Below, piece after piece: positions 1 through 64,000 of a DNA stretch of 64,000 nt. Origin of the DNA: Magnetococcales bacterium. GTDB lineage: Bacteria; Pseudomonadota; Magnetococcia; Magnetococcales; JADFYX01. The position numbers and the translations under genes are program-made. The DNA lies in the NCBI GenBank assembly GCA_002753565.1, contig PEAM01000004.1, forward strand, positions 1 to 64,000, given 5' to 3'. Under the pieces are notes generated by a model. It saw only the letters and a program-made list of their open reading frames with translations, searched no databases and was not told where the DNA came from. Position 1 is the stretch's first letter. Each line of letters begins with the position of its first letter.

Positions 1-14
1 ATGCGACCGGTTTA

Positions 15-44
15 GGGGGGGGGGGTGGGGGGGGTGGGGGGGGG
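15..44 (+). repeat. Poly-G tract (three G runs split by single T)
   Basis: The tract consists of runs of 11, 8 and 9 guanines separated by single thymines, directly 3' of the tRNA-Gln gene, which reads on the other strand. It could form a G-quadruplex on this strand. It could equally be a low-quality contig end, because homopolymers of this length are error-prone. No gene overlaps it. Confidence 0.8.
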
Positions 45-63
45 ACTCTAACTAATAAAAAAA

Positions 64-138
64 TGGCTGGGCCGCCAGGATTCGAACCTGGGTATACCGG
101 AATCAAAATCCGGGGCCTTACCGCTTGGCGACGGCCCA
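64..138 (-). tRNA. tRNA-Gln (anticodon UUG)
   Basis: A 75-nt cloverleaf can be folded by eye on the minus strand. The acceptor stem pairs TGGGCCG with CGGCCCA, the anticodon stem pairs CCGGA with TCCGG around a TTTTGAT loop (anticodon TTG, glutamine), and the T arm contains GGTTCGAATCC. The 3' CCA is encoded. The gene lies just downstream of ispE on the same strand, so both may share a transcript. An ispE/tRNA-Gln neighbourhood is also known in other Proteobacteria. Confidence 0.95.
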
Positions 139-148
139 TCACACTTTC

Positions 149-1045
149 TCAAGAGCGAAGCACTATACTCGATTTCCATTCGTTTGCAAAGGGGTGAATA
201 TTAAAAGTGGTCCCGCTGACCACTTTCCAAGCAGGATTGCTTTGTTTTAAATGTGTTACAGCATGATTAGCCTGCTCTTTTTTTTCAAACAGCCCAAACA
301 GAGAGGAGCCGCTTCCCGACATCAGGGTGGCTTGTGCCCCTAACCGGGTCAATTGGTTGGACATCTCAGCAATGGTGGGGGTCATCTCTCTCACGATGGG
401 TTCCAGATCGTTCTCCAATAGAGTTGGCAGACACCCCTTGACTATTTGGGATGGTATGAGTGGTTTGGGGTGGTGGGGGAATCGGCCGGCCAGGGCAGCA
501 AACACCCGCTTGGTCGAAATGGCCTCTCCTGGATTGACCAGCACCAACTCAACTTCCGGTAGATGAGGCAACGGAGTTAACTGCTCGCCAATCCCCTCGG
601 CTAAAGCCCCCTGCCCTCCAAGAAAAACAGGAATATCTGCCCCCAGTGTCACCCCCAGCTCGATCAGTTGTTCCACAGACCAGTGGATATTCCACATAGC
701 GTTGAGAGCCAGCAACACAGTGGCCGCATCCGAGGAGCCGCCCCCCAAACCACCCCCATGGGGAATGGTTTTGCTCAGCCGAATAGAGACACCTTGATCC
801 ACACCAGCCGCCAAGCGCAACTGCTCTGCCGCCTGAAACACCAAGTTATCTTCCGGCCGATCCGTCACAGCCGGAGAAGAGACAAACTGGACCCCCTCCC
901 GCCCATCCAACAGCTCAAGATCCAACCGGTCGAACAGGGGAAAAAAGGTCATGACAGTCTGGAGCAGGTGGTAACCATCAGCCCGCTTGCCCACAACCCG
1001 CAGGGCCAGATTGACCTTGGCAGGGGCAGAGAATGAAGCTTTCAT
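149..1045 (-). CDS. ispE: 4-diphosphocytidyl-2-C-methyl-D-erythritol kinase
   Basis: IspE is the GHMP-family kinase that phosphorylates CDP-methylerythritol with ATP in the cytoplasmic MEP route to isoprenoids. The 298-residue length is normal. The N-terminus (SAPAKVNLALRVVGKRADGYH) is the family substrate-binding start, and the glycine-rich ATP loop PHGGGLGGGSSDAA lies near residues 91-104. A second conserved block, LMSGSGSSLFGLF, follows near residue 240. ATG start. It is 13 nt downstream of the cheA-like gene and just upstream of tRNA-Gln. Confidence 0.96.
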   Translation of the reverse strand: MKASFSAPAKVNLALRVVGKRADGYHLLQTVMTFFPLFDRLDLELLDGREGVQFVSSPAVTDRPEDNLVFQAAEQLRLAAGVDQGVSIRLSKTIPHGGGLGGGSSDAATVLLALNAMWNIHWSVEQLIELGVTLGADIPVFLGGQGALAEGIGEQLTPLPHLPEVELVLVNPGEAISTKRVFAALAGRFPHHPKPLIPSQIVKGCLPTLLENDLEPIVREMTPTIAEMSNQLTRLGAQATLMSGSGSSLFGLFEKKEQANHAVTHLKQSNPAWKVVSGTTFNIHPFANEWKSSIVLRS

Positions 1046-1058
1046 TACTTATTCCGTT

Positions 1059-2828
1059 TCACCCTTTATTGAGTTCAGAAACATTCAGAAGAAAAGAGAC
1101 AGAGCCATCAGGAAGAATCGCCGTACCAGCCAGGATGGAGATGGGAGCAAAACAGCGTCCCAACGGTTTAACCACCAGATTGACCGGCTCCCCAATGCGG
1201 TCTACCTCCAAGGCATAGGGGCCGTCCCCCCCTTGGATGATCACCATCGGCACCTCTTCACGACTCCGCACCGCATGGATATCATGGCTGCTATCGGATA
1301 AAACGTCGATCTCCACCAACCGCTTCAGCCGCACCATAGGCAACAGCTGGTTCCTAACCTGAACGGTGAGGGCATGCATTTTTCCTTCGATATTCTCACC
1401 AACCTCACGACCAAAATAGGAGATCAGCTCGATGATATTAACCTGGGGAATTGCATACTGCTCGGCACCATCATGAACCAGAAGAGCGGGAATAAGGGCT
1501 GTTGTCTGGGGAATACTAAGGGTAAAACGGCTCCCCTCCTCCTCTTTGCTCTCAATGGAGATTGTCCCGCCTACCCGCTCCACATCGGTCTTGACCACAT
1601 CCATCCCGGTTCCCCGACCAGAGATGGCGCTCACGGTTTCGGCGGTGGAAAAACCGGGTAGCAAAATCAGTTGCAGCAGCGCTTCATGAGTCAACTCCTG
1701 GACTTTTTCCGAGCTGACAAGCCCTCTATCCACCGCTATCATGATCACCCGCTCCAGATCAATGCCGGCGCCGTCATCGGCAAGTTGCATGATAATTTGT
1801 CCGTGTTTTTGTTCGGCAAACAGGGTCAATGTGCCCAAAGCCGGCTTACCTTGAGCAATCCTCTCCTCTGGTTTTTCGATGCCGTGGTCGATGGCGTTGC
1901 GAATCAGATGGCCCAGAAGGTCTTTGATGGCCAGAAGAACATTGCGATCCACCTTGGTATCCTCGCCCACCACCACAAGCTGAACTTTTTTATTCATCTC
2001 CATGGCAAGATCCCGCACCAGCCGATGATAGCTCTCCCAGATACGTCCAATGGGCTGGAGGCGGTATTTCAACACCTCATCCTGGAGTTGATGAATCTGA
2101 TACTCCATCTCTTCGAGAGCCTGATCCACACTCTCGGGCTTTTGGTGGATGGTGTAGCGGAGCTGATTGAAGGAAGAGCCGGCCTCTCCCACCATGCGCA
2201 TTAAATCGTCCAGACGTTCAATGGTCAATTGAATGGACTGGAGGCGCTCAGAAGAACCCGTTCCCTCTGCGGTCGGGCTACCGGAAGGGGGCGTGGGTGG
2301 TAGAGTGGCTACTTCAGGGGGGGGGCTCTCTTGGGGGCCGGTAATATCGGCCCCCTCCATCCTCTCACCATTGTCCAGGTTAAGATCATAGCCGCCCTCC
2401 TCCTCGGGATCAGGAGACTCTTGAGCGGGAGAGAACTCGGCAATCAACGCAATCTCCGTCGAAAAGTCATCCTCTCCTTCGACTCCCTGAGTTTCGATAA
2501 CATCCAAACCGATACGAATCAGATCGACAACACCCAGCAACACCGAACTGACCTGCTGATCGGCCACCACTCGGCCGGAGCGCATGGAATCCAGCAGATT
2601 TTCTGCACTATGGCTCAGAGACTCCAGCCGAGAGAATCCCATCATCCGGCAGTTACCTTTTACCGTATGCATATTTCTGAAAACCGTATTTAAAAAATCG
2701 CTGTTTTCTGGGCTGGACTCCAGTTGCAACAGATGTTTTTCAATCTGATCAAGAGAGCCTCTATTTTCTGAAAAAAACTCTTCTAACAGAGCCTTTTGTG
2801 ACGCTTCATCAAACATCATTGTTCCCAA
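1059..2828 (-). CDS. CheA-type histidine kinase lacking the P2 domain
   Basis: This 589-residue protein is a chemotaxis-class histidine kinase. Domains in order: an HPt domain (residues 1-115) with phosphoacceptor His54 in HTVKGNCRMMGF; an acidic, Pro-rich linker (130-195) where a CheY/CheB-docking P2 domain would normally lie; a P3 dimerisation region (200-270); a P4 ATPase with N box HLIRNAIDHGIE (308-319), DDGAGID (351-357) and GRGTGMD (about 405-412); and a C-terminal CheW-like P5 domain (about 445-585). An in-frame ATG three codons in (MMFDEA) is an alternative start. It is divergent from a receiver and a CheC-type gene. No cheW, cheR or cheB is near, so it may serve an alternative cellular function rather than the main flagellar pathway. 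Confidence 0.9.
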   Translation of the reverse strand: MGTMMFDEASQKALLEEFFSENRGSLDQIEKHLLQLESSPENSDFLNTVFRNMHTVKGNCRMMGFSRLESLSHSAENLLDSMRSGRVVADQQVSSVLLGVVDLIRIGLDVIETQGVEGEDDFSTEIALIAEFSPAQESPDPEEEGGYDLNLDNGERMEGADITGPQESPPPEVATLPPTPPSGSPTAEGTGSSERLQSIQLTIERLDDLMRMVGEAGSSFNQLRYTIHQKPESVDQALEEMEYQIHQLQDEVLKYRLQPIGRIWESYHRLVRDLAMEMNKKVQLVVVGEDTKVDRNVLLAIKDLLGHLIRNAIDHGIEKPEERIAQGKPALGTLTLFAEQKHGQIIMQLADDGAGIDLERVIMIAVDRGLVSSEKVQELTHEALLQLILLPGFSTAETVSAISGRGTGMDVVKTDVERVGGTISIESKEEEGSRFTLSIPQTTALIPALLVHDGAEQYAIPQVNIIELISYFGREVGENIEGKMHALTVQVRNQLLPMVRLKRLVEIDVLSDSSHDIHAVRSREEVPMVIIQGGDGPYALEVDRIGEPVNLVVKPLGRCFAPISILAGTAILPDGSVSFLLNVSELNKG

Positions 2829-2964
2829 ATCTGCCCTGGTTTTGTCCTGTTTTCACAACAAAAACCCATCCATAGAAAAAAAATGTTACAAACTGACCCT
2901 TTCAGAGAAAAATCAGTTAAGATATAGTAAGTGGATTTTCATTCTTGCCAATGGGGTGTTCCTG

Positions 2965-3330
2965 ATGGAACCAAAAACCGTCCTGATCGTTGATGATAGT
3001 AGATTAGCTCAGATGATGACACAAAAAACCATTAAACTGGCTTTTCCCAGTTGGGAGATTGTCATAGCCAGCAATGGAGAGGAAGGTCTGCTAGCGGCTG
3101 AAAAACAGCGGTTTTCACTCGCGCTGATCGACTACAACATGCCCGGCATGAATGGGCTGGAGATGGCAGAGCAGTTAAAAATCAAGCACCCTGAAATGTT
3201 GATCAGTCTCGTTACCGCCAATATACAAGAGAAGATGCGCCACAAGGCAGAAGCTTCTGGGGTTGGTTTTATTACCAAGCCCATTTCGAAAGAGAAGCTT
3301 TCGGATATTTTTGCCCGATTCAGCCGATAA
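2965..3330 (+). CDS. Single-domain response regulator (CheY-like)
   Basis: A 121-residue receiver domain with no output domain. Visible motifs are the acidic pocket IVDDSR near the N-terminus, phosphoacceptor Asp in LALIDYNMPGMNG, and the conserved lysine in ITKPISKEKL. The reading frame is open from 2842, but the first 41 codons encode no receiver-like sequence, so the ATG before EPKTVLIVDD is chosen. It is the first gene of a plus-strand signalling run and divergent from the CheA-like gene, its likely phosphodonor. The adjacent CheC-type protein is a plausible phosphatase for it. Confidence 0.88.
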   Translation: MEPKTVLIVDDSRLAQMMTQKTIKLAFPSWEIVIASNGEEGLLAAEKQRFSLALIDYNMPGMNGLEMAEQLKIKHPEMLISLVTANIQEKMRHKAEASGVGFITKPISKEKLSDIFARFSR

Positions 3331-3412
3331 TCAGTCGGCAATCACCGACAGTTGATACCATACAATGTACCCTATCTATCTGACTGAAAAACGACCAGAG
3401 GAACTATTGATC

Positions 3413-4048
3413 ATGACAGCAGATGAGCAAGATGCTTTGATGGAGCTGTTCAATATTGGCATTGGCCGAGCGGCAAACTCCCTGAGTGAGATGGTCAACG
3501 ATGAGGTTATCCTCTCCATCCCCCATATCTCCGTCATTACCCGGTCCCATGCCGTTGAGATGATCGTCGAGCGAGCCAGTGACCATATTACCGCCATCAA
3601 GCAGCAGTTCAGCGGCTTTTTTGGCGGCACCGCCCTTCTGGTCTATCCGGAATCCAACAGTCTGGAGCTGGTTCGTACCCTGATAGGGGAAGATACCCCC
3701 CTGGAGACCCTGACCGAACTGGAACAGGAGAGCCTGTTGGAGGTGGGTAACATTATTCTCAATGCCTGCTTGGGTAGCTTTGCCAACATGATGGAGCTGG
3801 AGCTGGACTTTGATCTGCCGGAGTTCTTTAAAGGCAACTGCAAATCCCTGCTTTTTGATAACCATACCCTCGTTGACAGCCTCATCACCTCTTCCCCCTC
3901 AGAGAGCAAGCTTGTCTTCTTGATTCTGGATTTCATGACCAAAGGAGGAACCAAGAAAGATCACAAGATCAAAGGATTTGTCATGATTCTTCTCGACAGC
4001 AAAGCACTAGAGGATCTAAGAGAAAAATTGCAGAGGTTGCTCAGTTGA
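3413..4048 (+). CDS. CheC/CheX-family CheY-P phosphatase
   Basis: CheC-type proteins hydrolyse phospho-CheY using an Asp/Ser-x3-Glu-x2-Asn active helix. Two such helices are visible: [16 protein letters not shown] near the N-terminus and [16 protein letters not shown] near residue 115, so both pseudo-symmetric halves may be active. The length of about 211 residues fits CheC better than CheX. The frame opens at 3365, but the ATG at 3413 has an AGAGGAA ribosome site about 9 nt ahead and puts the first active helix at the usual distance. It lies between a lone receiver and a hybrid kinase in a co-directional run. Confidence 0.8.
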
Positions 4049-4052
4049 TCGG

Positions 4053-6416
4053 TTGGCGGTCAAAGACCCCTCTCTCATGAGCACGCCCCACTCTGAGCTG
4101 ATACTCTCTGCCCTCAACGAGGGGTCCCGAGGGATTATCCTGATTGACGCACAATTCAGGATTGTCTTTTGGAATCGCTGGATGGAGAAAAAGACCGGCC
4201 AACTATCCGGCCAGGTGATCGGACTGACTCTGGAAGGGGCTTTCCCAGAACTGAACAACTCTCGGGTTGCCAAGGCGCTCCAGTGCGCCATCGAGAGCGG
4301 CCTGCCAGCCATCATCTCCCACAAGCTCAACCCGGCCCCCTTTCCCCTGATATCAGAATTTTCCGACATCTCCAGCAAGCAGCGAATGAGCCAGATGGTT
4401 CAGATTAAAGCGCTCAACCATCCCGGAAAAAAACGCTACGCCCTGATTCAAATTGAAGATATAACCCAGTCGGTCCTCAGAGAAGAGAAGCTGCGCCAAA
4501 AAACCCGCGAGCTGGAGCTACGAGAACTGGAGCTTCTGCAAAGCCGAGAGGCGGCCCTCCAGGCCAACCATGCCAAGAGTGAATTTTTGGCCAACATGAG
4601 CCATGAGATTCGCACACCCCTCAACGCCATTATCGGGCTGACCACCCTGGCTATCGACAGCGACTCCCTGGAGAATAAGTCCAACTATCTCCATAAAATA
4701 GAGGCTTCCAGCAACACCCTCCTCAGTTTGATCAACGATATTCTCGACTTCTCTAAAATTGAGGCCGGAAAGCTGGAGTTGGAGATTGTCACCTTCGACC
4801 TATCGGAAATAGTCAGCCATCTCTCTGATCTGTTTGCCGCTCCTGCTCAGAAAAAAAAGATTGAACTGACAACCCATGTCGACCCGAACATACCCAACTT
4901 TCTGCTCGGAGATGGACAACGGTTACGGCAGGTATTGATCAATCTGGTCAATAATGCCATCAAATTCACCCCTTCCGGAAGGGTCGCCATTCAGGTCAGC
5001 CAACTACCAGGGGGCAACAGTGGAGCGGGAGAGGTGCAGCTTGGTTTTTTAATTCAAGATACCGGCATCGGCATAGAGAAAGCGGATATTGCCAAGCTTT
5101 TCAACTCCTTTACCCAAGCTGACGGCACCACATCCCGGCGCTTTGGTGGTACCGGTCTGGGTCTGGCCATCTGCAAACGGTTGGTGGGGTTGATGAACGG
5201 ATCAATCTGGGTAGAGAGTGTGAAGGGAAGAGGGAGCGATTTCCACTTTACCGCCTCCTTCCGAGTGGCCCAAAGAGAGAGCCTCTCCCCCAAAAATAAG
5301 GTGACCGTAACTGGAAAAAACAACCTGTTACGAATCAAACAAGAACTGAAGGGCCTTCGCATTCTATTAGTTGAAGATAATGAGATCAATCAAGAGGTTG
5401 CAGCAGAAATACTGCGCCGTTCCGATATACTGGTCACCATTGCCAACCAGGGTCAGGAGGCGTTGGACCTTCTGGAAACCACCCCCATTGACGCCATTCT
5501 CATGGATATCCAGATGCCGGTGATGGACGGTTTTACCGCCACTAAAATCATTCGAAGCAGGCCCGGATTTGAAAAAATCCCCATCATCGCCATCACGGCA
5601 AACGCCTTGCGGGGTGATCGGGAGCGGTGCCTCGAAGCGGGCATGACAGACTATATCACCAAACCCATTCGCCAAGCCTCCCTCCTCTCCTGTTTGGCCA
5701 AATGGGTTGTTCCAACTCCTGAAAACAGGGAACCTGCCATCCAATCCGGTACAGTTGACGGGGCCAACCAAGAAGAGATGGCCGCCCCTGCCACACCCCA
5801 CAGCAGCCTCATACTGGATACCTCGGCAGGGATTGATATTGTCGATGGAAACCGGGATCTTTACACCAGTTTACTGCTGATGTTTTGCCAGAGAAACGCC
5901 TCGGCAGCCGAGACAATCAAAGAGGAGATTGCCAAGGAGAATCTACAGGAGGCCATTCTACAAACCCACGCACTCAAAGGGAGTGCCGCCAATATGGGTG
6001 CCGTTGCCCTCTGCCAGGTTGCCACCGAGTTGGAAAAAAATCTCTGGACCAACAATGCAACCCTTTTCCCCGGCCTGCTGGACCATTTAAAACAGGCTCT
6101 CTCTCAAACCATCGAGGCTGCACAAGCATTTCATGCCACCCAAAGATCTCGCCCTTCGGCTCGAACCGGGGAGCCTTCTCCCCTCCCGTCCGAAGGCAAC
6201 CTCTCCATCCTCCTCCATAACATTCATCAGTCGCTACAAGAGAACAATCTGAAAGCGATGGGACAACTGCTGTCAATCAAAGATATTCTGCAGGGAGAGG
6301 TGTACCAAGCTGACCTGGAAACATTGACCAGCCAGATTGATGCCTTGGAGTTTGAACAGGCTAGAACATCTCTTCATAAATTGGCCTCTCTTGCCAAAAT
6401 CGACTTGGGAGATTAA
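4053..6416 (+). CDS. Hybrid histidine kinase (PAS-HisKA-HATPase-REC-HPt)
   Basis: This 787-residue phosphorelay kinase has no obvious membrane segment and is probably cytoplasmic. Domains: PAS-like sensor (about 15-130), coiled coil (145-172), HisKA with His184 in [14 protein letters not shown], HATPase (N box [17 protein letters not shown] near 367-374), receiver with Asp485 in [11 protein letters not shown], and HPt with His639 in [12 protein letters not shown]. All catalytic residues are present, so an internal four-step phosphorelay is possible. A further alpha-helical tail of about 90 residues follows the HPt. The start shown is TTG, 4 nt after the CheC stop; an in-frame ATG at 4077 is the alternative. 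The gene is followed by a diguanylate cyclase that could receive its phosphoryl group. Confidence 0.9.
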
Positions 6417-6418
6417 CC

Positions 6419-7333
6419 ATGAGCCACCCTGAAGCCAAACAAAAAATTTTGATTGTCGATGATGAACCGATCAACATTCAGGTTTTGAACGGTATTCTAA
6501 AGAGCGACTTTGAGATTACCTTTGCCTCCAACGGAATAAAGGCCTGCGAACTGGCAGAAACCACCCGACCCGACCTGATTCTTCTCGATGTCATGATGCC
6601 GGAAATGGATGGCTGGGAGGTGTGTAAACGCCTGAAAAACAACCCAGAAACCCACGATATCCCCATTATTTTTGTCACGGCCATGACCCAACCCCAAAAT
6701 GAGGTGAAAAGTCTGGAGTTGGGCGCTGTCGACTTTGTCACCAAACCCTTTCACCACGCTGTTGTCAAAGCCCGTGTCCATACCCATATGGAGTTGAAAA
6801 GGCAGCGGGATTATCTCCAAAACATCTCCTCCATGGATGGATTGACGGGGATTGCCAACCGCAGAAGGTTCGATGAACAGCTTGAAAAAGAGTGGCGTCG
6901 TGCCGCACGAAGCCAGACCAAGCTCTCCCTTCTTCTGATGGATATCGATCAGTTTAAACTCTACAACGACTATTATGGCCATCCTGAGGGAGATGACTGT
7001 CTGAAAAAGGTGGCCCGCTCTCTTGCCGACTCTCTGGAGAGACCTGGAGACCTGGTTGCTCGATATGGAGGGGAGGAGTTTGTCTTTATCTTGCCAGATA
7101 CCGGTCGTGACGGTGTGATTTTTTTAGCGGAGTCCCTGCGAAAAAACATCGAAAACCTGGGTATTGCCCACAAAAAATCCACTGTTTCTGAGGTGGTGAC
7201 CATCTCCTTGGGTGGAGTAACCGGTGTACCCAACATAAAGAGCTCCTATCAGACGTACATCAAGATAGCCGATGAGTGTCTCTATGAGGCCAAAGAGAAC
7301 GGGCGCAATCGGTCGGTTGTCCGCAGCATCTGA
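6419..7333 (+). CDS. Response regulator diguanylate cyclase (REC-GGDEF)
   Basis: This 304-residue PleD/WspR-like protein makes cyclic di-GMP from two GTP. The N-terminal receiver has Asp in LILLDVMMPEMDG and Lys in VTKPFHHA. The C-terminal GGDEF domain has the active signature GGEEF near residues 219-223. The product-inhibition I-site RPGD sits exactly five residues ahead of it, so feedback control by c-di-GMP is expected. It starts 2 nt after the hybrid kinase stop, which indicates translational coupling and suggests the kinase or the CheA-like protein as phosphodonor. A PilZ effector gene lies at 19,699. Confidence 0.93.
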   Translation: MSHPEAKQKILIVDDEPINIQVLNGILKSDFEITFASNGIKACELAETTRPDLILLDVMMPEMDGWEVCKRLKNNPETHDIPIIFVTAMTQPQNEVKSLELGAVDFVTKPFHHAVVKARVHTHMELKRQRDYLQNISSMDGLTGIANRRRFDEQLEKEWRRAARSQTKLSLLLMDIDQFKLYNDYYGHPEGDDCLKKVARSLADSLERPGDLVARYGGEEFVFILPDTGRDGVIFLAESLRKNIENLGIAHKKSTVSEVVTISLGGVTGVPNIKSSYQTYIKIADECLYEAKENGRNRSVVRSI

Positions 7334-7353
7334 ATCCCTCTGCCCTCTTCAAC

Positions 7354-8466
7354 TCAGATAAAGTTGAGATGGGGAACGGATCCGGTGGAGATTGTGTGCA
7401 GATAGCGGTTGATCTCATCCATGCGACAATTTTTGCGGCAATTTTGAATATCCAGCTCTTTTTGAATAAACTGCCACCCTTTGCGACGCCTCTCCCCCTC
7501 CCAGATCTCCTGAAAACCCTGCTCTTTGAGGTTGCCATACTCAAACCGTTCATCCAGCAGATAGGCACTACAGCCGGAAACTATCCCGTTGGCCATAATA
7601 TAGCCCCATAAAAAGGGGGTGGCGTAGCAGTGGTCATAGCGATCTGATTCACTATATTTTTGCATGGTTTTTCCTCTGAAAATCACCGAAAAACCGGGTT
7701 TTCCCATCTGGCTCAAGCTCTCTCCCAGGGACAAAAATGCCTCATAATCGATGGTCTCGTAGCGTTTGGTCTCACTGAACAGATGTTGGGAGTAAGGTTT
7801 GATGACCAGATAATCCAGCCCCACCTCATCCCGACAGATCTCCACCAACCGCGCCATCTGGTCTGCATTATCGGGCAACAAAAGGGCCTGTGCTCCCAAG
7901 GTACAGTCCAGGTTGCGTGCCCGCTTGCTGTCGACCATGGTTTTCATGTTTTGGATCACTTTTTCAAAGTCACCCGCTTTGGACCTGTGAATGTTCTGAT
8001 ACCCCTCAGGGGTGCCACCATTGATGGAGATTTTAATCCAAGAGAGAGCCGGCAGCCCTTTCTCGATAAAACCAGGGGGAAGAATGGTGGCGTTGGTGGT
8101 CAGGGCGGAGTCCAGCCCGGCCTTGTGGGCTACCTGAAGAATCTCGCCCATATCCTTATGTAAAAGCGGCTCGCCCTCTCCGGCAAACATGACACTTTTA
8201 ACCCCCAACCGGGCCATCTCTGGGAGTCTCTCCTGAAAAAGTGCCAGAGGAAGCCGTTCGGTGTTATAGCCGATATAGTCGACGGCACAAAACAGGCAGC
8301 GATGGTTACAGACCCCAATGGGTGAAATCTCCATATAGAGAGGATAGACCTTTTGGCTCTTTTCCCAGCTTCCGGCAGCTTGCAGAACTTCGGCGGTGCG
8401 AACCGGATGGTAGATCAGTTTATGGCTATCGATGGCATAGGTGTCCGCCTGTTGATTGGACTTCAT
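7354..8466 (-). CDS. Radical SAM protein with SPASM-like C-terminus
   Basis: A 370-residue radical SAM enzyme. The [4Fe-4S]/SAM motif is C53-x3-C57-x2-C60 (CNHRCLFC), followed by a glycine-rich GEGEPLLH segment typical of the TIM barrel. The C-terminal part holds further cysteines (GCSAYLLDERFEYGNL, then NCRKNC) in a pattern resembling a SPASM or twitch auxiliary cluster domain. Substrate unknown. Family members with the YPLYMEISPxGxCNHRC start occur near sugar or cell-surface genes, but no such partner is visible here. It converges with the GGDEF gene. Confidence 0.8.
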   Translation of the reverse strand: MKSNQQADTYAIDSHKLIYHPVRTAEVLQAAGSWEKSQKVYPLYMEISPIGVCNHRCLFCAVDYIGYNTERLPLALFQERLPEMARLGVKSVMFAGEGEPLLHKDMGEILQVAHKAGLDSALTTNATILPPGFIEKGLPALSWIKISINGGTPEGYQNIHRSKAGDFEKVIQNMKTMVDSKRARNLDCTLGAQALLLPDNADQMARLVEICRDEVGLDYLVIKPYSQHLFSETKRYETIDYEAFLSLGESLSQMGKPGFSVIFRGKTMQKYSESDRYDHCYATPFLWGYIMANGIVSGCSAYLLDERFEYGNLKEQGFQEIWEGERRRKGWQFIQKELDIQNCRKNCRMDEINRYLHTISTGSVPHLNFI

Positions 8467-8770
8467 GGATTCATCTCACATTTTTTTATGGGTGAAAAAG
8501 TAGCTTGGTCCTATTGTCGGACAATCGGAACCAAAAGAGAAGTGATTGCATAATTTTCAATAAAAATTTATAGATAGCTATTTTCTTTACCTATTATAAC
8601 TATTACGGCATCATTATATTATAATATCATTACATAAATTCACCTTATCAACCATAGATTCAGTTTATTTTTATGCTTCCCTTTTTGGCTTATTGCCCTT
8701 ACTATGAAGTAGATATTCGTTTCTTTGCAGGCTAAACCCTTTCCAACCACCAACAGCCAAGGGGATTAAA
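8467..8770. other. AT-rich divergent intergenic region
   Basis: About 300 bp with no convincing gene between a radical SAM gene and a short plus-strand ORF. The centre (8,550-8,690) is strongly AT-rich and includes the 12-bp palindrome ATATTATAATAT near 8,617-8,630. It probably holds promoters for both flanking genes, but no clear -35/-10 pair could be assigned. Confidence 0.5.
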
Positions 8771-8974
8771 GTGAATACAGTTCAGCTTACGACAGATGAT
8801 TATGCTTCACTGGTCTATGCACTGGGGCCGACAGGTCGATTGGGAAAGAGGGACGTCAGGGAAGGGTGGTCGACACAGACAGCAGATCACCCGGAATATG
8901 GACCTGTCGTACTGGTCATGGATATGCAAAAAGGGAGCGGCGTCATGATTCGCCGAGGCGAAAAACTCAACTAA
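8771..8974 (+). CDS. Small protein of unknown function (67 aa)
   Basis: A GTG-initiated ORF with a strong ribosome site (AAGGGGA, about 7 nt ahead) and an intrinsic terminator 16 nt after its stop, which together support a real single-gene unit. The product is soluble and mixed in charge, with no signal peptide, membrane segment, cysteine or recognisable domain. It contains TGRLGKRD and YGPVVLVMDM segments. I do not recognise the family and propose no function. Confidence 0.55.
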   Translation: MNTVQLTTDDYASLVYALGPTGRLGKRDVREGWSTQTADHPEYGPVVLVMDMQKGSGVMIRRGEKLN

Positions 8975-8989
8975 CCGATACGTCTTCCC

Positions 8990-9030
8990 AAAAAAAACCA
9001 CCCTCTGAGCAATCAAGGGTGGTTTTTTTT
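8990..9030 (+). terminator. Bidirectional intrinsic terminator
   Basis: The hairpin stem AACCACCCT / AGGGTGGTT has an 11-nt loop and is flanked by an A7 run on the left and a T8 run on the right. It therefore works as a Rho-independent terminator for the small plus-strand gene and for the SQR-like gene converging from the right. Confidence 0.88.
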
Positions 9031-9065
9031 GGGGGGAGGCGTAGGGTTTATTTAATCCAGCAACC

Positions 9066-10208
9066 CTATCGATAGGGATAGAGGCTCTTGAACTCCAACA
9101 ACTGTTTGGTCCAGTGCATCAACCGGCAAGGGGGCAGGATCAGGTTAAACTTTTTAAACCGCGAGACAAACATGCCACGATCCAAGGTATCAACAATACA
9201 GATCAGTTCGGTCCGAAAGGTCTGTTTGCCACGCTGACCATTCAGGTCGGCAAACAGGTTGTCGGCAGCACAACGGGCCTGCAGTTCCGCCATATGGGCC
9301 TGTTTGGCGCGCCAATCCGGGCCGGGAAAAGAGCCTGCATCCCCGGCGACAAAAACCCGCTCACCACCCTCAACCCGGCACTGCTCGTCCGCCTTGAAAA
9401 ACCCCCCTTCCGAAAGGGATAGCCCTGTATTGGCAAACCATTTTGAACCGGTCATTCCGGGAATGAAAATTGTCAGATCGGCCGAGAGGCTCTTCTCCTC
9501 CAACTGAACCCCGGACGGGGAAAAGTGGCTGATTTTTTTCCCCAGATGGGTCTCAATCGAACGTTTTTCCATGGCACCCAACAACCCGCTGACCGCCTTG
9601 GGTCCCAAACGCTGGCCCGGTTTGGGCATGGGGGCAAAAAAGGCCAGCTTAAAGGAGTCCCGCTTCTTGCGTCTTTTCAAATAGGTGTGGGTACCAAAAA
9701 GAAACTCAAACATTGGCCCACCCCGTAGTGCTGTTGGCTCTTTGGGGTTGCCACCAAAACCAAAGGCGAGGGTTCCCCCCTCCCCCATGGCAGCCAACCG
9801 GGTGCGGAAGTTTTCGGCGGCCCCCAATCCCGAGCAGGGATTAATGGCATGCTCCATACCGGGTATCTTGTCGATATAGGCGGCACCAGAGGCGATAAGA
9901 AGGGCATCATTCTCAACCACCCCCCGGTCGGTGACAACCTGGCGCCCCTTCTTTTCGATGCCTACAGCCCGACCGGGGTGATGGATCACACCCATCCGTT
10001 GAAAAAAAGGGGTCAGATCCGCCTTTAAATCGGTCCCCTGTCGCTGGGCGTTGGGAATCCAAATTAAACTGGGGTAATAGAAAAATTCCGCTTTGGGTGC
10101 AATGACGGTGATCTCCAACCGCCGACCGGCGTCCAGGTGGCGCAGTCGGTTGATGGCTGCCAGTGCGGCAAAATTACTTCCGATAATGGTGACCTGTTTT
10201 GCGTGCAT
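9066..10208 (-). CDS. SQR-like FAD-dependent oxidoreductase
   Basis: A 380-residue flavoprotein of the sulfide:quinone oxidoreductase/type II NADH dehydrogenase superfamily. The N-terminal FAD-binding loop is IIGSNFAALAA and the second FAD contact is VFVAGDAGSFPG. Cysteines at about 125 (NPCSGLGAAENF) and 337 (LICIVDTLDRGMF) lie where SQR redox cysteines are usually found, but the complete three-cysteine set of typical SQRs is not evident. It may be a divergent SQR or another quinone reductase. There is no transmembrane helix; the C-terminus is basic and amphipathic, as in monotopic enzymes. It is transcribed alone and ends at a shared terminator. Confidence 0.72.
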   Translation of the reverse strand: MHAKQVTIIGSNFAALAAINRLRHLDAGRRLEITVIAPKAEFFYYPSLIWIPNAQRQGTDLKADLTPFFQRMGVIHHPGRAVGIEKKGRQVVTDRGVVENDALLIASGAAYIDKIPGMEHAINPCSGLGAAENFRTRLAAMGEGGTLAFGFGGNPKEPTALRGGPMFEFLFGTHTYLKRRKKRDSFKLAFFAPMPKPGQRLGPKAVSGLLGAMEKRSIETHLGKKISHFSPSGVQLEEKSLSADLTIFIPGMTGSKWFANTGLSLSEGGFFKADEQCRVEGGERVFVAGDAGSFPGPDWRAKQAHMAELQARCAADNLFADLNGQRGKQTFRTELICIVDTLDRGMFVSRFKKFNLILPPCRLMHWTKQLLEFKSLYPYR

Positions 10209-10334
10209 TTTTTCTACCTATAACCCATTTTCTCACACCAGCATCCGGTGCAAAACCGTTAATAACAGACAAAAGAATACTAAAAACTCCCCGCAGAGTT
10301 AACCCCTTAATAAAAAAAACGGTGTGGAGAAGAG

Positions 10335-11630
10335 CTACTCAGACAGCCTCTTGATCAACAGTCCATAGGCTGCCTCCCCCTCGAAAGGGACGGCAATCAC
10401 CACGTTGATACCTGACCCCGGCGCCGCCATTTTGCGTTCGCCCTCCAGAGACTCCATCTGCTGCAACTGAAAACGGCAGCTGCCAGTCGGTGTGATAAGA
10501 TCCAACTGATCCCCTACCTCAAAACGGTTTTTCACCGCAATGGTCAACTGCCCCAAAGCCCGATTTTGATCAATCACCTCTCCGACAAACTGCTGATTGT
10601 TCTGGCTGGTTCCCTGCAGATAGTTTTGATGCTCCTGTGGGGGATGGCGACGATAGAACCCTTCGGTATAACCTCGATTGGCCAGATCCTCCAGATTATC
10701 ATACCACCCCTTTTCAAAGGGTTCATTCCGAGCAGCGGCATCGATGGCCTGTCGATAGACCTGGGTGGTGCGGGCGGTGTAAAAAAAGGATTTCGTCCGC
10801 CCCTCAATTTTTAACGAGTCGATTCCCATCCGGGAAAGTCGCTCCACATGCTGTACCGCCCGCAGATCCTTGGAGTTGAGAATATAGGTGCCATGCTCAT
10901 CTTCATAGGCCGGCATCAACTCCCCGGGCCGGCTCTGATCCTCCAGCAGATACATGGTATCCTGCCCCACCTTCGGATCAACCGGTACCACCGCTCCCGT
11001 CTCTGTCTGCTTAGCCTCGTGAAGCTTATAGTTCCAGCGACAGGCGTTGGTACAACTGCCCTGGTTGGCATCTCGATGGCTCATATAACCCGAGAGAAGG
11101 CAACGTCCCGAATAGGCAATACAGAGAGCACCGTGGACAAAAACCTCCAACTCCATGGTCCGGCAGCGGTTGCGGATTACCTCTATCTCCTCCAGAGACA
11201 GCTCCCGAGAGAGGATAATGCGGGAGAGGCCCATCTCCTGCCAAAAATCGACGGCGGCATAGTTGACCACATTGGCCTGAACCGAAAGATGGATGGGCAT
11301 CTGGGGCCAGGCTTTTCTGGCCATGTGAATCAGACCGGGATCGGACATGATCAGGGCATCCGGCCCCAAAGCCACCATGGGTTCCACATCCCGCAAAAAG
11401 GTGTCGACCTTGCTGTTATGAGGTGCCAGATTACAGGCGATATAGAGCCGCCTGTCATGCTGTTTCATGTGGGCGACGGCCTTCTCCAACGCCTTTAAGT
11501 CAAACTCGTTCTCCCGCACTCTCAGGCTGTAGCGGGGCAGTCCGGCATAGACTGCATCGGCTCCGTACGCCACCGCATATCGCAGACTCTGTAGAGTCCC
11601 TGCAGGAGAGAGAAGTTCCGGCTTTTTCAT
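10335..11630 (-). CDS. trhP: U32-family tRNA 5-hydroxyuridine synthesis protein (TrhP/YegQ-like)
   Basis: A 431-residue peptidase-U32-fold protein. The N-terminus (ELLSPAGTLQSLRYAVAYGADAVY) and the cysteine-bearing segment around residues 170-200 (HGALCIAYSGRCLLSGY, then GSCTNACRW) match the YegQ/TrhP group, which in Escherichia coli is needed for prephenate-dependent hydroxylation of uridine 34 in tRNA. The four clustered cysteines are consistent with the Fe-S cluster proposed for this group. ATG start. Older annotations call this family collagenase-like protease. Stand-alone gene. Confidence 0.85.
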   Translation of the reverse strand: MKKPELLSPAGTLQSLRYAVAYGADAVYAGLPRYSLRVRENEFDLKALEKAVAHMKQHDRRLYIACNLAPHNSKVDTFLRDVEPMVALGPDALIMSDPGLIHMARKAWPQMPIHLSVQANVVNYAAVDFWQEMGLSRIILSRELSLEEIEVIRNRCRTMELEVFVHGALCIAYSGRCLLSGYMSHRDANQGSCTNACRWNYKLHEAKQTETGAVVPVDPKVGQDTMYLLEDQSRPGELMPAYEDEHGTYILNSKDLRAVQHVERLSRMGIDSLKIEGRTKSFFYTARTTQVYRQAIDAAARNEPFEKGWYDNLEDLANRGYTEGFYRRHPPQEHQNYLQGTSQNNQQFVGEVIDQNRALGQLTIAVKNRFEVGDQLDLITPTGSCRFQLQQMESLEGERKMAAPGSGINVVIAVPFEGEAAYGLLIKRLSE

Positions 11631-11777
11631 GTAGAGTCCATTCCTTGTCAGCTAAGTGATAAAGCATTTTTATCGTGATCACCCTCCGATGGTACTGAAT
11701 GTATGGACCATTGCCAACACCAATAAAGATCTGTATCAATCTAGACGTTCCTGTTTTCTCTCATTTGGAGATCCATC

Positions 11778-13478
11778 ATGAAAAACCGAGTAACCCAAGC
11801 CGGCAGGATTGCTCCTGTTGTTGCCCTCCTGTTGATGTGGTTGGGGTGTGGTGACGCTCTATCAGCCGAAGCACTCCCGGCCAACCCGGAACAGAGCCAG
11901 ACAGCCCCTGCGGAAAAATCGATTGAGACCAAACTCAACGAGATTAAATCCGATCTGCGAAAACGCCAGCAAGAGTTGAACACCAAGACCAAACAGTTGC
12001 GTTCTGCCAAAGATAGCCAGACCAAAAAAGGGCTGGAGATGGAGATTGCCTCCTTGACCCGGCTGATTGAAGAGCAGCAAAAATCCTTTGAGATGATCGT
12101 CACCGGTGGGCTGGAACAGTCACTCATCGAAGAGAAGCAAGAGGTAAAGTTTGACTGGCAGAAAGATCTTCTCGATATCCTTCAACCCATCATGAGCGAG
12201 CTGAGACAGCTAACCGAAAACAAGAGAAAACAGCAAAACCTCAAAAACAGGATTCTCTTTCATCAGTCCCAGATTGATACGGTCAATGAGGCCATAAACC
12301 GTATCAAAACCATTGATCATAAAGGGCTGGAACAACCGGCTCTGGCTGAGTTCAAACGTATCAAGACCGCCTGGCAGAAGAAGGTAGAAGAGCATCAACA
12401 CCTCATGGAGGTGGCCCAACTGCAGATGGATGAGATGCTCAAACCCGAAGAGGAACAGCAGCAATCCTTCCAAACCATTCTCGAAAACTTTTTTGTTGGC
12501 CGTGGAGCAACCCTGTTTCTTGCGCTGGCTGCAGCCCTGCTGGTTTTTGGTGTCATGCGTGCCCTGCAGGGGTTGGTGGTGATGATTCGTGGCACCAAAA
12601 CCAGACGAAAAAGCCGTACCGTCGTTCGTTTTATGGGGATTCTCTATCAGATTGCCACCATCATTCTAAGCATCATCGCCATTTTTGCGGTCTTCCACGA
12701 AAGGGGAGATAGGGTTCTTCAAGCCATTGCCATTCTCATTCTTCTCGCCATCCTCCTGGTGTTAAAAAACTCCATTCCCCAGTTTATCGGCGAGTTGCGA
12801 CTGCTGCTCAATATTGGTCTGGTTCGAGAGGGCGAGCGGATTCTATACAACGGTCTCCCCTGGTTGGTAGAGAGTTTGAATGTCTACTCCAGCCTGGTCA
12901 ACCCCGCTATTGTCGGTGGCAAGATTCGGGTGCCCATTCAGGTATTGACCAACCTTCACTCCCGCAAAAGCCTCAAGGAGGAGCCTTGGTTTCCCTGCCG
13001 GATGGAAGATTATGTCTTTCTGGACGATCTGGTCTATGGACAGGTCAAGGTGATTACCGTTGAAGGGGTGGTCTTACAGCTGGCCGGTGGCGCCCAGAAA
13101 AGCTATGGAATCTCCAATTTTCTCGGCAATAACCCCCTCAACCTTTCGACCGGCTTTTGTATCACAACCCTTTTTGGCATCGACTACCAATATCAAGATC
13201 GTGCCACCACCGAGATACCCAGGCTGTTTAAGGAAGGGGTTTTGGAAGGGCTTGAAAAAAGAGGGTTTGGAGAGCATCTGACGGATGTAAAGTGCGAATT
13301 TGAAGAGGCCGCCGCCTCCTCTCTCAACTATAAAATCATGGTCAACTACAGCGGTGAAGCCGCCAACGCCTACAATCCCATCAAGCGGGCTTTGCAACAG
13401 TTGGCGGTGGATGTCTGCAACCAACACAAACTCGAAGTCCCCTTCAACCAATTGACCATCCACCACACCCCAAGCTGA
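11778..13478 (+). CDS. MscS-family mechanosensitive channel with long coiled-coil N-domain
   Basis: A 566-residue inner-membrane protein. A signal-like hydrophobic N-terminus (to about residue 35) is followed by a long charged coiled-coil domain (45-230), probably periplasmic. About three membrane helices follow (near 245-265, 288-308, 312-335), then the MscS beta domain (DDLVYGQVKVITVEGVVLQLAGG) and a C-terminal alpha/beta domain. It resembles large MscK/MscM-like channels that release solutes under hypo-osmotic shock. A GGAG site precedes the ATG. Bidirectional terminator downstream. Confidence 0.8.
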   Translation: MKNRVTQAGRIAPVVALLLMWLGCGDALSAEALPANPEQSQTAPAEKSIETKLNEIKSDLRKRQQELNTKTKQLRSAKDSQTKKGLEMEIASLTRLIEEQQKSFEMIVTGGLEQSLIEEKQEVKFDWQKDLLDILQPIMSELRQLTENKRKQQNLKNRILFHQSQIDTVNEAINRIKTIDHKGLEQPALAEFKRIKTAWQKKVEEHQHLMEVAQLQMDEMLKPEEEQQQSFQTILENFFVGRGATLFLALAAALLVFGVMRALQGLVVMIRGTKTRRKSRTVVRFMGILYQIATIILSIIAIFAVFHERGDRVLQAIAILILLAILLVLKNSIPQFIGELRLLLNIGLVREGERILYNGLPWLVESLNVYSSLVNPAIVGGKIRVPIQVLTNLHSRKSLKEEPWFPCRMEDYVFLDDLVYGQVKVITVEGVVLQLAGGAQKSYGISNFLGNNPLNLSTGFCITTLFGIDYQYQDRATTEIPRLFKEGVLEGLEKRGFGEHLTDVKCEFEEAAASSLNYKIMVNYSGEAANAYNPIKRALQQLAVDVCNQHKLEVPFNQLTIHHTPS

Positions 13479-13509
13479 GGAGTTTTCGGCCCAACGCCGA
13501 CATCCCAAG

Positions 13510-13556
13510 CCAATACAAAAAAAGCCCACCAGATTGGTGGGCTTTTTTTGTATTGG
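13510..13556 (+). terminator. Bidirectional intrinsic terminator
   Basis: A long, nearly perfect palindrome whose core stem is AAGCCCACC / GGTGGGCTT with a 5-nt loop. It is flanked by A7 and T7 tracts, and CCAATAC / GTATTGG extends the pairing outwards. It separates the convergent MscS and FlgO-like genes. Confidence 0.92.
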
Positions 13557-13576
13557 CTGTCACAACCTTGATGGCA

Positions 13577-14143
13577 CTATTGCATCAGCAGAGATTGAAT
13601 CTCACGCGTCAACGGCAGGTCAAAATCTTCGGCGGCAAGGGTCACACCATCTTTCAGGCGAACCACCTGAGCGGAGACAAAAACCCGACTCTTTGAGGTG
13701 ACATAACTGCCAGCCAATACCGCATGGACCTGATGGGTATCACGAATTTTTTCCAACTCCCGAGTCAAGATAAACTGCCCCTGCCCCTGCTGAAGGAGAA
13801 TATTCTTCCGCAGCTTGATCTCAACCATGGCGTGACCGGCCTGGGTAAAACGGTTGGCAAACTGCCGGGAGAGCAACCGCCCAAAGGGGGTTGTTTTATC
13901 CATGTTCCGCTCATCGACAAAGCTGGCGGGCAGAATGGTCCCTCCTCTAACCCGGAATTTCCCCTCCATACTGGCCAACATGGCATCGGCAGCCTGAGAG
14001 ACGCTGCCCTGCATGCTCTGACTCTTTGGCCCAGAGAGAGGCTGAGAGATCAGGGGGTAGGTCTCGGGGGTCTGGGTAGCACAACCTGAAACAAGCAGAG
14101 AGAGCGCAAACAGGGTCAGAAGTTTTTTCTTGATACCAGACAT
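13577..14143 (-). CDS. FlgO-type outer-membrane lipoprotein (copy 2)
   Basis: A 188-residue lipoprotein with signal and lipobox LLVSGC (lipidated Cys near residue 20), followed by a FlgO-like domain. Motifs shared with the upstream paralogue include ASFVDERNMDKTTPFGRLLSRQFANRFTQAGH and a GQFILTRELEKI segment. FlgO in Vibrio is an outer-membrane lipoprotein needed for flagellar stability and motility. The start at 14,143 is preferred to the upstream ATG at 14,158 because GGAG lies about 8 nt before it. It follows its paralogue closely, so the two are probably co-expressed. About 20 nt separate its stop from the terminator. Confidence 0.82.
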   Translation of the reverse strand: MSGIKKKLLTLFALSLLVSGCATQTPETYPLISQPLSGPKSQSMQGSVSQAADAMLASMEGKFRVRGGTILPASFVDERNMDKTTPFGRLLSRQFANRFTQAGHAMVEIKLRKNILLQQGQGQFILTRELEKIRDTHQVHAVLAGSYVTSKSRVFVSAQVVRLKDGVTLAAEDFDLPLTREIQSLLMQ

Positions 14144-14160
14144 AGCGTCAGGCTCCATTG

Positions 14161-14832
14161 TTATTGATTCACAACCGTCATGGAGGTCGCACCACCAGAG
14201 GACAACAACAGATCACGCACATCCATTCCCAACGGAATTTTGGCATCCACCGAGGCCAGAACCTGACGGTCTTTGATCTGAATCAGTCTGGCGGTAAAAT
14301 CCAGGACCGACTTGGTTTCAGTATAGTTGCCCACCACCACCGCATAGGCTCTGTTGTCGGCCGAGAGCTTGTTGATATCCCGCGAGAGGATAAACTCCCC
14401 CTGCTCTTTGCGAATGGCCAGATCCTTACGCAGTCGAGGCTCAACAATCCGATAGCCCTGTTGAGTAAAGCGAGAGCCAACATGATCGGAGATCAGCACG
14501 CCCAACTCGGATGAGGAGTCGAGATTGTTTCGGTTGACAAAACTGGTCACCAAAATAGGCTTGCGCTGGTGGAAGGATGGATGGTTTTTGCGAAGCTCGG
14601 CAACCAAGGCATCCGTTACGGCATGGCTCATGCGGATCAAGTCGACATCGACATTGATTTGAGCCGGTGCATTGGCCAGTGTGCCGGCATGCTGACCGGA
14701 CATGGGGGCGGTGGGGTCGACAGTCGGGTTAGCCAGCATCTCCCCCAAACTCATCGGATTATTGGCGCAACCAGAAAGTGTCGCCGCCAACAAGACCGAT
14801 GCAAAACCGATTCGAACTACAGATTTTTTCAT
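14161..14832 (-). CDS. FlgO-type outer-membrane lipoprotein (copy 1)
   Basis: A 223-residue lipoprotein with signal peptide and lipobox ATLSGC, a linker of about 40 residues, then a FlgO-like domain. Shared motifs with the next gene are VTSFVNRNNLDSSSELGVLISDHVGSRFTQQGY and GEFILSRDINKL. The ATG at 14,832 is chosen because AGGGA precedes it and the lipobox then falls at a normal distance; the longer frame begins at TTG (14,853). It lies between pilT and its paralogue on the same strand. The function is inferred to be flagellar outer-membrane assembly. Confidence 0.8.
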   Translation of the reverse strand: MKKSVVRIGFASVLLAATLSGCANNPMSLGEMLANPTVDPTAPMSGQHAGTLANAPAQINVDVDLIRMSHAVTDALVAELRKNHPSFHQRKPILVTSFVNRNNLDSSSELGVLISDHVGSRFTQQGYRIVEPRLRKDLAIRKEQGEFILSRDINKLSADNRAYAVVVGNYTETKSVLDFTARLIQIKDRQVLASVDAKIPLGMDVRDLLLSSGGATSMTVVNQ

Positions 14833-14874
14833 GAGATATTTCCCTACAATCAACGGTATATGGTTGAAACCATC

Positions 14875-15912
14875 TTAAATGAAAGAGGCTTTCACGTTGG
14901 CTTTCTCTCGAGCCGCCTGTTTGGTAACAACCCCTTGCTCGACTAATTCTTGCAAGGTTTGTTCCAAAGTCATCATCCCCTCTTTGCGACCCGTCTGAAT
15001 GGCGGAGTACATCTGAGGAATTTTATTCTCTCGAATCAAATTTTTAATGGCGGAGTTACCCACCATGATCTCATGGGCAGCCACCCGTCCCCCGCCCTTT
15101 TTCTTCAAAAGATGCTGAGAGATAACCGCCCGCAACGATTCAGAGAGCATGGTGCGGATCATATCTTTTTCTGCCGCCGGGAATACATCAACCATGCGAT
15201 CAACCGTCTTGGCGGCTGAGGTGGTGTGCAGGGTGCCCAGAACCAGATGTCCGGTCTCCGCCGCCGTCAACGCCAAGCGAATGGTCTCCAAATCCCGCAT
15301 CTCTCCCACCAGGATCACATCGGGATCTTCACGCAGAGCCGAGCGCAGGGCGGCCTCAAAGCTTTTGGTGTCTCGGTGGACCTCCCGTTGGTTGATCAGA
15401 CATTTATTGGAGGTGTGGACAAATTCGATGGGATCTTCCATGGTCAAAATATGGCCATACTCATTGCGGTTTTTATAATCGACAATGGCAGCCAAGGTGG
15501 TGGATTTGCCCGATCCGGTCGGACCGGTCACCAGCACCAATCCTCGTGGGGTTTGAGCAAACTCTTTGAATATTTTTGGGCAGTTCAGATCTTCCAGAGA
15601 GAGAATCTCTGATGGGATGGTTCTAAAAACCGCCGCCACCCCTCTGTTCTGATGGAAGGCGTTGACACGAAACCGAGCCAGACCGGGCACCTCGAAGGAG
15701 AAGTCGGTCTCCAGGAACTCCTCATAATCCTTCCGCTGCTTATCATTCATGATATCGTAAATCATGTCATGAACCTGCTCCTGGTCCAGTTCGGGCACAT
15801 TGATGCGCCGAATATCCCCATCCACCCGAATAAGAGGCGGCATCCCCGCTGAAATGTGCAGATCGGATGCACCATTTTTGACACTAAAGGCGAGAAGTTC
15901 AGAAATTTCCAC
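14875..15912 (-). CDS. pilT: Type IV pilus retraction ATPase PilT
   Basis: PilT is the hexameric cytoplasmic motor that depolymerises type IV pili for twitching. The 345-residue length is usual. Visible motifs: Walker A GPTGSGKST (about 129-137), Asp box, Walker B PDVILVGEMRD, His box GHLVLGTLHTTSAAKTVDRMVDVFP, and the PilT-type tail QMYSAIQTGRKEGMMTLEQ. The tail favours PilT over PilU. No other pil gene is in the window. It is divergent from recA. Confidence 0.95.
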   Translation of the reverse strand: MEISELLAFSVKNGASDLHISAGMPPLIRVDGDIRRINVPELDQEQVHDMIYDIMNDKQRKDYEEFLETDFSFEVPGLARFRVNAFHQNRGVAAVFRTIPSEILSLEDLNCPKIFKEFAQTPRGLVLVTGPTGSGKSTTLAAIVDYKNRNEYGHILTMEDPIEFVHTSNKCLINQREVHRDTKSFEAALRSALREDPDVILVGEMRDLETIRLALTAAETGHLVLGTLHTTSAAKTVDRMVDVFPAAEKDMIRTMLSESLRAVISQHLLKKKGGGRVAAHEIMVGNSAIKNLIRENKIPQMYSAIQTGRKEGMMTLEQTLQELVEQGVVTKQAAREKANVKASFI

Positions 15913-15982
15913 TTAGCATAGTCCCCTCAACAAAACGGCGTTTTTACCATATTTTACTGTTTTCACAAGTCTTTTTTAAAAA

Positions 15983-16001
15983 GAACCCCGTTAATGGGTT
16001 C
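15983..16001. promoter_or_regulatory. Perfect inverted repeat between pilT and recA (candidate LexA operator)
   Basis: GAACCC and GGGTTC are separated by 7 nt, making a 19-bp dyad in the pilT/recA divergent region, 220 bp before recA. The GAAC/GTTC half-sites recall LexA half-sites in several bacterial groups, but the spacing matches neither the alphaproteobacterial direct repeat nor the Gram-positive box exactly. The assignment is an inference from position and symmetry. Confidence 0.4.
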
Positions 16002-16133
16002 CACGCTTATTGCCCACCATGTCCGGCAGAAACCCAAAGGTTTGCAAAAGCTGAGCCGCTTTATCCTCTTCTCAAAGGGGTTGATGAGAGAGAGCCTCTT
16101 GTACCGGATGAAAAAAAGGCGCGCCTCCCCCTG

Positions 16134-16160
16134 TTGCCTGAGGAAAGAATTTGCTATAAA
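16134..16160 (+). promoter_or_regulatory. Candidate recA promoter
   Basis: TTGCCT (16,134-16,139) and TATAAA (16,155-16,160) are separated by 15 nt, about 60 nt upstream of the recA GTG. The -10 is good; the spacer is slightly short. The rest of the 309-bp pilT/recA gap shows no gene. Confidence 0.45.
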
Positions 16161-16221
16161 TGGTCGGGTTAGGGATGGATGAATCCATGGATTTTTTGAC
16201 GACCAGAATTGAGGAGTTGAT

Positions 16222-17253
16222 GTGAGTACCGACAGCAATAAAGCCAAAGCCTTGGAAGCCGCTATTTCCCAGATCGAACGCCAGTACGGCAAAGGCTCCA
16301 TCATGCGGATGAGCGACCGTCCTGTCCAAGATGTTCCCGTTGTCTCTACCGGCTCCCTCGGAATGGATATCGCCTTGGGAATCGGTGGCCTTCCCAAAGG
16401 GCGAATCATCGAAGTCTACGGTCCGGAGTCCTCCGGCAAAACCACCCTGGCCCTCCATGTCGCCGCAGAGGTTCAACGCCAAGGGGGCACGGCGGCCTTT
16501 GTCGATGCCGAACACGCCCTGGACCCGGTCTACGCCCGCAAGCTGGGTGTCAACATCGACCAACTCCTCATCTCCCAACCGGATACCGGTGAACAGGCTC
16601 TGGAAATTGTCGATATGCTGGTCCGCTCTGGGGCTGTGGATCTTGTCGTCGTCGACTCGGTAGCGGCCTTGACCCCCAAAGCCGAATTGGAAGGGGAGAT
16701 GGGAGACTCGCACATGGGGCTGCAAGCCCGCCTCATGTCCCAAGCCTTACGCAAACTGACCGGCTCCATCTCTCGCTCCAACACCATGGTGCTTTTCATC
16801 AACCAGATCCGCCAGAAGATTGGCGTCATGTTCGGCAACCCAGAGACCACAACCGGCGGCAACGCTCTCAAGTTCTATGCTTCGGTCCGCCTGGATATTC
16901 GCCGCATTGGCTCCGTTAAAGATAAAGAGGAGATTATCGGCAACCGCTGCAAGGTCAAGGTGGTCAAAAATAAAATGGCCCCCCCCTTTCGCATTATCGA
17001 ACTGGATATCATCTACGGAGAGGGTATCTCTCTGGTGGGTGAGGTACTGGATATGGCCGTGGGTGAAAAGCTGGTAGAAAAATCCGGCGCCTGGTACTCC
17101 CTGAACGGAGAGAGAATTGGTCAGGGTCGGGAAAATGTCAAACGGTATCTCCTGGAAAACCGTTCCGCCCTCGAAACCTTGGAAGATCAATTACGGGCCA
17201 AATTTGAGCTGGCCCCCAAATATGCCAAACCCGGCAAAGAGGCCAATGGCTAA
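16222..17253 (+). CDS. recA: Recombinase A
   Basis: RecA forms ATP-dependent filaments on single-stranded DNA for strand exchange and stimulates LexA self-cleavage. The 343-residue length is normal. Motifs: Walker [10 protein letters not shown] (about 67-75), the [15 protein letters not shown] Walker B region, the L2-loop region [22 protein letters not shown], and a basic C-terminal core [15 protein letters not shown]. Start is GTG with GAGGAG just upstream. The stop overlaps the parC start by one base (TAATG), so recA and parC are probably coupled. The usual recX is absent downstream. Confidence 0.98.
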
Positions 17254-19511
17254 TGGCTGATGACGCCATCGTTGAAGAGGCCCCCCTGCGCTATGAGTTG
17301 GAGAGCCGCTATCTGGCCTATGCCCTCTCCACCATCATCAGTCGCTCTCTGCCGGATGTCCGGGACGGCCTAAAGCCGGTCCATCGGCGGATTCTGTTCG
17401 CCATGCGGGCCTTACGTCTGGAACCTACCACCCCACCCAAAAAATCGGCGCGGGTGGTGGGTGATGTCATCGGCAAGTTTCACCCCCATGGCGACCAGGC
17501 CGCTTATGACGCCATGGTCCGACTGGCCCAAGATTTTGCCTCTCGTTATCCCCTGGTGGATGGACAGGGAAACTTTGGCAATATCGATGGCGATGGTGCC
17601 GCCGCCATGCGGTATACCGAAGCCCGGCTGACCAAAGTGGCCTGGGCCATGCTGGAAGATCTGGAAAAGGATACCGTCGACTTTATCGACACCTACGACG
17701 GCTCCATGCAGGAACCCGCCGTCCTTCCGGCCCGTTTTCCCAACCTGTTGGCCAACGGCTCTTCGGGTATTGCCGTCGGTATGTCCACCTCCATTCCTCC
17801 CCATAATGTTGGGGAAATCATCGATGCCGCCATTCGACTGGTCGAAAAGCCCAACAGTACGGTTGCCGATCTCATGACCTGCCTGCCGGGGCCGGACTTT
17901 CCTACCGGAGGTCTGCTGGTCTCCGGCAATGAGGAGTTGGCCAAAATCTATCAAGCGGGTCGAGGCAGCTTGCGACTGAGGGCGCGCTGGCACAAAGAGG
18001 AGCTGAAACGGGGGGCATGGCGAATCATCGTCACCGAAATTCCCTATCAGGTACAAAAATCCCGTTTAATCGAACGGGTAGCCCAGCTAATCATCGATAA
18101 AAAATCCCCTTTTCTAACCGATATTCGTGATGAATCCGACGAAGAGATCCGCATTGTACTGGAGCCTCGCAGCAGCCGCCTGGACCCGGAACTGGTCATG
18201 GCCTATCTGTTTAAAAACTCCGATATGGAGAGCCGGTTTACCGTCAACCTCAACGTCATCACCGCCCAGACCCGCCCGGAGGTGATGGATATTCGGGGTA
18301 TGCTGAAGGCGTGGCTGGACCACCGCTTCATCATCCACACCCGTCGTGCCCAATATGAGCTCAACCGCATTAAAGATCGCCTCCATCTGTTATCAGCCTA
18401 CCTGATCGTTCATCTTAACATCGATGAGGTCATCGCCATCATCAAAGAGTACGACGAACCGGCACCGGTTTTGATGGAGCGGTTTGGGCTGGATGCCGAT
18501 CAGGCCGAGGCGATTCTCAACATGCGCCTGCGCAACCTGCGTAAGCTCGAAGAGATCAGCATCCGTCAAGAGATCGAGGAGAAAGAGGCACGGGCCGAGG
18601 TGTTGCGTGCCCTGCTTGCCAGCGAAAAAAAAATGTGGCAGGAGATCAAAAAAGAGCTTCGCCAGACCAAAAAAGAGTTTGCCGACCCTCGGCGCACCAC
18701 CCTGGCCGACACCCCACAGGTTATCTCCCTCAAGCCGGAAGATCTGGTGCAAAGAGAGCCGGTTACCGTCATTCTCTCCCGTCGTGGCTGGGTAAAAACC
18801 ATTAAAGGCCACGAAGACCAGCTAGACCGGGTCCGCTTCAAGGGGGAAGACGCCCTGTTGCAGGCGATTCAAACCTACAACAATGAGACCATCACCTTCG
18901 TCACCACCTCGGGAAAATCCTTCTCTATTCTGGCGGACAAACTCCCCTCAGGAAAGGGGTTTGGCGAACCCCTGACTGTCACTTTCGATATTGAAGGGGG
19001 AGATCGGGTCTTTTGGGCTATGGAGACCAATCTGGAACAGGAATATTTTGTCGTCACCCGAATGGGCCAGGGGTTTCGAATCAAGGGGGCGGATCTGATC
19101 ACCAACCATCGATCAGGCAAACAGGCCATCTCCTTTAAAAAACCAGAGGACTACCCCCTCCATCTCCATCCGGTCAAAGGGAGCCATGTCGCCTCCATCA
19201 GCCGAGGCCGCATGCTGCTGATCTGTACTCTGGATGAGTTCCCCCTCCTCTCCAAAGGCAAGGGGGTTCGCATTCAGCGCCTGACCAAAGGAGAACTCTT
19301 GGTCGATGCCACCACCTTCAACCTGGATGAGGGGATCAACCTGGACTCCGGAAAGCGCACCCGCCACATTACCGAAGTGGAGAGCTGGGTAGGCATGCGT
19401 GCCAGCAAAGGTAAGATGCTTCCCCACGGCTTTTTGAGCGGAGCAGTCTTTGTAGGGACCGGTGCCTCTATTTTGGTTGCAGGAAAAGGCTATACCGGTG
19501 AGCTTTTTTAA
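17253..19511 (+). CDS. parC: DNA topoisomerase IV subunit A
   Basis: ParC cleaves and rejoins DNA to decatenate daughter chromosomes, working with ParE. At 752 residues it matches the short alphaproteobacterial ParC and not GyrA. The N-terminal block [17 protein letters not shown], the [10 protein letters not shown] helix and the catalytic tyrosine in AMRYTEARL (about Tyr121) are present, and the C-terminal beta-pinwheel is reduced. The position corresponding to E. coli ParC Ser80 is Gln82. The ATG overlaps the recA stop by one base. parE is not in the window. Confidence 0.94.
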
Positions 19512-19617
19512 CCGATAAGTCTATAATATAGCCAAATTAAACTAAAAGGGCCACGATTGGGGGCCCTATGTCGGCTAGCTCCCTGGTTGGACTTTGTCTT
19601 ATCTTTATCGTAAAAAA

Positions 19618-19654
19618 CGTGGGGGTCTGGGGGGCTGCAAGCCCAGGAGTTACT
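19618..19654 (+). repeat. Degenerate palindromic repeat, copy A
   Basis: Its core CGTGGGGGTCTGGGGGG, then CTGCAAGCCC, matches 60,048-60,080 with a few changes. It can form a small GGGC/GCCC hairpin around TGCAA. It lies between parC and the PilZ gene. Confidence 0.5.
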
Positions 19655-19698
19655 GACCAATTTTTAATGACAAAACTAGGCAGGACCAAAACCGGACC

Positions 19699-20430
19699 AT
19701 GGAAAACACCTACTACGATAAAGTTCAAATCCTGCAAACCTTTCGTCAGGCTGCCAAAGAGGGTGTGTTGCTCACCATCCATCTTGGTGGTCAGGGTAAA
19801 CTCTCCTACGGGACCCGGCTCATCCCCTTTGCCGAAGAAAAGAGTAACGAGACCTCCGGCGTCAACCATGCCACAGACTGCCTGCTGATTGCACCTCTGG
19901 AGCCGACGGATGGCAACATAAAAATCCGCAAAGCGCATCAGATCAACCTGCAATTTTATCTGGGACTGCGCCAGTTCAAAACCACCGCCCTGTTTCAAAA
20001 GATCATCCCCATTGCCGGAGGACAGGCTATTCAACTCTCCCTGCCCAACCTGCTCCGCTATGATCAACGCCGAGACCAACGCAGGGTGGATATTCCTCAA
20101 GAGCTGGCTTTGATGGCCAAAGTACAAAAAAGGGGGGAAAAAGCGGTAACAGCTGATGTGGTGGATCTCTCCCCTGGTGGGCTATCCTTCTCCATTCCCA
20201 CCCAGCAAAAAAACTGGCTCTTTTCCAAAGGGGATAAGGTCAATGTCAGTATTAGCGGAAAAGTGCTGCTGGGAACCCCCATCACCACCTTTGGCAACGT
20301 CACCTACATCGCTACCGCTCGGGATAGCGGCAACATTCAACTGACCAAACAGCAGTATGGGGTTCAGTTTCAGATGCTCTCGGTTGCCAACGCCATGGCG
20401 GTGGATAAGCTGGTCAAACGGTTCGAATAA
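19699..20430 (+). CDS. PilZ domain protein (c-di-GMP receptor)
   Basis: A 243-residue YcgR-like two-domain protein. The N-terminal half (1-125) resembles the YcgR-N/PilZN flagellar-brake region. The C-terminal PilZ domain carries the c-di-GMP-binding motifs: an arginine-rich RRDQRRVDIP switch near residue 128 and DLSPGGLSF near 155. Both motifs are complete, so c-di-GMP binding is likely. Probable roles are flagellar or pilus control, in keeping with the GGDEF, FlgO and PilT genes in the window. It converges on ftsK with only 6 nt between stop codons. Confidence 0.85.
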   Translation: MENTYYDKVQILQTFRQAAKEGVLLTIHLGGQGKLSYGTRLIPFAEEKSNETSGVNHATDCLLIAPLEPTDGNIKIRKAHQINLQFYLGLRQFKTTALFQKIIPIAGGQAIQLSLPNLLRYDQRRDQRRVDIPQELALMAKVQKRGEKAVTADVVDLSPGGLSFSIPTQQKNWLFSKGDKVNVSISGKVLLGTPITTFGNVTYIATARDSGNIQLTKQQYGVQFQMLSVANAMAVDKLVKRFE

Positions 20431-20436
20431 CCGCCC

Positions 20437-23355
20437 TCAATCCATATCACCACCACCCGGAGCCAGCACCTCACGCTTGCCGGCCCCGTTGGCGGCAGAG
20501 ATCAGGCCGTCAATCTCCATACGCTCAACGATACGGGCAGCCCGGTTGTACCCAATTTTAAAGTGACGCTGCACCATACTGGTACTCACTTTACCCGCCC
20601 GAATGACAACCGCAGCCGCCTGATCGTAGAGCGGGTCGTACTCTTCGGCGGCTGAATCGCTCGCAGCCACCTCACCCAGGTCACCCTCATCGGCCCGAGA
20701 GACCAGAACCTCGTTGTTGTATTGAGGGGAGCCGGTACTCTTTAAATATTTAACCAGATCATTCACCTCTTCATCGGAAACAAACGGAGCATGTATCCGC
20801 TTGAGCAGCGAGGTACCAGGAGGTAGATAGAGACCATCCCCCATACCCAAAAGCCGTTCAGCCCCCATGGAGTCCAGAATGGTACGGGAGTCAATTTTAG
20901 AGGAGACCTGAAAAGCCAGACGGGTAGGAAAGTTGGCCTTGATCAGGCCAGTAATGACATCCACTGAAGGACGCTGGGTGGCAATCACCAGATGCAGTCC
21001 TGCCGCACGGGCCATCTGAGCCAGTCGAGCGATGGCGGGTTCCACCTCTTTGCCCACCTGAATCATCAGATCAGCCAACTCATCGATCACAATGACAATC
21101 AGCGGTTTTTTCTCCAGGGGAATCGGCTCATCCTGCTCTACAGGTGCACCGGTCTCCGGGTCGAATCCCACCTTGACCCGCCGGGTTGGTTGCTCGCCTT
21201 TTTCAATACATCTTTCAATCTTCTGGTTATAACCTACCAGGTTACGGACCCCAAGCTCCGACATTAAACGGTAGCGCTCTTCCATCTCGGCCACCGCCCA
21301 CTTGAGCAGGTTGGCCGCTTTGTGGACCTCAGTCACCACGGGCGCCAGAAGATGGGGAATCCCTTCATAGATGGAAAGCTCCAACATTTTCGGGTCGATC
21401 ATCAAAAACCGCACCTCATCCGGGCGGGCGTTGAAAAGAATCGAGCAGATCATGGCGTTCACCGCCACCGATTTACCAGAGCCGGTGGTACCTGCCACCA
21501 GGAGATGAGGCATTTTGGCCAGATTGGCCGAAAAAGGTACGCCATTGATATCTGACCCCAAGGCAACCGCAAGGGGGTGGTTCAACTTGCGAAACCCTTC
21601 CGACAGCAACACCTCTCGCAAATAGACCGTCGCTCGGGTTTCGTTGGGCAGCTCGATACCGATCACCGTCTTACCCGGCACATTCCCCACCACCCGTACC
21701 GATTCAGCCGAAATAGAGCGGGCCAGATCGTCCGAGATGGTCACCACCTTGGAGGCCCGCAACCCCGGAGCCGGGTCCAGCTCAAACGTGGTCACAACCG
21801 GGCCGGGCATCACGTCGATAATTTGTCCCTTGATTTTGAAATCGGCCAGCTTCTGCTCTAGAAGGCGGGCTTTCTTGCTCAAATCGTCCCGAGTCGGTCC
21901 CACACGCACCAGAGGGGGTTCCGTCAGCATATCCAGAGAGGGCAGAGGCATATCTTGGGCCGCCTCCTCTTCCTTAGACTCCAGGGTGCCACTCGGAGGG
22001 GTTTCCCCCATCGGCTTGGGCATGCTGATGGGTATTTCAGAGGTTGGAGCGGGGGCTGCTGGTTCAGGTTCGGGAGCCGCTTCCAAGGGCTTCAGGTTGG
22101 GTATCGGCTGAGTTGGTTCGTCAGCCAACACCGCCTCGATAATCGGTTCGGGTTCAGGTGTCCCATCCAGCTCACTCTCTTCCACCACCTCTTCAGACGC
22201 TTCAAAGGAGGAAAGAATGACCGGTTCAATCATCTCCTCCGGCTCTTCATGCCACGGTTCCGCCTCTTCAGGTTCAGGGGTCAGGGTGACTTCCGGCTCG
22301 GCAACTTCGTGTTGAAACAGAGGTGAATCGGGAAGTTCTGGAGCCAAACTCTCCTGGGGCTCCGACCATTCAGGGGCTTCCGGAATGTCAGAAACAGAAG
22401 GAGCCGCTGACAGATCCTCCACAACAGGCTCATCCCCTGGCTCTTTATGATCGCTCTCTGGCTCGGAGAGAAAAAAATCTGGCTCGGAACGGGTGAAATC
22501 ATCCAACTCAGGCTCCACCCGCTCCGGGTAGCTGACCGAAACCGGATCAGCCTCCATGGGTGTCAGCCATTCTGGTTGATCTGCCCCCTCTTTTTTTTGA
22601 ATCAGCTTGGCAAAAAAACGTTGGACAATAGCCGGGACAACAATCAGACTTCCCCACAGCGCCCCCCCAAATTGGGCCAACGCCTCCCCCTTGGAAACAG
22701 ACTCTTCTACCTGAACAGGTGCCTCACCCATAAGGGGAGGCGGCTGTTTGTCTAATGCCGCCTGCTGCTCTTGTCGACGCTCCTGCACCTGCTCCAGTGA
22801 GTTGATAATAGAAAATCGGCCGATAACCATCAGAGAGAGAATACCCAGCGGTACCAGCAGGATAAGGCTTCCCCATAAGCCAATGGTCTGCACCAACGCC
22901 TGGGCACCCAGATAACCGGCCATCCCCCCCGGACCAGCCGGCAGAACAGAACCCTCATCGCCCATTAGAATACTGGAGAGCAAGGTCGTCACCACCGCCA
23001 ACATCGGCAACGCAGCCAGACGGTCCCAAAACTTGAGTGTCTCCCCTCGGCGAAAGAGCAGCAGCCCCGGGAGACCACAAAAAATCAGCAGCCACCCCGA
23101 GGAGTAGCCAAACGATTGCAGTAGAATATCGGCAAGATAGGCTCCCGTAACCCCGCCCAGATTTTGTAGGGGACCGTCACTGGTCTGGTTAAAAGAGGGG
23201 TCGTTGGGAGAGTAGGAAAACAGGCTGATAGCCAGATAGGCAGTCAAACAGAGAAATAAAATGCCCAAGCCTTCCCGGAGGATTGTTCTGCGTCGTAAAA
23301 CAGCCTCCACTTTTTTTTGGCGGTATTGGTTTCCGCGGGACGCCATTTTTCTCAC
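20437..23355 (-). CDS. ftsK: DNA translocase FtsK
   Basis: FtsK couples septation to chromosome segregation by pumping DNA toward dif. The 972-residue protein has about four N-terminal membrane helices (25-185), a long Glu/Pro-rich linker (about 200-490), a RecA-type motor with Walker A GTTGSGKS near residue 625 and the IATQRPSVDVITGLIKANFPTR block, and a C-terminal winged-helix gamma domain that reads KOPS (TSMVQRHFKIGYNRAARIVERM). The GTG start overlaps the RNase J stop as GTGA; an in-frame ATG three codons later is possible. Confidence 0.95.
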   Translation of the reverse strand: MRKMASRGNQYRQKKVEAVLRRRTILREGLGILFLCLTAYLAISLFSYSPNDPSFNQTSDGPLQNLGGVTGAYLADILLQSFGYSSGWLLIFCGLPGLLLFRRGETLKFWDRLAALPMLAVVTTLLSSILMGDEGSVLPAGPGGMAGYLGAQALVQTIGLWGSLILLVPLGILSLMVIGRFSIINSLEQVQERRQEQQAALDKQPPPLMGEAPVQVEESVSKGEALAQFGGALWGSLIVVPAIVQRFFAKLIQKKEGADQPEWLTPMEADPVSVSYPERVEPELDDFTRSEPDFFLSEPESDHKEPGDEPVVEDLSAAPSVSDIPEAPEWSEPQESLAPELPDSPLFQHEVAEPEVTLTPEPEEAEPWHEEPEEMIEPVILSSFEASEEVVEESELDGTPEPEPIIEAVLADEPTQPIPNLKPLEAAPEPEPAAPAPTSEIPISMPKPMGETPPSGTLESKEEEAAQDMPLPSLDMLTEPPLVRVGPTRDDLSKKARLLEQKLADFKIKGQIIDVMPGPVVTTFELDPAPGLRASKVVTISDDLARSISAESVRVVGNVPGKTVIGIELPNETRATVYLREVLLSEGFRKLNHPLAVALGSDINGVPFSANLAKMPHLLVAGTTGSGKSVAVNAMICSILFNARPDEVRFLMIDPKMLELSIYEGIPHLLAPVVTEVHKAANLLKWAVAEMEERYRLMSELGVRNLVGYNQKIERCIEKGEQPTRRVKVGFDPETGAPVEQDEPIPLEKKPLIVIVIDELADLMIQVGKEVEPAIARLAQMARAAGLHLVIATQRPSVDVITGLIKANFPTRLAFQVSSKIDSRTILDSMGAERLLGMGDGLYLPPGTSLLKRIHAPFVSDEEVNDLVKYLKSTGSPQYNNEVLVSRADEGDLGEVAASDSAAEEYDPLYDQAAAVVIRAGKVSTSMVQRHFKIGYNRAARIVERMEIDGLISAANGAGKREVLAPGGGDMD

Positions 23356-25037
23356 ATCTCCATCACCAAAGGAATGACAATAGGTCGCCGACCCAGACGT
23401 TTTTTAAAGAAACGGCGCAAGGCCCGCTGGGACAACTCCCGAACACCAGCCGACTCCTCCTCGCTAAAGTCCATGGCTTTCGGCCCCATCTCCAAGGCCA
23501 GCTCCACAGCCTCCTTAGCCTCCTCTAACAGCTCCTGATTTTCATCTTCGTAGACCACACCCCGAGTTAACAGCTCAGGCCGTTGAATCATTTTGCCGGA
23601 CGCCTTTTCCACAATCAGGACGGCAACAACCATGCCATCTTCAGAAAGATGCTTGCGATCACGCAGAACAATATCGCCGATATCACCCACCCCTTTACCA
23701 TCGACAAAGACCCGACCAGACGGGACCTGGTCGACGACCTGAATCGTCTCACCATCCAAGGCAACCCGGTCGCCGTTCTCGGCAACCAGAGCCTTCTCCT
23801 CAGCCACGCCCATTTTAATCGCCAGGCGTCGATGGCGGTGCAGATGCCGGGGCTCCCCATGGATGGGAACAAAAAACTGCGGCCGGGTCAATGCCAACAT
23901 CAGTTTAAGATCCTCCTCAGGGGCATGACCGGAGACATGAATCTCTGGGACATTTTTTTCGTGAATAACCTCGGCGCCGTTGCGAAACAGCATGTTGATC
24001 AAGGTCCAGATGGTGCGCTCATTCCCGGGAATAAATTTAGAGGAGAATACCACCACATCTCCCTGCTGAACGACCACCTCTTTATGCTCTCCGGCAGCAA
24101 TGCGAACCAGGGATGAGTTAGGCTCCCCCTGGCTGCCGGTGGAGATTAACACCAGTTTGTTACGAGGATAGTTTTTAAACTGTTTGATATCCACCAACGT
24201 GTCGGGAGGCACATCCAAAAAGCCAAACTCTCGGGCCGCCTGGACATAGTTGAGCATGGAACGACCATTTAAAATCACCTTACGCCCAACCGATGCCGCC
24301 ACAGAGATAATCTGTTGCACCCGTTGAATATTGGAGGAGAAGGTAGCGACTATCAGCAGCCCTTTGGCCTTGGGAAAAATTTCCTCAAAGACCGGGGTGA
24401 TTTCGCGTTCCGAGGTGGTTGCACCAGAGCGGGTAATGTTGGTGGAGTCTGACATCAGCGCCAATACACCCTTTTCACCATATTGGGCCAGGGTGTGCAG
24501 GTCGGTTGGGTGATCATCCACCGGGGTGTGGTCTATTTTAAAATCTCCGGTGTGGATAATGGTGCCCAGCGGCGTGGTGATGGCCAACGCCGAAGCGTCA
24601 ACAATGGAGTGGGTCACCTGAATGGGGCAGATATTGAAGGGGCCCAGTTGAAACTTTTCCCGATTGCGCATCTCGACCATGGTGGCCCGGCCCAACAGGT
24701 TATGTTCGGTAAACTTTCCCTTCAAAAGAGCCAGGGTCATGGATGAGCCGTAGATCGGCCCTTCCAGATCGGGCCAGATATGGGGCATGGCACCGATGTG
24801 ATCCTCATGACCGTGGGTAAGAACAAAGCCAACGATATGATCCCGATTCTCCGCCAGAAAACTGGTGTCTGGAATAATGATATCAATACCCGGCGTATCA
24901 CCATCAGGAAAGGTCAGGCCGCAATCGACGACGATATACTGACCCCCATAGCCATAAACCATCAGGTTCATGCCGATTTCACCCAAACCACCTAACGGAA
25001 TGATTTCAAAAGGGGTAGAAGAAGTAGAACGACTCAT
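23352..25037 (-). CDS. rnj: Ribonuclease J
   Basis: A metallo-beta-lactamase/beta-CASP ribonuclease of 561 residues with 5'-exo and endonuclease activity in RNA maturation and decay. The zinc motif THGHEDHIGA is near residues 74-83, with later histidines in SDSTN and SGHAPEEDLKLML and the PIHGEPRHL segment. Alphaproteobacteria carry RNase J alongside RNase E, unlike Enterobacteriaceae. The gene overlaps tatC at its start and ftsK at its end, giving a tight tat-rnj-ftsK transcription unit. Confidence 0.94.
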   Translation of the reverse strand: MSRSTSSTPFEIIPLGGLGEIGMNLMVYGYGGQYIVVDCGLTFPDGDTPGIDIIIPDTSFLAENRDHIVGFVLTHGHEDHIGAMPHIWPDLEGPIYGSSMTLALLKGKFTEHNLLGRATMVEMRNREKFQLGPFNICPIQVTHSIVDASALAITTPLGTIIHTGDFKIDHTPVDDHPTDLHTLAQYGEKGVLALMSDSTNITRSGATTSEREITPVFEEIFPKAKGLLIVATFSSNIQRVQQIISVAASVGRKVILNGRSMLNYVQAAREFGFLDVPPDTLVDIKQFKNYPRNKLVLISTGSQGEPNSSLVRIAAGEHKEVVVQQGDVVVFSSKFIPGNERTIWTLINMLFRNGAEVIHEKNVPEIHVSGHAPEEDLKLMLALTRPQFFVPIHGEPRHLHRHRRLAIKMGVAEEKALVAENGDRVALDGETIQVVDQVPSGRVFVDGKGVGDIGDIVLRDRKHLSEDGMVVAVLIVEKASGKMIQRPELLTRGVVYEDENQELLEEAKEAVELALEMGPKAMDFSEEESAGVRELSQRALRRFFKKRLGRRPIVIPLVMEM

Positions 25038-25789
25038 GATTCGGCCTCTGCCTCTGCCCGTTTTCTTTCAAACCGGCGACCAATTAAAATAGAGATTTCA
25101 TACATTAACATAATAGGAATAGCCAAAAAAACCTGTGTGAAGGGGTCTGGTGGTGTCAAGATGGCGGCGGCAACAAACGCCAGCACAATGTTATACTTGC
25201 GCTTGGCCGCCAATCCAGCCGTCGAAATGGCTCCCGCTTTGATCAATAATAACAGACCGACCGGAAGTTCAAAAACCAGCCCAAAAGCAAAAATGAGCTT
25301 GATAACCAGACTCAAATACTCTTTAAGAGAGGGGAGCGCCTCAATGGTCGGCGTGACAAACCCCAGAAAAAACTTAAACGCCAGTGGAAAAACAAATTGA
25401 TAGGCCAATGCACCACCCAAAAAGAATAGTACAGGCGTAATAACGAGAAAAGGGAGAAAGACCTCTTTTTCGTGCTTGTAAAGACCCGGCGCCACAAACA
25501 GCCAGAACTGCGACAGAATAACCGGAAACGCCAGAAAAAGCCCAGCAAAGAACGAAACCTTTACATAGGTAAAGAACGCCTCGTGCAGGCCGGTGTAGAT
25601 CATTTTGGCATCGGGTCCCAAAATCTTGCGCAACGGCAGGACCAGAAAAGTGAACAGATCTTCTGCAAATCCGTAGCAGATTAGAAATCCGACCAAAATG
25701 GCCAAAACCGAGACCATCAAACGGTTTCTCAACTCGATAAGATGCTCGACCAACGGGGCCTTATCTGATGGGAGTGTCTCTGTGGTCAT
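25034..25789 (-). CDS. tatC: Sec-independent translocase TatC
   Basis: TatC is the six-helix inner-membrane receptor for twin-arginine signal peptides. The 251-residue sequence begins with a short cytoplasmic segment containing LVEHLIELRNRLM, the conserved TatC N-terminal signature. Six hydrophobic segments follow, with the F-xLP motif FGLVFELPVGLLLL. The ATG overlaps the tatB stop by 4 nt, and the 3' end overlaps rnj. Confidence 0.96.
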   Translation of the reverse strand: MTTETLPSDKAPLVEHLIELRNRLMVSVLAILVGFLICYGFAEDLFTFLVLPLRKILGPDAKMIYTGLHEAFFTYVKVSFFAGLFLAFPVILSQFWLFVAPGLYKHEKEVFLPFLVITPVLFFLGGALAYQFVFPLAFKFFLGFVTPTIEALPSLKEYLSLVIKLIFAFGLVFELPVGLLLLIKAGAISTAGLAAKRKYNIVLAFVAAAILTPPDPFTQVFLAIPIMLMYEISILIGRRFERKRAEAEAES

Positions 25790-26142
25790 GGCTGACGATC
25801 ATCCGATGTTTTTTTTAGAGAGACCGTCTTGGTGGGTTCTGGCTCGGAGGGCTCTTCCTCGATATCCCTGTCAAAATCTTTGAAATCGGGGTGAGGATGA
25901 TCCTCCAGAGGGGGATTGACGGCACTGCCCTGCATGGGATTGATGGCTTGATCCATCTCTTGGCGAACCTTCTGGTCGAACTCGTCCAGATTGATCGTAT
26001 CCCGCACCTCCCCCACAAGGCGTTGGACCTGACGCAGCCCTTTAGCCAACCCACGGGCCACCTCGGGTAGTTTATCCGGCCCAATCACCACCAATGCGAC
26101 AATGACAATGATGAAGATTTCAACCCAACCCATTCCCAACAT
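25786..26142 (-). CDS. tatB: Sec-independent translocase TatB
   Basis: A 118-residue single-span protein. The N-terminal helix MGWVEIFIIVIVALVVIGPDKLPEVAR is the TatB signature (Glu in the membrane helix, GPxxLP hinge), followed by an amphipathic helix and a charged, variable tail. TatB and TatC form the signal-peptide receptor. It follows tatA by 30 nt and overlaps tatC. Confidence 0.94.
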   Translation of the reverse strand: MLGMGWVEIFIIVIVALVVIGPDKLPEVARGLAKGLRQVQRLVGEVRDTINLDEFDQKVRQEMDQAINPMQGSAVNPPLEDHPHPDFKDFDRDIEEEPSEPEPTKTVSLKKTSDDRQP

Positions 26143-26172
26143 AATGTTTGTTCTCCGACCTGGGGTATGGGG

Positions 26173-26382
26173 TCAGGAGCCCTCTTTCTTGGTTTGATCT
26201 TTGATGGCCTCACTCGGGGCAGGGTCGGCAACAGCCTCCTTCTCCTCTTCATTCATGGCCTCTTTAAAGCTTTTGACGCCTTTACCCATATCTTTCATCA
26301 CCTTTGGAAGCTTTCCTGCACCAAAGATCACCAAAACGATGACCAGGATGATGATCAACTCCGTCGTTCCCAATCCAAACAT
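26173..26382 (-). CDS. tatA: Sec-independent translocase TatA
   Basis: A 69-residue pore-forming Tat component with a short membrane helix (ELIIILVIVLVIFGAGKLPKV), the FG hinge, an amphipathic helix KGVKSFKEAM and an acidic tail. First gene of tatA-tatB-tatC-rnj-ftsK. An apparent client, a Tat-type amidase, is encoded at 49,277-50,503. Confidence 0.95.
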   Translation of the reverse strand: MFGLGTTELIIILVIVLVIFGAGKLPKVMKDMGKGVKSFKEAMNEEEKEAVADPAPSEAIKDQTKKEGS

Positions 26383-26524
26383 AGCAGGGATCTCCCCTCT
26401 CTCTATTACTTATAAAAGTAGACTGACCGAAGAATCGGCACCTTTTCCAAGGCAACACCATACCAACAACACAACCCAATTATACTACAGGAAGCTCGTC
26501 TTGAATACCAGCCCCCCTATTGAG

Positions 26525-27397
26525 CTACTGACCTTTGGCCTGCTCCATGGCCTCCAAGACATTCTCATAATCTTGACTGCCCGGCTCCAGCTTTTCCAGT
26601 AGCCGCTGCCATCTTTTGATGGCCACATCCCGCTCGCCAAGTTGAAAAGCCACCACCCCCATAAACCAAAGAGCTTCGGTATTATCCGGGTCCTTGGTGA
26701 GAATATCCTGGAAGAGAGTGAGGCCCGCCTTCACCCCTTCCGACTCTCCACTACGAACCTGGACCTCTGCCAAGGCCACCGCCACCTCCAGATCGTTGGG
26801 GTCCAGAGAGAGGACATGGGTATAGGCCTGAATAGCCTTATCCATCTCGCCCAACACGCCATAAGAGCGGGCCAGCTGCATCCAGCCTTTTTTATTCTCC
26901 GGCTCCTCTTGCATCCGTTCAGCCAACCGCTGGACCATATCCTTGATATCAGACTCGGAAACCGCTTGCTTTTCTTGGGTTGGCGGCACCTCTTTCGGGG
27001 TTCCCAACAGCAGATACAGACCTGAACTGACCAGCGAAACCAGCAGAATAACAGAGACACCCCACCCCTTGTTGATGGAGGCCGTAGCAGCGACACCGCT
27101 GTTTTTCTTCTGCTCTTTCTCTGCTGCCACTTTCAACCCATCCAGGCGAACCAAAACAGCAGCCAACTCACTCTCCAGCCGCCTTTTCTCCTCTTCGCCC
27201 TCCGGGTTATCCCCCTCCTCCAGGTCAATCTCCTTGAGCTGCCTGAGCAGTCGGTCTCTCTCAAAGGTCAACTCTGTCAGAGGATCTCCCTCCAGGCCAA
27301 CCGGCAGGGGACGACTACCCCGTTGAGTAAACAGGGGATAAAAAACAAAGGCCAAACTAAACAGTAGTATGGCAGGAAGAGACCAGAACCATGTCAT
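26525..27397 (-). CDS. CcmI-like TPR protein (cytochrome c maturation)
   Basis: About 290 residues with a membrane helix at the N-terminus (WFWSLPAILLFSLAFVFYPLF), a cytoplasmic coiled-coil segment rich in Arg/Glu (TFERDRLLRQLKEIDLEEGD), a second membrane helix near residue 120, and C-terminal TPR repeats. This architecture and the TFERDxLLxxLKEIDLE segment match CcmI/CycH, the apocytochrome-c chaperone of System I. The other ccm genes are not in the window, so a related TPR protein is possible. The ATG at 27,397 is preferred to the upstream GTG (27,406) because GTAGGTG precedes it at a suitable distance. Confidence 0.72.
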   Translation of the reverse strand: MTWFWSLPAILLFSLAFVFYPLFTQRGSRPLPVGLEGDPLTELTFERDRLLRQLKEIDLEEGDNPEGEEEKRRLESELAAVLVRLDGLKVAAEKEQKKNSGVAATASINKGWGVSVILLVSLVSSGLYLLLGTPKEVPPTQEKQAVSESDIKDMVQRLAERMQEEPENKKGWMQLARSYGVLGEMDKAIQAYTHVLSLDPNDLEVAVALAEVQVRSGESEGVKAGLTLFQDILTKDPDNTEALWFMGVVAFQLGERDVAIKRWQRLLEKLEPGSQDYENVLEAMEQAKGQ

Positions 27398-27530
27398 TTT
27401 CAGCACCTACGGCAGACAACACCTACCAGGAAAGAGGGAAAAAACAGTGCGGGGAGTTTAACGGAATCCATCCTTGGATGCCACAGCTTGCAGAAAGGAA
27501 ATGAATGTTAAAAAGATAATATCAAAAAAA

Positions 27531-27863
27531 TCAACTTTTTGGCTTTGAGCTTCGGAGCAGTCTGAGAAATTCAGTGGGATACTTTTTTTCAACAGGAGCC
27601 GAGATTTTACCGGATCGACTAACGGTCCGACAAAAGGAGGAGATGATCTCCGCATCCAGCCCATCCCGCTTATCGGGGTTTTTTAGCACCAGATAGGCCT
27701 CGACCATCTCTTTGAAGATCTCCTCAGCCCCCGGATCTCGATTGACATCCGGATGGTATTTCCGGGCCAGATCACGGAAAGCTGCTTGAATACCGCTGGA
27801 TGTGGCATTTTTGGGAACACCCAACACAGCATAATAGTCGGTTAGCTTTTTATCTTTATTCAT
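27531..27863 (-). CDS. J-domain protein (truncated DnaJ-like co-chaperone)
   Basis: A 110-residue protein. Residues 8-72 form a J domain ([34 protein letters not shown]) with the essential HPD tripeptide, and a basic unstructured tail of about 35 residues follows. It lacks the Gly/Phe-rich, zinc-finger and substrate domains of DnaJ, so it is a type III co-chaperone. Its HSP70 partner is unknown; the HSP70-like gene at 56,980 is far away. Stand-alone. Confidence 0.85.
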
Positions 27864-27899
27864 GGCCCACCCAATCTACACTAAATGTGAACATAAGAC

Positions 27900-27932
27900 A
27901 AAAAAAGGGGCTAGAAAAATCTAGCCCCTTTT
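27900..27932 (-). terminator. Intrinsic terminator of the Na/Pi cotransporter gene
   Basis: The stem AAAAGGGGCTAG / CTAGCCCCTTTT with a 6-nt loop is followed on the minus strand by seven T. It terminates transcription coming from 28,054-29,865. Confidence 0.9.
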
Positions 27933-28053
27933 GAGCATGTTGACAGGGAGCCTGAGGCCACTAAGAACCTTGGGGGTCCAGCCTGTTTCCAGAGGCCCCA
28001 ATGGACTCAGTTCTCCTGTGTCAACACACCCGAGTACCAAGTGTCAAGTCAGG

Positions 28054-29865
28054 TTAGACAGCAACCAGAGCGGAGGAACCCTCTTGGTGCAGAACCAGCT
28101 TGGCAATACGCTTGGAGTGGAGATAGATCCGCTTGTAGTTTTCCAGGATATCGCTTTGAAAGGTGAAAATCGCCATATCCTTTCCGGAAACCTTGCCACC
28201 AGAAAGCAGTTGCTGATGACGCTCCAATACCAGCTTATCCATACCGTCAACAATATCATCTTCCAACTTCAAGACCATTTTTGCGGCATCCGGACGATCA
28301 TGCTCATAGGAGACCATGGCGGAATGGAAAGCCTTGACCACCATCTCGTGAAAACCGGTCAGAGTAGCAATGGCCTCTTCATCCAAATTCACCTGACGAG
28401 CCGAACAGACCTCGGAAAGATGGTAGAGATGGGTCTCGATGATATCACCGATATTTTCCAGTTCGGTAATGGTCGTCATCGCCGACATGGCTTCGTCAGA
28501 ACTCCCCTCAGAAAGATTTTCCTGACCGATACGGGCCAAATATTTGGAAATCTCACCATAGAGGATATCGACCTGATCATCTTTATCCCGAATAACCGCC
28601 ATCTTATCGACATTCCCTTTGAAAACACCGGCAGGAACATCCCTTAACATCTCTTCCACCACTTCACCCATACGGCTGGCCTCACGGCGTACCATGCTCA
28701 AAGCCAATGGAGCAGAGGTCAACATCCCCTCATCGAGATATTTGTGTCTGAAAGCGGCTTGAGCCTCTTCTGCCACACCCTCTTTTTTGGTGGGCACAAG
28801 CTTATTCACCAAATTGGCAAACTGGGTGACAAAAGGAAGGGCCACAAGCGTGTTGACCAAATTGAACACCGTGTGGGCATTGGCAATCTGTCGCGGTACT
28901 TCGGCAGAGAGCTTAGCCGCCCCTTCCAGATCGGAAACCGGCGACATGGAGACAACAAAGCCACCCAACTGATCAATGAAGCCGATCCAGAGCAGGACCC
29001 CGAAGATGTTGAACAACAGGTGAACCACCGCCGCTTGTACAGCCTCCCGGCTTTTACCCATACAGGCCAACAGGGCTGTTACGCAGGTACCCACATTGGC
29101 ACCAAAAGCCAGGGCGATACCAGCCGGCAGGGTCACAAACCCCTGGGACGCCATCACAATTACCAAACTCGTGGTTGCCGAAGAGGACTGGACAATGCCG
29201 GTAAAGGCGGCTGCCACCAAGACCCCCATGAGCGGATTTTCCATGGATTTCATCAAATCCAGGAACGGCTCAAAGCTGCGCATGGGTTTCATGGCGGAAC
29301 TCATGACGCTCATGCCATAGAAAACCAAGCCGAGCCCCAGGAGCGTCAAGCCCCAGTTCTTCAGCTTGTCATCTTTGGCCATGATGCTGATCATGAAGCC
29401 ACCGAAGACCATCCACAACGCATATTTGGTTACCTTGAAGGCAACAATTTGTGCGGTAATGGTGGTACCGATATTGGCCCCTAAAATAACGCCGATTGAC
29501 TGGGACAGGTTCATCAGACCCGCGGTCACAAACCCCACCACCAACACCGTCGTAACAGACGAAGATTGGACGACAGAGGTAACCAAGGCTCCGGTGAAAA
29601 CACCCGCAAAGCGGTTGGTGGTCATTTTTGCCAAGACATCACGCATCTTGTCTCCAGCCACCTTCTTCATCGAGTCGGTCATCATATCCAGACCGAAAAG
29701 AAAGAGAGCCAGACCACCCAACAATTTTTGCACCAACACACCCCAGTCAACTTCCCCTTTGCCTGCCGCAAAGGCTGGGTCTGATGTGAACAGGATAAAC
29801 GCTCCCACCCCCATCATCGCCCAGATCGCCGGGTTTTTCCTCATGATTCTCAACAGATTCGCCAT
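28054..29865 (-). CDS. Na+/phosphate cotransporter with PhoU-like domain
   Basis: A 603-residue NptA/YjbB-type transporter. It contains two Na/Pi-cotransporter repeats, each with the conserved QSSS loop (VVQSSSVTTVLVV and IVQSSSATTSLVI), then a C-terminal PhoU-like helical region (400-600). Family members move phosphate with sodium, in some cases outward. The ATG at 29,865 has GGGAG about 7 nt upstream; the longer frame begins with TTG (29,886). Single-gene unit with its own terminator; a 0.5-kb gap separates it from the divergent chemoreceptor. Confidence 0.88.
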   Translation of the reverse strand: MANLLRIMRKNPAIWAMMGVGAFILFTSDPAFAAGKGEVDWGVLVQKLLGGLALFLFGLDMMTDSMKKVAGDKMRDVLAKMTTNRFAGVFTGALVTSVVQSSSVTTVLVVGFVTAGLMNLSQSIGVILGANIGTTITAQIVAFKVTKYALWMVFGGFMISIMAKDDKLKNWGLTLLGLGLVFYGMSVMSSAMKPMRSFEPFLDLMKSMENPLMGVLVAAAFTGIVQSSSATTSLVIVMASQGFVTLPAGIALAFGANVGTCVTALLACMGKSREAVQAAVVHLLFNIFGVLLWIGFIDQLGGFVVSMSPVSDLEGAAKLSAEVPRQIANAHTVFNLVNTLVALPFVTQFANLVNKLVPTKKEGVAEEAQAAFRHKYLDEGMLTSAPLALSMVRREASRMGEVVEEMLRDVPAGVFKGNVDKMAVIRDKDDQVDILYGEISKYLARIGQENLSEGSSDEAMSAMTTITELENIGDIIETHLYHLSEVCSARQVNLDEEAIATLTGFHEMVVKAFHSAMVSYEHDRPDAAKMVLKLEDDIVDGMDKLVLERHQQLLSGGKVSGKDMAIFTFQSDILENYKRIYLHSKRIAKLVLHQEGSSALVAV

Positions 29866-30422
29866 ATTTTCTCCCAAAGGTGCCAAAAAAGTGGACCATT
29901 ACCATGAAACAAGATGACCGTTAGCAATGCGGCCCGTTACATTCGTGAAAACACGGACATCCTGAATTTAACTGTTTTCTGAATTTCATTAATAAGAATA
30001 ACGAAACCTCAATCCAGCCAACTCTTTGGAAAGAGGTAAGATTCAGGCTAAAGCTTCTCTTATCGGTTTTTTTCCATATTGAGATTTTTTTGAGAAGTTT
30101 TCAAGATATATTCAGGCTTATATCTCTTTTTTTTAACATCAACCTAATATTTCACGTTTTCCCCCTTTTTTTCTCCTACCGGTGAGCTCTCTTGGATGTG
30201 TTGATTCTCGTTCTCTTCAACCAAACATACATGTTTTTATTGGTTGATTTCACATATAATGAGCGTGAATTCTGCCAGGATAATTACGCTTTCCCTGGGT
30301 CAGCCTCTGACTTTTTTCGTTTTTTTTATAGCAATTAAATGGGAATGATTCATAATATCCCCCTTTACCGTTCACAAAACAGTTGGCTGGTTTTTTATAT
30401 TGAACAAGGGAGAACAAAACAA
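29866..30422. other. Divergent intergenic region before the chemoreceptor
   Basis: This 557-bp AT-rich gap shows no convincing gene. A perfect TATAAT lies at 30,255-30,260 on the plus strand, about 165 nt ahead of the chemoreceptor start, without a good -35, so it is only a candidate -10. The frame of the chemoreceptor is open from 30,339, but that stretch does not look coding. Confidence 0.4.
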
Positions 30423-32696
30423 ATGGGCCTCATTTCATCGCTAACCTTAAGAGCAAAACTGTCCGTCATGCTCTTGCTTCCACTGGCGGGCTTGCTACTT
30501 TTCGGCATTCAAGGGGTCTCCATCAAACAGGATATGAGCAGCAGAATGGCCTCCATGTCCGAACTCTCCGGCTTGGCTGTTCGTATCAGCGCCATGGTCC
30601 ACGAGACACAAAAAGAGCGTGGAATGACAGCCGGCTTTCTGGGAAGCAAAGGGAAAAAGTTTCGCTCGGAACTTCCCAAACAGAGAGGGCTGACCGATGG
30701 CAGGGCTGCCGAGTTGAAACGCTACCTTCAGGGGTTCGATGCCAGCGCATTCAGCCCAACCCTCAACAGCAACCTTACCCAGGCCAACGCTCAACTCGAA
30801 CAGATCTCTCGAATCCGCTCATCGGTTGACAGCCTCTCCATCCCCCTGGGAAAAGCCCTTGGCTATTACACCTCGATGAACGGACAATATCTCAACACCA
30901 TCGGCACCATGACCAAACTGGCTCCTGATGCAGAGATGGCGACCCTGACGGCAGGATATGTCAATTTTCTTCTCGGAAAAGAGCGAGCCGGTATTGAGCG
31001 GGCGGTATTAACCGGCACCTTTGCACGCAACAATTTTGCCCCGGGCATGTTTAGAAAATTCGGTACTCTGGTTACCGCTCAAGATACCTACAACACGGTT
31101 TTCCTCTCACTGGCGACCGACGCCCAAAAAGCCTTCTATAACGAAAAAATGTCGGCCTCATCTGTCACACAGGTACAAGAGATGCGGGAGGTGGCCTTCC
31201 GAAAAGGCATTGCCAGCGAAAAGTCCGATATCTTGGGAACCATCTACCAGGAGATTGGCTATGGAGGGGCCATACATCAGTTTAAAAATTATGTTTTACG
31301 CCTCTCTCCCCAATATGCCACCGGATTTATGGATCGATACACCCGCCTTAACAAGGCCATGGACCGTTTCGACAAACTGGCAACCGCCCAAGAGAAACAG
31401 TCCATTCAGACTATCCGACGTGTTCTGGACCTCTATAAAGCAGGCATCGACAAGATCTCACCCCTGATCAAGGCAGGAAAATCAACAACCGAGCTGGACC
31501 AAGCGGTTAAGGTGGATGATACCCCTGCCATCAATGCGCTGATTGCCTTGAGCCAATCCACTGCCAGTGGACAGTTTGGCATCGATCCCAACTACTGGTT
31601 CAAAACCATCACCAGCAAAATCAACCTTCTCAAAGAGGTGGAAAACCGTATCGCCGACGACCTTTCCCGCCGGACCGATGAGTTGAACGGAGCCGCCTCT
31701 TCGGCTTTCTGGGCCTACCTGATCTTCACAACTATTGTAGTCCTGATCTCTGTTGGTATCGGTATGATGATTACGCGGGAAATTATCCGTCAACTGGGTG
31801 GGGAACCTTCGGATGTGATGGCCTCCACCAATCGAGTGGCCAACGGAGACCTTTCCGAGGTCTTTGGCGTCTGCATGCAGACCGGTATCTGTGGTTCGGT
31901 CCAGATGATGGTGGGCAGACTACGGTCTACTGTCAGCACTCTCATCGAGGTGGGGGACAACATTGCCTCTCAAAGTCAGTCGGTAGGCACCAGCTCCAAC
32001 GAAGTTTCCGAAGGGGCCTCCAACCAGGCCGCCTCCATCGAGCAGACCTCCTCTGCCATGGAACAGATGACCTCCAATATTCAACAAAACACCGAGAACG
32101 CCAGAGCCACAGAAAAAATTGCCCTCAAAGCCTCTAAAGATGCCAAAGAGGGGGGCGATGCGGTTGCCAAGGCGGTCAAAGCGATGAAAGAGATTGCCGA
32201 AAAAATTTCCATTGTCGAGGAGATTGCCCGCCAGACCAATCTGTTGGCCCTGAATGCTGCCATTGAGGCGGCTCGAGCAGGAGAGCATGGCAAAGGGTTC
32301 GCCGTGGTTGCCGCTGAAGTCAGAAAACTGGCTGAACGGAGTCAGTCCGCCGCCGGAGAGATCACCCAACTCTCCTCATCCAGTGTGGTGGTTGCTGAGC
32401 GGGCTGGGGTTCTGCTCTCCACCCTGGTTCCCGATATCCAAAAAACCGCTGAGCTGATTCAAGAGATCGCCGCCGGCTCTGAAGAGCAAGACCAGGGAGC
32501 CAGCCAGATCAACAACGCCATCCAGCAGCTGGATCAGGTGATCCAACAGAATGCCGGTTCGGCCCAGGAGATGGCCTCAACAGCCAGCGAACTCTCTCAA
32601 CAGGCGGCAGAAATGCAACGAACCATCTCCTTCTTCAAACTGGGCGACAACCATGCGTCGGAGTCGTCGGATAACCGGGATATTGCTCTTTATTAG
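30423..32696 (+). CDS. Methyl-accepting chemotaxis protein with NIT sensor domain
   Basis: A 757-residue chemoreceptor. TM1 is near residues 14-35, and the large periplasmic domain (40-420) begins with the NIT signature [19 protein letters not shown]2 ([20 protein letters not shown]) and a HAMP-like segment follow. The signalling hairpin tip is [44 protein letters not shown] domains are associated with nitrate/nitrite sensing. The ATG at 30,423 is preceded by AAGGGAGA; an upstream in-frame ATG (30,339) would add 28 residues and lacks such a site. No C-terminal CheR-docking pentapeptide is seen. Strong terminator downstream. Confidence 0.9.
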
Positions 32697-32727
32697 AAGT
32701 GATTGCCCCCCTTTTTCTCTCTTAAGT

Positions 32728-32761
32728 CGGGAGCCGCTGCAGGCGGCTCCCGTTTTTTTTT
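32728..32761 (+). terminator. Intrinsic terminator of the chemoreceptor gene
   Basis: A perfect 10-bp stem CGGGAGCCGC / GCGGCTCCCG with a 5-nt loop is followed by nine T. Confidence 0.95.
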
Positions 32762-32837
32762 GGGTGATTAATCGCCCTTTCACTCTTTTCCCCCTTGATT
32801 CCACCTCCACGCCACGTCACGATTCCCCTTTCACTAT

Positions 32838-32867
32838 TTGACACATTTTTTGGTGGGCACGTTGATA
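32838..32867 (+). promoter_or_regulatory. Candidate lsrF promoter
   Basis: A perfect -35 TTGACA at 32,838-32,843 is followed after about 18 nt by a weak -10 (TTGATA/TGATAT). It lies 60-80 nt before lsrF, between the upstream terminator and the gene. Confidence 0.4.
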
Positions 32868-32921
32868 TTTTCCTGTCAACAGACCCAGATGGCATTCACT
32901 TTTTTTGCATAGGAACAGACC

Positions 32922-33803
32922 ATGGCGGACACAGACGGAATGACCGATTCTCACGACTATTATCTGGATATCCCGCAGAAGGACCCCGGCTATCCTCTCA
33001 AGGGGTGTCATGCACTGGATTGGGGGATGAAGAACCGACTGACCAACATTTTCAACCCCAAAACCGGACGAACCGTCATGCTAGCGGTAGACCACGGCTA
33101 TTTTATGGGACCAACCACCGGTTTAGAGCGGATTGACCTCACCATCAATCCCCTGCTTCCCTATGCCGATACCCTGATGTGTACCCGAGGTATCCTCCGC
33201 TCCACCATCCCGGCAACCTTCAATAAAGGGGTCGTTTTGCGGGCCAGTGGCGGACCCAGCATCTTGAGCGAACTGTCCGACGAGCGTATTGCCGTCAACA
33301 TGGAAGATGCCATCCGTCTGAACAGCTCGGCGGTTGCCGTTCAGGTTTTCATCGGCGGAGAGTTCGAAACCACTTCGGTCCATAACATGACCCGTCTGGT
33401 CGATGCGGGCAATCGCTACGGCATGCCGGTTCTGGGGGTGACAGCGGTCGGTAAGCAGATGGCTCGAGATGCCAAATATATGCGTCTGGCGACGCGAATT
33501 TGTGCCGAATTGGGCTGCAGTTATGTAAAAACCTATTATGTGGAAAAAGATTTTGAGACCGTCACTGCCGCCTGTCCGGTACCCATTGTCATTGCCGGCG
33601 GAAAAAAACAGCCAGAACTCGACGCCCTGACCATGGCCTACAACGCCATTCAACAGGGGGCTGCTGGTGTGGACATGGGACGCAATATTTTCCAGTCCGA
33701 CGCCCCAGCCGCCATGATTCAAGCGGTCTCCCGCGTGGTTCACGAAGAGATGAAACCTCAAGAGGCCTTCGACTATTACGAAACCTTGAAAAACGAAAAA
33801 TAA
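32922..33803 (+). CDS. lsrF: 3-hydroxy-5-phosphonooxypentane-2,4-dione thiolase (LsrF-like)
   Basis: A class I aldolase-fold enzyme. In E. coli LsrF transfers an acetyl group from phosphorylated autoinducer-2 breakdown product to CoA. The 293-residue sequence is close to LsrF throughout: [65 protein letters not shown] with the Schiff-base lysine at residue 203, and [15 protein letters not shown]. Unlike E. coli, no lsrACDB, lsrK, lsrR or lsrG is adjacent, so the in vivo substrate may differ. ATG with AGGA 7 nt before; inverted repeat after the stop. Confidence 0.85.
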
Positions 33804-33809
33804 CCGGCT

Positions 33810-33847
33810 CTGACCGCTCCCCTCCAACAGGGGATGGGAGCGGTCAG
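33810..33847. terminator. Inverted repeat between convergent lsrF and the diadenylate cyclase gene
   Basis: CTGACCGCTCCC pairs with GGGAGCGGTCAG around a 14-nt loop. No clean T tract follows on the plus strand and only a broken one on the minus strand, so it is a probable but weak terminator for one or both genes. Confidence 0.6.
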
Positions 33848-33923
33848 ATCGATGGTATCGTGTCGTATCCTTTCCACAAAAAAGGTGTGGTGAGAGATGC
33901 GTTGCGGATGGATCCGGGAAGGG

Positions 33924-35726
33924 CTAATCGGTACGCCACAAACGACCGAGACAGTCTGGCCACCAATAGATGGTCTCCTCATCCTTACGGGTCAGCCCCG
34001 CTACCGGCCCATCCTGTGAAACCACAAAAGCCACCGCTCCCGGACACTGACCGACAAAATTAACCGCTGAGGCGTGTCGAGCACCCATTTTTTTAAAGTC
34101 AAGATGGATCGAAGGAAAAAAAGGCTCCTCCTCCCAAGAGACAATCTGCCCTTGCCAAGCGTTGGCATGGAGCATGGCACCAAACGTCAGGGGTTTTAAA
34201 CGGTCTGAAAGAACCAAGGCGCCATCCATATGGGTCAAGCGGGCAAAAAGCTCCACCAGATTGATCAACTCACTCTTCACAGTCCGAAAACTATCGATAT
34301 GGACATGGCGATCATGGGTCTTGGGGTGTCTCTTGATCCACTGCTCCAACCGGGCAAATTGAGAGAGAATAGCACTCCCTTCCGGGGCCTCCCGCAAAGG
34401 GAACCGAGAATCCATCCAGGGCATGGCCTGCTTTTGGGTGGCAGTGGGAAGCCAGATCACCGCGCCGCCGTGGCCGCCGGCTGAGATCTCCAGAAGCAGC
34501 CGATCGATCCAATCTCGATAGACCCGCCAATAGAGCATCTGCAACGACTCAAACTCAGGGTGTGTTTGAATCTCCTTGACCAGACTCCAAGCCAGGGGGC
34601 TCTCGGTAAAAGAGATGGGTTGAGCGTGGGTAAAAACCCCGGATGAAAACTGCCCAATAGAGGTTGCCCCACGGAAAAGATGGAGATTGCCCGCCTCCTT
34701 CGCTGCCACAGTCAACGAGCCGATGGCCGGACGGGCAAAGGTGTGGGCATCAAAGCGATGCAGCCCCTGTTCGGGAAAGTGCAACACACCAACAATATCC
34801 AACTGGCTCAATGGGTCCGCCACAGGAACCACCACCAGGGTGGTCTCCATGGGATCGAAGGAGGGGGCCAGCGCCACCAGGGAGTCGACTTGAAGCGGCA
34901 GGGGGTTTTCTAGAATCAGAGGATGGATACCCTGCTGCTCCCTCTTGGTATTCATTTCGGCAAGATCGGTCATCAGTGTGACGCTGACCTGAATGGGGTG
35001 GTCCTCTTTTCGGTGCATGCTGGCATAGTAGACTGCATCCAGAATAGCCCGAATCTGCTCTACTCTCGGTGGTTTACCTTCTCTTCGACCATCCGAGCTC
35101 TGCCAGAACTGAATAATCTGCTTGAGAAGGGGATCATTAAAAACCACCTTTTCTGTCTGGCTGCCCACCACCTGGATCAACTCTCGCTGCACCTTCAAAA
35201 GAGCATCTTCCCCCCGCCTTCTCTCGATGATACCGGCGAGAATATTGGCTAGAGCCATCAAGGCCCGCTCTTCATGCTCTTCACAGACATGCCCTTCAGG
35301 AACATACAGGTTGATCACCCCCAAAACCTGATCCCCCGAGAGAACCGGTACACAGTAGTGACCATGGTCTGCCATCCCCCTAAATCGAATTTCATGACGA
35401 TAATCAACACATCCAGTAAAAAGAATTTCACTCCTCTCTGCTGCCCGCCCACATAAACAGCTGCCGAAGGGGACTCGGGCGCACTTTTTCACCAGCTCTT
35501 CGGGAAGATCCTGATGGGCTGCCAAAACCAGAGTATTATGGAGTGGATCAACCAGGAAGATACTCCCCTTGGCATGAAAGGCCAGGTCGGGAATGGTCAG
35601 CATAAGATCCAGAAAATTCTGCAGATGCTCCTCCAGGGTCAGCGGTTCCAGAGAGAAGCGCAGCGCCGCACTGACAATCTCTTGCAGATGCCTGTTTTGT
35701 TCAATAATTCTGTCAATTGCAGTCAA
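33924..35726 (-). CDS. GAF - DACNV-like sensor - diadenylate cyclase (c-di-AMP synthase)
   Basis: A 600-residue soluble protein. A GAF domain (about 20-170, with cysteines in FGSCLCGRAA) is followed by a middle region (about 215-470) resembling the putative sensor domain DACNV: ILDAVYYASMHRKED, LPLQVDSLVALAPSFDP and GHGGAVIWLP. The C-terminus (481-600) is a DisA_N-type DAC domain with DGA at 501-503, GARH at 548-551 (usually GTRH), and AVAFVVSQDG. These are the two nucleotide-binding signatures of enzymes that join two ATP into cyclic di-AMP. RHA replaces the usual RHR, so activity needs testing. It reads alone, convergent with lsrF and divergent from a multi-pass membrane protein. Confidence 0.82.
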   Translation of the reverse strand: MTAIDRIIEQNRHLQEIVSAALRFSLEPLTLEEHLQNFLDLMLTIPDLAFHAKGSIFLVDPLHNTLVLAAHQDLPEELVKKCARVPFGSCLCGRAAERSEILFTGCVDYRHEIRFRGMADHGHYCVPVLSGDQVLGVINLYVPEGHVCEEHEERALMALANILAGIIERRRGEDALLKVQRELIQVVGSQTEKVVFNDPLLKQIIQFWQSSDGRREGKPPRVEQIRAILDAVYYASMHRKEDHPIQVSVTLMTDLAEMNTKREQQGIHPLILENPLPLQVDSLVALAPSFDPMETTLVVVPVADPLSQLDIVGVLHFPEQGLHRFDAHTFARPAIGSLTVAAKEAGNLHLFRGATSIGQFSSGVFTHAQPISFTESPLAWSLVKEIQTHPEFESLQMLYWRVYRDWIDRLLLEISAGGHGGAVIWLPTATQKQAMPWMDSRFPLREAPEGSAILSQFARLEQWIKRHPKTHDRHVHIDSFRTVKSELINLVELFARLTHMDGALVLSDRLKPLTFGAMLHANAWQGQIVSWEEEPFFPSIHLDFKKMGARHASAVNFVGQCPGAVAFVVSQDGPVAGLTRKDEETIYWWPDCLGRLWRTD

Positions 35727-35991
35727 AGGCCCAGCCTCTCCAGCCGATCAGGAGTGCCGGCACAATACCGGAAATCCCCCTTCTACTTTGCTATTCTCAA
35801 CTTAGCAGAGAAAAAAAACAACCAAAAGCCGACACCACCTGTTTATCCCCAACCAAAGAGGAGAGCAGGAAGCCTGTTTGCAACGGCCCATAGTCCACTC
35901 AAAAGGGTGACCCCTACAAATTATTTTGTTGATCAGGTAGCATGAGCGGGCCTCTTCATTCTCATTGACCAACAGGAGCCAGCAAGAGACC

Positions 35992-37122
35992 ATGAATCCT
36001 AACCCTTCCCCCTTCAGCACCCGCTTATCCTGGATCGCCCTGGCTGCTCTGCTGCTTTTTTTCTCCACGGTTCCCCTACCCGACCCGCTCTCCGCTCCCC
36101 AACTGGCCCACCTTATCCTCGCCATGGGAGCCTTTCCGCTTATTATCGGCGCCATGATCTACTTCACCCCCACCCTGACCCGCAGCGCCCCACCAGAAGG
36201 GAGGGTTCGCCCCCTTCCCCTGCTGGCTCTTTTGATTGGCACCACCGCCCTGGGGGCCGTGGGATACCATCTTGACCTGATCATTCTGGCTGCTCCTGGG
36301 GGAATCATCCTCTGCGGTACCCTTCTTCACTGGATGAATGGACGCAGCAGACGGTGCCTGGGAGATCCTCACCCCGGTTTAAATTGGTACCAAGGGGCGC
36401 TGATCTTTCTCCTTTTGGGCCTGACCTCCATTCTGCTGGCCCACCAGTGGCCTCAAGGGTGGTCCAGTCTGCGCAGCATTCACCAACAGTTTAATATCAT
36501 GGGATTTATCGGTTTGACTGCCATCGGTACCCTGCAAGTTTTTCTGCCGACAGTCGGGGGCTATTCCGACCCCAATACCGGGACTCGACTCAAACAGCAC
36601 CTCCCTTTTGCTGTCGTCGGCACCCTGTTTCTGGCGGCCGGGGCCGCTGACATCCCATACTGTGATCTGCTGGGAAAAGCGCTCTGGCTGGTTCCCCTCC
36701 TCTCTCTCGCTCACCCTTGCTGGAAAAATCGCCAGAAGTTTAACCCCCGCTCCGGGGCGGCCTTCTCTCTGCTTGGCGCTTTATGGGGTTTTATCGGGCT
36801 GGTGGTAACAGGAGAGGCAACCACTCTCCCCTACCTGTTCTATTTTTTTCTCTTCCCGTTGGTCACCGGGGCGTTGAGCCACCTGCTGCCACTCTGGTGG
36901 TGGCCGGGAGTACCCACTCAAAAACGCGATGATGCCCAGCGCTTTCTGGGTGGATGGGGGGCCTATCGGCTGTTGGGGTTTTACGGGGCCGGATTGGTGG
37001 CAATCTGGCACCACGATTGGGGAGGTTGGATAGGGTGGGTAACCCTGCTCTCTTTTGCTGGTCAGCTCCTCCCAATCCGTTTTTTGACCAGCCCCAATAA
37101 CCGCGTAAACACCAGCGAATAA
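35992..37122 (+). CDS. Multi-pass membrane protein (possible NnrS/heme-copper-oxidase-like)
   Basis: A protein of about 376 residues with roughly 10-12 predicted membrane helices spread over its full length and several intramembrane His/Trp/Tyr positions (QFNIMGFIGLTAIGTLQVFLPTVGGY; LPLWWWPG). The overall pattern recalls NnrS-like and heme-copper oxidase subunit-I-like membrane proteins, but the catalytic histidine set is not clear, so the call is tentative. The frame is open from a TTG at 35,965; the ATG at 35,992 is preferred. Divergent from the diadenylate cyclase gene, with 265 bp between them. Confidence 0.55.
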   Translation: MNPNPSPFSTRLSWIALAALLLFFSTVPLPDPLSAPQLAHLILAMGAFPLIIGAMIYFTPTLTRSAPPEGRVRPLPLLALLIGTTALGAVGYHLDLIILAAPGGIILCGTLLHWMNGRSRRCLGDPHPGLNWYQGALIFLLLGLTSILLAHQWPQGWSSLRSIHQQFNIMGFIGLTAIGTLQVFLPTVGGYSDPNTGTRLKQHLPFAVVGTLFLAAGAADIPYCDLLGKALWLVPLLSLAHPCWKNRQKFNPRSGAAFSLLGALWGFIGLVVTGEATTLPYLFYFFLFPLVTGALSHLLPLWWWPGVPTQKRDDAQRFLGGWGAYRLLGFYGAGLVAIWHHDWGGWIGWVTLLSFAGQLLPIRFLTSPNNRVNTSE

Positions 37123-37149
37123 GCGATCAATCTGCCTTGTTAACGAAAG

Positions 37150-38031
37150 CTATAGACTCCGCAGCCATTCCGGACGCAGGCCGGACTCCTGTTGGCGGGC
37201 GGCATCAATTTCAGCCAACAGGCGTAGCCGATCTTTAGGTAGATTACCTGCCAATGCCAGGGCGTTGGAGGCATGGTTGGACCGAAAAATGAGCCGCTTT
37301 GGTGGAGTGGTCAAGGTATCAATCAGTCGATACTGCTCTGCCAAAACAGCCTCATCATCCTGAAACTCAAAGGGAGGATCAAACCGAGCCAGAAAATCGG
37401 CTTGTACCGACTCTTCCAGATGGAGCTGTAGCGTTGACAGATAGTGGAGGGGAACTTGATGAAGCAGAGCTACGGTTCCCTCAATATGCTCCTGCCACAG
37501 CTCCTTCCCCCCCAACCCCAGCACCACGGTTGCAGAGACCTTGATCTGGGCCTCATGGGCCTTGAGCAGCCCTTCCACCATGGCAGCAGGGGAAGCCCCT
37601 TTGCGAATACGCTTTAAAAGCGGGGCATAGCCACTCTCGATACCGTAGTAGATCAAGGAGAGTCGATTAGCCCGCAGCAGAGCCAACTCAGCCACCGATT
37701 TATTCAACAGGTTGGCCGGCAAAGCATAACAAGAGACCCGAGTCAGCCGAGGAAAACGGCGAGCCAGGTGGGTCAAAATCTGGATAAGATGCTCTGTCGG
37801 CAAGGCCAACGCATCGCCATCCGCCAGAAAAACCCGGCTGGCCTCCGGCCACCAAGCTGCCCCTTTGTCAATATCAGAGAGAACCGAATCCAATTCTCTG
37901 GCCCGATAGCTTTTCTCCCGATACATGGAACAGAAAGTACAACGGTTGAAACTGCAACCAATGGTTGCCTGGATGATCAGGTTGTTCCCCTCTGAAGGGG
38001 GACGATAGAGTGGCATCTCATATTTCAACAT
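37150..38031 (-). CDS. COG1032-type radical SAM protein
   Basis: A 293-residue radical SAM protein. The cluster motif near the N-terminus reads C-x4-C-x2-C (GCSFNRCTFCSMY), not the usual C-x3-C-x2-C. The LYRPPSEGNNLIIQATIGC lead-in and VFLADGDALALP segment are typical of this group of short, uncharacterised radical SAM proteins. A GIESGYAPLLKRIRKG block follows. No auxiliary cluster domain is seen and the substrate is unknown. The ATG at 38,031 follows GGAAGGGG; a TTG directly before it could also start translation. Confidence 0.75.
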   Translation of the reverse strand: MLKYEMPLYRPPSEGNNLIIQATIGCSFNRCTFCSMYREKSYRARELDSVLSDIDKGAAWWPEASRVFLADGDALALPTEHLIQILTHLARRFPRLTRVSCYALPANLLNKSVAELALLRANRLSLIYYGIESGYAPLLKRIRKGASPAAMVEGLLKAHEAQIKVSATVVLGLGGKELWQEHIEGTVALLHQVPLHYLSTLQLHLEESVQADFLARFDPPFEFQDDEAVLAEQYRLIDTLTTPPKRLIFRSNHASNALALAGNLPKDRLRLLAEIDAARQQESGLRPEWLRSL

Positions 38032-38510
38032 CAACCGGCCCCTTCCAAGAAAAACAATTCCATTAATATTATTTAATGAAAGTATAACTGGTATTACTTA
38101 ATGAAAGTATAACCGGTTATATAAAAAAATCATTCAATTTATGCCATCATTATTGTAATATACAAAGTGAATAGAGCAAATAACAGGGTGTTTTTGGCCA
38201 AAAAAGCGTCTTTCCGGCCTGTTATCTCATCGATTATTCAATAAAAGTGCAATCGACCTGGCTTTCTTTTCCTGGAATTCCATCTCTTTTCACCTTAAAA
38301 TCAACGAATAATCGCTGACTATCGATAAATGATCACCGGGCAGAATAATTCATCTATATTATTCAATATTCTAATATTTACAATAAGTTGCAACAGTTTT
38401 TTTATCATAATATTAACTTTATCTGTAATCCACACTTCCCGGTTTACCGATAAACCCCTATATCCGGCGGGTAAACCGCAGTCATAATGAATCGTCGAGG
38501 AGATTACGAG
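38032..38510. promoter_or_regulatory. AT-rich control region upstream of the envelope operon
   Basis: This 479-bp gene-free region is markedly more AT-rich than its surroundings. At 38,073-38,092 and 38,098-38,117 lies a tandem pair of 20-bp repeats (TTAATGAAAGTATAACYGGT) with one mismatch and a 25-bp period. Further dyads around ATCGATTATTC and TATCGATAAATGATC follow (38,230-38,335). The arrangement suggests regulator binding sites and at least one promoter for the downstream operon. Confidence 0.5.
38073..38117. repeat. Tandem 20-bp repeat pair (25-bp period)
   Basis: Two copies of TTAATGAAAGTATAACYGGT separated by 5 bp, differing at one base. The 25-bp period is about two and a half helical turns. 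Confidence 0.85.
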
Positions 38511-39302
38511 ATGAAGGATTTACTGGTACAACTAAAAAAACAGGGAGGAAAGGTTCTGCTCGTCGGCATACTGGCAACCGGACTGACGGCCTGTGGGGGG
38601 CACACCATCGACCCTACAATGAGTCTCATGCCAACCTATGAAATGCCGGCGGCCGTTGTGGTTCAATCACCACCGGTTGCCATGCAGGGCCATAACAATT
38701 TTGGCTACAGCCCTATTTCATCTGGGGCACACTATGGTGCGACTCAACAGCGCAAAAACTTTAGCGCCCACAGCAACGGGTATCAGTCTGCTCCAACCCA
38801 AAGCATGCCCAGAACCCTCTCCAACCCCGATGGTTCGACCGTCATTCAACAGTCGCCCATTACGGTTCAACGGCCCTCTATCGTGGTACCACAACAGCCG
38901 ATCTGGGTTGGCAATCCGCCCATGCCGATTCCTCAACCGCCTGTTGTGATCAATCAGCCGCCGGTGGTCTATGACCAACCCAACATTACGGTACGCCCCC
39001 CACAGGTTGAGTTGAACGTCCACCCTCCAGAGGTTGAGTTCCACCATCCTCCGGTTCGTTCTGCACCCATGATGATGCAACCCATGGTGATGCAACCCAT
39101 GCCGACTCAAATGATGAACTGTGTGCCTGCTCAAGCCTACATGCAGCATTCGAATTGCTACCAGCAGCCGTATCAGCAGCAGTATCAGCACCAACAACAG
39201 CCGCCCATGACCATGACGGCACCAAGCCAACAGAGAATGATGGCACCCTCTCAGGTGGTTCCGACCCAACCCAGGAGGGAAGATTATCTGCCACCCAAGT
39301 AA
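38511..39302 (+). CDS. Pro/Gln/Met-rich lipoprotein of unknown function
   Basis: A 263-residue predicted lipoprotein with lipobox LATGLTAC (Cys near residue 28). After that the sequence is low-complexity: Pro-Val-rich phrases (VVINQPPVVYDQPNITVRPP, VHPPEVEFHHPPV) and a C-terminal part rich in Met, Gln and Tyr (MMMQPMVMQPM, QQPYQQQYQHQQQ). Two cysteines (NCVPA, SNC) lie near residues 200-215. The start is set by GAGGAG 9 nt before the ATG at 38,511; the frame extends upstream to 38,487. First gene of an envelope operon. No fold or function is recognised. Confidence 0.7.
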   Translation: MKDLLVQLKKQGGKVLLVGILATGLTACGGHTIDPTMSLMPTYEMPAAVVVQSPPVAMQGHNNFGYSPISSGAHYGATQQRKNFSAHSNGYQSAPTQSMPRTLSNPDGSTVIQQSPITVQRPSIVVPQQPIWVGNPPMPIPQPPVVINQPPVVYDQPNITVRPPQVELNVHPPEVEFHHPPVRSAPMMMQPMVMQPMPTQMMNCVPAQAYMQHSNCYQQPYQQQYQHQQQPPMTMTAPSQQRMMAPSQVVPTQPRREDYLPPK

Positions 39303-39351
39303 GAGATAACAGCCAAACCATTTTCAACCATCAGTAAGGAATGTATCTGCT

Positions 39352-39750
39352 ATGAAGAACGCCACCTCACTTTTTTCAATCCTGGCCCTGGCCACCACCC
39401 TTACCTTGGGGGCAGGCGCGGCACAGGCGGGGATGCTTCAGGTTCCTCATAATGCACAGGATCGGGTGATTGTCTATACCTACAAAACCCAGTTCGCCCA
39501 TCCCATCGACTACTGGTGGCACTTGAACCCTTCAGAGTCCGGGTCATGGGACTATTTTTCTCCAGTCAGAGACGTCGCGCAGCCTCTACCGGTAGAGCGG
39601 GGAACCCTGCCAACCTTTGGCACGCGCAAACCAGGTACCAGATCTCAACCAAGCACTTTACAGAAAGCTAGGAATCCATTTTCTCGTGCAGTGTATGGAA
39701 ACCCAGCCGTCACAGGAACACCTCCTGCCTATCAGCAGGCCCATTACTAA
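39352..39750 (+). CDS. Small secreted protein, envelope operon
   Basis: A 132-residue protein with a clear Sec signal peptide (cleavage after AGAAQA, about residue 26). The mature part has an aromatic cluster (HPIDYWWHLNPSESGSWDYF) and a Pro/Thr-rich tail. AAGGA lies about 10 nt before the ATG. It sits between the lipoprotein and the Met/Gln-repeat protein in the same direction. Not recognised. Confidence 0.65.
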   Translation: MKNATSLFSILALATTLTLGAGAAQAGMLQVPHNAQDRVIVYTYKTQFAHPIDYWWHLNPSESGSWDYFSPVRDVAQPLPVERGTLPTFGTRKPGTRSQPSTLQKARNPFSRAVYGNPAVTGTPPAYQQAHY

Positions 39751-39785
39751 CGCGGCTATCAACACAAGAGCAAAAGGGAGTAAAC

Positions 39786-40397
39786 ATGAAAACACTTGTT
39801 CGAAAACGCATCAAAACCACCGTGCTCGCCGGGGCCGCACTCATTGCAGCCTCCGTCATGGCACCCCAACAGGCAAAAGCGGATGCGACGTTGGCAGCCA
39901 TTTTGGGTGGTTCAGCTCTTCTGGGGCTGATTTTCCACGCCAACCAACCTATGCCGTCCCCATCCTATCAAAAGGCAAGCGAGATGTTTTCGCATCCAGG
40001 TTATGGCACTACGGTTCGCTATAGACAGCCTCATCGCATGTCTTCCATGCCGTATTACCCCAACTATGCTCCGGTTGTCTATGCATCCGTAGCGCCGGTT
40101 GCCATGCAGCCAAGCCCTTATTATCAGATGGCTCAACCGGTCAACTTTCAAGTAACCGCTCCTCATGGCATGTATCCCCAGAGCGTTTATCACTCCAGTG
40201 CCAACATGAACTATCCTGCGGCGGCACCGGTTATGCAACAACCCATGCAGCAGCCGATGCAACAGACCATGCATCAGCCCATGCAACAGATGCAGCAGAC
40301 CATGCATCAGCCTGTCCAAGCACAACAGATGTCCTACAGTCCGTATGGCATGGGCATGCAACAGCCTCAATTCGGAGCCGTCTATCCTCAGTTCTGA
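39786..40397 (+). CDS. Secreted Met/Gln-repeat protein, envelope operon
   Basis: A 203-residue protein with an N-terminal signal peptide (cleavage after QQAKA, about residue 32), a short hydrophobic stretch (LAAILGGSALLGLIF), and a mature region rich in Tyr, Pro, Met and Gln. Residues 150-178 carry a four-residue MQQP/MHQP repeat. GGGAG lies 5 nt before the ATG, and an intrinsic terminator follows, closing the first three-gene unit. Function unknown; methionine-rich surfaces may bind metal, but this is speculation. Confidence 0.65.
   Translation: MKTLVRKRIKTTVLAGAALIAASVMAPQQAKADATLAAILGGSALLGLIFHANQPMPSPSYQKASEMFSHPGYGTTVRYRQPHRMSSMPYYPNYAPVVYASVAPVAMQPSPYYQMAQPVNFQVTAPHGMYPQSVYHSSANMNYPAAAPVMQQPMQQPMQQTMHQPMQQMQQTMHQPVQAQQMSYSPYGMGMQQPQFGAVYPQF
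40233..40317 (+). repeat. 12-nt tandem repeats coding MQQP/MHQP
   Basis: Degenerate 12-nt units (ATGCARCARCCN) run in frame within the secreted Met/Gln-repeat gene. They are coding repeats and may vary in number between strains. Confidence 0.75.
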
Positions 40398-40419
40398 TTG
40401 ATGTTGATCTCAGTAAAAG

Positions 40420-40460
40420 AGACTTCCGGCTTTAATGGCCGGAAGTCTGTGATTTTTTTT
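40420..40460 (+). terminator. Intrinsic terminator inside the envelope gene cluster
   Basis: A perfect 11-bp stem AGACTTCCGGC / GCCGGAAGTCT with a 7-nt loop is followed by GTGA and eight T. It separates the first three envelope genes from the SPOR and cytochrome genes and could attenuate their transcription. Confidence 0.9.
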
Positions 40461-40489
40461 ATTTTTTTATCCTATTCGAGGAAATAATC

Positions 40490-41404
40490 ATGGACAGGCC
40501 GGGAAACAAAAACCTATCAACATCCGCTCCCCTTGGGCTTCTGTTCCTTGTGACCATCCTTCTGTTTACCACGGCAGGCCAGGCAGACTCCGATAAACAA
40601 ACCCATGAGACCTATCGGACACCGGGAAAACACTATTACTATCCCAACCACTATTTTTCCCCCTACAACTATCAATCCAGCGGCGATTTTGCCGAGCGGC
40701 CCATGGTGATTCCGCCAACCGTTCCTGTATTCAACCAGCCTGCCTACTTTCATATGACAGGGCCAGCTGCTCGCCGGGCCACGCCTCAACCCAACTATTA
40801 CCAAGGATTCGCACCTGTTGCGCCTCACTACAACCCGTACCAGAGGGGCCCCCTCTCCTATCTCGGCACGCAGGGATACCCACAGGCCAGCAGGGTACCT
40901 CACTACCCTCAACAGTATGGGGTACCTCACTACCCTCAACAGTATGGAGCACCTCACTACCCTCAACAGCCTAGGGCACCTCAGTACCCTCAACACTCCA
41001 TGGCACCTCAGTACCCTCAACACTCCATGGTACCCCAGCATCCACAGGCCATGGCACCTCAACGCTACCCAGCGATGAACAGCGCCCAACCGCAGCCCAT
41101 GATGCCCCAGGCACAAAACCAGCCTCAACAGCATCAGGCCATGGCTTTGAATTCGCCACAAAGAGAGACAGAGCAACAGACTTTTTCTCTCCATGTTGGC
41201 AGTTTTCTAGTCTATTCAAAGGCCGATGAAGTGGAGCAGAAGCTTAAAGAGTTAGGGGTGGAATCCTACCGTCAAGAGGTGACAAAAGAGGGTATACGTT
41301 ATCTGCAACTCCATGCCGGCCCCTTTCCGAGTAAAGAGGTGATGAAACAGGCATCCCAATTACTGGAGAGCAACCAGATTAAAAATCGGGTTGTTGTACG
41401 CTAA
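40490..41404 (+). CDS. SPOR-domain envelope protein with nonapeptide repeats
   Basis: A 304-residue exported protein with a hydrophobic N-terminal signal or anchor (LGLLFLVTILLFTTAGQA, about 15-33). A Tyr/Pro-rich region follows, then five nonapeptide repeats (VPHYPQQYG to APQYPQHSM, residues 136-180) and a Gln/Met/Pro linker. The C-terminal SPOR domain (about 228-304: FSLHVGSFLVYSKADEVEQKL, then YLQLHAGPF and KNRVVVR) binds denuded peptidoglycan glycans at septa in known cases, so localisation to the division site or cell wall is expected. GAGGA precedes the ATG. The cytochrome gene starts 4 nt after its stop. Confidence 0.78.
   Translation: MDRPGNKNLSTSAPLGLLFLVTILLFTTAGQADSDKQTHETYRTPGKHYYYPNHYFSPYNYQSSGDFAERPMVIPPTVPVFNQPAYFHMTGPAARRATPQPNYYQGFAPVAPHYNPYQRGPLSYLGTQGYPQASRVPHYPQQYGVPHYPQQYGAPHYPQQPRAPQYPQHSMAPQYPQHSMVPQHPQAMAPQRYPAMNSAQPQPMMPQAQNQPQQHQAMALNSPQRETEQQTFSLHVGSFLVYSKADEVEQKLKELGVESYRQEVTKEGIRYLQLHAGPFPSKEVMKQASQLLESNQIKNRVVVR
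40895..41029 (+). repeat. 27-nt coding tandem repeats (five units)
   Basis: Five in-frame 27-nt units encode VPHYPQQYG-type nonapeptides, followed by a 24-nt partial unit. The first two units are nearly identical at DNA level, which suggests recent duplication. Confidence 0.88.
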
Positions 41405-41408
41405 TCCC

Positions 41409-42194
41409 ATGAGACACCACCCCTCTTACCTTCTGGGGGTCGCCCTTCTCTTCATGGGGGCCATTTTTTTATTGAATCCCCAGCCAACTCAGGCCAACCC
41501 AGATCTGTTGGGAAGCCGGCTGTTGACAGAATCCCCTTCCAAGCGAGGACGTATGGCTCGCGGGGGTCAACTTTACGATAACTGGGCGGTAACCTTGGGA
41601 AAATCTCTTCCCAGCAAGGAGCACCCCGCCTATCCAAAATTGGGGCAAAAAACCGGTGGAGAGACTTGGCGATGCAGCACCTGCCATGGCTGGGACTACC
41701 GTGGGGCAGAGGGAATCAACAAAAAAGGAGCCGCCGATTATACCGGCATAATCGGTCTGGAGCAGATGAGAGGGGTGGCACAGAAAAAAATCATTCAGAT
41801 CATTCGCAACCCAATCCACCAATTCAGTCAGGCCACTCTTCCCGACGATGCGGTCGCTGACCTGGCTCTGTTTGTCAGCGAGGGGCAGATGGATATGTCG
41901 GCCCTTAGTGAGCCAAACACCCAAAAAGCTCAAGGGGAATCACAGGGAGGGGCACTTTTCTTTCACACCATTTGTGTCCGTTGCCATGGTGTGGATGGTC
42001 GCCATATCAACTTAAGTCAAGAGAAGGACAATCCCCTGTTTCTGGGTGCCATAGCCAAGCGCAACCCTTGGAAATCGATGCATAAAATAAGAAACGGACA
42101 ACCAGGGACCATTATGATATCCTTCATTACCCTCCTCAATGAAGCCGACCAGATGAACATCCTCTCCTATGTCCAGACTCTACCGGAAAAATAG
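41409..42194 (+). CDS. Diheme c-type cytochrome
   Basis: A 261-residue exported cytochrome with an N-terminal signal helix (YLLGVALLFMGAIFLL). Two heme-binding motifs are seen: CSTCH near residue 88 (followed by GWDYRG) and CVRCH near residue 190 (followed by GVDGRH). Each half looks like a small class I cytochrome c domain. It is probably a periplasmic electron carrier, made by the Ccm route. The ATG at 41,409 is chosen, 4 nt after the SPOR gene stop; the frame is open from a TTG at 41,391. Close spacing suggests co-expression with the SPOR gene. Confidence 0.85.
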   Translation: MRHHPSYLLGVALLFMGAIFLLNPQPTQANPDLLGSRLLTESPSKRGRMARGGQLYDNWAVTLGKSLPSKEHPAYPKLGQKTGGETWRCSTCHGWDYRGAEGINKKGAADYTGIIGLEQMRGVAQKKIIQIIRNPIHQFSQATLPDDAVADLALFVSEGQMDMSALSEPNTQKAQGESQGGALFFHTICVRCHGVDGRHINLSQEKDNPLFLGAIAKRNPWKSMHKIRNGQPGTIMISFITLLNEADQMNILSYVQTLPEK

Positions 42195-42492
42195 GCCTGA
42201 CTTTAAGAGATAGCCGATACTCGCCTAAAACCCCTGCCACCCTTTCGGCCACAACCCCTGTTTGCCTGGACAAATAGTCCCCTTTAAAAAAAAGAAAACT
42301 GCATTTTTTTTCTAGACTTGACAAGCCAATCTGTTACACCATAAGCCTATGGATGGGTGACGATCCAAACTCAATCACCTCAAAACCAAGGGTCGGCAGA
42401 GACCAAAACCACTTTTATTGACAAGAATCTTTGCACTTTGCCTTTACGGCATGTAAATTATCGTTTTTTCGCACCAGAGACAGAGGCCCCAC
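42195..42492 (+). promoter_or_regulatory. ihfA upstream region with candidate promoter
   Basis: This 298-bp gap holds no gene. TTGACA at 42,318-42,323 with CATAAG at 42,340-42,345 (16-nt spacer) is a plausible sigma-70 promoter for ihfA. A second TTGACA lies at 42,418-42,423 but without a clear -10. Confidence 0.45.
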
Positions 42493-42780
42493 ATGACTAA
42501 AGCAGATATCGTTGATGTGCTGTACTCCAAGTTGGAGTATCCCAGAAAAGAGACTCAAGAAATTGTCGAAGCAATGTTTGAGATGATCAAAGTGGAGCTG
42601 GAGAAGGGAGAGAGCATCAAACTTCCCGGTTTTGGTAACTTTGTCGTGCGCAGCAAACGCTCACGCGTTGGTCGCAATCCGAAAACCGGTGAAGAGATGG
42701 AGATCACGGCCCGACAGGTTCTAACCTTCAAGCCCAGTACCATCCTGAGAAATCGCGTGCAAAACGGAAAAAAAAGCTAA
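42493..42780 (+). CDS. ihfA: Integration host factor subunit alpha
   Basis: A 95-residue DNA-bending protein of the HU/IHF family. The sequence LPGFGNFVVRSKRSRVGRNPKTGEEMEITARQVLTFKPS contains the beta-arm with the GRNPKTGEE tip typical of IHF alpha. IHF pairs with IhfB to bend DNA at specific sites in transcription and recombination. pheT, its usual neighbour in Proteobacteria, is not present; the gene stands alone behind its own promoter. Confidence 0.88.
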   Translation: MTKADIVDVLYSKLEYPRKETQEIVEAMFEMIKVELEKGESIKLPGFGNFVVRSKRSRVGRNPKTGEEMEITARQVLTFKPSTILRNRVQNGKKS

Positions 42781-42804
42781 CACCCCCCCATCAGATAACC
42801 AGAA

Positions 42805-42852
42805 GGGAGAGCGGATAGAGCGGGAAAAACCAACCCCTCTATCCGCTCTCCC
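42805..42852. terminator. Long inverted repeat after ihfA
   Basis: GGGAGAGCGGATAGAG (42,805-42,820) pairs perfectly with 42,837-42,852 around a 16-nt loop. No T tract follows on the plus strand, so it is either a weak terminator or an RNA-stabilising 3' hairpin. Confidence 0.7.
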
Positions 42853-42925
42853 CTCCTCTCACCCCCCCTTCAGCCCAAACCTCTTTCCTATACCAGCCAA
42901 ATCAGTGCAAAACCGGACACAACGA

Positions 42926-44584
42926 CTAGAGTGTGTCGAGAATATCCGAAACCCGTTTGGACGCAATATCACGAATATGGAACTGACCCAGAGTGTCGAC
43001 TTTAAACACCCGACTCACACCCACCCATTTTTTACTCACAGCTGAGAAGGGTTGCCAAAATCCTTTTGGAATTATAATTTCTCCTTTTGAATCAAAGGCA
43101 AAGAGATAAGCCTCTTTCGGAACAATTTGAAAAACCAGTCGGATATCCTTCAGGCTCTCTTGGGTAATGGCAAAATACTCATCGCCATTATTGACCGTTT
43201 TGCCCAGCATGGCCCGGATAGAGACCGAAAGATCTCCACTCTCTAAAAGCGTCAGGACAAACTGCTGATCAACCCGCTCAGCGTTATTCGAGGTAGCACG
43301 GTACGGTGTACGCCAGTAGCGGACGATGGGAACCTTCAAACTGTCGAAAAAACCCAGCCCATCCTCAGAAGAGAGCGGCGCAAGTTCAGTAACAGGTAGC
43401 CTCCCCATTGGTTTTTTGGAATCGGGAACAACCTTGAGAGGCGTAATCTCTTCTCTAGCCGCTTGCTGCTGCGACAAACCGGCCTCACCCTCTGCAACAT
43501 CTGCCAAATCGTGAAATGTGCCCCCTATTGCAGACAAAACAGTCAGAGGTTCTACCGGCCCCGGCTCCCCTTCTACAGCGGTGGAGACAACCACCGACTC
43601 TGGCTCAGAAACAACAACGGGTTCAGAGGGTGTAAGCGGTTCCGGCTCGACTACAACAATCGGCTCCGGCTCGCCAATAACAACCGGTTCTTCAACAATA
43701 ATCGGCTCCGGCTCGGCAATAACAGCCGGCTCCTCAACATCGATTGGCTCCGGTTTGGCAACAACAGCCGGCTCCTCAACATCGATTGGCTCCGGTTTGG
43801 CAACAACAACCGGTTCTTCAACATCGATTATCTCCGGTTTGGCAACAACAGCCGGTTCTTCAACATCGATTATCCCCGGTTTGGCAACAACAGTCGGTTC
43901 CGGTGCAAACTCTGGTTTGACAATAGCTATCGGTTCGGGGTCAGGCTCATAGAGGATGGGGGCAGGCTTGACAACGGTTACCGGGTCAGGAGGAGGTGGC
44001 TGCTGAACCTCATCGGTCCCCCCATTAAAAGCAGGCTCCTCTTGGTTGGTATAGGCAGGAGGTATCTGGGGATCTTGACGCTTAACCGAGTAGGCAGGCT
44101 GTTGCACAGCAACAGAGCGGCTCACCTCCTGGTTGGAAACGGCGGGGCTTTTTTCTGAAAAAGGGCCAAACAGCCAGACTCCCAGCAGTAGAACAAAAGC
44201 CCCGCCAGCAACCGCCAAGGCTTTGGTGTGGGTCTTGTAGAGAGGAAGATCCAACTCGGAGAGCAACGCCTCCTTTTTCTCCTGGATAATCTTCTGCCAG
44301 CTTGGGTTCAGGATTTTTCTTTCAAACTCAGATTGACCACCAAACAGACCATAAACCAGCTGAAAAAGTGCCTCGGCTTCTCCTGGATTTTCATAACCAA
44401 TAAGCGGAATGGCATACTTGGCCGAGAGATCGGTTCGAACGATAAGACCGACAATGGCCTTTTTTTTAATATCCGTATTCGAGTTTTCCATGGCAGCAAA
44501 AAAGCGACTGGATGGAACGATGTGGTGCCCATGGTTGAATCGGGCTCCATCTGACTGAGGTTTGATCACGGTCATATCTGACAT
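42926..44584 (-). CDS. Membrane-anchored protein with 14-residue periplasmic repeats
   Basis: A 552-residue protein of unknown function. Residues 1-118 form a compact cytoplasmic region, and a single membrane helix follows (about 120-141, ALAVAGGAFVLLLGVWLFG). The outside part begins with a Pro/Gln-rich stretch, then six tandem units of 14 residues (229-312, consensus EPAVVAKPEPIDVE), a further Pro/Glu/Val-rich tail to about 345, and a conserved-looking C-terminal domain (about 430-552) rich in beta strands. The Pro-Glu/Lys repeat recalls TonB-like spacers that cross the periplasm. No TonB C-terminal or OmpA peptidoglycan motif is seen. Stand-alone gene. Confidence 0.7.
   Translation of the reverse strand: MSDMTVIKPQSDGARFNHGHHIVPSSRFFAAMENSNTDIKKKAIVGLIVRTDLSAKYAIPLIGYENPGEAEALFQLVYGLFGGQSEFERKILNPSWQKIIQEKKEALLSELDLPLYKTHTKALAVAGGAFVLLLGVWLFGPFSEKSPAVSNQEVSRSVAVQQPAYSVKRQDPQIPPAYTNQEEPAFNGGTDEVQQPPPPDPVTVVKPAPILYEPDPEPIAIVKPEFAPEPTVVAKPGIIDVEEPAVVAKPEIIDVEEPVVVAKPEPIDVEEPAVVAKPEPIDVEEPAVIAEPEPIIVEEPVVIGEPEPIVVVEPEPLTPSEPVVVSEPESVVVSTAVEGEPGPVEPLTVLSAIGGTFHDLADVAEGEAGLSQQQAAREEITPLKVVPDSKKPMGRLPVTELAPLSSEDGLGFFDSLKVPIVRYWRTPYRATSNNAERVDQQFVLTLLESGDLSVSIRAMLGKTVNNGDEYFAITQESLKDIRLVFQIVPKEAYLFAFDSKGEIIIPKGFWQPFSAVSKKWVGVSRVFKVDTLGQFHIRDIASKRVSDILDTL
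43649..43900 (-). repeat. 42-nt coding tandem repeats (six units)
   Basis: Six in-frame units of 42 nt encode EPAVVAKPEPIDVE-type 14-mers. Several adjacent units are almost identical at DNA level, which points to recent expansion by slippage or recombination. Confidence 0.88.
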
Positions 44585-44813
44585 CTTTCACACTCTGTAC
44601 GGTTACGCTTTACAATCGCTCCCACCTTGATCATCTCCCTTCAGCCAGGGAAACAGGCTCAGCCAGATTCGGGGGGTGGGGCAAAAAGGTGGGGATGGAT
44701 ACTTGAAAACAGACGGCGCTGGCCCCAACAACCAAAGAAAGATCAAGGAGCAAGGCCTTCTATTGGAAAAGAGTGAGAACCAGAAAAAAGCGGTTGACAG
44801 GTTCCGGAGAGCC

Positions 44814-44896
44814 TGTTGACATTCAGCCCGTAACCGCCCAGACCCTTTTGGTTTTAGCTGAAAAAAAAGCGGGACGCCATGCTCTGAATGTCAACA
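44814..44896. repeat. 13-bp perfect inverted repeat, 57-nt spacer
   Basis: TGTTGACATTCAG at 44,814-44,826 is the exact reverse complement of CTGAATGTCAACA at 44,884-44,896. Allowing two mismatches, the pairing extends outward to 18 bp. It could be the stem of a structured RNA or the ends of a tiny mobile-element relic. Confidence 0.7.
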
Positions 44897-44903
44897 CACT
44901 CTT

Positions 44904-45110
44904 TTAGTAACGGCGTCTGCTTTTTTTCCGGGGCCGAACAGGTATCGGAATCGGTTGAAGCGCAACCTCCCCCTGAGCAGGAAGCTGAAAAAGCTGTGCT
45001 ATATAGGTGAGTAATCGCCTTAAAATCATAACATATCTCCACATGATGGTTTGTCCATCAAGCCATTTAAGAGGTTGGGCCAGAGGTAGGGATTCAGCTG
45101 CCGAATCCAA
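44904..45110 (-). CDS. Possible small basic protein (68 aa)
   Basis: A TTG-initiated frame with GGAG about 6 nt ahead. The product has a hydrophobic middle (MWRYVMILRRLLTYIAQLFQLP) and ends in a strongly basic tail (RPRKKSRRRY). No homologous family is recognised. An overlapping minus-strand frame (44,854-45,042) competes with it. Listed because the ribosome site and basic end look real; it may be noise. Confidence 0.3.
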   Translation of the reverse strand: MDSAAESLPLAQPLKWLDGQTIMWRYVMILRRLLTYIAQLFQLPAQGEVALQPIPIPVRPRKKSRRRY

Positions 45111-45238
45111 CTCTACTCCATTCTATTTTCCTACCGGCCCATTATAGCAGAGACCACCGGTACAAATTAAGCAATTTTTTAAGATTTCCTCACAAAAAGA
45201 GGTTCACAGAGGGTAACGATGCCTCTCTAACCACGCCA

Positions 45239-45325
45239 ATGGTCCCTCTGCAACCCCAGGCAACCATCCTCTTTTCTGGTGCTGGTGACGCGATTGCAAC
45301 CCTGAGAATCTCTGGAAAAGTGTGA
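45239..45325 (+). pseudogene. Possible remnant of an mnmE N-terminus
   Basis: A 28-codon frame containing ATILFSGAGDAIATLRISGK recalls the first strand of MnmE (pattern TI..L.SGAG..AIA..R.SG). A stop follows at once and no further MnmE-like sequence continues in any frame. It could be chance similarity. Confidence 0.22.
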
Positions 45326-45487
45326 CAGAGCATGTCTAATATATCATTTTATTAACAAAGGGTTGAAATCTTGTGGCGGAAGCTGGAAGAAAATCAACCT
45401 TGTTTTCCCATTTGAGATCTATTAACATTCCTTGATTTTATTGCCATTAATTCAGTCTATAGCACCGTTTGAGAGGTTGCTGCTTTT

Positions 45488-46255
45488 ATGGAGAAAACAT
45501 CCATAGCGCGTGGAGCCAACGCCACCGTCATGATTGAAAACAGTCCCAAGCCTCCCTTCCATGAGGTTCGGATTTCCGATGATCTCTCCATTCCCACCTA
45601 TCTGGAGCAGACCTACTGGTGGGCCTATATTCATCCCAAAGGGGTCCAATTTTTTGAACGTCAATGGCTGGTCAACCTGATTCTTTGGGGTAACTTTGCC
45701 AAGCTCCGAGATGTCGCCCTGGAGGAAATTTCTGTCTCTGAAGCGGGAAGTGTCCTGCAGATTGCCTGTGTCTATGGGGACTTCACGCCAAAGGTGTTAG
45801 CGGCCCTTCCGAAAGGGGCGATGCTGGATGTGGTGGATGTTGCTCCGGTGCAACTTCATAATCTTGCGGCCAAACTCAACGGTCAGACCAATATTCGCCT
45901 GCATCATCAAGATGCAAACGCCCTCACGTTTGCCAAGAGCAGTTATGATAATGTGGTGGTTTTCTTCCTTCTCCACGAACAGCCTGCCGAAGTTCGCATC
46001 AAGACCATCCAAGAGGCGTTACGGGTGGTGCGTCCAGGGGGTAAACTGATCATGATCGATTATCACAAACCCAAAGCCAGCAACCCCTTTCGTTACATCA
46101 TGATCCCCATTTTAAGAGCCCTGGAACCTTTTGCTCTTGATATGTGGAAAAACGAGATAGTAGACTGGGTACCGCCTGACCTTCCCATTGCCGAGGCTCG
46201 TAAAGAGACCTACTTTGGTGGTCTTTACCAGAAAGTCATCTTGATTAAGGAGTAG
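45488..46255 (+). CDS. rquA: Rhodoquinone biosynthesis methyltransferase-like protein RquA
   Basis: RquA converts ubiquinone to rhodoquinone, the low-potential quinone used by fumarate reductase under low oxygen. The 255-residue sequence carries the RquA-specific block TYWWAYIHPKGVQFFERQWLVNLILWGN (about 42-69), then LQIACVYGDFTP in place of a typical methyltransferase motif I, DVVDVAPVQL, VVVFFLLHEQP, and the C-terminal ETYFGGLYQK. The altered motif I is known for RquA and separates it from UbiG/UbiE. ubiG lies 5 kb away. An HDAC-family gene follows after 8 nt, so they may be co-transcribed. Confidence 0.92.
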   Translation: MEKTSIARGANATVMIENSPKPPFHEVRISDDLSIPTYLEQTYWWAYIHPKGVQFFERQWLVNLILWGNFAKLRDVALEEISVSEAGSVLQIACVYGDFTPKVLAALPKGAMLDVVDVAPVQLHNLAAKLNGQTNIRLHHQDANALTFAKSSYDNVVVFFLLHEQPAEVRIKTIQEALRVVRPGGKLIMIDYHKPKASNPFRYIMIPILRALEPFALDMWKNEIVDWVPPDLPIAEARKETYFGGLYQKVILIKE

Positions 46256-46263
46256 CCTCTGCC

Positions 46264-47256
46264 ATGTCTATTCTTCCCTGTGTGACCATCGGAGACGAAA
46301 TTGCTCGTTATGGTTTTGGTGGTGGGCACCCCTTTGGCCCTCATCGAATGGCGGCTTTTTGGCAGGAGATGGTAAGCCAGGGGCTGGATAGTCAGGTCAG
46401 ACAGTTATCACCGGTCAAGGCGACCCAAGAAGAGTTGGAGCGCTTTCATACACCAGAATACATTGGCTTGGTCCGAGCCAAATCAAAAACAGGCAGGGGC
46501 TATCTGGATGGTGGAGACACCCCGGCTGTCAAAGGTATCTACGACTCTGCCGCCTATGTGGTAGGCTCAACCCTGGATGCAACCGATCGTATCATGTCTG
46601 GAGAGTGTAACCGGGTATTCATCCCCATTGCCGGTCTTCACCATGCCCAACCTGAATCGGCAGGGGGGTTTTGCGTCTTCAACGATGCGGGGGTCGTCAT
46701 TCACACCCTCCGAGAGAAGTATAATATCCAGCGGGTGGCCTATATCGATATCGATGCCCACCATGGTGACGGCGTTTTTTACGCCTTTGAAGATGACCCA
46801 CTGCTCTTTTTTATCGATACCCATCAGGATGGTCGCACCATCTATCCTGGCAGTGGCCATGCTCACGAGACCGGAGTCGACGGGGCCGAAGGTACCAAAC
46901 TCAACCTACCCCTGCCTCCCCACACGGGAGACAGCAGCTTTATTCAGCTATTGCCAAAGATTACCGACTTTTTATTAACCAACAAACCCGACTTTATCCT
47001 CATGCAGTGCGGTGCCGACTCCATTGCCGGAGACCCCATCACCGATATGCGACTCTCCCCTGCGGCCTTTTACACGGTGGCCTCTCGGGTGGTGCAAATT
47101 GCTGAAGAGTTGGGCCATGGCAGGGTGCTGGCTACCGGGGGGGGTGGATACAACCCCAATAACATCGGCACCGGCTGGAGCAGTATTGTGAAAGCCTTCA
47201 TCGACAACCAGCAGACAGGCCAGGTAAAATCTGTCAACCCTGGGGTTGGTTCGTGA
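46264..47256 (+). CDS. Histone deacetylase-family amidohydrolase
   Basis: A 330-residue zinc-dependent deacetylase of the arginase/HDAC fold. Catalytic features: the HH-type segment LHHAQPESAGGFCVFND (about 122-138), zinc ligands in YIDIDAHHGDGVFYAF, a further Asp in MQCGADSIAGDP, and the transition-state Tyr in ATGGGGYNPNN. Bacterial members act on acetylpolyamines, acetoin-utilisation proteins (AcuC) or other acetyl-lysines; the substrate here cannot be told from sequence. It directly follows rquA. Confidence 0.88.
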   Translation: MSILPCVTIGDEIARYGFGGGHPFGPHRMAAFWQEMVSQGLDSQVRQLSPVKATQEELERFHTPEYIGLVRAKSKTGRGYLDGGDTPAVKGIYDSAAYVVGSTLDATDRIMSGECNRVFIPIAGLHHAQPESAGGFCVFNDAGVVIHTLREKYNIQRVAYIDIDAHHGDGVFYAFEDDPLLFFIDTHQDGRTIYPGSGHAHETGVDGAEGTKLNLPLPPHTGDSSFIQLLPKITDFLLTNKPDFILMQCGADSIAGDPITDMRLSPAAFYTVASRVVQIAEELGHGRVLATGGGGYNPNNIGTGWSSIVKAFIDNQQTGQVKSVNPGVGS

Positions 47257-47323
47257 GAGTCTACTCAAGCAGATAGAAGCAGCCGTTTTATTTACCATGC
47301 ATAAATAGAGATGGGGAGTTTCG

Positions 47324-48352
47324 ATGTCCAGATGTGACCGATGGAAAACAGCCCTGACCCTTTTTATTCTCTCCCTCTGGCTTCCTGTTCAGCCCCTGAC
47401 TGCTGAAGAGAGCGATCCGCACCAGCAGATCGATACTGTTCAGCAGTCTGACACTGCCCAACCCGAATGGACTATTCACATAGCCCCCCTTGTTCCTGAT
47501 GCTCTTACGGTTTCTGAACCAGAATGGGATGTCAACGTCACCCCCCTCTCTTCCGACCACCCCACGGTTTTTGCGCCAAAATGGACCATCCAAAGGGCTG
47601 AGACCATCAAGAAAGCAGAGGAACCTCGTACCCCTGCACCTTCCCAAGTACCTGGTGAGAGACTCCAAGCCGTCATCGGGACACCCGCCGTGCCTCAGGA
47701 AGAGAGCCAAGCCACGCCCTCCTCCCCCCTTGTCGCTGAAATAGAGCACAAGAAGGAGACCATCGTCACCCATCAACCCATTACCAGCAGACAGTCAGTC
47801 AGCAAACCAGACAGGGATGAGCCAAGCCAAGAGGCCACCCAACCAACACCAACTTTAGAGGTGGCTGAAGAGGTGGCTGAAGAGGTGGCTGAAGAGGTGG
47901 CTGAAGAGGTGGCTGAAGAGCCCCCTCCCCTTCAAGAAGGCCCGACACCAGCGATTAGACCATTGGTGGAACCGGTTGTTGTGGTTGAAAAAATTCAGAT
48001 CGTCAAACCAGCCATCAAACAGGGTGAAAAGAGCATGGAGAGAGGCTCTCCTGGTGTAAGTAGCCAGAAAGACAAAGGCTCTCCTCCGTCGACAACCACC
48101 CAGAAGTCGACCAGACAATCCCCAACCCAACCCAAACAGAGGGTACTGCCCCAAGCCACGAACAGCCGGCTTTCATCGGAAGGGCAACCGGGCGTTACGC
48201 CACGAAATTTTATTTATTATCAACGCTGTGCAAGATGTCATGGCAGTCGTCCAGATGGGGAGATTCAACGGTTTCTTTCAATTCCGACAGGTTATATTCC
48301 CCACCCACCACCACCCTATCCACTCTGGAATCATCAAATCAGAATGCGATAG
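47324..48352 (+). CDS. Exported repeat protein with a single C-terminal CxxCH motif
   Basis: A 342-residue protein with a Sec signal peptide (ALTLFILSLWLPVQPLTA, cleavage about residue 26). Most of the mature chain is low-complexity Pro/Glu/Thr/Ser, including five EVAE units (179-198). The last 45 residues hold one heme c motif, CARCH, followed by GSRPDGEIQRF and a Pro-rich end. That is too short for a full class I cytochrome domain and there is no obvious Met ligand. It may be a tethered mini-heme or a truncated cytochrome. GGGAG precedes the ATG. Followed by cobA. Confidence 0.65.
   Translation: MSRCDRWKTALTLFILSLWLPVQPLTAEESDPHQQIDTVQQSDTAQPEWTIHIAPLVPDALTVSEPEWDVNVTPLSSDHPTVFAPKWTIQRAETIKKAEEPRTPAPSQVPGERLQAVIGTPAVPQEESQATPSSPLVAEIEHKKETIVTHQPITSRQSVSKPDRDEPSQEATQPTPTLEVAEEVAEEVAEEVAEEVAEEPPPLQEGPTPAIRPLVEPVVVVEKIQIVKPAIKQGEKSMERGSPGVSSQKDKGSPPSTTTQKSTRQSPTQPKQRVLPQATNSRLSSEGQPGVTPRNFIYYQRCARCHGSRPDGEIQRFLSIPTGYIPHPPPPYPLWNHQIRMR
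47858..47917 (+). repeat. 12-nt perfect tandem repeat, five units (EVAE)
   Basis: Five identical GAGGTGGCTGAA units lie in frame within the exported heme-motif gene. Perfect identity marks a recent slippage expansion; copy number may vary between strains without shifting the frame. Confidence 0.97.
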
Positions 48353-48386
48353 TTTGGTATTTTAACGTTACTTTTACTTTATAAAG

Positions 48387-49220
48387 ATGGAAACAGACCC
48401 CGTGGATAAAACCCCCTTTCCCCCAGGTATGGTTATTTTAGTTGGTGCCGGACCCGGTGATCCCGAACTTCTCACCCTTGGCGCCCTGAAAGCACTGCAA
48501 TCAGCCGATGTTGTGGTGCTTGATGCCTTGGTCTCTCCAGAGATTATCGAGATGATTCCGACTCAGACGGAAAAGATCGAGGCTGGAAAACGAGGGGGAG
48601 GTCACCACTCTGCCAAACAGGAGGATATCTGTAATCTTCTGGTTAAACTGGCCAAGGAGAACCGTCGGGTAGTCCGACTGAAAGGGGGAGACCCCTTTGT
48701 TTTTGGTCGTGGCGGAGAGGAGGCCTGCCGGCTGGTAGAGGAGAACATTCCTTTTCGGGTCATTCCCGGCCTCACCTCAGGAACCGCTGGCCCAGCCTAT
48801 GCTGGCATTCCTGTTACCCATCGATCCGTCAACGCCAATTTTGCCTTTATTACCGGCCATGAGTCTCCTGCCAACACCTCGGGACTGACAGAGGATGACA
48901 GCCACCCCTCTCGAATCGACTGGGAGGGGGTTGCACGAACCTTTCCGGTTATTGTTCTTTATATGGCCATGCGTAATGTGGATTCGGTCAGAAAGAGAAT
49001 GTTGGCAGCAGGCCGCTCCCCCGATACTCCTGTCGCCCTGATTCGCTGGGCGACCACCCCCCGTCAGCAGACCCTGATTACCAACCTGGACCGGGTATCG
49101 GAAGATATCAAGGCGGTCGGGATGAAACCCCCGGCCATCATGGTGATAGGAAAAGTGGTTAATTTTCGAGAGGTTTTAAAGTGGTTTCCAGACGAAACCC
49201 TTATTCCCCCACCACAGTAG
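48387..49220 (+). CDS. cobA: Uroporphyrinogen-III C-methyltransferase
   Basis: SUMT methylates uroporphyrinogen III at C2 and C7 to precorrin-2, the branch point to siroheme and cobalamin. The 277-residue single-domain protein has the N-terminal VGAGPGDPELLTLGA motif, the SAM-binding RLKGGDPFVFGRGGEE segment, the GLTSGTAGPAYAGIPVTHR block and a C-terminal PAIMVIGKVV. It lacks the CysG oxidase/chelatase part. No other siroheme or cobalamin gene is adjacent. Confidence 0.93.
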   Translation: METDPVDKTPFPPGMVILVGAGPGDPELLTLGALKALQSADVVVLDALVSPEIIEMIPTQTEKIEAGKRGGGHHSAKQEDICNLLVKLAKENRRVVRLKGGDPFVFGRGGEEACRLVEENIPFRVIPGLTSGTAGPAYAGIPVTHRSVNANFAFITGHESPANTSGLTEDDSHPSRIDWEGVARTFPVIVLYMAMRNVDSVRKRMLAAGRSPDTPVALIRWATTPRQQTLITNLDRVSEDIKAVGMKPPAIMVIGKVVNFREVLKWFPDETLIPPPQ

Positions 49221-49276
49221 GGAGATAGAGCGGCTGGAGGGGCAGACACCCCTCCGCCGTTTCCAGGCTAAAAAAA

Positions 49277-50503
49277 TCAGGCCAGGCCGGTGGCGTTGAT
49301 AAACTTCTTGGTACCGCTAGCCAGCGCATCGGCCAAGGCATCTTGGTGGGAGTTGTTACGCAACATTTTCTCTTCACGTCTGTTGGTCAAAAAAGCCATT
49401 TCAACCAGAATTGATGGCATATCCGGCGCTTTTAATACGGCAAATCCGGCCTGCTTGACCTCTTTAAAATGGATGTTGACACTGGGAACCGATTTCAGTT
49501 CACCCAACAGATTTTTTCCGTAGACCAACGCCCGATTCAGCGAGTCTCGCTGTGTCAGGTCCATCAAGATGCCTCGAACCGTCGGGTCAGAGACATGGTT
49601 GAGATTGACCCCTCCGATAAGATCCGCACTATTCTCCCGCTGGACCAACCGTCGAATCGCTTTATCCGGCGAGGGTTTTCCCCCTTCTGACAACATATAG
49701 ACCGAAGCCCCACGGGCCGATTGCAGTTTAAAGGCGTTGGCATGGAGGCTGACGAACAGGTCGGCTTGATGTTTTCTGGCAACTGATACTCGCTTTCGCA
49801 AAGAGACAAAATAGTCCCCTTTTCGGGTGAGCTCAGCTTTAAAACCATCCATCTCGTTGATTTTTTCAGCCAACCGTTTGGCAACCTGAAGGGCAACATC
49901 CTTCTCTTTGGTCCCTCTAGGCCCAACGGCACCGGGATCAATACCACCATGACCGGGGTCGATAACGATAACCGCATCACGGCGTGGCGTTTTTTGGTGC
50001 AGAACCGGGTGTTTGCTCACTGTTTTCGACTGACCCTTGCTCCGCACCAGATCCAGAACCAGGCGAGGGGGTTTTCCGGATGAGGCCTTCAGAGCGAAAG
50101 CTCGCGGTTTGATGCTGGTTTTCAGTTCAAAGACGGTGCGAATGATGCCAGGACGGGGAATGCCACTGCGTACCCGATTGACGATGGGGTCGGAAAGACC
50201 AATGTCAGCCGGGTCGACACCGGCAACCGTATCCATCAAATCCACCACCAAACGGCTGGGATTGCGCAGTTGGATGAGTTGATGACGGGTATTTCGCTCC
50301 AGATCAAACACAATGCGGGTGTGATCGGGGGCTGTCCACATCCGAACGTCGGTTATACGATTCAGGCGTGCTGCTTGAGCAAAAGAGGGGGGAAGAATAA
50401 AACTTCCCATAGAGAGAATGATCCCCTTTAGCACCTTACGACGCTGCATCGGACTCATTTTTTCTACATCTTTCTTATCAAGTACCGTATTCTGAATGAT
50501 CAT
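49277..50503 (-). CDS. amiC: N-acetylmuramoyl-L-alanine amidase with Tat signal (AmiC-type)
   Basis: A periplasmic zinc amidase that cleaves septal peptidoglycan. About 408 residues: an N-terminal twin-arginine-like signal (QRRKVLKG followed by a hydrophobic run ending SFAQA), an AMIN domain (about 50-150) for targeting, and an Amidase_3 domain (about 185-408) with zinc motifs VIDPGHGGIDPGA, SLHANA and a catalytic Glu in VEMAFLTNRREE. The start at 50,503 follows AGGA; the frame extends to 50,542. Divergent from ubiG. Confidence 0.9.
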   Translation of the reverse strand: MIIQNTVLDKKDVEKMSPMQRRKVLKGIILSMGSFILPPSFAQAARLNRITDVRMWTAPDHTRIVFDLERNTRHQLIQLRNPSRLVVDLMDTVAGVDPADIGLSDPIVNRVRSGIPRPGIIRTVFELKTSIKPRAFALKASSGKPPRLVLDLVRSKGQSKTVSKHPVLHQKTPRRDAVIVIDPGHGGIDPGAVGPRGTKEKDVALQVAKRLAEKINEMDGFKAELTRKGDYFVSLRKRVSVARKHQADLFVSLHANAFKLQSARGASVYMLSEGGKPSPDKAIRRLVQRENSADLIGGVNLNHVSDPTVRGILMDLTQRDSLNRALVYGKNLLGELKSVPSVNIHFKEVKQAGFAVLKAPDMPSILVEMAFLTNRREEKMLRNNSHQDALADALASGTKKFINATGLA

Positions 50504-50565
50504 GGTATCCTGTTTGTTGGTAGAGAGAATAAAACTAAACAACTACACTTCAATGGGAGATGGCA

Positions 50566-51279
50566 ATGTCCACGGTGGACCAAGCGGAAATAGCCAAATT
50601 TGAACAGATGGCTCACGAATGGTGGGAACCAGAAGGAAAATTCAAACCCCTCCATGAAATCAACCCGGTACGCATGGAGTACATTCGAACCCATCTGGGT
50701 GGCTCACCAGAAGCCGATCTGTCCGGTCTGAAACTGCTCGATATCGGCTGTGGAGGGGGAATTCTATCGGAAGCCCTGTTTGAACAGGGAGCCTCTGTTA
50801 CCGCCATCGACCGTTCAGAAACCATCATTGGAACCGCTAAAGCCCATCAAATGGAGAGTGGGTCCAACGTTGACTATAGAATGCAATCAGCAGGCCAACT
50901 TGCCATAGAGCAACCAGGAGCCTTTGATGCGGTGATGATCATGGAGGTTTTGGAACATGTACCCGATGTTCAGGCTTTTCTGGCGGAGTGTTCTCTTCTG
51001 GTCAAACCGGGCGGAAAACTCTTTTTTGCTACCCTGAATCGGACCTGGAAATCGTGGCTCTATGCTATTGTAGGCGCAGAGTATATTTTGCGTTGGTTAC
51101 CTCGAGGCACCCATGAGTTCGACAAGTTTGTCCGCCCGGCCGACCTCGACCGGGACCTGAGAAGTGTTGGCATTAAGATGCGTAGCTTGGTAGGAATCAG
51201 CTTCGATCCCCTCACCATGGATTGGAAGTTGAGCAAAGACCCAAGCGTCAATTTTATGGGTCATGGGGTGAAGGGGTAG
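50566..51279 (+). CDS. ubiG: Ubiquinone biosynthesis O-methyltransferase
   Basis: UbiG performs both O-methylations in ubiquinone synthesis. The 237-residue protein has the family N-terminus (EIAKFEQMAHEWWEPEGKFKPLHEINPVRMEYI), SAM motif I LLDIGCGGGILSE, the VMIMEVLEHVPD motif, and a C-terminal GISFDPLTMDWKLSKDPSVNFM. The start is the second ATG (50,566), which places GGGAG 6 nt upstream; the first ATG at 50,560 would leave none. Its product feeds RquA. Confidence 0.96.
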   Translation: MSTVDQAEIAKFEQMAHEWWEPEGKFKPLHEINPVRMEYIRTHLGGSPEADLSGLKLLDIGCGGGILSEALFEQGASVTAIDRSETIIGTAKAHQMESGSNVDYRMQSAGQLAIEQPGAFDAVMIMEVLEHVPDVQAFLAECSLLVKPGGKLFFATLNRTWKSWLYAIVGAEYILRWLPRGTHEFDKFVRPADLDRDLRSVGIKMRSLVGISFDPLTMDWKLSKDPSVNFMGHGVKG

Positions 51280-51586
51280 CGTCAACAGAGATGGTCGGCT
51301 CCAGGCTGATCCGCTGCCAAAGGGCGCCATCCTGATTGACCAGAAGCAGCTGACCCCCTCCAGAGGGGAGGGTCACCAACAGTGCCACCCCGTTGCCCAT
51401 GGGGGAAGAGGAGACAATCTTCCCCCCGGCGGGGAAGGTGATGGAGGATGGTTGGTGCGCCATCTTTTCGGGCTTGCTGGAAGATCCGTTCACTTTTTCA
51501 TAGATGCGGGTAAACAGAACCCCGGAACCGACAACCAGGGTAACCCCCATCAAAACCACGAATACCTTTAATAACCGCATGCCCAT
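51254..51586 (-). CDS. Small membrane-anchored protein (DUF6476-like)
   Basis: A 110-residue protein with an N-terminal membrane helix (LLKVFVVLMGVTLVVGSGVLF) and a soluble part containing GGKIVSSSPMGNGVALLVTLPSGGGQLLLVNQDGALW. Small single-span proteins of this pattern lie next to rluD in Alphaproteobacteria; the family assignment (DUF6476) is from memory and uncertain. Its 3' end overlaps the ubiG 3' end, and its 5' end faces rluD. Function unknown. Confidence 0.6.
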   Translation of the reverse strand: MGMRLLKVFVVLMGVTLVVGSGVLFTRIYEKVNGSSSKPEKMAHQPSSITFPAGGKIVSSSPMGNGVALLVTLPSGGGQLLLVNQDGALWQRISLEPTISVDATPSPHDP

Positions 51587-51659
51587 AAAGCCCCCTACTC
51601 CTCATCAATGCGGAACTGTCACCACCGACAATCCTCTGAATCACTGTACGCCAAATACC

Positions 51660-52643
51660 ATGATCTACGCTACCGATACTGTTGAAGAGATCCACACCAT
51701 CCGCCTCAACCCCCAACAGGCCGGCCTGCGACTGGATAAGGGGTTGACCCTGGCAGCTCCCCAGTTGAGCCGAGCCACCATTCAACGGCTGATCAAATCC
51801 GGGCAGGTGTTTCGGGATGGTGAACCGGTTGGCTCTCTTTCGGAAAAAGGGCTGGGGGGTGTCGACTATGTGATTCACATTCCCCCCCCCGAACCAACCC
51901 ACCTCATCCCGGAAGAGATCCCCCTGGAGATACTCTTTGAAGATGCCGATCTCATCGTCATCAACAAAGCCGCCGGTATGGTGGTCCATCCGGGAGCAGG
52001 GGTCAACAGCGGCACATTGGTCAACGCCCTTCTTTTTCATTGTGGAGAGGATCTCTCCGGTATTGGCGGTCAAATCAGACCCGGCATCGTCCACCGACTG
52101 GATAAGGATACCAGCGGCATCCTGGTTATTGCCAAGAACGATCTGGCCCACCAGAGGCTGGCCACACAGTTTGAGCATCGTACTGCCAGCCGTCACTATC
52201 TGGCCATCACCAAAGGGGTGCCCAAAAGAGAGAAAGGGGTGGTGGATGAACCCATCGGTCGCCACCCTACCCTGCGAACCAAGATGGCTGTCAACAGAAA
52301 AGGGCGTCGTGCTGTCACCCATTATCAACTCATCACCCCCCTTTCCCCTTTCGCCCTGATATCGTGTCGCCTGGAGACCGGAAGAACCCATCAGATCCGT
52401 GTCCATATGGCTCATCTGGGCCACCCTCTACTGGGAGATCCGGTCTATGGAAGGCGATTTCAACCCCCGACAAAGTGGCCGGAGGAGATCCGCTTGACAG
52501 TGGAAAATTTTAATCGCCAGGCCCTCCACGCCGCCACTCTGGGCTTCCAACATCCACGCAGCCAACACCCCCTCCACTTTCACTCAGACCCCCCGGCAGA
52601 CTTTCAAAGACTCCACCAACAGATTGAACGGCTCTCCTCTTAA
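51660..52643 (+). CDS. rluD: 23S rRNA pseudouridine synthase RluD-like
   Basis: A 327-residue RluA-family enzyme. The N-terminal S4 RNA-binding domain (LDKGLTLAAPQLSRATIQRLIKSGQVF) is followed by the catalytic domain with GIVHRLDKDTSGILVIAKND (catalytic Asp in HRLDKDTSG), KHYLAI-like RHYLAITKG and GRTHQIRVHMAHLGHPLLGDPVYG. RluD modifies helix 69 of 23S rRNA. The frame is open from 51,504, but the leading 52 codons look non-coding, so ATG 51,660 is used. The next gene's frame overlaps its end. Confidence 0.9.
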   Translation: MIYATDTVEEIHTIRLNPQQAGLRLDKGLTLAAPQLSRATIQRLIKSGQVFRDGEPVGSLSEKGLGGVDYVIHIPPPEPTHLIPEEIPLEILFEDADLIVINKAAGMVVHPGAGVNSGTLVNALLFHCGEDLSGIGGQIRPGIVHRLDKDTSGILVIAKNDLAHQRLATQFEHRTASRHYLAITKGVPKREKGVVDEPIGRHPTLRTKMAVNRKGRRAVTHYQLITPLSPFALISCRLETGRTHQIRVHMAHLGHPLLGDPVYGRRFQPPTKWPEEIRLTVENFNRQALHAATLGFQHPRSQHPLHFHSDPPADFQRLHQQIERLSS

Positions 52644-52683
52644 ACCCAGGATAAATGAGAGGAGATACTATTTTTGTTGCCAG

Positions 52684-55221
52684 ATGTGTCCAATTACGCC
52701 ACTATTACAAGCTGGCAGGGGGGAAGAGCCTTTAATTGATCAACACAATGATCTTGAACACCTATCCAAAAAAGTTTCATCCACCATTATGGACCAAAAT
52801 GATCAGAAGGATTCGGTATTGAGACCGGCGGCATTCAACCCGTTGGATGGCGTTGACATCCCCCTGTTAAAACAGATCACCCTGAATCTGCAAGAGGGGG
52901 TTTTTGTCCTGAATACCGAAGGACAGCTCCTTTTCATCAATGCAGAAGGGGAGCGACTGCTCGGCTGGAGCATGGCAGAACTGCTGGGTAAAAACATGCA
53001 TGACGCCATCCATTTCCAAACCCCTCAAGGGGTTAGAATTCCAGCCAACGACTGCCCGGTGCAAAAAAGTCTCATCAACGGCCAGACCTATCACGTCAAA
53101 GAGGAGACCTTCATCCACCGGGATGGACATATACTGCCGGTCTCTTTTACCGCCACACCCGTCCTCAAGCGTGGCAAGGTGGCCTATAGCGTAACAACCT
53201 TTCAAGATCTTATCCGACGTAAACAGGCAGAAAGAGAGATTAAACAGGCTCGGGACATTGCCCTGGAGACCTCTCGGCTTCGCTCGGAATTCCTGGCCAA
53301 TATGAGCCATGAAATTCGCACTCCCATCAACGGCGTCATCGGCATGACCGATCTGCTCATCAGCACCAAGCTGCAAAAAGAGCAGAGAGAGATGGCCAGC
53401 ACCGCACGGGAATCGGCCCAGGCTCTGCTGACGGTGGTCAATGATATTCTGGACTTTTCCCGTCTGGAAGGGGGAAAGCTGGATATTCAGTCTGTGGATT
53501 TTCGCCCGGAAAAGCTGGTGGGTGAGGTGGCGGATCTGCAAGGATCTCAAGCCCAGAAAAAAGGGCTGCAACTGGATCATCACACCTCAGTGAAGGTCCC
53601 TTCGTACCTGCAAGGCGACCCAGCCCGGATTCGCCAGGTGCTGCTCAACCTGGCTGGCAATGCGATCAAGTTTACCAAAAAAGGCAGCATCTCCATTCGA
53701 GCCAGAGTAGAGAAGAAGACCAAAGCCCAGGTAGTGCTGCGTTTTATGGTGACCGACACCGGAATCGGCATTCCCAAATCGGCCCGACATCGGCTTTTTC
53801 AACCCTTTACCCAGGTAGATGGCTCACGAAGCCGCAGTTTTGGTGGCACCGGTCTGGGTCTCTCCATCTCCAGCCGCCTGGTTGAGCTGATGGGGGGGGA
53901 GATTGGTTTTAGCAGCAAAAAGGGAAAAGGGTCTGTTTTCTGGTTTACCGTCCCCCTGGCCCGCACCTCTCAACAGAGCATCGACTGCCCGCAAACCATC
54001 CGAAACAATGCCCTGAAGGGTATCAAAGCTCTGGTTGTTGATCCCCATCAGATCAGCCAGACAGTCACCTTGAACCATCTTCTGGAGTGGAAGATGAAAG
54101 GAACCGCCGTCGAGAGCGGTGAAGAGGCGCTGGCCTTCCTGAAACATGAAGCGGTCATCGGCCACCCCTGCGATCTGGTCCTGATCTCCTCCACCAACCT
54201 GGACACCAGCATTGCTCTGGCTAAAACCATTACTCACGATACTCAACTCCCTCCCGCCAGCCTGCTCCTTCTCACACGGACACGGGAAAAAAAGCGCTTG
54301 GAGGAGGCTCGGAAGGCCGGTTTCATCTCTCATCTCAACCGCCCCGTATCCGGCCCCCAGTTGCAACAGTGCCTGCTCTCCCTCTTTAATCCCAAGCCGG
54401 AGGATATCTCGGAGAGGAGCTCCCAAGATCTCTCCTCTACCAGCAGTCAAGAGAGTCCACATGAGTCTGAAGGAGGAAAATCGATTCTGCTGGCTGAGGA
54501 TAACGCCATCATCCAGAAAATGGTTCAGATGCAGCTTAATCGACTGGGGTTTTCGGTACAGATTGTCGCCAACGGAAAAGAGGCGGTACAGACAGCCTCA
54601 ACCAACAACTGCTCTCTTATCCTGATGGACTGCAACATGCCTGTCATGGATGGGTATCAGGCTGCGCAGGCTATCCGCAATAAAAAAGGCAAGGGAAGCA
54701 AGCTACCCATCATCGCCATGACCGCCGGAACAGAGCATGGAGAAGAGAGCCGAATCAAAGAGTTTGGCATGGATGATTTTTTAACCAAACCCATTCAAAT
54801 CGAATCTCTTGCCGAAAAGCTCGAAACCTGGTTTCCCAAAAAGGAACACCAACCATGGAACAATGAGCGTGGCCCGGATGACGATCCGATCGAACTAAGC
54901 CGGCTTAGCGAAAATTTTGGTGATGATAAGGTAGTTATTCGTGAATTTCTTACCGTGTACCTGCGCTCCACCCACACCTTGCTCGATCAGATCAAAGAGA
55001 ATCTCATCCAAAAGGATCGTCAAAAACTCTTGGATAACGCCTTGATTCTTAAAGGCTCCAGTGCCAATATCGGCGCGGTATTCATGACCCAACTCTGTGG
55101 ATATCTGGAGCGAGAGAAAGAGGGTGAAAACTGGAAATCCATCCAACAGATTGTTGCCGAGATGGGGTCAGAACTTCAGCAGATCGAAACCTTCATCAAC
55201 ACACTGGATGCCGCAAACTGA
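52684..55221 (+). CDS. Hybrid histidine kinase with degenerate receiver and HPt lacking His
   Basis: About 845 residues with no clear membrane segment. Domains (numbered from ATG 52,684): PAS (64-176), HisKA with His209 in [14 protein letters not shown], HATPase (NLAGNAIKF; GTGLGLSI), a first receiver-like domain whose acceptor position is Ser502 instead of Asp (LVLISSTN), a normal second receiver with Asp649 (LILMDCNMPVMDG), and an HPt-like domain where ILKGSSANIG lacks the usual His (Leu787 at bases 55,042-55,044). It can therefore autophosphorylate and use one receiver, but cannot complete an internal HPt step. The start is uncertain: the frame opens at TTG 52,624, and ATG 52,789 is another option. 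Confidence 0.85.
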   Translation: MCPITPLLQAGRGEEPLIDQHNDLEHLSKKVSSTIMDQNDQKDSVLRPAAFNPLDGVDIPLLKQITLNLQEGVFVLNTEGQLLFINAEGERLLGWSMAELLGKNMHDAIHFQTPQGVRIPANDCPVQKSLINGQTYHVKEETFIHRDGHILPVSFTATPVLKRGKVAYSVTTFQDLIRRKQAEREIKQARDIALETSRLRSEFLANMSHEIRTPINGVIGMTDLLISTKLQKEQREMASTARESAQALLTVVNDILDFSRLEGGKLDIQSVDFRPEKLVGEVADLQGSQAQKKGLQLDHHTSVKVPSYLQGDPARIRQVLLNLAGNAIKFTKKGSISIRARVEKKTKAQVVLRFMVTDTGIGIPKSARHRLFQPFTQVDGSRSRSFGGTGLGLSISSRLVELMGGEIGFSSKKGKGSVFWFTVPLARTSQQSIDCPQTIRNNALKGIKALVVDPHQISQTVTLNHLLEWKMKGTAVESGEEALAFLKHEAVIGHPCDLVLISSTNLDTSIALAKTITHDTQLPPASLLLLTRTREKKRLEEARKAGFISHLNRPVSGPQLQQCLLSLFNPKPEDISERSSQDLSSTSSQESPHESEGGKSILLAEDNAIIQKMVQMQLNRLGFSVQIVANGKEAVQTASTNNCSLILMDCNMPVMDGYQAAQAIRNKKGKGSKLPIIAMTAGTEHGEESRIKEFGMDDFLTKPIQIESLAEKLETWFPKKEHQPWNNERGPDDDPIELSRLSENFGDDKVVIREFLTVYLRSTHTLLDQIKENLIQKDRQKLLDNALILKGSSANIGAVFMTQLCGYLEREKEGENWKSIQQIVAEMGSELQQIETFINTLDAAN

Positions 55222-55250
55222 TCAAAAGCAAACCAGCAGAGGACACCCCC

Positions 55251-55667
55251 ATGGACACCCCCCCAAAAAACGAGAGCGAACGCCGAATCTATTGGCTGGC
55301 TACCGCCAAAAACCATCCGCCGGAGTGGCTGGCTAGCTATGTCCACTCTCCCAAAGCGCCCTGTGCCATTATTACCGAAGATGGCCCGGCCCAACGACGC
55401 ATCCGGTGTTCAGCCTACCTGAACCATTGGGATGATGCCCCCTACTGGGCCTTTGCATTGGTCAAAAGCTATCTGGATGATGTGGGGGAGTGGCCCTTGG
55501 CTGGTATTCAAACCGAGCTGGCCCTGGCGCATCATGAGTCGCGCTTGGAGCAGGGGCAGGGGCAGAGTATGGAAGAGATTGAGAAGGCAACCCGTGAGAT
55601 CCTGTTAACCGTCAAATCGGTCTGGCCGGATGTGGATCTGATCTATATTGGTGAAGAGAAGAGCTGA
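55251..55667 (+). CDS. Hypothetical protein (138 aa)
   Basis: A soluble 138-residue protein without signal or membrane segment. It is moderately acidic and rich in Trp (IYWLA, PPEWLA, NHWDDAPYWAF, VGEWPL). GAGGA lies about 9 nt before the ATG, and the gene starts 29 nt after the hybrid kinase, so it may be co-expressed with it. No family recognised. A helical segment LEQGQGQSMEEIEKATREILL lies near the C-terminus. Confidence 0.62.
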   Translation: MDTPPKNESERRIYWLATAKNHPPEWLASYVHSPKAPCAIITEDGPAQRRIRCSAYLNHWDDAPYWAFALVKSYLDDVGEWPLAGIQTELALAHHESRLEQGQGQSMEEIEKATREILLTVKSVWPDVDLIYIGEEKS

Positions 55668-55725
55668 CCCCTGCCACCTTCGGGATACAGCCCCTCTATT
55701 TTTTTCTTCTGAACAACGTTGACTT

Positions 55726-56460
55726 TCAATGGGCTTTGGGACCCTTTCCTACCCTTGGCAACATCTGTCCATCACACCAACACTGCTGTTTTTTCACCTC
55801 TTCAGAAAGCTCCACCCCTTCGTAGAGTGGAACCTGAAAACAGTGCAGGTTGGCGGTGTATCCTTCCCGCACATAAATTTTCATGCCAGAGCGATGGAGA
55901 TGCAGCGCAACGGCCCAGAAGATGGCGACTTGAGTACGGATATGATCCAGGGTCAACTCCTGGTCAACCAGGTGACTACCCCGTCGGGCTCTCTCCTGAC
56001 GCATGGATAGCAGGGTCTCGGCAGGTGGCAGGATAAACTCAAAAACATAACGAGAGATCCAGTCTGGTGAGAGAAACCAGCTTTGGCTGGGTGGAATTTT
56101 AATCCGCTCAAAATCCAAGGTCAGGGATTGATAATCCTTCAGCCACTCGGCATCAAACACGGCAAGAGCCTGCTCCACCCCTTTAAAGGGAAAGCCCATA
56201 TGAACCTCCCGAGGTCGATAGCTCAGAGCCGGAGAGCGCCACCACTTATCCAGGGAGAGATCGACATATCCCTCCTGAGGCCAGCCGCCGATCTTTGTCA
56301 TCAGGGTGCTTTTTCCCACACCAGGAGGACCGGTAACCACCAGGTTTTTCAAGCCCAGTTTTTCGGGGAAAGACACCCCTTTGATCTCTTTCTGCTGTGA
56401 TAGCGTACCAATACCTGCCTTGGCACGATCTACCCTTGATGAAAGACAACATCCACTCAT
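55726..56460 (-). CDS. P-loop NTPase of unknown function
   Basis: A 244-residue protein with a clear Walker A motif TGPPGVGKSTLMTK (about 42-55), then DLSLDKWW and a helical C-terminal half. The motif spacing recalls small kinase-like or AAA-type NTPases, but no sensor or lid motif is diagnostic. Two cysteines at the start (GCC) and a QCWCDG end are notable. The ATG has GGAG about 9 nt ahead. It is divergent from the large HSP70-like gene across a 519-bp gap. Confidence 0.6.
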   Translation of the reverse strand: MSGCCLSSRVDRAKAGIGTLSQQKEIKGVSFPEKLGLKNLVVTGPPGVGKSTLMTKIGGWPQEGYVDLSLDKWWRSPALSYRPREVHMGFPFKGVEQALAVFDAEWLKDYQSLTLDFERIKIPPSQSWFLSPDWISRYVFEFILPPAETLLSMRQERARRGSHLVDQELTLDHIRTQVAIFWAVALHLHRSGMKIYVREGYTANLHCFQVPLYEGVELSEEVKKQQCWCDGQMLPRVGKGPKAH

Positions 56461-56979
56461 GATAAAAACTCCAAAAATCCACCCGATAGGGGCGGTTATT
56501 CCGTAATCGGATTTAAAACAAGCCTATTAAAAATCAAAGCGCATCTCTCAGACAGCGGAACATCCTGCTGACTTTTCTAGCATGCAATAATCATACCTCA
56601 CACACAGAAAAACCCACCAAAACAGTGCCAACTTCCATCCAAAACCCCTTGAAGCTGGCTATCATTAAATAAATAAACCCGATTGTCTGCCATTAAACAG
56701 CGACAAAAAGAGGAGATAAGAGGAAAAACCGCAAGAAAACGACCGGGCAAACGACACTTTTTTGACTGCTACCCTAAGATGCCGTCGGGTTATTTCTTCC
56801 GCTGACTTCATGACCCTCTTGGCCTATACTCCAACTAATCGGTGGTGTGAACCGGCAAAATCCAAAAAAAAATGACGCAACCCGGTAAAAATGGCCCGCT
56901 CCCCTAAGATAAGGGAAAAGCAACAAGGCCCAATGAGCGTAAACACCAACTTGGACTCATCTTTAGGGCTGGAGTTCCC
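56461..56979. other. Divergent intergenic region (NTPase / HSP70-like)
   Basis: This 519-bp region holds no supported gene. It has AT-rich stretches near 56,570-56,700, suited to promoters for both neighbours. Minus-strand frames here (for example 56,824-57,048) overlap the start of the HSP70-like gene and show no coding character. Confidence 0.45.
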
Positions 56980-59859
56980 ATGAAGGTCAAAAAAATCTGG
57001 TTTCGTGAAAATCGACTCATCCCCCAACTTCAACCCAAGACCGATCAAGGCCAGGAAGATAAAATCCGTGCCTTGCGTCAGGATATCCTGACACTACTGG
57101 TCAAAGAGCGGTTTATCTCCTTTGTCAAACAGCCTAAATTTCTCTTTGACAACAAGCTCAACTGTCTCTGGCTAACCCACGGATTCCAGACCAATGCCGA
57201 GGAGATGTTCAAACATCTCTCTCGCATCCAGATCTACACGTTCAAACATTGGGAGATGCCCTCAGTAGAGGAGTTGCGCTCTATCGCCAAAGAGAAAGCC
57301 TTCGAATCTCTGACCCAGTTTAAAAATACCAAGGTCTATACCGGGGAGCGGTTTGATGAGCCAAGTGGAACCTTCTGGACTGTAACCGTCGGCTCTGGCG
57401 CCACCGGCTCTTCCAACGAGATGCTTCCCATCATTCCCCTCCATCGTATTGGTCAACGGGATATTTTCTCCTTTGTGGTTGCCCACTCGCTTCTCCCCAA
57501 AGGGGTGAAGGGTGTCACAGAAAAGCTTAATAAACTTTATCAGTTAACCATGGAGTTAAGCCGCAAGGAGACCGCCACTCCACCCCCCTCCCTCAAAGCC
57601 CTCAAACAGCAACTCCTGGAGGGGGACTACATCCGGGCCAGACTGCCTGTGCTGGAAGAGTCCTATCTACACGACATGGAAAAGGGGCTGTGGGAACTCT
57701 ACCAACCGGAAAAACCCATCGGTGTCGGCTGGACTGAAGTGGAACTCAAAGAGCTTTGGGAGGCCAGAAACCCCGAGTTGGACATTCGGGATGGGGTGGT
57801 CACCATCGATTTTGGTACCAGCTCCACCGTGGTGGCCTGCCGGGAACATGGCAAAACAGCCTTGCTGCGGGTCGGCATGACCGACTTTTTCCGTAAACCC
57901 CTGCCAGAAGATTATCAAAACCCCACCATCCTGGAGTTTATCAATCTGCCCAATCTGCTTTCCGCCTGGCGAGGCGAGTCTCACCGCCCCCTGACCCGTT
58001 GGGATGATTTTCACTTTGCCCACGAGGCTCTGGCCGATTTTCGAGAGAATGAGGCCAACCAACGCATTGTCGCCAGCATGCTCACCAGCATCAAGCAGTG
58101 GCCGCTACTGGCTGAGAAGGGGCAGTCCATACGCATTACCGACCAGGTCTCCGGAGACGAAGTAGAGATCAGCCCGGAGATGACACCCGCCCCGGTACCG
58201 GGGCAGCGTCTGATCACCGGCAAAGATGACCCCTTCAACCCCATCGAACTGTACGCCTACTATTTGGGGCTGTTCATCAACAACCGCTCCAACGGCATCT
58301 TTTTGGAATATTACATGACCTTCCCGGTCACCTACTCCAAAGAGGTTAAAAGCAGAATTCTCAACGCCTTTTCACGTGGTCTGATGCGCAGCCTTCCTCT
58401 CGCCATCTCGGAAAGTGACAAGATGTCCCGTTTTCAACTCCATGCAGAGGCCTCTGAACCGGCAGCCTACGCCGCCTGCGCCCTGGGAGAGTTGGATATT
58501 GAGCCCACCCCGGACGGAACCGCCTATGCGGTTTTCGATTTTGGTGGCGGCAGCACCGACTTTGACTTCGGACTCTACCGAACACCGACAAAAAATGAAA
58601 TAAAACAGGGGTATGAGCGGGCTATCAACCATTTTGGCGCCAGTGGTGACATGTATCTGGGGGGAGAAAATCTGGTCGCCAACCTGGCTTATCAGGCTTT
58701 TTGCCAAAACCTGGAAGTGTGCCGAGAACATAAAATCCCCTTCTCCTGCCCCCCAGAAGGGGAGCGCTTTCCCGGACATGAGCTTTTTCTGGACAACTCC
58801 CACGTTGCCCAAACCAACAGCGCCCTGCTTATGGCGAAGGTGCGGCCAATCTGGGAAAATTTTCAGTGGAACGTGGAGGAGAACAAAAAACCCAAGAAGG
58901 GCAACGCAGAAGATCCCGCCCCTTTCCGACGTCTCTCCGACCGAATTGCCGATATTTTATGTCAGACCATTCAAGATCGACATTTCAGCCTCCCTCCCAA
59001 CACCCAGAGCTGTCTGCCGGGTGAGGAGCAGAGAAGTTTCGACATGGAGCTGCTCAATCGGGACCGTCAAAAGGTCAAGGTTACCCTCACCCTCGACATC
59101 AACAAGATGAACCACTATCTGGTAGCACGGGTTGGCAAGGGGATTCACCTCTTTTTTATCGCCATGAAGCAGGCCTTCACCAACCGCAATATCGATCCTG
59201 CTGAAATTCATGTTCTGATGGCAGGCAATGCCAGCCGTGCCCTGTTGGTCCAGGCGCTGTTTGCCGCCCTGGCCCAGACCCGCATGTTCAAGTGGGAACC
59301 CCCTCCAGAGGGGCTGAAAAAAAATCCAGTTCTGGAGGAGATTCAAGAGAGCATGGGCAGCAAGCAGTTTATTATTCATCGCCCCCCTCCTGGCGATCCA
59401 GAAAACCCCTACAAACCGACAGCCAAAACCGGTGTGGCCATTGGCCTGCTTCAGCTCATCCCCGGAGAGCCCCTATTGGTTATCGGCCCCAACGCCGAAA
59501 ACAGTGCCGGCGAGGCGCCGTTCCGCTTTTTTGTCGGTCGTCTGGAAAATGGACTGTTTCAACCCGCTCTGCGACAGAACGGACCCTATCAAACCTGGCA
59601 ACCTTTGGGGGTACCCACCCGAGGGACTTTTGTCCTGGTCCACTCCACCTCACCCCAGGCCGGATTGGGCGAGCTACCCCGTGGCTCTCAGGAGTTGAGA
59701 GAGAGAAGCCTGGGGTTTGGTCGGGGTTCCGAAGGAAAACAGCTCTTCATCCGAGCCATCACCCCTTCAGCCGTCGAGGTCTGTCTGGCGGACTCACTGG
59801 AGCAGATTGAAAAACGACCAGAAGAGACCACCTACCGCAACACCATAAAATTGCAGTAG
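56980..59859 (+). CDS. Large HSP70/actin-fold ATPase-like protein with N-terminal Lcl-like region
   Basis: A 959-residue protein. The N-terminal 260 residues are unlike DnaK; residues 55-155 resemble a DUF1566/Lcl-type fold (WEMPSVEELRSIA, then FWTVTVGSG). The actin/HSP70 ATPase core follows: phosphate-1 VTIDFGTSSTVVACREHG (Asp277), phosphate-2 AVFDFGGGSTDFDFGLYR (Asp520), and adenosine motif VLMAGNASRALLVQALF (744-760). The last 170 residues (GVAIGLLQLIPGEP, then beta-rich) replace a canonical substrate-binding domain. No signal peptide. GGAG precedes the ATG. The product is an HSP70-superfamily ATPase of unknown role, not MreB, MamK or DnaK. Confidence 0.78.
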   Translation: MKVKKIWFRENRLIPQLQPKTDQGQEDKIRALRQDILTLLVKERFISFVKQPKFLFDNKLNCLWLTHGFQTNAEEMFKHLSRIQIYTFKHWEMPSVEELRSIAKEKAFESLTQFKNTKVYTGERFDEPSGTFWTVTVGSGATGSSNEMLPIIPLHRIGQRDIFSFVVAHSLLPKGVKGVTEKLNKLYQLTMELSRKETATPPPSLKALKQQLLEGDYIRARLPVLEESYLHDMEKGLWELYQPEKPIGVGWTEVELKELWEARNPELDIRDGVVTIDFGTSSTVVACREHGKTALLRVGMTDFFRKPLPEDYQNPTILEFINLPNLLSAWRGESHRPLTRWDDFHFAHEALADFRENEANQRIVASMLTSIKQWPLLAEKGQSIRITDQVSGDEVEISPEMTPAPVPGQRLITGKDDPFNPIELYAYYLGLFINNRSNGIFLEYYMTFPVTYSKEVKSRILNAFSRGLMRSLPLAISESDKMSRFQLHAEASEPAAYAACALGELDIEPTPDGTAYAVFDFGGGSTDFDFGLYRTPTKNEIKQGYERAINHFGASGDMYLGGENLVANLAYQAFCQNLEVCREHKIPFSCPPEGERFPGHELFLDNSHVAQTNSALLMAKVRPIWENFQWNVEENKKPKKGNAEDPAPFRRLSDRIADILCQTIQDRHFSLPPNTQSCLPGEEQRSFDMELLNRDRQKVKVTLTLDINKMNHYLVARVGKGIHLFFIAMKQAFTNRNIDPAEIHVLMAGNASRALLVQALFAALAQTRMFKWEPPPEGLKKNPVLEEIQESMGSKQFIIHRPPPGDPENPYKPTAKTGVAIGLLQLIPGEPLLVIGPNAENSAGEAPFRFFVGRLENGLFQPALRQNGPYQTWQPLGVPTRGTFVLVHSTSPQAGLGELPRGSQELRERSLGFGRGSEGKQLFIRAITPSAVEVCLADSLEQIEKRPEETTYRNTIKLQ

Positions 59860-60192
59860 AGAGATGACATCTTTCCAAAGGCTAAAGGCAAACAACCAAA
59901 CCCAATCCTTTTATATAGAGATTTCAAACCAAATGTGTACAAAACGATTGCGGATGGGTCTGGGAAGGCATGTATGCCTTCCCAGCGGGTTTGGGCAGCG
60001 CCCAAGGTCCTAAACCCTTGGACTTTGCTTTTTTTTAAGCTTAAAAGCGTGGGGGTTTGGGGGCCTGCAAGGCCCCCAAGGTGTTAACTTTGCCTTTAAC
60101 CGTTGTCATTGTCATTGTCCAAGTTTGGTTTTAATTGGCTATACAATTGGGTTTGGAATCTCTTTTTAAGTGATGAGTGTATCGAGACTTCC
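59860..60192. repeat. Palindrome-rich intergenic repeat (copy B)
   Basis: A 333-bp gap between the convergent HSP70-like and mutL genes. It contains four hairpins in a row: 59,960-59,985 (12-bp arms), 59,991-60,005 (TTGGGC/GCCCAA), 60,002-60,021 (CCAAGG/CCTTGG) and 60,057-60,079 (TTGGGGGCC/GGCCCCCAA). The core from 60,048 to 60,080 resembles 19,618-19,654. It has the look of a dispersed intergenic repeat and may also act as a terminator. Confidence 0.65.
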
Positions 60193-62091
60193 TTACCGGC
60201 GACCAAACATCTTTTCCAGCTCCGGCAAGGTAATGGTGATATAGGTGGGGCGACCATGACCGCACTGACCGGAAAAGTGGGTGGCCTCAATCTGACGGAG
60301 AAGAGCATTCATCTCCTCCAGGGTCATGGTACGGTTGGCCCTTACCGAACCATGACAGGCCATGGTGGTCAGCACCTTTTCCAGTTGGCTGTTCAACGCC
60401 TCACTCTCGCCATATTTTTCTAAATCGGTAACCAGATCCATAATCAGATTCGCCACACTGGATGTGCCCAACAGGGCCGGCAGTTCACGAACCGTAAAAG
60501 CCTTTTCACCAAACGGCTCAACCACCAACCCCAACCTGGCCAACCCCTTCAGATGTCGGTTAAGACGATCCGCCTCAGTGGAAGAGAGCTCCAACACCTC
60601 TGGAATCAACAACATCTGGCGTTGGGGACCCGACCCGTCATGGCTACGTTTTAACTGCTCATAGATAATCCGCTCGTGGGCGGCATGTTGGTCCACCAGA
60701 ATAATCCCCTCCTGGGTCTGGGCCAAGATGTAGGTCCCGTGAACCTGAGCCAAGGCTCTCCCCAAAGGGCCGTGGGATCGAAAAAGAGAGGGCGTCGTCG
60801 TCGACTCCTCTGAGAGAGGGCGGGAAGAGGGAGCAGCCCCCCCCCACCTCTCACTGACCTTGGTAGCACCTCCACCACCACTTTTGGGACGGGATGAGGA
60901 AGAGGCTTGAGAGAAAACAGGGGCATCCCAATGGGCCGGTTGCGAAACGGCAGCAGGGAGGTCGGCTGAAACAGAGGGATTTTCGCCCAGTGCGGAGAAG
61001 GAGCTGGCGGTGGGGGGGGACCCATTGTCCTGTTGATCAATCAGAGGGTGGTGATAGGTCCGACAGCCCATTTCGGCAAGCGCTTCAGCCAACGAGCGTT
61101 TAACCAGAGAGTGGATAAAGTTCCGATGGTGAAATCGGACCTCCTGCTTGGCAGGGTGGACATTCACATCGACCTGATCGGGGGGCAGGTCGATAAAAAC
61201 CGCCACCACCGGATAGCGATCCCGTGGCATCAGATCTCGATAGGCCTCCCGCACCGCATGGGTCAGAACTTTATCCCGCACCCAGCGATCATTGACAAAC
61301 AGATGCATCGCCGCGCCACTACCTCGATGCAGAGTTGGCAGCCCCAACCAGCCAGAAACCCGAACCTGCTCTTGTTGGCAATCCAGCGTAAGGCAATTAT
61401 TGGCGAAATCCCCCCCCAGGATGGTGCCAAGTCGCCGCTCCATCTCCCGATCATCCGAGCCGATACGGAGTGTCAGGCTCTCCTTACCGTTGATAAAAAG
61501 CAGAAAACCCACATGGGGATTAGCCAGCGCCACCCTCTGCAAAAAATCGGAGATATGGGCACTTTCGGTACGCTCCGCCCGCATAAACTTAAGCCGAGCC
61601 GGTGTATTAAAAAAAAGATTGCGAACCGTAATGCGGGTTCCCGCCAACAGAACGACCCGGCTCTCCTCCAGGTTTTTACCACCCTGCAAGGTTAACTGAA
61701 CCCCATCCACCTCGGAAGCAACCCGACTCTCCAAGGTTAGATGAGAGACCGAAGCGATGGAGGGGAGAGCCTCTCCCCTGAACCCCATGGTCCGAATCCG
61801 AAACAGATCATCAACGGATCTTATTTTTGAGGTGGCATGACGCTCCAAAGAGAGCCGTGACTGGGCAGCGGTCATGCCACAACCGTTGTCGGAGACCCGG
61901 ATCAATTTTTTCCCACCCTGTTCGATACGAACCTCTATCTGAGTGGCACCCGCATCCAAGCTGTTCTCCACCAACTCCTTAACCACCGACGCAGGCCGCT
62001 CCACCACCTCTCCTGCGGCAATCTGGTTGGCCAGCACCTCGGATAAAACATGAATTTCCGGTGGCTGCAGAGAGGAAGAGGGGTTATCCAT
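60193..62091 (-). CDS. mutL: DNA mismatch repair protein MutL
   Basis: MutL links MutS mismatch recognition to strand incision. The 632-residue protein has the GHKL ATPase N-terminus (IAAGEVVERPASVVKELVENSLDAGA, DNGCGM, TMGFRGEALPSIASV) and a C-terminal dimerisation domain. That domain contains DQHAAHERIIYE, matching the DQHA-x2-E-x4-E metal site of endonuclease-type MutL, so this MutL probably nicks DNA itself, unlike E. coli MutL. A Pro/Ser-rich linker spans about 345-440. MutH is not expected. Confidence 0.96.
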   Translation of the reverse strand: MDNPSSSLQPPEIHVLSEVLANQIAAGEVVERPASVVKELVENSLDAGATQIEVRIEQGGKKLIRVSDNGCGMTAAQSRLSLERHATSKIRSVDDLFRIRTMGFRGEALPSIASVSHLTLESRVASEVDGVQLTLQGGKNLEESRVVLLAGTRITVRNLFFNTPARLKFMRAERTESAHISDFLQRVALANPHVGFLLFINGKESLTLRIGSDDREMERRLGTILGGDFANNCLTLDCQQEQVRVSGWLGLPTLHRGSGAAMHLFVNDRWVRDKVLTHAVREAYRDLMPRDRYPVVAVFIDLPPDQVDVNVHPAKQEVRFHHRNFIHSLVKRSLAEALAEMGCRTYHHPLIDQQDNGSPPTASSFSALGENPSVSADLPAAVSQPAHWDAPVFSQASSSSRPKSGGGGATKVSERWGGAAPSSRPLSEESTTTPSLFRSHGPLGRALAQVHGTYILAQTQEGIILVDQHAAHERIIYEQLKRSHDGSGPQRQMLLIPEVLELSSTEADRLNRHLKGLARLGLVVEPFGEKAFTVRELPALLGTSSVANLIMDLVTDLEKYGESEALNSQLEKVLTTMACHGSVRANRTMTLEEMNALLRQIEATHFSGQCGHGRPTYITITLPELEKMFGRR

Positions 62092-62174
62092 TCAAATAAT
62101 CCTTATGATTTCGTTAGAAAGCCAGCATGAAAAAAGAAGGAGAGGAATCACCAACCACGGCCTATCAACCCAGC

Positions 62175-62906
62175 CTACTTGCCAGCCATGCGCCATAACT
62201 GTCTGATCTCTGTTTCAGTCAGGTTGCGCCACTGACCCCGAGGCACCTCCCCCAACTCAACCCCCCCAAACGAGACCCGAATCAGACGACCAACATCCAT
62301 TTCAAAAACGTTGAAAATCCGTCTGATCAGCCGGTTTCTCCCCTCTCGCAGGGTGAGGGTCAACCAGCTATTGGCCCCCTGAACCCCATCCAAAGCGACG
62401 GTCAACGGTCCGGTATGGCCATCTTCCAGAGCTACACCCTCCTTGAGTTTTTCTAAAAAGGTGCTACTCACCCGACCGTGAACCCGGACCCGATAGACTC
62501 GGGGAACCTCACTGGAGGGGTGGGTCAGCTTATGGACCAGATCACCATCGTTGCTCAACAAAAGCAGCCCCTCCGAGTTGATATCCAACCGACCAATACT
62601 GATCAACCGGGGATGACCCCGCCCCAGAAGTTCAAAGATGGTTGGTCGCCCTTCGGGATCTTTTCGGGTGCAGATTCGGCCTGTGGGTTTATTCAGCGCC
62701 AAAACCATGGTCCGCTCCGCCCGTTTGGGGGGAATGGGGCGTCCATCCACCACAACCTTATCCCCCTTCTCCACCTTGGTACCCAGAATGGTCACCACCT
62801 TACCGTTAACCTTCACCCGACCGGCCTCAATCCACCGCTCCCCCTCTCGGCGAGAGCAGAGTCCGGCTTCAGCCAACCATTTTTGCAGACGAATCGGCTC
62901 AGACAT
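62175..62906 (-). CDS. rluB: 23S rRNA pseudouridine synthase (RluB-like)
   Basis: An RsuA/RluB-family enzyme of about 243 residues: S4 domain (RLQKWLAEAGLCSRREGERWIEAGRV), then the catalytic domain with LNKPTGRICTRKDPEGRPTIFELL and ISIGRLDINSEGLLLLSNDGDL (catalytic Asp in GRLDINSEG). The length and the RNRLIRRIFNVFEMDVGRLIRVSFGG end favour RluB over RsuA. The ATG at 62,906 overlaps the trpS 3' end by 8 nt, indicating coupling; the frame continues to 62,942. Confidence 0.88.
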   Translation of the reverse strand: MSEPIRLQKWLAEAGLCSRREGERWIEAGRVKVNGKVVTILGTKVEKGDKVVVDGRPIPPKRAERTMVLALNKPTGRICTRKDPEGRPTIFELLGRGHPRLISIGRLDINSEGLLLLSNDGDLVHKLTHPSSEVPRVYRVRVHGRVSSTFLEKLKEGVALEDGHTGPLTVALDGVQGANSWLTLTLREGRNRLIRRIFNVFEMDVGRLIRVSFGGVELGEVPRGQWRNLTETEIRQLWRMAGK

Positions 62907-63933
62907 GGCTACGCCTGCTGTGTGCCGGAAGCCCCAAAGCATCCAGCACCTTGACCATCATCACTTCCGCCCGTTGATTGGCGGCATCGGCCCCCTGCTC
63001 CAGAATACGGACCAACTCGCCCCGGTCGTCACGGATACGCTTGTACTCCTCCTGAACCGGCACCAAAACCGCATTGACCGCCTCGGCCGTCTCCACTTTC
63101 AGTTTGCCATACAGGTTGTGGCTAAAATGGTCCAGCGCCTCATGGAGAGAGTGATCGGTGGCCGCAGCCCAGATGTTGAGCAGGTTGGCAACCCCCGGCT
63201 GAAGCTCTTCGTTATAGCGAATAACCCCTTCACTGTCGGTCACCGCTTTTTTAAATTTTTTCAAGATCGCCTTGGGATCATCCATCAGCATCACCTTGGC
63301 CAGGTCCGACTCGACACTCTTGGACATTTTTTTGGTCGGCTCTTGCAGATCCCTCACCCGAGCCGAACCCTCGGCAGCAATTAAAGGATCTGGTACTTGA
63401 AAAACCGGCTTGAAGGCACCGTTAAAACGGCTGGCCACATCTCGTGTCAACTCCAGATGCTGTTTTTGATCCGCCCCAACCGGTACTTTATGGGTGCCAT
63501 ACAGAAGAATGTCGGCAGCCATGAGGGTGGGATAGGTAAACAGCCCGGCATTGATGTTGTTGCGGTGCCGCTGGGACTTATCCTTAAACTGGGTCATCCG
63601 CTCCAACTCGCCCATCTGGGTAAAGGTAGAGAGAATCCAGGCCAACTCTGCATGGGCCGGAACCTGACTTTGAATAAAGACCGTGCTTTTCTCCGGGTCG
63701 ATCCCACAGGCGAGATAGATGGCAGCCAGGTCGAAAATCTGCTCCCTGAACAGCTTGGGATCCTGGCGAACCGTCAGGGCATGGAGGTCGACCACACAAA
63801 AAATACAGTCGTAGTCCGACTGCATGGCAACCCAGTTTTTCAGAGCGCCCAGATAGTTGCCCAGGGTCAACTGTCCGGTAGGTTGAGCGCCACTAAAGAC
63901 GATGGGGTGGGTGGTACCGTTTACTGCATTCAC
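62899..63933 (-). CDS. trpS: Tryptophanyl-tRNA synthetase
   Basis: TrpRS charges tRNA-Trp. The 344-residue length is normal. Class I motifs are visible: the HIGH-like TLGNYLGALKNW and KMSKS (KKMSKSVESD near residue 200), plus FSGAQPTGQLTLGNY at the start and PVGADQKQHLELTRD. First gene of trpS-rluB(-mutL) on the minus strand; the upstream promoter would lie in or beyond the last 67 bases of the window. Confidence 0.97.
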   Translation of the reverse strand: MNAVNGTTHPIVFSGAQPTGQLTLGNYLGALKNWVAMQSDYDCIFCVVDLHALTVRQDPKLFREQIFDLAAIYLACGIDPEKSTVFIQSQVPAHAELAWILSTFTQMGELERMTQFKDKSQRHRNNINAGLFTYPTLMAADILLYGTHKVPVGADQKQHLELTRDVASRFNGAFKPVFQVPDPLIAAEGSARVRDLQEPTKKMSKSVESDLAKVMLMDDPKAILKKFKKAVTDSEGVIRYNEELQPGVANLLNIWAAATDHSLHEALDHFSHNLYGKLKVETAEAVNAVLVPVQEEYKRIRDDRGELVRILEQGADAANQRAEVMMVKVLDALGLPAHSRRSHV

Positions 63934-64000
63934 AATCAGATCCTTTCAAAACCTACATAACACCAGCAAGTTGCATATAAAAAAACATAAGGTAGGACAT

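Follow-up and report, generated by a model that had tools for sequence, protein, structure and literature searches.

A GAF-DACNV-DAC protein of Magnetococcales with an altered active site, a candidate c-di-AMP cyclase

Architecture and fold of the encoded protein

The window, the whole stretch of 64,000 nucleotides of a Magnetococcales genome that was analysed, contains on its minus strand an intact gene for a protein of 600 residues, comprised of an N-terminal GAF domain, a central DACNV domain and a C-terminal domain of predicted diadenylate cyclase (DAC) fold (Table 1). Around it are encoded an LsrF-type thiolase, a NIT-type chemoreceptor and a radical SAM protein, and there is also a membrane-like ORF. 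The three sensor and catalytic regions proposed by the earlier note were all recovered, and the two motifs that it had placed at residues 501-503 (DGA) and 548-551 (GARH) are found there in the translation. In the Pfam scan of the full protein DACNV, a named Pfam domain, scored 53.3 bits against a cut-off of 27, and the GAF fold was matched by Foldseek to 3trc and 3ci6 and to the GAF domains of PtsP and fRMsr.

Table 1. Features at and around the DAC-like gene, in positions of the window
Feature	Position	Strand	Basis
REC-GGDEF gene	6419-7330		
PilZ gene	19699-20427		
LsrF-type 3-hydroxy-5-phosphonooxypentane-2,4-dione thiolase, convergent with the DAC gene	32922-33803	+	NCBIfam, 504 bits
Whole gene, GAF-DACNV-DAC, 600 aa (start TTG at 35726, stop at 33924)	33924-35726	-	ORF; full-length tblastn match in own genome
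DAC-fold domain with inserted helical pair, about residues 377-595	33942-34598	-	AlphaFold2 model; Foldseek
SQDG, residues 570-573, counterpart of SEET in CdaA	34008-34019	-	Alignment
GARHA, residues 548-552: RH kept, Thr before RH replaced by Ala, third RHR residue replaced by Ala	34071-34085	-	Alignment
DGA motif, residues 501-503	34218-34226	-	Alignment
First DAC strand GGAVIWL, residues 420-426, corresponding to GGLIVIE of CdaA	34449-34469	-	Alignment; AlphaFold2 model
DACNV domain, residues 219-316	34779-35072	-	Pfam PF21751, 53-57 bits (cut-off 27)
GAF domain, residues 30-168	35223-35639	-	Pfam GAF_2, 43.8 bits (cut-off 28.6); Foldseek
Cys/His-rich stretch of GAF, C90-L-C92 ... H121-G-H123-Y-C125	35352-35459	-	Orthologue comparison
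Probable ribosome-binding site GGAGAGG, 7 bases upstream of TTG	35734-35740	-	Sequence
Tandem small ORFs	38487-40397	+	

The profile search for a DisA_N-type domain that the earlier note had proposed returned a weak match for Pfam DAC (PF02457) over residues 490-573, with 18.2 bits and an E value of 0.002, below the cut-off of 27. By sequence, neither phmmer nor a profile built from 36 relatives reached a DAC in the PDB, and when profiles were compared with 15 CdaA-type proteins the probability was 40% over 27 columns around G-x-RH. Because the fold search with the full-length protein was dominated by matches of the GAF domain, the DAC part was modelled separately. The AlphaFold2 model of residues 366-600, built on 46 relatives, has a pLDDT of 88 and a pTM of 0.87, and among the best 50 PDB matches listed by Foldseek all are diadenylate cyclases, with E values from 7e-5, including M. 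pneumoniae CdaM, CdaA proteins, S. aureus DacA and the DisA proteins of T. maritima and mycobacteria. Sequence comparison alone would thus leave the DAC call doubtful; it is the predicted structure that decides for a DAC fold, to a degree that is as good as certain.

The window protein shares this fold with CdaA/DacA of B. subtilis, L. monocytogenes and S. aureus, and the GG-strand, DGA, G-x-RH and S-x-x-x elements occur in the same order; aligned by eye with CdaA, the pairs are GGAVIWL/GGLIVIE, DGA/DGA, GARHASA/GTRHRAA and VVSQDG/VVSEET. It differs in having GAF and DACNV domains in place of the N-terminal transmembrane helices, a helix pair inserted between the first DAC strand and DGA (about residues 450-497), no third Arg of RHR, and Ala for the Thr before RH. 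The fold is likewise shared with DisA of T. maritima (3c1y) and M. tuberculosis, both structural matches, whereas the DAC domain of the window protein lies at the C terminus and not at the N terminus, and no C-terminal HhH DNA-binding domain, a trait of DisA, was found in its Pfam scan.

Relatives, paralogues and the c-di-AMP phosphodiesterase

DACNV scored over the cut-off in 43 of 48 Magnetococcia genomes. In a sample of 397 Pseudomonadota it was found in 29 of the 30 Magnetococcia and in none of the 367 others. PF02457 itself passed the cut-off in 44 of these 397 genomes, most of them from a single other family whose members have short CdaA-type proteins, and it gave no match in an E. coli genome used as control. 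The lineage is proteobacterial and c-di-AMP has hardly been studied there, as the earlier note had it, and this is accepted; a proteobacterial DAC as such is not new, since other Pseudomonadota carry ordinary CdaA-type DACs. No DAC type besides the DACNV-DAC proteins was found in the Magnetococcia genomes. In f18, another family of Pseudomonadota (G051, G054 and others), the CdaA-type DAC is common, and no PgpH-type protein scored over the cut-off in the sample.

Relatives from named genomes belong to Magnetococcales, including Ca. Magnetaquicoccus inordinatus, with more distant members in Thermodesulfobacteriota, in records labelled Myxococcota, and in one Methylobacter and one Nitrospira; the Nitrospira protein reaches 27.4 bits for Pfam DAC and so passes the cut-off of 27. 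These DACNV-DAC proteins (PF21751 plus PF02457) combine, as the window protein does, DACNV over the cut-off with a C-terminal DAC fold, and the core of ~400 residues in the Thermodesulfobacteriota, Methylobacter and Nitrospira members aligns with the window protein end to end. The relatives found outside Magnetococcia are devoid of an extra N-terminal domain, whereas the window protein adds GAF and has changed the Thr before RH. That the window protein belongs to the DACNV-DAC family and has a DAC fold is as good as certain. No use of the term DACNV was found in the literature searched. The 2023 survey by Galperin (J. Bacteriol. 205:e00023-23), cited in PMC13092281, is seemingly the most relevant one, and an earlier listing of the GAF- and REC-PAS-DACNV-DAC architectures in it is possible.

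Two more genes of this family lie elsewhere in the genome of the window, one each on contigs C13 and C49. They share a REC-PAS-DACNV-DAC architecture (REC at 95 and 92 bits) and by their domains would encode response regulators with a DAC output. In a tree with outgroups the GAF type and the REC-PAS type each form one clade. Beside these, a third type, single and undecorated, is found in most other genera. The GAF-type clade is represented in families f1, f2, f6 and f14, and one of its members (L077) is without a GAF domain; f1 and f14 genomes have REC-PAS copies, usually together with a GAF-type copy, and none of the single type. The C49 copy precedes a RecX-like ORF (named by eye) and alaS, all within L041 1-4334; in sister genomes the corresponding copy directly precedes alaS. 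The plan of both paralogues, with a receiver upstream of a cyclic-dinucleotide cyclase, is that of REC-GGDEF proteins of the PleD/WspR type, with the difference that their output is DAC rather than GGDEF; in the window copy GAF takes the place of REC.

A PgpH-type 7TM-7TMR_HD protein is present exactly once in each of the 30 Magnetococcia and over the cut-off in 1 of the 367 other sampled Pseudomonadota. PgpH is a c-di-AMP phosphodiesterase in the characterised cases. The copy of the window's own genome, encoded outside the window between phoH-like and ybeY-like ORFs (named by eye), has the full set of 7TMR-HDED, 7TM and HD domains with an intact H...HD site, and matches the HD domain of Listeria Lmo1466 (PgpH; 4s1b) with an E value of 1e-60; it would be the partner of the window protein by inference only. 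Retention of PgpH in every genome argues that some DAC there works, although the co-occurrence of DACNV and PgpH, falling within one clade, is not independent evidence. A working c-di-AMP pathway in Magnetococcia is therefore likely, with the DACNV-DACs as the only synthase candidates found.

Neither the c-di-AMP riboswitch RF00379 nor the CdAMP_rec receptor PF06153 was found in the 30 Magnetococcia. The earlier note had proposed a search for DHH-DHHA1 phosphodiesterases and RCK_C receptors; both are present, and neither counts for c-di-AMP. TrkA_C (RCK_C) domains are common and, as they also occur in E. coli, are uninformative. A standalone DHH-DHHA1 protein of 312 aa is encoded on the window's contig, outside the window (G000:C7:106192; L178 1681-2619, minus strand), and was rejected as a c-di-AMP phosphodiesterase, its best solved relative being PggH (PDB 7d62, E value 2e-138), a pGpG hydrolase of the c-di-GMP pathway. 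Other DHHA1 matches of this genome are AlaRS- and RecJ-like by length.

The altered phosphate site and its possible consequences

In an alignment of 51 sequences the D and A of DGA, G-x-R-H and S-x-D-G are invariant, so that the conservation of DGA and RH anticipated for orthologues holds for the residues D, A, R and H; the G of DGA is replaced by Cys in one copy. In Magnetococcia the third RHR residue varies among N, S, T, A, G, H and I and is Arg in none of 65 copies, which makes RHA a family trait. Elsewhere it is mostly N in Thermodesulfobacteriota, and R in Methylobacter and Nitrospira (GTRHR). The change of RHR to RHA pointed out in the earlier note is thus real, but it is no oddity of the window gene, since every copy examined from Magnetococcia and Thermodesulfobacteriota lacks the third Arg.

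Specific to the GAF-type clade, as judged from the alignment, is another change in the active site, Thr to Ala at position 549, immediately before RH, which the earlier note had not pointed out. Among 14 copies of this clade the residue is Ala in ten (Ala549 in the window protein), Met in two, and Ser and Thr in one each. It is Thr in 68 of the 69 other copies, namely 25/25 of the REC-PAS type, 25/26 of the single type and 18/18 of an outgroup set that includes one fragment itself from Magnetococcales (L135). All 13 genomes with a GAF-type copy also carry another copy with intact TRH; genome G014, with a single DACNV copy, has MRH. Across seven genomes of f14, a family with all three paralogues, the DAC core (498-580) is 92% identical in the GAF type and 84% and 95% identical in the two REC-PAS groups, and there is no sign of decay in the alignments of the GAF-type core, which is as conserved as that of the paralogues.

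In S. aureus DacA the Thr before RHR contacts the phosphates of ApCpp (PMC6368335). The third Arg is present in all biochemically studied DACs (PMC4568413), and replacement of RHR by AAA abolishes the activity of M. tuberculosis DacA and B. thuringiensis CdaS (PMC3328451, PMC4568413); the literature searched contained no experiment on the third Arg alone. With the third Arg replaced throughout and the preceding Thr in one clade, the DACNV-DAC family offers a natural test of which residues of the RHR site are needed. As the full RHR and the preceding Thr are both missing, the window protein is not filed as a proven diadenylate cyclase.

On balance, the window protein is read as a cytosolic c-di-AMP cyclase that is gated by GAF and DACNV and has a changed phosphate site, its predicted activity being about an even bet. 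The GAF domain, with its Cys/His cluster, and DACNV would determine how two DAC domains, each with one ATP, are placed head to head; two phosphodiester bonds would form, and the released c-di-AMP would later be hydrolysed by PgpH. The C13 and C49 paralogues would carry out the same reaction under the control of phosphorylated receiver domains. Having lost the Thr that contacts the phosphate, the GAF type probably works more slowly or with different tuning instead of being inactive, since its DAC core is as constrained as that of the paralogues.

The main rival, which ranks behind, is that the GAF-type copy has lost catalysis and binds ATP or c-di-AMP, either regulating its REC-PAS-DAC (or single) paralogues via mixed dimers or reading c-di-AMP. 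This is the less probable account, though one to be taken seriously, as two active-site positions are changed, one of them specifically in this clade, a paralogue with intact TRH stands alongside in 13/13 genomes, and DGA, RH, SQDG and the core are kept, as expected if nucleotide binding was retained. However, the loss of one Thr hydroxyl often slows enzymes without killing them, the single-copy members, which would have to work unaided if c-di-AMP is made in this class, are devoid of the third Arg as well, and the only DACNV copy of G014 has MRH. A larger scheme, rather unlikely as a whole, is that Magnetococcales possess a branched c-di-AMP network built solely of DACNV-DACs, in which two response-regulator synthases would be joined by a GAF copy turned into an ATP/c-di-AMP-binding regulator of its siblings, with one PgpH balancing synthesis.

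With a phosphate site unlike that of known DACs, the whole DACNV-DAC branch could also make another product, such as pApA, a linear dinucleotide or another cyclic nucleotide, and the replacement of the third Arg by no fixed residue throughout the Magnetococcia and Thermodesulfobacteriota copies would fit such a change. This is improbable, given that the distant Methylobacter and Nitrospira members keep GTRHR, with the Nitrospira protein above the Pfam DAC cut-off, and that PgpH is universal in the sampled class. That the C terminus is a chance resemblance without a DAC domain, or the gene a decaying pseudogene, is suggested by the Pfam score under the cut-off and the weak CdaA profile comparison, yet is scarcely credible and already contradicted by motif residues invariant across phyla, a strongly conserved DAC core, DACs as the sole structural matches listed, and an intact ORF with a ribosome-binding site.

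Sensor domain, gene neighbourhood and a second cyclic dinucleotide

The GAF signature C-L-C-G ... H-G-H-Y-C is kept in orthologues and recurs in the GAF domains of several other large proteins that this genome encodes (L005-L008); tblastn found ~14 further GAF-like matches in the genome. This pattern suggests that the Cys/His GAF of the window protein may sense redox state, a metal, or a cofactor or other small ligand, and CLCG...HGHYC seems to mark a redox or metal sensor module that has expanded in this lineage.

An LsrF-like thiolase also lies near the GAF-type DAC gene in five f14 contigs, in differing orientation; as a functional clue the neighbourhood is only weak. A CBASS or other defence role found no support, as PADLOC gave no match for the window protein and defence neighbours are lacking; the search for a phage or plasmid origin likewise gave no match.

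Studies of c-di-AMP have largely dealt with DisA and CdaA from Gram-positive bacteria. Magnetococcia would add a class of magnetotactic proteobacteria with a predicted c-di-AMP synthase-phosphodiesterase pair, in some families of which the synthase has multiplied to three paralogues with different gating, including two that are two-component response regulators. If this is true, two-component systems would control c-di-AMP directly, as they do c-di-GMP through REC-GGDEF proteins, and the two messengers would stand side by side in the same cells. The window does encode synthesis and reading of c-di-GMP, as the earlier note had stated, through the REC-GGDEF and PilZ genes of Table 1, and c-di-AMP and c-di-GMP plausibly coexist in the host. 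On contig C13 the REC-PAS-DACNV-DAC gene begins ~20 bases after a REC-GGDEF gene on the same strand (L056 1727-4771), an arrangement that is possibly a two-messenger operon. A REC-GGDEF gene beside a DAC was not seen in the other DAC neighbourhoods examined, and no general claim is therefore attached to this tandem.

Elsewhere in the window lies the run of tandem small ORFs listed in Table 1, two of which were checked and gave no Pfam match; their products are rich in Pro, Gln and Met and bear signal-like N termini.
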